The translations under genes were made by a program, and so were the position numbers. The notes below the pieces were generated by a model. The model did not search any database and was not told the origin of the DNA. It saw nothing but the letters and a program-made list of their open reading frames with translations. From a virus, in IMG/VR virus record IMGVR_UViG_3300032323_003914, positions 1 through 20,944 of that record: 20,944 nt of DNA; one strand, written 5' to 3'. Of the stretch, positions 1 to 20,944 are shown piece by piece. Within the stretch, counting starts at the first letter, position 1, and every line of letters starts with the position of its first letter.

Positions 1-2
1 AC

Positions 3-59
3 ACTGCGGTCAATGGAGTAATAACTGGATTTACTTATAGGTCAGGTAATCCCCCTTAA
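3..59 (+). CDS. C-terminal end of an upstream gene (partial)
   Basis: Frame 3 is open from the window edge to a TAA at 57-59 and reads TAVNGVITGFTYRSGNPP. It ends one base before an AT-rich hairpin, as a real gene end would. The other two plus frames stop earlier (at 21 and 40). The Gly/Thr/Asn-rich tail would suit a phage structural protein, but 18 residues cannot identify a family. Confidence 0.35.
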   Translation, partial: TAVNGVITGFTYRSGNPP

Positions 60-80
60 TAAAAATTTAAAATTTTTATT
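58..80 (+). terminator. AT-rich hairpin after the upstream gene
   Basis: The 23-nt block is a perfect palindrome: AATAAAAAT at 58-66 pairs with ATTTTTATT at 72-80. It overlaps the stop codon of the upstream partial gene. There is no GC stem and no clean T-run after it, so it would be a weak intrinsic terminator or an mRNA 3'-end stabiliser. Confidence 0.35.
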
Positions 81-117
81 GGCGTCAAAATATAAACTAT
101 CAATTCAATCAAAACTG

Positions 118-146
118 TTGACATCTATATACAAGTATAGTATATT
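118..146 (+). promoter_or_regulatory. sigma70-like promoter
   Basis: A perfect TTGACA -35 box (118-123) is followed, after exactly 17 nt, by TATATT (141-146), one mismatch from the TATAAT consensus. It sits in the only sizeable gap at this end of the window and reads toward the gene starting at 174. It would serve host RNA polymerase early in infection (inference). Confidence 0.6.
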
Positions 147-159
147 CAATCTATAACTC

Positions 160-167
160 TATAAATA
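160..167 (+). promoter_or_regulatory. T4-late-promoter-like octamer
   Basis: TATAAATA matches the T4 late-promoter consensus recognised with gp55-type sigma factors. It lies 6 nt before the ATG at 174. Transcription from it would start at or near that ATG, so the transcript would be nearly leaderless, or translation would begin at a later Met such as codon 7. Confidence 0.45.
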
Positions 168-173
168 CTGACT

Positions 174-1964
174 ATGATATTTGGTTACCTAATGTTGGTG
201 ATAGCGATCACCATTTCTGCAATCGCTGCTTGGTATTCAGTCGCTGGTCTCATTGCCATTTTTAGTGCAGCGGCCATACCAGTCATGATCATGGGCGGTT
301 CGTTAGAAGCTGGTAAAATTGTTGCCACAGTTTGGCTACACAACAATTGGCAACGAGTCAGTTGGGCATACAAGAGCTATCTTGTACCTGCTATTGTAGC
401 ACTTATGCTGTTGACCAGTATGGGTATCTTTGGTTTCTTGTCAAAAGGACATGCCGATCAAAGTATTGTAAGCGGCGATGCAATGAGCAAGGTCGCTATT
501 TTTGATGAGAAGATCGCCTCTGAACGAGAAAATATAGCACAGGCCAAACGAGCATTAGAGCAAATGAATGCTCAGGTAGACCAAATGTTGAGTCGCACAG
601 ATAGTGAGCGTGGTACTGACAAAGCAGTTGTAATACGTAAACAGCAAGCCAAAGAACGTGCCGCACTACAAGCCGAAATAACAAAGAGTCAAAAAGCCAT
701 ACAACAATTGCAAGCGGAACGAGCGCCATTGGCCGCTGAGTTTAGAAAAGTAGAAGCCGAAGTCGGGCCCATCAAATATATTGCAGCACTAATTTACGGT
801 GACAATCCTGATCAGAACTTGTTAGAAGCAGCAGTACGTTGGGTAATTATTCTTATTGTTGTAGTATTTGATCCATTGGCCCTATGCTTGATCCTTGCTG
901 CCAACAAACAACTAGAATGGGCAAGGCAAGGTCGTGGTGGTTGGGTTCGCGACGAGGAACCTGCTGCAAAATATCCAGCCGACGATGGTCCACTAACAGC
1001 CACGCAACTTGAACAGGTACAAAAATCAGCCGAAGAATCAGTTTGCCCAAAATGTAAAACAGTGTTGGTAGATGCCACAGGTATCGGTCCTTTCTGTCCC
1101 AACAAAGAATGTGATGTGGCCGATGGCCCTGACCTACACAAGAACACAGCCGCTAGCCCAGAAGAGCTTTTTGATCAAGCTAAAGCGATAGAACAACAAC
1201 TTGATGCCGAAACCAAACAAAAACTAATTGAACCCGAAGATGAGTTGTCTCGAGACGAGATTGAACAAATACGATTAGACGAAATAAACAAAGAACTAGC
1301 AGCCATTGAGCCTAACGAAGAACCTGTTGTTGAAGTAGTTGAAGAACCTGAACCTATTATTATTAGTGCAGAAGAAAAAGCTCTATTGGATAGTGCAGGA
1401 GAAATTATTAATGAACTTAACAATGAAGTGGTTTCGAAAACTGCCCACATAGCAAACGTCGAAGCACAGTACAATCAACTGCAAAATGACTCAATACACT
1501 GGTTGCAGGAACAGCAGCGTATACAGGAACAACTCGAAGAACTTGATGCTGCCCGTAATGTTGAAAAACAACGTGCGGACAATTTGCAGGCACAACTAGA
1601 TGAACTATTGGTGGTCGATCAACCAGAGGAAGTGAGTGTCAATCTAAGCCCGGCAGCAGACAATGCACCCAATCTAAAACGAGTTCCGGTGTCAAGTTTT
1701 GGTATAGAGTTTCCTGCAGATCCAGAAAAAGGTGATCTGTACCTAAGAACAGATTACTTGCCTTCGAAGTTATTTAAATACAACGGCGATCGTTGGATCG
1801 AAGCAGATAAAGCTAGAACAGATACATACACTTACAACGATCAATATATTGAATTTTTGATCGAAAAATTAAAATCAGGCGAGTACGATACTGAAGATAT
1901 CAACGAAGCCGAACAAGAACAAATAGCTCAATACTTACAGGAAAAAAATGGCAACAGATCTTGA
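174..1964 (+). CDS. large membrane protein with coiled coils and a zinc ribbon
   Basis: A 596-aa protein of unknown function. Hydrophobic segments lie at about residues 5-27, 28-45 and 68-90. A charged coiled-coil stretch (about 105-190) leads to a fourth membrane segment at about 222-243. A zinc-ribbon-like module follows, with C291 and C294 (CPKC) and C308 and C313 (CPNKEC). Next come a long acidic, Glu/Gln-rich coiled coil (about 325-485) and a compact C-terminal domain (about 505-590) rich in aromatic and acidic residues. I recall similar C-terminal domains in large membrane proteins of marine T4-like phages, but no function is established. Predicted location is the inner membrane, with the zinc ribbon and tail on one side. 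There is no clear Shine-Dalgarno before the ATG; it has its own sigma70-like and late-like promoter. Its end overlaps the next gene by 17 nt. Confidence 0.8.
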   Translation: MIFGYLMLVIAITISAIAAWYSVAGLIAIFSAAAIPVMIMGGSLEAGKIVATVWLHNNWQRVSWAYKSYLVPAIVALMLLTSMGIFGFLSKGHADQSIVSGDAMSKVAIFDEKIASERENIAQAKRALEQMNAQVDQMLSRTDSERGTDKAVVIRKQQAKERAALQAEITKSQKAIQQLQAERAPLAAEFRKVEAEVGPIKYIAALIYGDNPDQNLLEAAVRWVIILIVVVFDPLALCLILAANKQLEWARQGRGGWVRDEEPAAKYPADDGPLTATQLEQVQKSAEESVCPKCKTVLVDATGIGPFCPNKECDVADGPDLHKNTAASPEELFDQAKAIEQQLDAETKQKLIEPEDELSRDEIEQIRLDEINKELAAIEPNEEPVVEVVEEPEPIIISAEEKALLDSAGEIINELNNEVVSKTAHIANVEAQYNQLQNDSIHWLQEQQRIQEQLEELDAARNVEKQRADNLQAQLDELLVVDQPEEVSVNLSPAADNAPNLKRVPVSSFGIEFPADPEKGDLYLRTDYLPSKLFKYNGDRWIEADKARTDTYTYNDQYIEFLIEKLKSGEYDTEDINEAEQEQIAQYLQEKNGNRS

Positions 1965-2325
1965 TTATTCAAACATTGTAACACCCCCGGACTTTGTTGA
2001 AGAAGATAAACATACAGTTTTAATTATAGATGCTGATGCCGAGCACATTCATAGTATAGGTACATTTTTAAAAAATTCCGACGACTATTTTAACATCTAT
2101 TTGTATCATACAGAAATGGGCAATGAGCCATGGTTTGCAGAAGCACGTAACAGGGCCGATGCATTGATTGTAAATACAGAAAAAAATACATTTAGCACAA
2201 TCAAAGACATTTTGGCCGAGTTACCAAATGCCTATTACTATGGTCCTAAAAAGTTTTTGAAAAACAATAATCAATTGATAAATCCTGTTGATTATTTTAC
2301 AAATCAATATTATCAAAGTAAATAA
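1948..2325 (+). CDS. hypothetical protein, small alpha/beta fold
   Basis: A 125-aa soluble protein I cannot assign. After an acidic N-terminus, the strand-like VLIIDADAEHI and the later ADALIVNT give a Rossmann- or receiver-like alternation of strands and helices. The second acidic or phospho-acceptor residues of a true response-regulator receiver are not evident. It starts inside the 3' end of the membrane-protein gene (17-nt overlap) after an AGGA Shine-Dalgarno, so the two genes are probably translationally coupled and may work together. It is followed within 5 nt by the bS21 gene. Confidence 0.7.
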   Translation: MATDLDYSNIVTPPDFVEEDKHTVLIIDADAEHIHSIGTFLKNSDDYFNIYLYHTEMGNEPWFAEARNRADALIVNTEKNTFSTIKDILAELPNAYYYGPKKFLKNNNQLINPVDYFTNQYYQSK

Positions 2326-2329
2326 ACTT

Positions 2330-2575
2330 ATGAGAGACGAATGGAAAAAACAACCAATTGCAGTGGGTAACAAAGTAGTTGTTGCCAATGACAACTTTGA
2401 AAAAGCTATGCGTAAGTTTAAGAAAAAAGTAACCGAATCAGGTTTACTGCAAAATCTACGCGACCGCGAACACTATGTTAAACCTACTACTCGACGCAAG
2501 CAAGCCAAAAGTGCAGCACGACGCCGCTGGACCAAAAAGCTAGAATCCGAACAGTTGCCTAAGAAACTTTTTTAA
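2330..2575 (+). CDS. rpsU: phage-encoded ribosomal protein bS21 homolog
   Basis: An 81-aa basic protein that resembles bacterial bS21, the small-subunit protein near the anti-Shine-Dalgarno end of 16S rRNA that aids initiation. The core FEKAMRKFKKKVTESGLL, the motif REHYVKPTTRRKQAKS and the basic tail WTKKL line up with E. coli S21 (RRFKRSCEKAGVL, RREFYEKPTTERKRAK). About 20 extra N-terminal residues precede the core. I chose the ATG at 2330; an upstream in-frame start at 2288 would add 14 residues inside the preceding gene. bS21 genes are known in some pelagiphages and very large phages, and are proposed to bias host ribosomes toward phage mRNA. The last 17 nt overlap the convergent minus-strand gene. 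Confidence 0.88.
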   Translation: MRDEWKKQPIAVGNKVVVANDNFEKAMRKFKKKVTESGLLQNLRDREHYVKPTTRRKQAKSAARRRWTKKLESEQLPKKLF

Positions 2576-3536
2576 CAAATTCTTCTAGTAAAAAATTATG
2601 GAATTCTGGATCATATACTAATTCCAAATTCTTTTTCCTGCGTTCATACGTGTTATCCCAAATCGTATCCAAATCACTGATCATTAAACGATCTAATTGT
2701 TGATGAATCATTGAAATTTTTGTACGCAAATCCTCTACTTGATCGTAACTGTGATCAATGATATCATCAAAAGTATCAATGCCAATTTTTCTAAGATACG
2801 CAATTATACCTTTACTACCTAATATTAAAAATAGTTGACCTGAAAAAATAGGTTTCCAGGTTTTCTCTGTTATAAATTCTTGATTGACTGAATTTTCTGT
2901 AACATAGTCGATGTAACAATCTCTATGCACAAAACATTGATTACTGGTAATAGGATTATTCGTATGCTTCCAATCCTCTAAAAATATAGGAATAGTGTTA
3001 TTAGCCAAACGCCTTTTTATTTCGTCTGATTCCGGACCGGGTAGATCATGTAGAGTGTTTGCTCCTATGGCTGTAGTATCAACATTGTACAATTTAAGAG
3101 TCCAATTAAAACTAAATTTACATTCCGAGAACCATGATTTTTTACTCATTTCTAAATAATTGATAGTACGATGCACCCATGGATTGAGATTCAAGCATTG
3201 CAATTTGTATGGACGTTTAGATTTGATATCGTACTTTGTCAGTCCAGGTACATAAAGAAAATCAAAAAAATAGTAAGGATAATAAACTATATTATCGTGG
3301 TTACTTCTGAAGTAGCTATAGTTAGATGTTGCATATAGAAACTTTGACCCCAACACTTTTGAATATAGTGAATATTGTTCTTGAGTGTGATTGTTACCAT
3401 GTGAGTGCTGAATTATTAACAGTTTATCTTTTGGGTAATCTAAATTTTGTTCTTCCTGCAAACAGTCATGAAGGAAAAATAGATTGGAATTTTGGTTGTT
3501 AATGGCTTTTCTTACTATCCATTCTTCATGATTCAT
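2559..3536 (-). CDS. glycosyltransferase-like protein (GT10-like C-terminal motif)
   Basis: A 325-aa protein on the opposite strand to its neighbours. Its C-terminal third has T223-E224-K225 followed by WKPI, a hydrophobic strand, a Gly, YLRKIG, TFDD and ID-x-SYD. The TEK...KPI...G arrangement resembles the donor-binding region of alpha-1,3-fucosyltransferase-type (GT10) enzymes; I infer a surface- or sugar-directed transferase. The same motif order recurs in the minus-strand protein at 14844-16088, so the two are paralogs. The N-terminal half is aromatic-rich and unassigned. The start is supported by GAGGAAG 7 nt upstream on the minus strand. It is AT-rich, convergent with the bS21 gene (17-nt overlap) and divergent from dnaK, which fits a moron-like insertion. 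Confidence 0.55.
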   Translation of the reverse strand: MNHEEWIVRKAINNQNSNLFFLHDCLQEEQNLDYPKDKLLIIQHSHGNNHTQEQYSLYSKVLGSKFLYATSNYSYFRSNHDNIVYYPYYFFDFLYVPGLTKYDIKSKRPYKLQCLNLNPWVHRTINYLEMSKKSWFSECKFSFNWTLKLYNVDTTAIGANTLHDLPGPESDEIKRRLANNTIPIFLEDWKHTNNPITSNQCFVHRDCYIDYVTENSVNQEFITEKTWKPIFSGQLFLILGSKGIIAYLRKIGIDTFDDIIDHSYDQVEDLRTKISMIHQQLDRLMISDLDTIWDNTYERRKKNLELVYDPEFHNFLLEEFVKKVS

Positions 3537-3565
3537 TTGACTTCCTCAATTATATAATGTATTAT
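3537..3565 (+). promoter_or_regulatory. sigma70-like promoter upstream of dnaK
   Basis: TTGACT (3537-3542), a 17-nt spacer, then TATTAT (3560-3565). A perfect TATAAT also occurs at 3553-3558 but with the wrong spacing to this -35. The site lies in the divergent gap between the minus-strand gene and dnaK. The same AT-rich block read backwards offers a -10-like sequence for the minus-strand gene. Confidence 0.45.
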
Positions 3566-3573
3566 ATTTACTT

Positions 3574-3581
3574 GATAAATA
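3574..3581 (+). promoter_or_regulatory. late-promoter-like octamer upstream of dnaK
   Basis: GATAAATA, one base from the T4 late consensus TATAAATA. If used, transcription would start near 3587, exactly at the first arm of the inverted repeat in the dnaK leader, placing that hairpin at the very 5' end of the mRNA (inference). Confidence 0.35.
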
Positions 3582-3586
3582 AATTA

Positions 3587-3609
3587 GTAAGACGCCAATA
3601 GGGTCTTAC
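3587..3609 (+). promoter_or_regulatory. inverted repeat in the dnaK leader
   Basis: GTAAGAC (3587-3593), a 9-nt spacer, then GTCTTAC (3603-3609): a perfect 7-9-7 inverted repeat. It could be an operator or an RNA hairpin. The spacing equals that of the CIRCE heat-shock operator, but the arm sequence does not match CIRCE. The hsp20 leader also carries a hairpin whose 3' arm begins in a GGGTCT-like sequence. Confidence 0.5.
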
Positions 3610-3611
3610 AC

Positions 3612-3637
3612 TAACTTGCTTATTTTAAGGAGAAACT
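3612..3637 (+). promoter_or_regulatory. shared chaperone leader motif and strong Shine-Dalgarno (dnaK copy)
   Basis: TAACTTGCTTA (3612-3622), then four T bases, AAGGAGA and ACT just before the ATG. The same 11-mer, AGGAGA and ACTATG recur before hsp20 (5571-5600) with almost the same spacing (15 versus 16 nt from motif end to ATG). This points to common translational or post-transcriptional control of the two chaperone genes. Confidence 0.5.
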
Positions 3638-5521
3638 ATGAGTACAATCATCGGTATCGATCTAGGTACCACCAATAGCTGCGTAGCAGTTGTCGAAAAC
3701 GGAACCCCAAAAGTAATTGAAAATTCAGAAGGAGCACGTACTACTCCTAGTATTGTCGCATATGCTTCTGACGAAATTCTTGTTGGCGCCAGTGCTAAAC
3801 GTCAAGCTGTAACCAATCCACGAAATACCGTCTATGCTGCTAAACGACTAATTGGTCGTAAATTCAAAGAACAAGCAGTTCAAAAAGATATTGACCTAAT
3901 GCCATATACTATTATGGAAGCCACAAATGGTGATGCATGGGTTCGGGCGAATGACAAAGAATTGGCACCTCCACAAATTAGTGCAGAAGTTCTTCGCAAA
4001 ATGAAAAAAACTGCCGAAGACTATCTTGGTCATGAAGTAACTCAGGCAGTTATTACTGTCCCGGCATATTTTAATGACAGTCAGCGACAGGCTACTAAGG
4101 ACGCAGGGCAAATTGCAGGCTTAGAAGTCCTGCGTATCATCAATGAGCCGACCGCAGCGGCCCTGGCTTATGGAGTAGACAAAAATGAAAAAACGGATCG
4201 TAAAATTGCTGTTTATGATCTTGGTGGTGGTACCTTTGATATATCTATTATCGACATCGCTGTTGTGGATGGTGATAAACAATTCGAAGTACTTAGTACC
4301 AATGGGGATACATTCCTTGGAGGTGAGGACTTTGACCAAAGAATAATGGACTATCTAATCACTGAATTCAAAAAGGAATCCGGTGTTGATCTATCTAAAG
4401 ATGTTATGGCACTACAGCGACTAAAAGAAGCTGCTGAACGTACCAAGATCGAACTATCCAATAACACACAAACGGATGTTAACTTGCCTTACATCACTGC
4501 TGATGCTACAGGACCTAAACATCTAAATATCAAAATTACTAGAGCCAAATTTGAAAGTCTAGTAGAAGATCTTATTCAACGCTCAATTGATCCTTGCCGG
4601 ATTGCTATGAAGGACGCAGGCGTAACTGCTGCTGATATTGACGAAGTTATCTTGGTCGGTGGGCAGACACGCATGCCTAAGGTACAAGAAGCAGTTGAAC
4701 AATTGTTTGGTAAGGCACCACGTCGTGATGTTAATCCGGATGAAGCAGTAGCGGTAGGAGCAGCAGTACAAGGTGCTGTTTTAGGTGGCGACCGTAAAGA
4801 CGTTCTACTACTTGATGTGACCCCACTAAGCCTTGGTATTGAAACCATGGGCGGAGTGATGACAAAACTAATACAAAAGAACACCACAATACCAACTAAA
4901 AACAGTCAGGTGTTCAGCACAGCTGAGGATAATCAGCCTGCAGTTACTATCAAAGTCTATCAAGGTGAACGTGAACTTGTACAATATAATAAACTATTAG
5001 GCGAATTTAACTTGGAAGGAATTCAACCTGCTCCAAGAGGTGTGCCACAAGTAGAAGTCACGCTGGATGTTGATGCAAATGGTATTCTTAAAGTAAGTGC
5101 CCGAGATAAATCTACAGGCAAAGAAAACAAGATTACTATCAAGAGTGACAGTGGCCTAAGTCAAGAGCAGATTGCAGAGATGATTCGCGATGCTGAAGCC
5201 AATGCCGATGCTGATAAAAAACAACGCGAGTTGATTGATACCAGGAACCAAGCGGATGCAGTTGTCCATAAGGTTCGCACTGATCTAAAAGAAGTTGAGG
5301 GCAAACTGTCAGAGGATCAGACGAAGCAAATTAACGATAAAATACGTGAACTAGAAGAAACAGTAGCAGGCACAGACCAAGAAGCAATTACATCCAAATT
5401 GTCAGAATTGATTGTTGCTGCCAATGCAATTAACGAAGTAAAGCAACCAACTACAGCGGAGTCCGCAAAGCCCGATGTTGATGACACTGTAGTTGATGCC
5501 GAGTTTACAGAAAAGAAGTAA
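3638..5521 (+). CDS. dnaK: chaperone DnaK (Hsp70), full length
   Basis: A 627-aa complete Hsp70 (bacterial DnaK is about 638). The nucleotide-binding domain has IDLGTTNS (residues 7-14), [25 protein letters not shown] (194-201) and [10 protein letters not shown]. The inter-domain linker VLLLD is at 389-393, the same numbering as E. coli DnaK. The substrate-binding domain, helical lid and an acidic C-terminal tail ending EFTEKK follow, so ATP hydrolysis, allostery and client binding all look intact. It would act in the host cytoplasm, borrowing host DnaJ and GrpE, since neither is in this window. The sequence reads as proteobacterial, implying acquisition from a host. It has its own promoter region, an inverted-repeat leader and a strong AAGGAGA. 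Hsp20 and clpS genes follow. Confidence 0.97.
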
Positions 5522-5530
5522 AGAATATGC

Positions 5531-5559
5531 AGAGTAGATGCCCGGTTGGGGTCTACTCT
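5531..5559 (+). promoter_or_regulatory. hairpin between dnaK and hsp20
   Basis: AGAGTAGA (5531-5538) pairs with TCTACTCT (5552-5559). The 13-nt interior can add three further C-G pairs around a GGTT loop. No T-run follows, so it is more likely a processing, stability or regulatory element in the hsp20 leader than an intrinsic terminator. Confidence 0.5.
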
Positions 5560-5570
5560 CATATGTGTCA

Positions 5571-5597
5571 TAACTTGCTTAATGAAAGGAGACGACT
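5571..5597 (+). promoter_or_regulatory. shared chaperone leader motif and Shine-Dalgarno (hsp20 copy)
   Basis: TAACTTGCTTA (5571-5581), then ATGAA, AGGAGA and CGACT before the ATG at 5598. It duplicates the element before dnaK in sequence and spacing. Confidence 0.5.
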
Positions 5598-6035
5598 ATG
5601 ACAACCTATATCACAACTTTTGATTTACCAACTATTCACCGTCATGCTATTGGGTTTGACCGTATTATCGGTGAACTCAATAGAACTTTTGCAAACAGCA
5701 AAGGTGATAACTATCCACCACACAATGTAATTCAAGTAGAAGAAAACAAATATGTAATCGAAGTGGCTGTGGCAGGTTTTGCAGAAAACGAACTTGACGT
5801 TGAATTAAAAGAAAATCTTCTAATAATTCGCGGCGACAAAGCCAAGAAAGATGAAGAAAGGCAATACCTACACAGAGGTATTAGCTCACGTAACTTCAAC
5901 AAAACTTTTCCACTAGGAGAAAGTATCGAAGTGCGTGGTGCTACAGTTAGAGACGGCATCCTGTCGATCAACTTAGAACAAGTTATTCCTGAGGAAAAAC
6001 TGCCTAAGAAGATTGCAATTACCTTCGCTAAGTAA
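5598..6035 (+). CDS. hsp20: small heat-shock protein, IbpA-like (Hsp20)
   Basis: A 145-aa ATP-independent holdase with an alpha-crystallin domain. It resembles E. coli IbpA along its length: AIGFDRI near the N-terminus, YPPHNV, the AVAGFAENELDV stretch, a LLIIRG strand, RNFNKTF, VRGATVRDG and a C-terminal IAI that fits the I-x-I oligomerisation motif. It would hold unfolding proteins for refolding by Hsp70 systems, so its position directly after dnaK makes functional sense. A strong AGGAGA supports the start. The leader repeats the dnaK leader motif, and a hairpin terminator follows the stop. Hsp20 genes are common in T4-like cyanophages; pairing with a phage dnaK is much less usual. Confidence 0.93.
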   Translation: MTTYITTFDLPTIHRHAIGFDRIIGELNRTFANSKGDNYPPHNVIQVEENKYVIEVAVAGFAENELDVELKENLLIIRGDKAKKDEERQYLHRGISSRNFNKTFPLGESIEVRGATVRDGILSINLEQVIPEEKLPKKIAITFAK

Positions 6036-6049
6036 TATAATGTAACAAC

Positions 6050-6076
6050 AGCAGGGGAAACCTCCCCTGCTTCTTC
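6050..6076 (+). terminator. terminator after hsp20
   Basis: AGCAGGGG (6050-6057), a 6-nt loop, then CCCCTGCT (6064-6071): a perfect 8-bp GC-rich stem followed by TCTTC. The T-run is short and mixed, so termination may be partial. It separates the chaperone genes from clpS. Confidence 0.6.
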
Positions 6077-6087
6077 AAACAGATATC

Positions 6088-6396
6088 ATGACTACTGAAA
6101 CTATTGTACGCCCCAAGATCGCTCCTAAAACAAATATTCCAGAACCAAGTTTATACAATATCATTTACATAAATGATAATCAGACAACAATGGAATTTGT
6201 TATTGAAAGTTTGAAGGCAGTGTTTAATTATAGCGATGAAGCTGCTGCGGATATTACTATCAAAATTCACGAAGAAGGGTCTGCGGTTGTGGCCACATTA
6301 CCCTACGAAATGGCTGAACAAAAAGGTATCGAAGTCACACTGTTGGCAAGAAACAATGGATTTCCGTTGAATGTTAAACTGGAAGTAGCAGAATGA
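6088..6396 (+). CDS. clpS: ClpS-like N-degron adaptor
   Basis: A 102-aa ClpS homolog. In bacteria ClpS binds N-terminal Leu, Phe, Tyr or Trp and hands the substrate to ClpAP. The pocket is preserved: N29-D30 in INDNQTTMEF (E. coli N34-D35), the gate-like M35 (E. coli M40) and H61 in KIHEEG (E. coli H66). The N-terminal extension is short and Pro-rich, as expected for the ClpA-contacting arm, and lacks the first 15 or so residues seen in E. coli. No ClpA or ClpP is present here, so it would work through host ClpAP, either redirecting degradation or competing with host ClpS (inference). Only a weak Shine-Dalgarno precedes the ATG. The next gene starts in an ATGA overlap. Confidence 0.88.
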   Translation: MTTETIVRPKIAPKTNIPEPSLYNIIYINDNQTTMEFVIESLKAVFNYSDEAAADITIKIHEEGSAVVATLPYEMAEQKGIEVTLLARNNGFPLNVKLEVAE

Positions 6397-6605
6397 GTGT
6401 CGAAGCTTTACTAGACAAAATACCAAACTCTGTAAACTTGTCCAATGAGTTTACAGTGGAATGGACTTCAACAAACATAGGATTTGGACTATTCAAATTT
6501 TATACCAAAGATGATGTAATCTATTGTGATAACGAGTGCATGAGCAAGGAATTTATTAAACAAATTCTTTGTGACATGGTTGACAATTCCGTATTAACTG
6601 ATTAA
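6393..6605 (+). CDS. hypothetical small protein
   Basis: A 70-aa acidic protein with no recognisable family. It has an aromatic beta-rich centre (FGLFKFYTKDDVIYC) and a helical C-terminus, with three Cys residues not in a metal-binding pattern. It starts in a 4-nt ATGA overlap with clpS, so translation is probably coupled, and it may be a partner of the ClpS-like protein (inference from position only). Confidence 0.65.
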   Translation: MSVEALLDKIPNSVNLSNEFTVEWTSTNIGFGLFKFYTKDDVIYCDNECMSKEFIKQILCDMVDNSVLTD

Positions 6606-6614
6606 AATATACTA

Positions 6615-7088
6615 ATGATATTTAATAAAATCAAAGAGCTTAAGGCGCAGGGCCTTAAGATTGGTATCACCTTCTCTACCTTTGACATGCTACATGCTGG
6701 ACATATTGCTATGTTAAGTGAAGCAAAAAATCATTGCGATTATTTAATTGCCGGGCTACAAACAGATCCCACTATAGATCGCCCGGATAGTAAAAATCCT
6801 CCAGTGCAGAGTATTGTTGAAAGACAGATACAACTAAGCGCCACTAGATTTGTGGATGAAATAGTTGTGTATCAAACCGAACAAGACCTAATTGATCTAT
6901 TGCTTATATTGCCGGTTGATGTTAGAATACTGGGTGTGGAGTATGAGAATAAAGATTTTACTGGTAAGAAAGAATGTTGGGATCGTAATATCGAACTAGT
7001 TTTTAATGGACGAGATCATTCATTTAGTTCAAGCAGCCTGCGTAAACGTGTGGCGGCAGCAGAAGCAGACAAAGCTTTAAGGAGTTGA
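6615..7088 (+). CDS. cytidylyltransferase-like nucleotidyltransferase
   Basis: A 157-aa member of the HxGH nucleotidyltransferase superfamily (TagD / GCT / RfaE-C type), which transfers a nucleotidyl group from CTP or ATP to a phospho-alcohol or phospho-sugar. The signature H27-A-G-H30 follows an ITFSTFDMLHAGH strand-loop-helix, and a C-terminal SSSSLRKR matches the second nucleotide-binding signature. Between them lie a strand with LIAGLQTDPTIDRP and a helix-forming ERQIQLSATRFVDEIVVY. The substrate cannot be told from sequence: glycerol-3-phosphate or a sugar phosphate are both possible. Similar genes occur in T4-like marine phages. It may feed the nucleotide-sugar enzymes further along (speculative). 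The following gene's Shine-Dalgarno lies in its last codons. Confidence 0.82.
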   Translation: MIFNKIKELKAQGLKIGITFSTFDMLHAGHIAMLSEAKNHCDYLIAGLQTDPTIDRPDSKNPPVQSIVERQIQLSATRFVDEIVVYQTEQDLIDLLLILPVDVRILGVEYENKDFTGKKECWDRNIELVFNGRDHSFSSSSLRKRVAAAEADKALRS

Positions 7089-7090
7089 TC

Positions 7091-7642
7091 GTGGATGTGA
7101 TGCTAGATTTAGAAACACTCAGTACCAGACCATGGTCAGTTATTCTTACGCTGGGCGCAGTCAAATTTAGTCCATGGGAGTCAGATGTTGACCATGAAAA
7201 AGGACTGTACTTGAAACCTGATGTTGATGAACAATTAACGATGGAACGTCATGTGCAAGATGACACGGTGGCATGGTGGGGCACACAAACTGCGGAAGTT
7301 CGCGAGGAAGCCATGGGCACGGAAGGCAGGATAAGTGTTAACAACATGCTGGACGAACTCAATCGTTTTTTAGTTGGAGCAGACAATATTTGGTGTCAAG
7401 GCCCTGCATTTGATATTGTTATATTAGAAGACTTGTATAGACAAGTGGGCAGACCAACTCCGTGGCAGTTCTGGCAAATTAGAGACAGTCGTACCTTGTT
7501 TGCAGTACACGGCGATCCTAGAAAAAAAGATCGGCATGGGGCTCACAATGCGCTAATTGATTGCTACTATCAAGCACGAGCTGTACAACAAATATATAAC
7601 GATGCGGGTATTAAAAAACGCTCATACGAAAGTGCAAAATAA
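7091..7642 (+). CDS. DEDDh 3'-5' exonuclease (Rv2179c-like / RNase T superfamily)
   Basis: A 183-aa protein of the DnaQ-like exonuclease fold. From the GTG start, D6 and E8 in MLDLETLSTRP form the first acidic pair. GPAFDIVIL supplies the third acidic residue, and HNALIDCYYQA supplies the general-base His and last Asp, giving a complete DEDDh set. AWWG plus the short length recall the Rv2179c-like exoribonuclease family. Likely role: trimming RNA or single-stranded DNA in the infected cell. I chose GTG at 7091 because AAGGAG (7079-7084) lies 6 nt upstream; the TTG at 7085 abuts the Shine-Dalgarno and cannot be the start. It ends in a TAATG overlap with the next gene. Confidence 0.82.
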   Translation: MDVMLDLETLSTRPWSVILTLGAVKFSPWESDVDHEKGLYLKPDVDEQLTMERHVQDDTVAWWGTQTAEVREEAMGTEGRISVNNMLDELNRFLVGADNIWCQGPAFDIVILEDLYRQVGRPTPWQFWQIRDSRTLFAVHGDPRKKDRHGAHNALIDCYYQARAVQQIYNDAGIKKRSYESAK

Positions 7643-7956
7643 TGCAAATAATCTTTAATAGACAAGTAGCTGAAGAATTGCGTTCTAGATACACTGTGTT
7701 GGAATTAGAAACGTTTGATGTTGAAGGTCAGCAACTAGAAACTTTCTGTGTAGTTCCTGCAGATCGAATGAATTTGGCTCATCTTCCTAATCTTGAATCT
7801 GACGTTAAGTTACATGAAAATCTTATTGAACAATTAAAAGTCAAAAACTATCAATTTTGTTTAGATGCCATAGAACATTTGCTAGGAAAATTTGGCGGTG
7901 AACTTGATAGCTTTTATGTTATTATAAAAGAACGTGCCGAACTGGTTTTAAAATAG
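7642..7956 (+). CDS. hypothetical protein
   Basis: A 104-aa soluble protein starting in a 1-nt TAATG overlap with the exonuclease gene, so probably co-translated with it. It has an N-terminal helix, a strand pair (TVLELETFDVEG, TFCVVPAD) and two long helices containing HENLIEQLKVKNYQFC and HLLGKFGGELDSFY. No catalytic or metal motif is visible. I recall similar proteins of this size in T4-like environmental phages, but no function. Confidence 0.65.
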   Translation: MQIIFNRQVAEELRSRYTVLELETFDVEGQQLETFCVVPADRMNLAHLPNLESDVKLHENLIEQLKVKNYQFCLDAIEHLLGKFGGELDSFYVIIKERAELVLK

Positions 7957-7993
7957 CTGTGAAAGAAATACCGCGGTTCCTTAAATAATAATA

Positions 7994-8063
7994 AAGGAGC
8001 CGGATTCAAATAATAAAAACTTCAATATTTTGCTCCTTGAAAACTGGTCAATGACCTAGGAGC
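7994..8063 (+). promoter_or_regulatory. leader with competing Shine-Dalgarno / anti-Shine-Dalgarno pairings
   Basis: GCTCCTT (8032-8038) can pair with upstream AAGGAGC (7994-8000, 7 bp) or with the real ribosome-binding site AGGAGC (8058-8063, 6 bp). A small hairpin GGTC-AAT-GACC (8046-8056) lies between. The two long pairings are mutually exclusive, so the leader could switch ribosome access to the secreted-protein gene at 8068. No known riboswitch family is recognised. Confidence 0.35.
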
Positions 8064-8067
8064 TAAC

Positions 8068-8529
8068 ATGAAAAAGTTTTTACTTGCAGCAGCAGTTGTT
8101 TTAACATCTACGGCGGCATCTGCCAACGATCCAATTGTTACAGATTCAACCTCTCGCAGTGTTGTAGAATCTACCACCACAGTTAAATCACCTCCCCCTA
8201 CCGCAGTAGCACCTGCCGTAACTACACTAAACAACGACCTTTGTGCTGTAGCGGCCAGCGGCGCTGTACAAACACAAATATTTGGTGTATCAATCGGAAA
8301 AACTTTTGTAGATAAAAACTGCGAAAGATTAAAGTTATCTAAAACACTGTTTGACATGGGTATGAAAGTTGCTGCGGTTGCAGTGATGTGTCAAGATGAA
8401 CGTGTGTTTACTGCCATGATGAATGCAGGCACACCTTGCCCAGTAGACGGCAAAATTGGTGAAGCAGCTAGAGAAATTTGGGATGCCAATCCTGCCCGTA
8501 TGCCGCAAACTGTCAAGAGCAAGGACTAA
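8068..8529 (+). CDS. secreted protein of unknown function
   Basis: A 153-aa protein with a classic Sec signal peptide: MKK, a hydrophobic core, then ASA before the mature N-terminus NDPIV (cleavage near residue 19-20). The mature part has a Ser/Thr/Pro-rich linker and then a compact domain containing SGAVQTQIFGVSIG, a Cys-Glu-Arg-Leu stretch (NCERLKLSKTLFDMGMKVA), MCQDERVF and GTPCPVDG. The four Cys residues of the mature protein could form disulfides in the periplasm. I recall related proteins in T4-like marine phages, always unannotated. The leader has the competing-pairing structure described separately. The stop overlaps the next start (TAATG), so it is coupled to the large secreted protein. 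Confidence 0.82.
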   Translation: MKKFLLAAAVVLTSTAASANDPIVTDSTSRSVVESTTTVKSPPPTAVAPAVTTLNNDLCAVAASGAVQTQIFGVSIGKTFVDKNCERLKLSKTLFDMGMKVAAVAVMCQDERVFTAMMNAGTPCPVDGKIGEAAREIWDANPARMPQTVKSKD

Positions 8530-10892
8530 TGAAATACCTGGTTGCGCTATTGATAGCGTTCGGTATTGCTTCGGCCGGTGCTCAAACAGTTGAAGTTACT
8601 CCCAATGCAATTACTTCGGGTACTACACATACCTGGACCGGGGTCACCACAGGTTCATTGCCTGCAAACGCTATGCCTGGTGGACCTACTCCACTATATG
8701 ATCCTGCTACTAATACTATCCACTTCAGTTACAGTAATGCTACTGTGGCTCAAACATTTGTAATCAATCGTATATTAAGTGGCACAGGTATTCAGATCAA
8801 CGGGTACGATTGGTCTTGGCAAATTAACAACAACAATTACGACAACAGGCAAGGTAATGTTGACACACTAACTGCTAGTATATTAACTAGAAACTCGTCA
8901 AATTTTACAGTTCACACTTTTTCACAAACATATAACACCAAATTTGATTGGACTACATTTTCGGGCACACGAACCTATCCCACACCCTATCAGTTGTCGG
9001 GACTTAATAACATAAGGGTGCAGTTTAGTGGTACTGATAGTGGATTTTGGGGCGGTTACTTTGGTCCACAAATCAGAAACGTGAGTATAGGATTAAACTA
9101 TTCCGTCGATCCTTGTGCAACAAATCCGGCATACTCGCCCTCCTGTGCAAACTACAATACCGTTAGCATCAGCGATAATTTACTATCCGGTACTACCGGC
9201 GCACAAGCTTATGCAATCAACTCTGCGTTGGCCGCGGCCGGCGCAGGAGCGATCATTCACGGATTCAATTATGGTTATAACTACAATGTGAGTTCAAGAA
9301 ATTGTGCCGTTTGGAATTTGTTTGGTATATGTATAAGTGGTTGGAACTATTCCGATGCTGGTGTTAATACAGCTTTAACTAACAGCGCCGGAACAACAAT
9401 TTACACAGAAAATAATACACATAATGGTGGCGATAATGGCACCAGCGGAACATACTCTAAGCAGTACAGATTGAGTTCAAGTGTTCCTATGTCAACCCTT
9501 GGAACTTTTAGCATGAACCCATGGACGTCGGGCAATGCAAGTATCACAAACATGTATAGCAGTGCAGTTTATACAGCAGATCCATGCGTAATCAATCCTC
9601 TATCTAGCACAAGTTGCCCAGGATACGCCGCGGCCCATTACACACAACAATGTAGTGTTAACGCATTATATGATTCTGGTTGTCCAGGATATGCTCAAGC
9701 TTTGTTCACACAACAGTGCAATGCCAATCAATTGTCGAATCCTGCTTGTCCTGGATATGCTGTGGCATATTTAAATTATCAATGTTCGATAAATTCTTTA
9801 TACAGTACAACATGCTCTGGATATTCAACTGCACTAGTTCAATGCAGTACAAATCCACTGGGTAATCAGTTGTGTCCTGCATATCAGACTGCTAGCACAC
9901 AATGTTCTGCTAATCCGTTATATGGATCATACTGTCCAGGATATGCTACTGCTGTTGCTGAATGTAGTGCTAATCCACTATCTCATAGTTATTGTCCTGC
10001 ATATCAAACGGCCAGCGCCAGTTGCTCGGCAAATGAACTAACATATTCTTATTGTCCTGGGTATACCGCAGCACAGACCACATGCTCAATTAATCCATTA
10101 AGTAATAATCTATGTGCCAATTACCAAACGGCCACTACACAATGCTCGGCTAGTCCTTTGTATGCTACGTACTGTCCAGGATATGCATTTGCTTATTCAT
10201 GTAGTCAAGACGGTTTATATAGCAATCAATGCCCGAACTATGCAGAAGCCTATGCCAAGAAGAATATATTAAACATTGGATCTACAACCACAACAACTAC
10301 TACATCAACTATGGTACTAGCACAGTCATCTGACCCTGCAGCACAGGCAGCACCGTTAGTAGCTGATCCTGTTGTTAACAGCGTAGTGACCACAAGAAGC
10401 ACAGCAACCACCAGCGAAACTAATCCTGCTGCTGTGGTCAAATTAACTGCACCTGCAGCCGCTACCACTAGCCCAGCGCCCGCAGAAGAAAAGAAGTCTG
10501 ACTCCAAGACAGACACAGCACAATCTGCCAAAGCCGAAGATAAACCTGCAGGTAAACCACAAACTGCAAGAGAACAATTGGCTGAACAGCGCAGAGAAGC
10601 GGCTCGAAAAGAAGCAGTAGCCAAAGGCAAAGATCTAGCAAACGATATAGGCAAGGCAGCAGACATGCAGGCCCAAATGGAAGTGCAAAATGTAGTACTT
10701 CAAGCCATGGGGTACAGCCCTGGCTTTGACAATTATGGCAGGTTCATACTACCTGATGGTATCGGTTACCGTCCATATACAATCTATAATAATCAACGAA
10801 CTGTAGATACCCCTGCAGGGCGTGGATTGTTTGGAGGTAGCGACAGCGTTCACCAACGCATGGTCGATTCACAATATAACTTAGGAAATTAA
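8529..10892 (+). CDS. large secreted cysteine-repeat protein
   Basis: A 787-aa exported protein of unknown function. Its Sec signal peptide is MKYLVALLIAFGIASAGA, with cleavage near residue 18. Two beta-rich, Asn/Thr/Gly/Trp-rich domains follow (about 20-190 and 212-350), lectin- or adhesin-like in composition. Each ends in a DPC motif (C196, C353). From C353 about eleven tandem units of C-x9-C-P-x-Y run to about residue 578. After a Thr-run and a low-complexity Ala/Thr/Pro linker come a charged helix (about 675-730) and a conserved-looking C-terminal domain with AMGYSPGFD, GIGYRPYTIY and DTPAGRGLFGG. The ATG at 8529 was chosen because it starts the signal peptide and overlaps the previous stop. 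It may be a periplasmic or cell-surface protein, possibly an adhesin or barrier (inference). Confidence 0.85.
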   Translation: MKYLVALLIAFGIASAGAQTVEVTPNAITSGTTHTWTGVTTGSLPANAMPGGPTPLYDPATNTIHFSYSNATVAQTFVINRILSGTGIQINGYDWSWQINNNNYDNRQGNVDTLTASILTRNSSNFTVHTFSQTYNTKFDWTTFSGTRTYPTPYQLSGLNNIRVQFSGTDSGFWGGYFGPQIRNVSIGLNYSVDPCATNPAYSPSCANYNTVSISDNLLSGTTGAQAYAINSALAAAGAGAIIHGFNYGYNYNVSSRNCAVWNLFGICISGWNYSDAGVNTALTNSAGTTIYTENNTHNGGDNGTSGTYSKQYRLSSSVPMSTLGTFSMNPWTSGNASITNMYSSAVYTADPCVINPLSSTSCPGYAAAHYTQQCSVNALYDSGCPGYAQALFTQQCNANQLSNPACPGYAVAYLNYQCSINSLYSTTCSGYSTALVQCSTNPLGNQLCPAYQTASTQCSANPLYGSYCPGYATAVAECSANPLSHSYCPAYQTASASCSANELTYSYCPGYTAAQTTCSINPLSNNLCANYQTATTQCSASPLYATYCPGYAFAYSCSQDGLYSNQCPNYAEAYAKKNILNIGSTTTTTTTSTMVLAQSSDPAAQAAPLVADPVVNSVVTTRSTATTSETNPAAVVKLTAPAAATTSPAPAEEKKSDSKTDTAQSAKAEDKPAGKPQTAREQLAEQRREAARKEAVAKGKDLANDIGKAADMQAQMEVQNVVLQAMGYSPGFDNYGRFILPDGIGYRPYTIYNNQRTVDTPAGRGLFGGSDSVHQRMVDSQYNLGN
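9585..10262 (+). repeat. tandem cysteine-repeat array within the secreted protein
   Basis: Eleven in-frame units of the pattern C-S-x-N-x-L-x4-C-P-G/A-Y. The period is 66 nt for the first three units, 60 nt for the next six, and 57 nt before the last. The units differ at the DNA level, so this is an old protein repeat rather than a recent tandem duplication. Two Cys per unit suggest an intra-unit disulfide and an extended solenoid-like rod. Confidence 0.85.
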
Positions 10893-10893
10893 A

Positions 10894-11559
10894 ATGTCAG
10901 AAAACAACAAAAATATCGACGAAAAAGTAGACGAACTTGAAGCAGCCAAGGAAAAATACCTTAGCGAAAATACAGTAATCAGCATCGGCGGATATGCATT
11001 TACTCCAGCCAAGCTCATGATAGCAGCCACGATTGTGAGCACAGTGCTAGGTGGTCTTTACGGAGCGTTTGAAGTATACAAAGACTACATGGACATGAAG
11101 CAGAAAATTGCCGACTATGTTACTCCTGATCTAGGAGAAGTCTACAAGAAGTTGGAAGTGCTTGAAGCCAACACCAACAAGACTGTTGAGTACAGCCAAG
11201 ACATTAAAAATGATCTAAAAGCTGATATTCGTAGACTTGAAACAGTAGTTGAAAGTGTAGAACGTGACAGCAAGGTAGCACAACGTGACACTGACAAGAG
11301 TGTACAGGATGCTAGAAAAGATGTACGCGATACTAAACAAGAAGTTGACAAAATCACTCGTCAGCTTGAAAAAGATACAGCTACCCAAAACAAAGATCTA
11401 CAAAGAGTAGTTGATGCTAGTACCAAAGAATTACAAAAAAATGTAGACTCTGCTGTGCGTCAGATGCAACGAGAAAACGAGCAGGAGATCAAACAATTAC
11501 GTAAGGAATTAGACGACAAGATTAAAAAAGCATTAGATAATCCACTTGCAAACAAGTGA
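10894..11559 (+). CDS. membrane-anchored long coiled-coil protein
   Basis: A 221-aa protein with a soluble acidic N-terminus, a single membrane segment at about 38-58 (KLMIAATIVSTVLGGLYGAF), then about 150 residues of heptad-like charged sequence dense in Asp, Lys, Glu and Arg, predicted to be one long coiled coil. There is no signal peptide and no lipobox, so it is not an obvious spanin. It starts 1 nt after the large secreted protein's stop, with an AGGA Shine-Dalgarno inside that gene's end. It is flanked on both sides by exported proteins, so it may span the periplasm or act as a scaffold for them (inference). Confidence 0.78.
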   Translation: MSENNKNIDEKVDELEAAKEKYLSENTVISIGGYAFTPAKLMIAATIVSTVLGGLYGAFEVYKDYMDMKQKIADYVTPDLGEVYKKLEVLEANTNKTVEYSQDIKNDLKADIRRLETVVESVERDSKVAQRDTDKSVQDARKDVRDTKQEVDKITRQLEKDTATQNKDLQRVVDASTKELQKNVDSAVRQMQRENEQEIKQLRKELDDKIKKALDNPLANK

Positions 11560-11569
11560 TACATACTAT

Positions 11570-11911
11570 ATGAAGAAAATGTTAGCTGCCATCTTACTGG
11601 CTACTACAGCTCTGGCAGCTACAGCCGAACCCAGAACGCGGCAAGTTCGCATGATGTGTGGCAGTTTCGATGAAGCAGAAATTACCACACAACGATACGG
11701 CGAAAAACTCATCATGGCCACTCAAAGTCCCAATGAGCAAACTGTTAATTTGGTATATGTTAACTTTGATACACAAACTACCAGCTGGTTCATACACGAT
11801 TTACAAACAGATGAGTACTGCATGATGGGTGTAGGCAATAAACTTTATATACCAGATGACAGTCCTCTAAACAAAGAGATCACATTTGGAACTAAAATAA
11901 TATACAAATAA
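11570..11911 (+). CDS. small secreted protein
   Basis: A 113-aa protein with a Sec signal peptide: MKKMLAAILLATTALAATA, then EPRTRQ, so cleavage is near residue 19. The mature domain (about 94 aa) is beta-rich, with one Cys near its start (MMCGSF) and one later (EYCMMG) that could form a disulfide, and carries TTSWFIHDLQ. No family is recognised. The ATG at 11570 begins the signal peptide; an upstream in-frame TTG at 11546 would place charged residues ahead of it and overlap the previous gene. It is the last gene before a strong terminator, so genes 8068-11911 form one likely operon of exported or membrane proteins. Confidence 0.78.
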   Translation: MKKMLAAILLATTALAATAEPRTRQVRMMCGSFDEAEITTQRYGEKLIMATQSPNEQTVNLVYVNFDTQTTSWFIHDLQTDEYCMMGVGNKLYIPDDSPLNKEITFGTKIIYK

Positions 11912-11934
11912 ACCTGGAAATTCCAGGTTTTTTT
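11911..11934 (+). terminator. Rho-independent terminator
   Basis: AACCTGGAA (11911-11919) and TTCCAGGTT (11921-11929) form a 7- to 9-bp stem directly at the stop codon of the small secreted protein, followed by a run of seven T bases (11928-11934). This is the clearest intrinsic terminator in the window and ends the exported-protein operon. Confidence 0.88.
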
Positions 11935-11953
11935 ATGATCAAGGAGAAGTACT

Positions 11954-12028
11954 ATGAGCTGGTTCGCACACCGTCCTCCTAAAAATCCCCCGCAACCTGT
12001 CCCGGTAACCCCGCCGCATAGAATGTAA
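11954..12028 (+). CDS. 24-aa proline-rich microprotein
   Basis: A short ORF reading MSWFAHRPPK then NPPQPVPVTPPHRM. A perfect AAGGAG (11941-11946) lies 7 nt before the ATG, immediately after the terminator's T-run. Proline-rich with two His and an N-terminal aromatic patch. The strength of the ribosome-binding site argues that it is translated, although no homolog can be named and it needs a promoter inside or upstream of the terminator. Too short for usual gene callers. Confidence 0.5.
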   Translation: MSWFAHRPPKNPPQPVPVTPPHRM

Positions 12029-12178
12029 ATTCTATTCCAACTTGGCTTTTTTGTTCTCGAGCAAATAAGTACTAATAAGTTCGATAACCATTGGTCCATC
12101 AAAAAACAATTATAAAGGATCAAAGATGTTTAGCCCATTATACAGGGTTATTAAATTTTCAAACGGGCGGCGGTGACG
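12029..12178 (+). CDS. short region with a 16-aa leader ORF (12126-12176)
   Basis: From 12029 to 12113 I see nothing but AT-rich spacer with no convincing promoter or hairpin. At 12126 an ATG preceded by AAAGGA (6 nt spacing) opens a 16-residue ORF, MFSPLYRVIKFSNGRR, whose TGA (12174-12176) overlaps a GTG in the frame of the next gene (GTGA). It may be a leader peptide that couples translation to the membrane protein downstream, which has no Shine-Dalgarno of its own, or a real microprotein. Confidence 0.4.
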
Positions 12179-12958
12179 ATGGATCCGTTAACCCTCTTTG
12201 CCCTCGCTAACGGAGCGGTCAAACTTGTAAAAGAAGGCTGTAAACTTTACAAGGATATCAAAGGAGCAGCCGGGGATGTCAAGGATGTGCTCAAGGACCT
12301 CGACGACCAATTCAATAACAAATTTCGAGACCGAGCACCCACAGTTGCCGAAAAGAATCAGTACGTCACCGAAAAAAATCGTATAATTGAATTAAACAAA
12401 AAATCTGGTGACACCACCAATATCTACACAGAAATAGGCCAGCAGTTGGGTGCTTATTTTGACAATTATTATAAATGTTTTGCAATATTTGAAGAAGAAG
12501 AGCGCCGTAGCAAGACTGAAGTGTACCACGGTGAAGATAGTTTAGGTAAACGTGCATTGCAGCGTGTTCTACTCAAAAAACAATTGGAACACATGAGCGC
12601 AGAATTGCGTGAAATCATGGTTTATCAAAGCCCACCTGAACTGGGTGCATTGTGGACTGATGTAGAAGAGATGATGAAAAAAGTTGGCAAAGAGCAAGCA
12701 GGAGCTATTGCCATAGAAATGAGACAAAAGGCAATTCAAAATAAAATAAAAGCCCGTAAGAAAAAAATATTAAAATATCGTATCGCATGTTGGAGCATCA
12801 CGACAATTGGAATATTGTATTTTGTTTGGTTAGTTTGGTCGATAGTTCAAATAAGGATCGAACATAGTCCTGAATTAGGTAGATGCCTTATCCCAAAAGG
12901 CAGTGCAGTTTATAATTGGTATAATAATTTAAAGTGGATTGATTGTGAACCAAAATAA
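12179..12958 (+). CDS. membrane protein of unknown function
   Basis: A 259-aa protein (261 aa if the overlapping GTG at 12173 is used). The N-terminus MDPLTLFALANGAVKLVKEG is amphipathic, followed by long charged helices (DIKGAAGDVKDVLKDLDDQF and others), a Tyr-rich segment near NYYKCFAIFEEEE, and a basic stretch leading to one clear membrane segment at about 205-225 (ACWSITTIGILYFVWLVWSI). The short tail ends with a CEPK-type C-terminus, and two Cys follow the membrane segment. No enzyme motif is visible. It is probably a tail-anchored inner-membrane protein with a large helical cytoplasmic domain. It lacks its own Shine-Dalgarno and follows the 16-aa ORF. I recall similar proteins in environmental T4-like phages. 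Confidence 0.75.
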   Translation: MDPLTLFALANGAVKLVKEGCKLYKDIKGAAGDVKDVLKDLDDQFNNKFRDRAPTVAEKNQYVTEKNRIIELNKKSGDTTNIYTEIGQQLGAYFDNYYKCFAIFEEEERRSKTEVYHGEDSLGKRALQRVLLKKQLEHMSAELREIMVYQSPPELGALWTDVEEMMKKVGKEQAGAIAIEMRQKAIQNKIKARKKKILKYRIACWSITTIGILYFVWLVWSIVQIRIEHSPELGRCLIPKGSAVYNWYNNLKWIDCEPK

Positions 12959-13118
12959 ATCACTTAAATATACTTTTAAGGCCAATGTTGGCTTGGTTAT
13001 ACGTATGCATTTTGATCACAACTATTCAGTCGACGATATATGCCTTAGACTAAGATATGACATTAATAATGTTACCAGCATTATTGAAAGGTTTAAAAAA
13101 GATAATGGGCTTACATAG
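12945..13118 (+). CDS. mini helix-turn-helix protein 1
   Basis: A 57-aa ORF (GTG start inside the end of the preceding gene; 37 aa if the ATG at 13005 is used). The core YSVDDICLRLRYDINNVTSII has the spacing of a helix-turn-helix: two helices around a short turn, with Ile, Leu and Val at buried positions. The identical hydrophobic pattern occurs in the next small ORF. The GTG start is preferred because the helix before the HTH begins upstream of the internal ATG. Shine-Dalgarno is weak. Likely a small DNA-binding regulator of phage transcription (inference). Confidence 0.5.
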   Translation: MNQNKSLKYTFKANVGLVIRMHFDHNYSVDDICLRLRYDINNVTSIIERFKKDNGLT

Positions 13119-13236
13119 TTCAATAGTTAAATCAGTATTAGAGCTACATAAACAAGGTTATAGTATTGTAAAAATATCTCGAATACTTAATCTGCACATA
13201 GAGGAGGTTGCAAATGTCATCAATGGATACACCTAG
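13105..13236 (+). CDS. mini helix-turn-helix protein 2
   Basis: A 43-aa ORF starting inside the end of the first mini-HTH ORF. MGLHSSIVKSVLELHKQG is a first helix; YSIVKISRILNLHIEEVANVI is a helix-turn-helix resembling resolvase/HTH_23-type domains without any catalytic part. Its key positions (Y1, S2, V/I3, I6, L10, I14, V17, I21) match the first mini-HTH exactly, so the pair is a tandem duplication. The last 23 nt overlap the next gene's start. Shine-Dalgarno is poor, so coupling to the upstream ORF is likely. Confidence 0.55.
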   Translation: MGLHSSIVKSVLELHKQGYSIVKISRILNLHIEEVANVINGYT

Positions 13237-13447
13237 TTTGCTCACGTGGGGATTGAGAATTTATTTTTATCTATTATTAATTTGGAGTTTTAATATTCCT
13301 AGTCTTGTTGGCATGGTATTAAGTTTGGGTGGTTTTCTCGTAATGGAAGTTTTTTGCGAAGAGCTCCGTGATGAATACAGATTGACTCATAACAGCAAAT
13401 TATTTGACAACCCGCGCGATACGTCTTATAATCATACATTAAATTAA
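13214..13447 (+). CDS. small membrane protein
   Basis: A 77-aa protein with one or two membrane segments between about residues 11 and 45 (LLTWGLRIYFYLLLIWSF then LVGMVLSLGGFLVMEVF) and a charged C-terminal tail of about 30 residues. ATG at 13214 is chosen because GAGGAGG (13201-13207) lies 6 nt upstream; an in-frame TTG at 13208 abuts that site. Size and topology would fit a holin, and the next gene is a peptidoglycan peptidase, but no holin family is recognised, so this remains a possibility only. Confidence 0.65.
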   Translation: MSSMDTPSLLTWGLRIYFYLLLIWSFNIPSLVGMVLSLGGFLVMEVFCEELRDEYRLTHNSKLFDNPRDTSYNHTLN

Positions 13448-13452
13448 CATTA

Positions 13453-14208
13453 ATGATTTATAAATTTTTAATATTTGCCTTGGCTGCACTTGCTCCGATG
13501 TCCTCTAATGCCGCTGCCATTTCTGCCAAGTCTTGGTTGATTGCCGATGGCGACGGAAACATACTAGAAGAAGAAAATATCAATATTCAACAGCCAATAG
13601 CCAGCATTACCAAATTAATGACCGCAATGGTCATACTAGATGCTAATGAAAATCTAAAAACCCCACTAGCAAAAAAACTCAGAGGATTGACAGTTACTAG
13701 AGAGCAATTATTAGATCTAGCAATTATCAAATCAGATAATCAAGCTGCAAAAATGTTGTGCGAGCTGTATCATCGCGGATATCAACAATGTATAGATGAC
13801 ATGAATCATAAAGCACAAACGTTAGGAATGTATAATACCAGATTCAAAGATAGTAGCGGGCTCGACAATGGAAATGTAAGTACACCTAGAGATTTAATCA
13901 AATTACTACTCGCAGCCGAACGGTATTCGGAAATAGTTCATGCCAGCAACCAAAGCGTAGGTGAAATATTGAGATCTAAGAAGAAAAAGATCTTGAAGTG
14001 GCGCTATACAAATACCAACCCTCTCGTGGCCAAATATAATGTGGTAGTTAGCAAAACTGGTTATGTACGTGCCAGTGGTGGCTGCTTGGTAATGAGTGTT
14101 ATGATCAAAAACGAAAAAAAACTTTTCGTTGTTTTAAACAGTAACACAACCAGGACAAGAATACGTGATATGGAAACCTTAATAATTTCAACATTACATA
14201 CGCAATGA
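13453..14208 (+). CDS. D-alanyl-D-alanine carboxypeptidase/endopeptidase, peptidase family S11
   Basis: A 251-aa penicillin-binding-protein-type serine peptidase that cleaves peptidoglycan stem peptides or cross-links in the periplasm. All three active-site motifs are intact: S51-I-T-K54, S94-D95-N96 and K201-T202-G203. A signal peptide (MIYKFLIFALAALAPMSSNAAA) directs export. FKDSSGLDNGNVSTPRDL is typical of the S11 family and resembles PbpG/PBP7 D,D-endopeptidases. The protein is short because it stops after the catalytic domain, with no C-terminal membrane anchor as in DacA. It starts 5 nt after the small membrane protein and overlaps the next gene by 4 nt (ATGA). Roles could be lysis, local wall remodelling or infection exclusion; lysis would need a Sec route rather than a holin. 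Confidence 0.9.
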   Translation: MIYKFLIFALAALAPMSSNAAAISAKSWLIADGDGNILEEENINIQQPIASITKLMTAMVILDANENLKTPLAKKLRGLTVTREQLLDLAIIKSDNQAAKMLCELYHRGYQQCIDDMNHKAQTLGMYNTRFKDSSGLDNGNVSTPRDLIKLLLAAERYSEIVHASNQSVGEILRSKKKKILKWRYTNTNPLVAKYNVVVSKTGYVRASGGCLVMSVMIKNEKKLFVVLNSNTTRTRIRDMETLIISTLHTQ

Positions 14209-14837
14209 ACAATATCTATCAAGCACCGGAATGGTTATATAAAACTGCAAAACTGAATGCCACTCTACTGCCATTTATTCGAAAAGAGTTGTTGAAAGTT
14301 TTTCAATACAAATTTAACACAGTTGACGTTAGTAAGATTGAAAGTCAATTTGTTGTGCCAGCCGATCCAGAATATGTAAAACAGAATTGTCCTTCTTTGA
14401 TGAAACAATTGAAAGAATACGAGCTTGATGCTGATTTCTTAATGTTAGCCATGATTATTGTTGCGCCCGGTACAGAATACCCTATTCATATTGATACACT
14501 TAATCCTGGCAGAATGAGTCTTGGTCTGAATATTCCGGTAATAAATTGTCATGACTCGTACACTGCCTGGTACGATACTGAAATCTTATATCATGAACCA
14601 TTTGCAAATCATGTTATAGAAAGCAAGTCTCATCATACAGCGATTCCTTGCAAGGTAACGGGCGCAATAGAAATCGATAGGTGTAGTGCCAATGTGCCGC
14701 ATTGGATAAATGTAACTAAACCACATGCCGCCATCTGCAATCACAATAGTTTTAGAGTTAATTCTTCTATTAGATTTGATAAGAAAATTTTTGAAATGAT
14801 TCACGATGGTAGTTTTGATCAAAAATGTGTGATGTAG
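14205..14837 (+). CDS. Fe(II)/2-oxoglutarate-oxygenase-like protein
   Basis: A 210-aa protein with a likely double-stranded beta-helix. APGTEYPIHIDTLNPGRMSLGLNIP contains an H95-x-D97 metal motif, H166 in VPHWINV fits the distal metal ligand, and R190 near the C-terminus (SSIRF) is a candidate 2-oxoglutarate-binding residue. The H-to-R gap (24) is longer than usual, so activity is not certain. The layout resembles small phage hydroxylases of the aspartyl-hydroxylase or prolyl-hydroxylase-like type. The substrate is unknown. It begins in an ATGA overlap with the peptidase gene and ends 6 nt from a convergent minus-strand gene. Confidence 0.55.
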   Translation: MNNIYQAPEWLYKTAKLNATLLPFIRKELLKVFQYKFNTVDVSKIESQFVVPADPEYVKQNCPSLMKQLKEYELDADFLMLAMIIVAPGTEYPIHIDTLNPGRMSLGLNIPVINCHDSYTAWYDTEILYHEPFANHVIESKSHHTAIPCKVTGAIEIDRCSANVPHWINVTKPHAAICNHNSFRVNSSIRFDKKIFEMIHDGSFDQKCVM

Positions 14838-14843
14838 AAGATA

Positions 14844-16088
14844 CTATCTCATGAGAAGTGTTTTAACAGAATTAAAATCTATCAGCTCTGTGGGTAATCT
14901 GAATCGCTCGCTGAGAGAAAGATTATATTGTTTAGTACAAGACTCGAAGTTATCTACCATTTCGTCTACGATTATTTTTTTAAACTTGTTAAAAAAATGG
15001 GTATGATTGTATTCTAAAACTTCTTGCATTTCTCTGTGCATGATATCTAACTCGTGTTTTGTTAATTGACAAAGTTTTGTAATTTCTTTAACAATCATTT
15101 TTAGTCTTATGTCTGGATCAGTTTCTGAATCGTAGCTTTCGTCTATCCATTTATCAAAACTCATAAATCCATATGATTTTAAATAGTCCAGATTACCTGC
15201 AGCAGAAACTAATATAAAAGGACGTTTAATAGCTATTGGTTTAAAAATTTTTTCAGTTAAATGAAGTTTTTCATCGTAGAAATTAGTTTCAGTTACAACG
15301 TTCCATAATGCTTTGTAAAAAAAGTCCGGAATATCTGCACTGGCTAGGTTGTAATTTACATTATCAATAGTTAAACTATTTTTACCGTATAAGTACTGTG
15401 TAATATGTTTTTTTCCTTCTTTTGATAATCTTGATTCTGGATTAAAAATTTCAGTTTTGATTAAATCATTTGATAGCATCGGCGAAGATACTAGTCCGTG
15501 CTGTGTAAGGTGATTTTGTTCTAACATAGATAGCAAGTACAATCTATAGCTTCTATTATCTTTGAGTAAATGATTTAAACATATAAATACTTTTGAAATT
15601 TTATGCTCACAAATATTTTGCAAATATTGAAAATCTCGAAACCAATCAAGTGCTGCAAATCCGTGAAAGAAAAAATACCAGTCTAGTAAAGGGGAATTTT
15701 TCTTTAGCCACTGTTTTTTAAGTGAGCTTTTTTCCGAATTGGCAAATATTTGAAAATTTACATGATACATTATAGGTCCATGACCGGGAATTTCGCAATC
15801 GTACCATTCCCTACATTCAGGATGCATGTCTGGATTTAAAAGAAGTGTACGGTCAGACAAGTCTTCTAAATCTTGAAAATTTAAAGGCTCTTCGTACCAC
15901 CAAATGCAATTTCCGTTAAAATCCTGTCCGTGATTATAGCTGTTATGAAATTCACTATAACAATCGTTGTTTTTTTTAAAATCTGCTATTTTTGTTGAAC
16001 AAGAAGGCACATAACCTTGTGGGATAATAAAAATTGGTGCAAGTAATTCTTTAACAAGAAAAAATTGAAATCTATTATAGGAAATCAT
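14844..16088 (-). CDS. glycosyltransferase-like protein, paralog of the 2559-3536 gene
   Basis: A 414-aa minus-strand protein. Its C-terminal third carries T278-E279-K280, FKPI, PFILVSAAG, YLKSYGF, SFDKWID and ESYD: the same ordered motif as the other minus-strand protein. That motif resembles the donor-binding part of GT10-type fucosyltransferases. The N-terminal part is longer than in the paralog and includes WWYEEP and a His-rich stretch. Composition is distinctly AT-rich (one hand-counted 60-nt stretch at 15001-15060 was 32% G+C, against 40% in a dnaK stretch), so it may be a separate acquisition. Its ATG abuts the ATG of the divergent dehydrogenase gene with no gap (CATATG at 16086-16091). 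Likely a sugar-transfer enzyme, but this is inferred from a remote motif. Confidence 0.5.
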   Translation of the reverse strand: MISYNRFQFFLVKELLAPIFIIPQGYVPSCSTKIADFKKNNDCYSEFHNSYNHGQDFNGNCIWWYEEPLNFQDLEDLSDRTLLLNPDMHPECREWYDCEIPGHGPIMYHVNFQIFANSEKSSLKKQWLKKNSPLLDWYFFFHGFAALDWFRDFQYLQNICEHKISKVFICLNHLLKDNRSYRLYLLSMLEQNHLTQHGLVSSPMLSNDLIKTEIFNPESRLSKEGKKHITQYLYGKNSLTIDNVNYNLASADIPDFFYKALWNVVTETNFYDEKLHLTEKIFKPIAIKRPFILVSAAGNLDYLKSYGFMSFDKWIDESYDSETDPDIRLKMIVKEITKLCQLTKHELDIMHREMQEVLEYNHTHFFNKFKKIIVDEMVDNFESCTKQYNLSLSERFRLPTELIDFNSVKTLLMR

Positions 16089-17321
16089 ATGAAAAAAATT
16101 GGATTTATAGGTATTGGGAAGTTAGGTATGCCTTGTGCAGAAGCAATGGCTTTGCATTACGATGTCACCGGCTACGATATTTACCCAAAATTGAGTGACA
16201 AAATTAAAATATCCGACAATCTACGTGGAGCAGTTGCAGATAAGGATATTGTATTTGTAGCGGTACAAACTCCGCACGATCCTGATTACGACGGTTCTCA
16301 ACCCATAACACACTTGCCTAACAAAGATTTTGATTACACAACAGTTAAAGAGGTACTTGCTCAAATTAATGTATGGGCTAGCCCAGATCAATTGATTGTT
16401 CTCATTAGTACAGTGCTGCCCGGAACAGTGCGTAGAGAATTACGAGACTGTATTACCGTACCTCGTTTTATATACAATCCTTATCTAATCGCTATGGGCA
16501 GTGTAGAATGGGACATGATAAATCCAGAAATGGTAATTATTGGAACCGAAGACGGTAGCAAAACAGGCGATGCTCGAGAACTAATCAATTTTTACCAACC
16601 ATTAATGCAAAACAATCCTCGCTATGTAGTAGGCACATGGGATGAGGCAGAAAGCATCAAGATTTTTTATAACACGTTCATTAGTACCAAAATTGGCCTA
16701 GTTAACATGATTCAAGATGTTGCAATGAAAAACGGAAACATCAATGTTGATGTTGTGACCAATGCACTGGCAAATAGTACCATAAGAATCATGAGTCCCA
16801 AGTACATGCGAGCTGGCATGGGAGATGCCGGGCCATGCCATCCTAGAGACAACATTGCACTTCGTTGGTTAGCTGAGAATTTAAATTTAGGATATGACAT
16901 TTTTGATACAGTAATGCATGCCAGAGAACAGCAGGCTCGCAACTTGGCCAAGTTTCTTAAACGTATTCAAATTGAATCTAACCTTCCTATTTTTATCATG
17001 GGAAAAGCATACAAACCTGATGTTGATTATTGTGACGGTAGTTACAGTTTATTAATAGGACATTATTTAGACGAAATTCAAGCAAAGTATTTTTATATAG
17101 ATCCGTTAACTGGTGATGAGCCGCCGTTTAGAGACTGGCCAGTGATTGCGTTTCTGGCACACAACAGAGAAATTACCTATGGTTATACTGGCGATCAAGC
17201 TCAACAAAATTTCTATTGTGATTTACCAACCGGGAGTATTATTGTTGACCCATGGCGCAAATATCCTCTAGAGGATACTCAATTTAAAGTCATACATTAT
17301 GGCAACACACGAATGGTTTAA
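16089..17321 (+). CDS. UDP-glucose/GDP-mannose 6-dehydrogenase family protein
   Basis: A 410-aa enzyme of the nucleotide-sugar dehydrogenase family, which oxidises C6 of a UDP- or GDP-sugar to a uronic acid using two NAD+. Seen: an N-terminal NAD-binding GIGKLG, K191 in ESIKIFYNTFIS (active-site helix), C250 in GPCHPRD aligning with the catalytic Cys of the usual GGxCFPKD, and the C-terminal GKAYKPDVDY, like the GxAFKxxTxDxR of UDP-binding domains. VLPGTVRRE also fits. The C-terminal nucleotide-binding domain appears shorter and more divergent than in bacterial Ugd. The ATG at 16089 is chosen over an upstream TTG at 16065, which lies inside the divergent gene. The product could supply uronic acids for capsid or surface glycans (inference). 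The end overlaps the next gene by 23 nt. Confidence 0.85.
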   Translation: MKKIGFIGIGKLGMPCAEAMALHYDVTGYDIYPKLSDKIKISDNLRGAVADKDIVFVAVQTPHDPDYDGSQPITHLPNKDFDYTTVKEVLAQINVWASPDQLIVLISTVLPGTVRRELRDCITVPRFIYNPYLIAMGSVEWDMINPEMVIIGTEDGSKTGDARELINFYQPLMQNNPRYVVGTWDEAESIKIFYNTFISTKIGLVNMIQDVAMKNGNINVDVVTNALANSTIRIMSPKYMRAGMGDAGPCHPRDNIALRWLAENLNLGYDIFDTVMHAREQQARNLAKFLKRIQIESNLPIFIMGKAYKPDVDYCDGSYSLLIGHYLDEIQAKYFYIDPLTGDEPPFRDWPVIAFLAHNREITYGYTGDQAQQNFYCDLPTGSIIVDPWRKYPLEDTQFKVIHYGNTRMV

Positions 17322-17811
17322 TATTGCTCCTTTCTGGGACAACGAATACAAAAATTTAACTTACGTTAAAGAAAAATTCAATGACCCTGCGACCGAAATA
17401 GCCTGGCAGGATGCAGGCTTTCGTGGACCATTTGGTGGTTGGATGTGCGACATGCGTAGCAAACAACCTGGCTGGAACGAACAATTTATAGAATTTTTTT
17501 CTGACATGGGCTGGAAAGACATAGGCACAAGTTATTATAGAATGGAGCCTGGTAGCTCATTGCCCGAGCACGTTGACATCTATAAAAAATATATTGAACT
17601 ATTTGATTTGGCAGATAAAAAAGATACCATACGGCGTGCAGTGGTATTTCTTGAAGATTGGCAATCGGGGCATTACGCAGAATGCGATAGAACTCCTTAT
17701 GTAAATTGGATTCAAGGATTCACACTGGTATGGAAATGGGACGCCCCTCATGTTGCTGCTAATATGGGAATGACGCCAAGATATACACTACAGATTACCG
17801 GACACATATGA
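17299..17811 (+). CDS. Fe(II)/2-oxoglutarate-oxygenase-like protein
   Basis: A 170-aa protein with good support for a non-haem iron dioxygenase fold: YRMEPGSSLPEHVDIYKKYI gives H91-x-D93, and WDAPHVAANMG gives H151, with R161 ten residues later in TPRYTLQITG, the usual spacing for the 2-oxoglutarate-binding Arg. The first ~45 residues are Trp- and Phe-rich. The substrate is unknown; a sugar, lipid or peptide modification is possible. It begins 23 nt inside the dehydrogenase gene and overlaps the amidinotransferase by 4 nt, so the three genes are a tight co-translated unit that probably works on one pathway (inference). Confidence 0.65.
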   Translation: MATHEWFNIAPFWDNEYKNLTYVKEKFNDPATEIAWQDAGFRGPFGGWMCDMRSKQPGWNEQFIEFFSDMGWKDIGTSYYRMEPGSSLPEHVDIYKKYIELFDLADKKDTIRRAVVFLEDWQSGHYAECDRTPYVNWIQGFTLVWKWDAPHVAANMGMTPRYTLQITGHI

Positions 17812-18725
17812 TTTACTCTGTTAACGAATGGGATACACTTCGAGAGGTAGTAGTAGGCCGTGCTTGTTTTGCAAATTGGCCTAGCAATGATCCGGTTTTT
17901 TCTCGAGAAAGCGAAAAGACCACATGGACAGCAACTCCAGTGCCCAGTGGACCTGTGCCCGACTGGATCATTGACGAAACCAACGAAGATCTAGACATGT
18001 TGGCACTAGTTCTAGAAAAATGTGGCGCAACAGTACATAGACCCAAAGCTCTCAACTATCAAGATCTAGGCGGCATGTATGGCTACTGTCCTAGAGATAG
18101 ATTACTAATACACGGTAGTACCATAGTTGATCCGTCAATGATGTATCCATGCAGAGACATGGAAGTGGAATCACTGGATGACATTATCTATCGTGCCGAT
18201 ATTGTGCATCGTATGCCTCGCAACCAGGGCATGATATTAGACGCAGCTAATGTACTTAGACTGAACGACACCATGCTGTTTTTAGAAAGTGCCAGTGGCA
18301 ATCAAGCAGCAGCACGTTGGTTACAACACAAATTTCCTGATGTTCGTATTGAAGTATGTAATTTTTATTCTGGTGTACATATTGACAGCACTATAGTTCC
18401 GCTACGTGAAGGTTTAGTTTTAGTAAATGCCAGTAGGGTCAACATGAACAATTTACCTTCCGTATTTCATTCTTGGGAAGTAATCTGGGTAGACGAAGTT
18501 GTAGAACAAGGATTTTATCAGTACCCATATGCTAGCAAATGGATAGCGTTAAACATGCTGGTCGTAGATCCCGATACAGTAATCGTAGATCAACATCAAA
18601 CAAAATTAATTAACATCCTTGAAAGCTACCAATTTACTGTAATACCATTGGAGTTAAGACACAGTCGTACCCTGGGTGGCGGGTTTCATTGTGTAACACT
18701 AGATCTATTAAGAACCGATAAATAA
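17808..18725 (+). CDS. amidinotransferase (AGAT / StrB1-like)
   Basis: A 305-aa member of the guanidino-group-modifying superfamily, transferring the amidino group of arginine to an amine acceptor such as glycine or an inosamine phosphate. The N-terminal VNEWDTLREVVVGR is the family signature. Catalytic residues are seen as D145 in ILDAANVLR, H191 in GVHIDSTIVPL (as in AGAT and StrB1) and C295 in GGGFHCVTLDLLR. A CPRD motif follows the first strand block. Length is slightly below the ~350-390 of bacterial and mitochondrial AGAT, with a shorter middle. The acceptor cannot be told. It overlaps the 2OG-like gene by 4 nt. A late-promoter-like GATAAATA sits over its last codons (18717-18724). Confidence 0.9.
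   Translation: MIYSVNEWDTLREVVVGRACFANWPSNDPVFSRESEKTTWTATPVPSGPVPDWIIDETNEDLDMLALVLEKCGATVHRPKALNYQDLGGMYGYCPRDRLLIHGSTIVDPSMMYPCRDMEVESLDDIIYRADIVHRMPRNQGMILDAANVLRLNDTMLFLESASGNQAAARWLQHKFPDVRIEVCNFYSGVHIDSTIVPLREGLVLVNASRVNMNNLPSVFHSWEVIWVDEVVEQGFYQYPYASKWIALNMLVVDPDTVIVDQHQTKLINILESYQFTVIPLELRHSRTLGGGFHCVTLDLLRTDK
18717..18724 (+). promoter_or_regulatory. late-promoter-like octamer upstream of the methyltransferase-like gene
   Basis: GATAAATA spans the amidinotransferase's last codons, 24 nt before the ATG at 18749. Spacing is suitable for a late promoter serving the structural gene block downstream. It differs from the T4 consensus in the first base only. Confidence 0.4.
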
Positions 18726-18748
18726 TAGATACAGTTTAAAGAAATAAA

Positions 18749-19483
18749 ATGACGGAATTTGCAAATTACACAAAAAATCTTTTATCGGCGTTACTGACCA
18801 ATCCAAAAGCTAACGAAGTAATTAACAAGAAAGTTGAAATAATAACGTCAGTTTATGACTTTCATAATATTGCGCCCAAGAGCACATTGTTTATAGGATT
18901 CAATCCTGCCCTATTAAGTATTACTAATGGTGTGTCTGTGACAGGTATAGATAAAGAAACTTTGGATTACATAAAAACAAAAAATCCAAAGATCAATTAT
19001 ATTACCCCAGACAAACTCAACGAGTACTATAAAAAATTTGATAGTGTGATCGCATTTGATGAATTTTTAACTTTTGCTGAAAGTGATGCAGAACAGCAAA
19101 CACTTATACAACAAATTTGTTCTTTGGCCAATCAGGTAGTAATAAGTACAGTACGAGACTATAAAAATCAAGATTTCAAAGATAAGGAATTTTCAACTCC
19201 GGCTATTATCAAAAGCACAAATAAAAGCCAGATATTTTTAGAATATCACGATTGGAATTTTAAGGACCGAGCCAGTTGGGTAACAATGGTTTACGAAATA
19301 GATTATCCAAATAACCATACCCAAAATCATGGTCCTTACAATCGCAGAACCATGTACTTTAAGCAGTTGGCTAAATTTAGTGCAGATGCAGGATCAACAC
19401 ATTTTCAGGTACACAAAAATTTAATGTACAAGAGTCTAATCAAGAAAAATTATGAACATGTGATTTCAATTATATTTGAGTAA
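18749..19483 (+). CDS. SAM-methyltransferase-like protein
   Basis: A 244-aa protein that I recognise by pattern from T4-like environmental phages, where it sits near tail or fibre genes. An N-terminal helix pair is followed by the strand-Gly motif STLFIGFNPALL, then VTGIDKETLDYI (candidate acidic residue after strand 2), KFDSVIAFDEFLTF (motif IV position) and a strand VVISTVRD, matching the order of a class I methyltransferase. The glycine-rich loop is atypical, so binding of SAM is uncertain. The C-terminal HKNLMYKSLIKKNYEHVISIIF looks conserved. A late-promoter-like octamer precedes it. It ends in a TAATG overlap with the fibre-like gene, so it may modify or assemble with that product (inference). 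Confidence 0.65.
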   Translation: MTEFANYTKNLLSALLTNPKANEVINKKVEIITSVYDFHNIAPKSTLFIGFNPALLSITNGVSVTGIDKETLDYIKTKNPKINYITPDKLNEYYKKFDSVIAFDEFLTFAESDAEQQTLIQQICSLANQVVISTVRDYKNQDFKDKEFSTPAIIKSTNKSQIFLEYHDWNFKDRASWVTMVYEIDYPNNHTQNHGPYNRRTMYFKQLAKFSADAGSTHFQVHKNLMYKSLIKKNYEHVISIIFE

Positions 19484-20742
19484 TGGATAACGAACAATTA
19501 GAAAACGTAGTTAAAAACTTAGTAGCACAAGTCCAAGACAGTCTCAATGAAAGAATTGAGCGAGGTATTGTTGACCATGTGAAAAAGACGCTAGATAACT
19601 ACGACTTTGAAAGCAAAATTAATTTGCTTGCCAGTTTAAAATTAGACAACAAGATAAACGAATTTGAAATACGTCCCATAGACGTAGAAGAAAAACTACG
19701 TCTAGCTGCTGACAATATAATTGCTTCATTGGATAAACAGGCCAAGGCGCAGATACTGTCTGATATTGCACGTAAAATTGATACCATTGATTTTACGCAA
19801 AGTATGACCAATGCTGTGGCACAACAGTTTGAAGCCAGGATTGACCGATCGTCATGGCCAGACAATAGTATAAATTTTTCCGCAATAAAACAAAATGAAA
19901 TTGCAATCAGCGGAGACTCAGTCAGCGGCGGCCTAATAACAAACTTTAGCAGTACCGGGATAGATGATCGTGCAACAGATTGCACAATTACGATCTTGGA
20001 CGAGCACACCATAGTCGAAAACAATCTCATAGCAGCCAGCGCAGATATCAAAGGCTCTGTCAAGATCGAAGGCGATTTGGTGTTACGAGGTACGATACCC
20101 ACTGACAGTCTGGCGTTTAAAAATATCGTAATCGAAGCTGCTACTACTGTTGTTACCAATCTAGATGAGAATTTGTTTGAGGGTTATTCGAACAAGGTCT
20201 TTGATAAAATAAGAACCGATGGAATTGATCTAAATCAAATTACCATAGACGGTGAAGCTGTAATTACTGGCAACAAAATTGGCATCAAAATTACTGAAAG
20301 TAATTTACAAAAACTTGGTGTGGTTCGAGAGCTACAAACCAGCGGTGAAACATTTCTAAGCGAAAGCTTGTATGTAAGCAATCGTAGAGTGGGTGTCAAT
20401 ACTATTGATCCTGGTCATGCATTAAGCGTATGGGATCAAGAAGTGGAAGTTGTAGTTGGTAAGCGTAGTCAAGACCGAGCAATGTTGGGAACAGTAAGAA
20501 GTCAAGACTTAGTTATAACAAGCAACAATAAAAACAATCTTGTGTGTCACCCGGATGGGTCAGTGCGTATTGATAATTTAGCCATTGGTTCGGTAGCAAT
20601 GACTAGTTCTTCATCAGTCCCAAATTCAAACAACCCAATTGGAGCTATTGTGTGGAACGATAAACCTGAAATAGGAAAACCAATTGGTTGGGTCAGCCTG
20701 GGCGGAGCTCGATGGGCCAGCTTTGGTATCATAACTGAATAA
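19483..20742 (+). CDS. fibre-like structural protein
   Basis: A 419-aa protein likely to be a virion fibre or attachment-related component. The first ~110 residues are helical and charged, suiting a trimeric coiled coil. A beta-rich mid-section (about 125-260) has SVKIEGDLVLRG-type strands, as in beta-helical fibre shafts. The RVGVNTIDPGHALSVWD segment is a pattern typical of phage tail-fibre proteins, and the C-terminal PIGAIVWNDKPEIGKPIGWVSLGG looks like a tip or trimerisation domain. There is no signal peptide, as expected for virion proteins. It is coupled by a 1-nt overlap to both neighbours. The specific receptor is unknown; a baseplate or neck role is not excluded. Confidence 0.7.
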   Translation: MDNEQLENVVKNLVAQVQDSLNERIERGIVDHVKKTLDNYDFESKINLLASLKLDNKINEFEIRPIDVEEKLRLAADNIIASLDKQAKAQILSDIARKIDTIDFTQSMTNAVAQQFEARIDRSSWPDNSINFSAIKQNEIAISGDSVSGGLITNFSSTGIDDRATDCTITILDEHTIVENNLIAASADIKGSVKIEGDLVLRGTIPTDSLAFKNIVIEAATTVVTNLDENLFEGYSNKVFDKIRTDGIDLNQITIDGEAVITGNKIGIKITESNLQKLGVVRELQTSGETFLSESLYVSNRRVGVNTIDPGHALSVWDQEVEVVVGKRSQDRAMLGTVRSQDLVITSNNKNNLVCHPDGSVRIDNLAIGSVAMTSSSSVPNSNNPIGAIVWNDKPEIGKPIGWVSLGGARWASFGIITE

Positions 20743-20944
20743 TGTTCAATAAAACTTTTTGTTCTAGTCCGTGGTTTCACGTAAGACTTACCTATGACGG
20801 TAGTTTTGAATCTTGTCGCTGGGCAAATAATCCAAGTAGACTACATAATATCAAAGATCAAACATTATTACAATACTACAATAGTGACCAAATGCGTGTG
20901 TTACGCCAGCAACTATTATCCGGCCAAGAACCGGAGCATTGTCA
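20742..20944 (+). CDS. radical-SAM/SPASM-twitch-like protein (5' part)
   Basis: An ORF that runs off the window (67 complete codons). The residues CSSPWFHVRLTYDG and SFESCRWANN are followed by HNIKDQTLLQYYNSDQMRVLRQQLLSG and EPEHC. This matches the auxiliary-cluster (SPASM/twitch) region of radical SAM enzymes: C...PW..h.....G...pC, an nI-sl--ywns signature, then a Cys pair. The N-terminal CxxxCxxC motif of a full radical SAM domain is absent here, so it may be a twitch-only protein or have a radical-SAM domain later, outside the window. It starts in a TAATG overlap with the fibre-like gene. Likely Fe-S dependent; the substrate is unknown. Confidence 0.6.
   Translation, partial: MFNKTFCSSPWFHVRLTYDGSFESCRWANNPSRLHNIKDQTLLQYYNSDQMRVLRQQLLSGQEPEHC

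Follow-up and report, generated by a model that had tools for sequence, protein, structure and literature searches.

Two-component spanins, such as Rz/Rz1 of lambda and gp18.5/18.7 of T7, pair an i-spanin, which has an N-terminal membrane helix and a periplasmic C-terminal domain, with an o-spanin, an outer-membrane lipoprotein with a lipobox; a unimolecular spanin combines a lipobox with a C-terminal membrane helix. Spanin-less phages are documented by Kongari et al., who did not consider other topologies and left the question open (PMC6139136). Spackle and RI of T4 are small, exported, disulfide-containing phage proteins of the periplasm that serve superinfection control or lysis inhibition. 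Curli (type VIII secretion), a surface-fibre system known in pelagiphages, is, like the gene trio described below, a multi-gene exported module common to podoviruses and T4-like pelagiphages (PMC9599517). In sequence, the nearest described family is PHROG 20531, which has no assigned function and which the conserved domain of the first protein of the trio matches with an E-value of 3.7e-17.

The window analysed here is a 20,944-nt fragment of the IMG/VR virus record IMGVR_UViG_3300032323_003914 (positions 1 to 20,944). Its source is most likely a T4-like phage, because the T4-type major capsid protein gp23 is present in its relative L003 (a contig of 137 kb) and in 6 of 19 other records tested. 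The initial annotation had described, at 8068-11934, an operon of four exported or membrane proteins that are joined by overlaps or short gaps and closed by a strong terminator. The four open reading frames (153, 787, 221 and 113 aa; genes A to D) are indeed there, in the same orientation and tightly packed: A and B overlap in TAATG, B and C are separated by 1 nt, and C and D by 10 nt. A terminator-like hairpin stands at the end, but its strength is ordinary, and terminator-like sites in the region do not exceed the shuffle level. The features of the locus are:

7981..7987, + strand: TTAAATA, invariant across nine close relatives
8032..8063, + strand: leader hairpin upstream of A, pairing A's Shine-Dalgarno AGGAG (z -2.5 in the window)
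8068..8529, + strand: gene A, 153 aa; open reading frame conserved in 80 relatives, AF2 model, phrog_20531 match
8529..10892, + strand: gene B, 787 aa, predicted exported; open reading frame, alignment of 54 relatives, AF2 model
8589..9578, + strand: jelly rolls 1 and 2 of B (aa 21-350), carbohydrate-binding-module-like fold (AF2, Foldseek)
9585..10262, + strand: stalk of B (aa 353-578), 11 helical units of about 20-22 aa with one C-x9-C pair each
10719..10877, + strand: C-terminal segment of B (aa 731-783), from the alignment of 54 relatives
10894..11559, + strand: gene C, 221 aa; predicted membrane helix (aa 41-59), coiled coil, C-terminal NPLANK
11570..11911, + strand: gene D, 113 aa, predicted exported (ATA-E), lineage-specific
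11910..11930, + strand: terminator-like hairpin of 9 pairs with a T tail, usable on either strand
12173..12958, + strand: gene E, 261 aa, MDPLT start, C-terminal membrane helix; family often downstream of C

The operon as first described holds only in part, since A, B and C are kept together throughout while D was seen only in the close relatives L004, L006, L009 and L013 and lies outside the conserved unit. All 28 relatives of B in IMG/VR are preceded by A and followed by C wherever flanks are present. A profile search with A alone gave at least 600 matches in IMG/VR and also hit 20 additional contigs that had been assigned to bins of bacteria and archaea. Of the 98 loci in which A is followed by at least 3.5 kb of sequence, 93 have a C-type gene (product with a membrane helix and an NP[LM] C-terminus) 0.5-3.3 kb after A, against 5 of 3018 background ORFs of that size; these figures describe conservation rather than abundance, since the loci comprise the 80 top-scoring ones of at least 600 together with others, and some are near-duplicates. 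The linkage of A and C is more than chance. Four of the five misses (L017, L113, L130 and L131) on inspection carry a C-type gene outside the filters, and only the N4-like phage JWAlpha is truly without one among the 98 loci; six loci have a tandem pair of C genes. Co-occurrence in other phages was the check that the initial annotation had set beforehand, a complete lack of it counting against the operon, and the order A-B-C proved to be extremely constant.

The trio was seen in about a hundred sampled, widely differing aquatic phages, which include T4-like phages, Autographiviridae and further podoviruses as well as tailed pelagiphages. It is present in the Pelagibacter phages HTVC115P (gp54, 53, 49), HTVC033P (gp46, 45, 44), HTVC023P (gp45, 46, 48), HTVC202P (gp24, 25, 26) and Baldr (1, 3, 4), in the T4-like Pelagibacter phage Mosig (202, 201, 200) and in the autographivirid MedDCM-OCT-S28-C10; the Roseobacter phages CRP-207 and CRP-810 carry it with another exported protein in the middle. 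Assignment of B and C in the distant named phages relies on gene position, domain layout and terminal motifs (the C-terminal motif of B read by eye), as tblastn with B gave no match in named phages and tblastn with C matched, among the distant ones, HTVC115P only. Almost all deposited labels are "hypothetical"; the exceptions are "carbohydrate binding domain" for two B proteins and the unrelated "OmpA" and "DUF2730". Also, CRP-207 gp73 and CRP-810 gp51 are deposited as "lysozyme"; with a membrane helix, a coil and an NPL end, they are laid out like C. Because the named carriers belong to unrelated groups, the cassette either moves between phages or is very old.

Protein A begins with a Sec-type signal (aa 1-20, ASA-N), in agreement with the secreted small protein of the first reading, followed by a low-complexity linker and a helical Cys domain; the signals of A, B and D were all judged by eye. 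Four cysteines (59, 85, 108 and 124) are invariant in the 80 relatives, and the AF2 model is confident in the helical four-Cys domain only. Neither PDB profile search nor Foldseek found a solved structure resembling A, and a search of a viral structure library returned only uncharacterised relatives. Some relatives of A have a hydrophobic segment at the C-terminus. Although A resembles spackle and RI as a small exported disulfide-containing protein, it differs from them in lacking any sequence or fold match and in having B and C downstream; identity with spackle was rejected on the negative profile and Foldseek searches, the PHROG spackle family matching with an E-value of 0.46 only.

Protein B had been described as a secreted Cys-repeat protein. 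The predicted signal (AGA-Q) and the C-x9-C repeats are there, but they account for only a portion of the protein: two jelly rolls precede the Cys-repeat stalk, which leads into a disordered linker and then into a C-terminal segment that is conserved. The closest solved folds to the jelly rolls in Foldseek are the tandem CBM22 4xup (E 3.5e-7) and the sugar-binding domain of Fbs1. Across the 54 relatives of B the upstream domains are highly variable, while the C-terminal segment is constant (consensus GFxxY..PD..IY..Q..VDN....LxGxSDxxHxEMVxxQY). Protein C agrees with the membrane-anchored coiled coil of 221 aa first proposed: it has no signal peptide; its single hydrophobic helix spans aa 41-59, and its coil is long. 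In 23 divergent C proteins, two residues close to the C-terminus, N216 and P217, are the only invariant ones, and D79 and L218 are almost invariant. As the ends of B and C are conserved and the rest is variable, these ends may form an interaction surface. The family libraries searched contain no entry for B or C.

The upstream region hints at late expression in some of the loci. The 150 bp preceding A contain the T4 late-promoter motif TATAAATA in 28 of 135 loci, compared with 37 of 1399 other genes of the same loci (p about 2e-14). It is absent upstream of A in the window and its close relatives, where TTAAATA stands instead, possibly as the core of a late promoter; a sigma-70 promoter scan gave no sites above the shuffle level. 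In the window and close relatives TTAAATA lies farther from A than the hairpin pairing the Shine-Dalgarno, whose z-scores range from -0.9 to -4.2 across six sequences. In some T4 genes, such leaders limit translation to late transcripts.

The neighbourhood of the cassette includes lysis genes, to a different extent in different phages. Proximity is clear in L106 (in the order portal, A, B', three exported proteins, C, a holin_3_6-like EF-hand membrane protein, a phrog_2524 membrane protein and a GH108 endolysin), in HTVC023P, with an M15 peptidase immediately downstream of C, in HTVC033P, with an amidase upstream of A, and in Mosig, where gp203 adjoining A is a GTA_holin_3TM protein whose relatives overlap lysozyme genes in Vibrio phages. 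The S28-C10 cassette sits between the tail-fibre and terL genes, the slot of holin, Rz and Rz1 in T7. The large terminase gene comes downstream of C in Baldr and HTVC202P, whose endolysin genes are distant, and the HTVC115P cassette sits in the structural region. In the window, the gene neighbourhood runs on beyond the terminator hairpin with E, a homologue of HMO-2011 gp60, which is sited in the lysis region of that phage (tblastn found no A in HMO-2011), and with an S11 carboxypeptidase at 13453-14208.

Across 102 cassettes, lysis genes are enriched overall. Six hydrolase families have 22 matches within 3 kb (538 kb) against 13 farther off (753 kb; p 0.009), and S11 carboxypeptidases 9 against 2. 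Holin-like families are found 34 times within 3 kb and 4 times farther off, and the E family within 3 kb at 28 of the 102 loci and never farther off, both enrichments being biased upward because several families (holin-like, E) were defined from the neighbourhoods themselves. However, SleB hydrolases show no enrichment near the cassette, and a recognised hydrolase other than S11 lies within 3 kb of only 22 of the 102 cassettes, which argues against a role in lysis.

We tentatively favour, as the best of the explanations at hand, a late, exported, envelope-spanning complex of A, B and C that helps to break or fuse the layers of the envelope at lysis, spanin-like but not a canonical spanin. This interpretation draws on the constant order A-B-C in unrelated phages, the lysis-gene neighbours, TATAAATA before A and the i-spanin layout of C. 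C would be the inner-membrane part, with an N-in membrane helix, a periplasmic coiled-coil rod and an NPL tip engaging a partner, and A, with its disulfide domain, and B would be periplasmic or outer partners. The C-terminal segment of B may be its assembly end and the Cys-repeat stalk may provide reach, while the exchangeable jelly rolls could hold a host glycan, either peptidoglycan or a polysaccharide of the outer membrane. The complex would act after removal of the wall by the endolysin, joining or disrupting both membranes. Among the roles that the initial annotation had offered, a periplasmic assembly or a remodelling of the envelope fits best, but the neighbourhood indicates a stage, lysis, that it had not named.

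Compared with two-component spanins, C has the N-terminal inner-membrane helix and the periplasmic coiled coil of an i-spanin, in a predicted orientation, and in some phages the trio shares with spanins its lysis-region neighbours and, in S28-C10, a T7-like gene slot. It differs in having no sequence similarity to Rz and in having two large exported proteins, A and B, where spanins have a lipoprotein. No lipobox was found in A, B or D as candidate o-spanins, nor in any of A, B, C and D as a unimolecular spanin, and this argues against a spanin-like role, as does gp52 of HTVC115P, a second gene for a membrane helix and coil, related to HTVC019P gp54, which is a rival i-spanin candidate in that phage. 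The Rz family PF03245 gave no match above cut-off in 18 records; one sub-threshold match, in HTVC033P, falls in another, larger ORF, and a lambda-type Rz was therefore rejected. Small lipoproteins after C were likewise dismissed as o-spanins, since a lipobox occurs only in L118 and the other nine members of the cluster have a hydrophobic N-terminus without one.

A lipoprotein scan that recovered T7 gp18.7 and lambda Rz1 found no convincing lipoprotein ORF in the whole genomes of HTVC202P, Baldr and S28-C10 or in the larger parts of CRP-207, HTVC023P, HTVC033P and HTVC115P. Its matches in cassette phages are antisense ORFs or ORFs of 31-32 codons, of which a 32-codon ORF in HTVC202P and a 31-codon ORF in CRP-207 are not strictly excludable. 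The lack of both Rz (in the 18 records) and a convincing lipoprotein (in the seven cassette phages) is in line with a lysis role. It is no proof that the trio replaces a spanin, and only weak evidence for it, as HTVC019P and HMO-2011 have neither the cassette nor a lipoprotein.

A possible but rather doubtful alternative is surface display or superinfection exclusion, in which A and B would be exported late and the glycan-binding domains of B at the outer membrane would mask receptors, block incoming DNA or aggregate infected cells, with C as the anchor. The carbohydrate-binding-type folds of B suit such a role equally well, and the strong variation of its N-terminal half, next to a constant C-terminal end, is what is expected of a ligand-binding part. 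The distant endolysins of Baldr and HTVC202P speak against lysis, and so do the orphan A genes of JWAlpha, JWDelta and Agrobacterium phage JP1, which stand without B and C and are not close to lysis genes; the former two phages have a reported Rz-like gene (PMC3915230). Moreover, with curli, pelagiphages carry another surface-fibre system. Exclusion genes, however, are usually early-acting, against which stand the late-promoter enrichment before A and the lysis-gene neighbours. Nor was an outer-membrane anchor, usher or CsgG found. The absence of CsgG from the 18 records, including the window (which, like several of the others, is a fragment), sets the trio apart from curli, which was rejected. 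About 25 loci have extra exported genes between B' and C that look pilin- or chaperone-like by eye, but a chaperone-usher system was rejected as well, with no usher above cut-off in the 18 records and no Pfam or PDB profile support for the look-alike genes.

It is unlikely that the trio serves the timing of lysis, with A (and B) as periplasmic regulators that bind holin or endolysin like T4 RI, and C as their membrane partner. A small exported disulfide domain beside holin-like genes, which can occur without B and C, would suit a regulator; yet B is large and multi-domain beyond the needs of one, A matches no solved protein in sequence or fold, spackle included, and several cassettes are far from the endolysin. 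Least probable is a role in the virion or its assembly, with B as a fibre or decoration protein and A and C as its assembly factors: jelly rolls are common in tail fibres, those of B also match Klebsiella phage Kp7 gp52 in Foldseek, and the HTVC115P cassette lies among structural genes, but proteins assembled in the cytoplasm would not be expected to have the signals that almost all relatives of A and B carry, or the membrane helix of C, and the orphan A is unreported in the virion gel bands of JWAlpha and JWDelta, a method of limited sensitivity (PMC3915230).

Literature searches yielded no paper that describes the trio, and the family libraries and structure searches used gave no description of it either. 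Since it fails the defining tests of spanins (the lipobox), spackle, curli and chaperone-usher systems, we file A-B-C as a new kind of conserved phage system, whose function is proposed only; the undescribed system of exported proteins first suspected here stands, reduced to three genes. It is conceivable, albeit somewhat doubtful, that the envelope complex constitutes a new class of its own, a lipoprotein-free three-component machine whose stalk bears a lectin and which would carry out the final step of lysis in many spanin-less aquatic phages.

The trio is found repeatedly, both in phage contigs from metagenomes and in cultured phages of SAR11 and Roseobacter; its proteins are almost invariably labelled "hypothetical", and two of its genes currently carry a lysozyme annotation. 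If its role in lysis is true, the question of the spanin-less phages becomes testable for some common aquatic phages; if the trio instead serves exclusion or display, it would represent an equally widespread undescribed system.

C is the last gene of the conserved A-B-C cassette, in which A and B encode exported proteins. Tandem pairs of C genes, both with the NPL end, occur in the sampled phage loci L015, L016, L044, L050, L053 and L056, and it is possible that the two products form a hetero-oligomer. At about 25 loci (e.g., L067 11371-12670; L106 3528-4799) a short B and C are separated by three extra exported genes, whose pilin- and chaperone-like appearance, judged by eye, found no support in Pfam or PDB and was discarded. 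The layout of C, i.e., membrane helix, coiled coil and NPL end, is displayed by two "lysozymes" of Roseobacter phages, listed below with features of the window.

L037 3292-3873 and L038 7165-7587: CRP-207 gp73 and CRP-810 gp51, annotated lysozymes
174-1964: multi-helix membrane protein, 596 aa, DUF4407-like
3638-6396: phage-encoded DnaK (HSP70, 9.6e-261), then Hsp20-like and ClpS-like genes, both named by eye from sequence
8032-8063: hairpin in which A's Shine-Dalgarno sequence is sequestered
13453-14208: exported D-alanyl-D-alanine carboxypeptidase (Peptidase_S11, 8.6e-40)

Downstream of C, ten loci (L019, L044, L050, L053, L056, L059, L061, L088, L100 and L118) encode a small protein with an RYPCQDPxNW motif and an N-terminal hydrophobic stretch; a lipobox is present in the copy from L118 alone. 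The inner stem of the leader hairpin is kept by close relatives despite differing sequence, and the leaders of some T4 late genes are similar.

The chaperone and ClpS-like stretch is retained in part of the relatives. A further side observation concerns L034 7422-8336 and L154 4488-5420. The carboxypeptidase lies near the cassette in nine loci versus farther off in two. The family of the DUF4407-like protein is found upstream of A, often directly, in 34 of 139 loci, and this membrane protein may represent a fourth member of the system.
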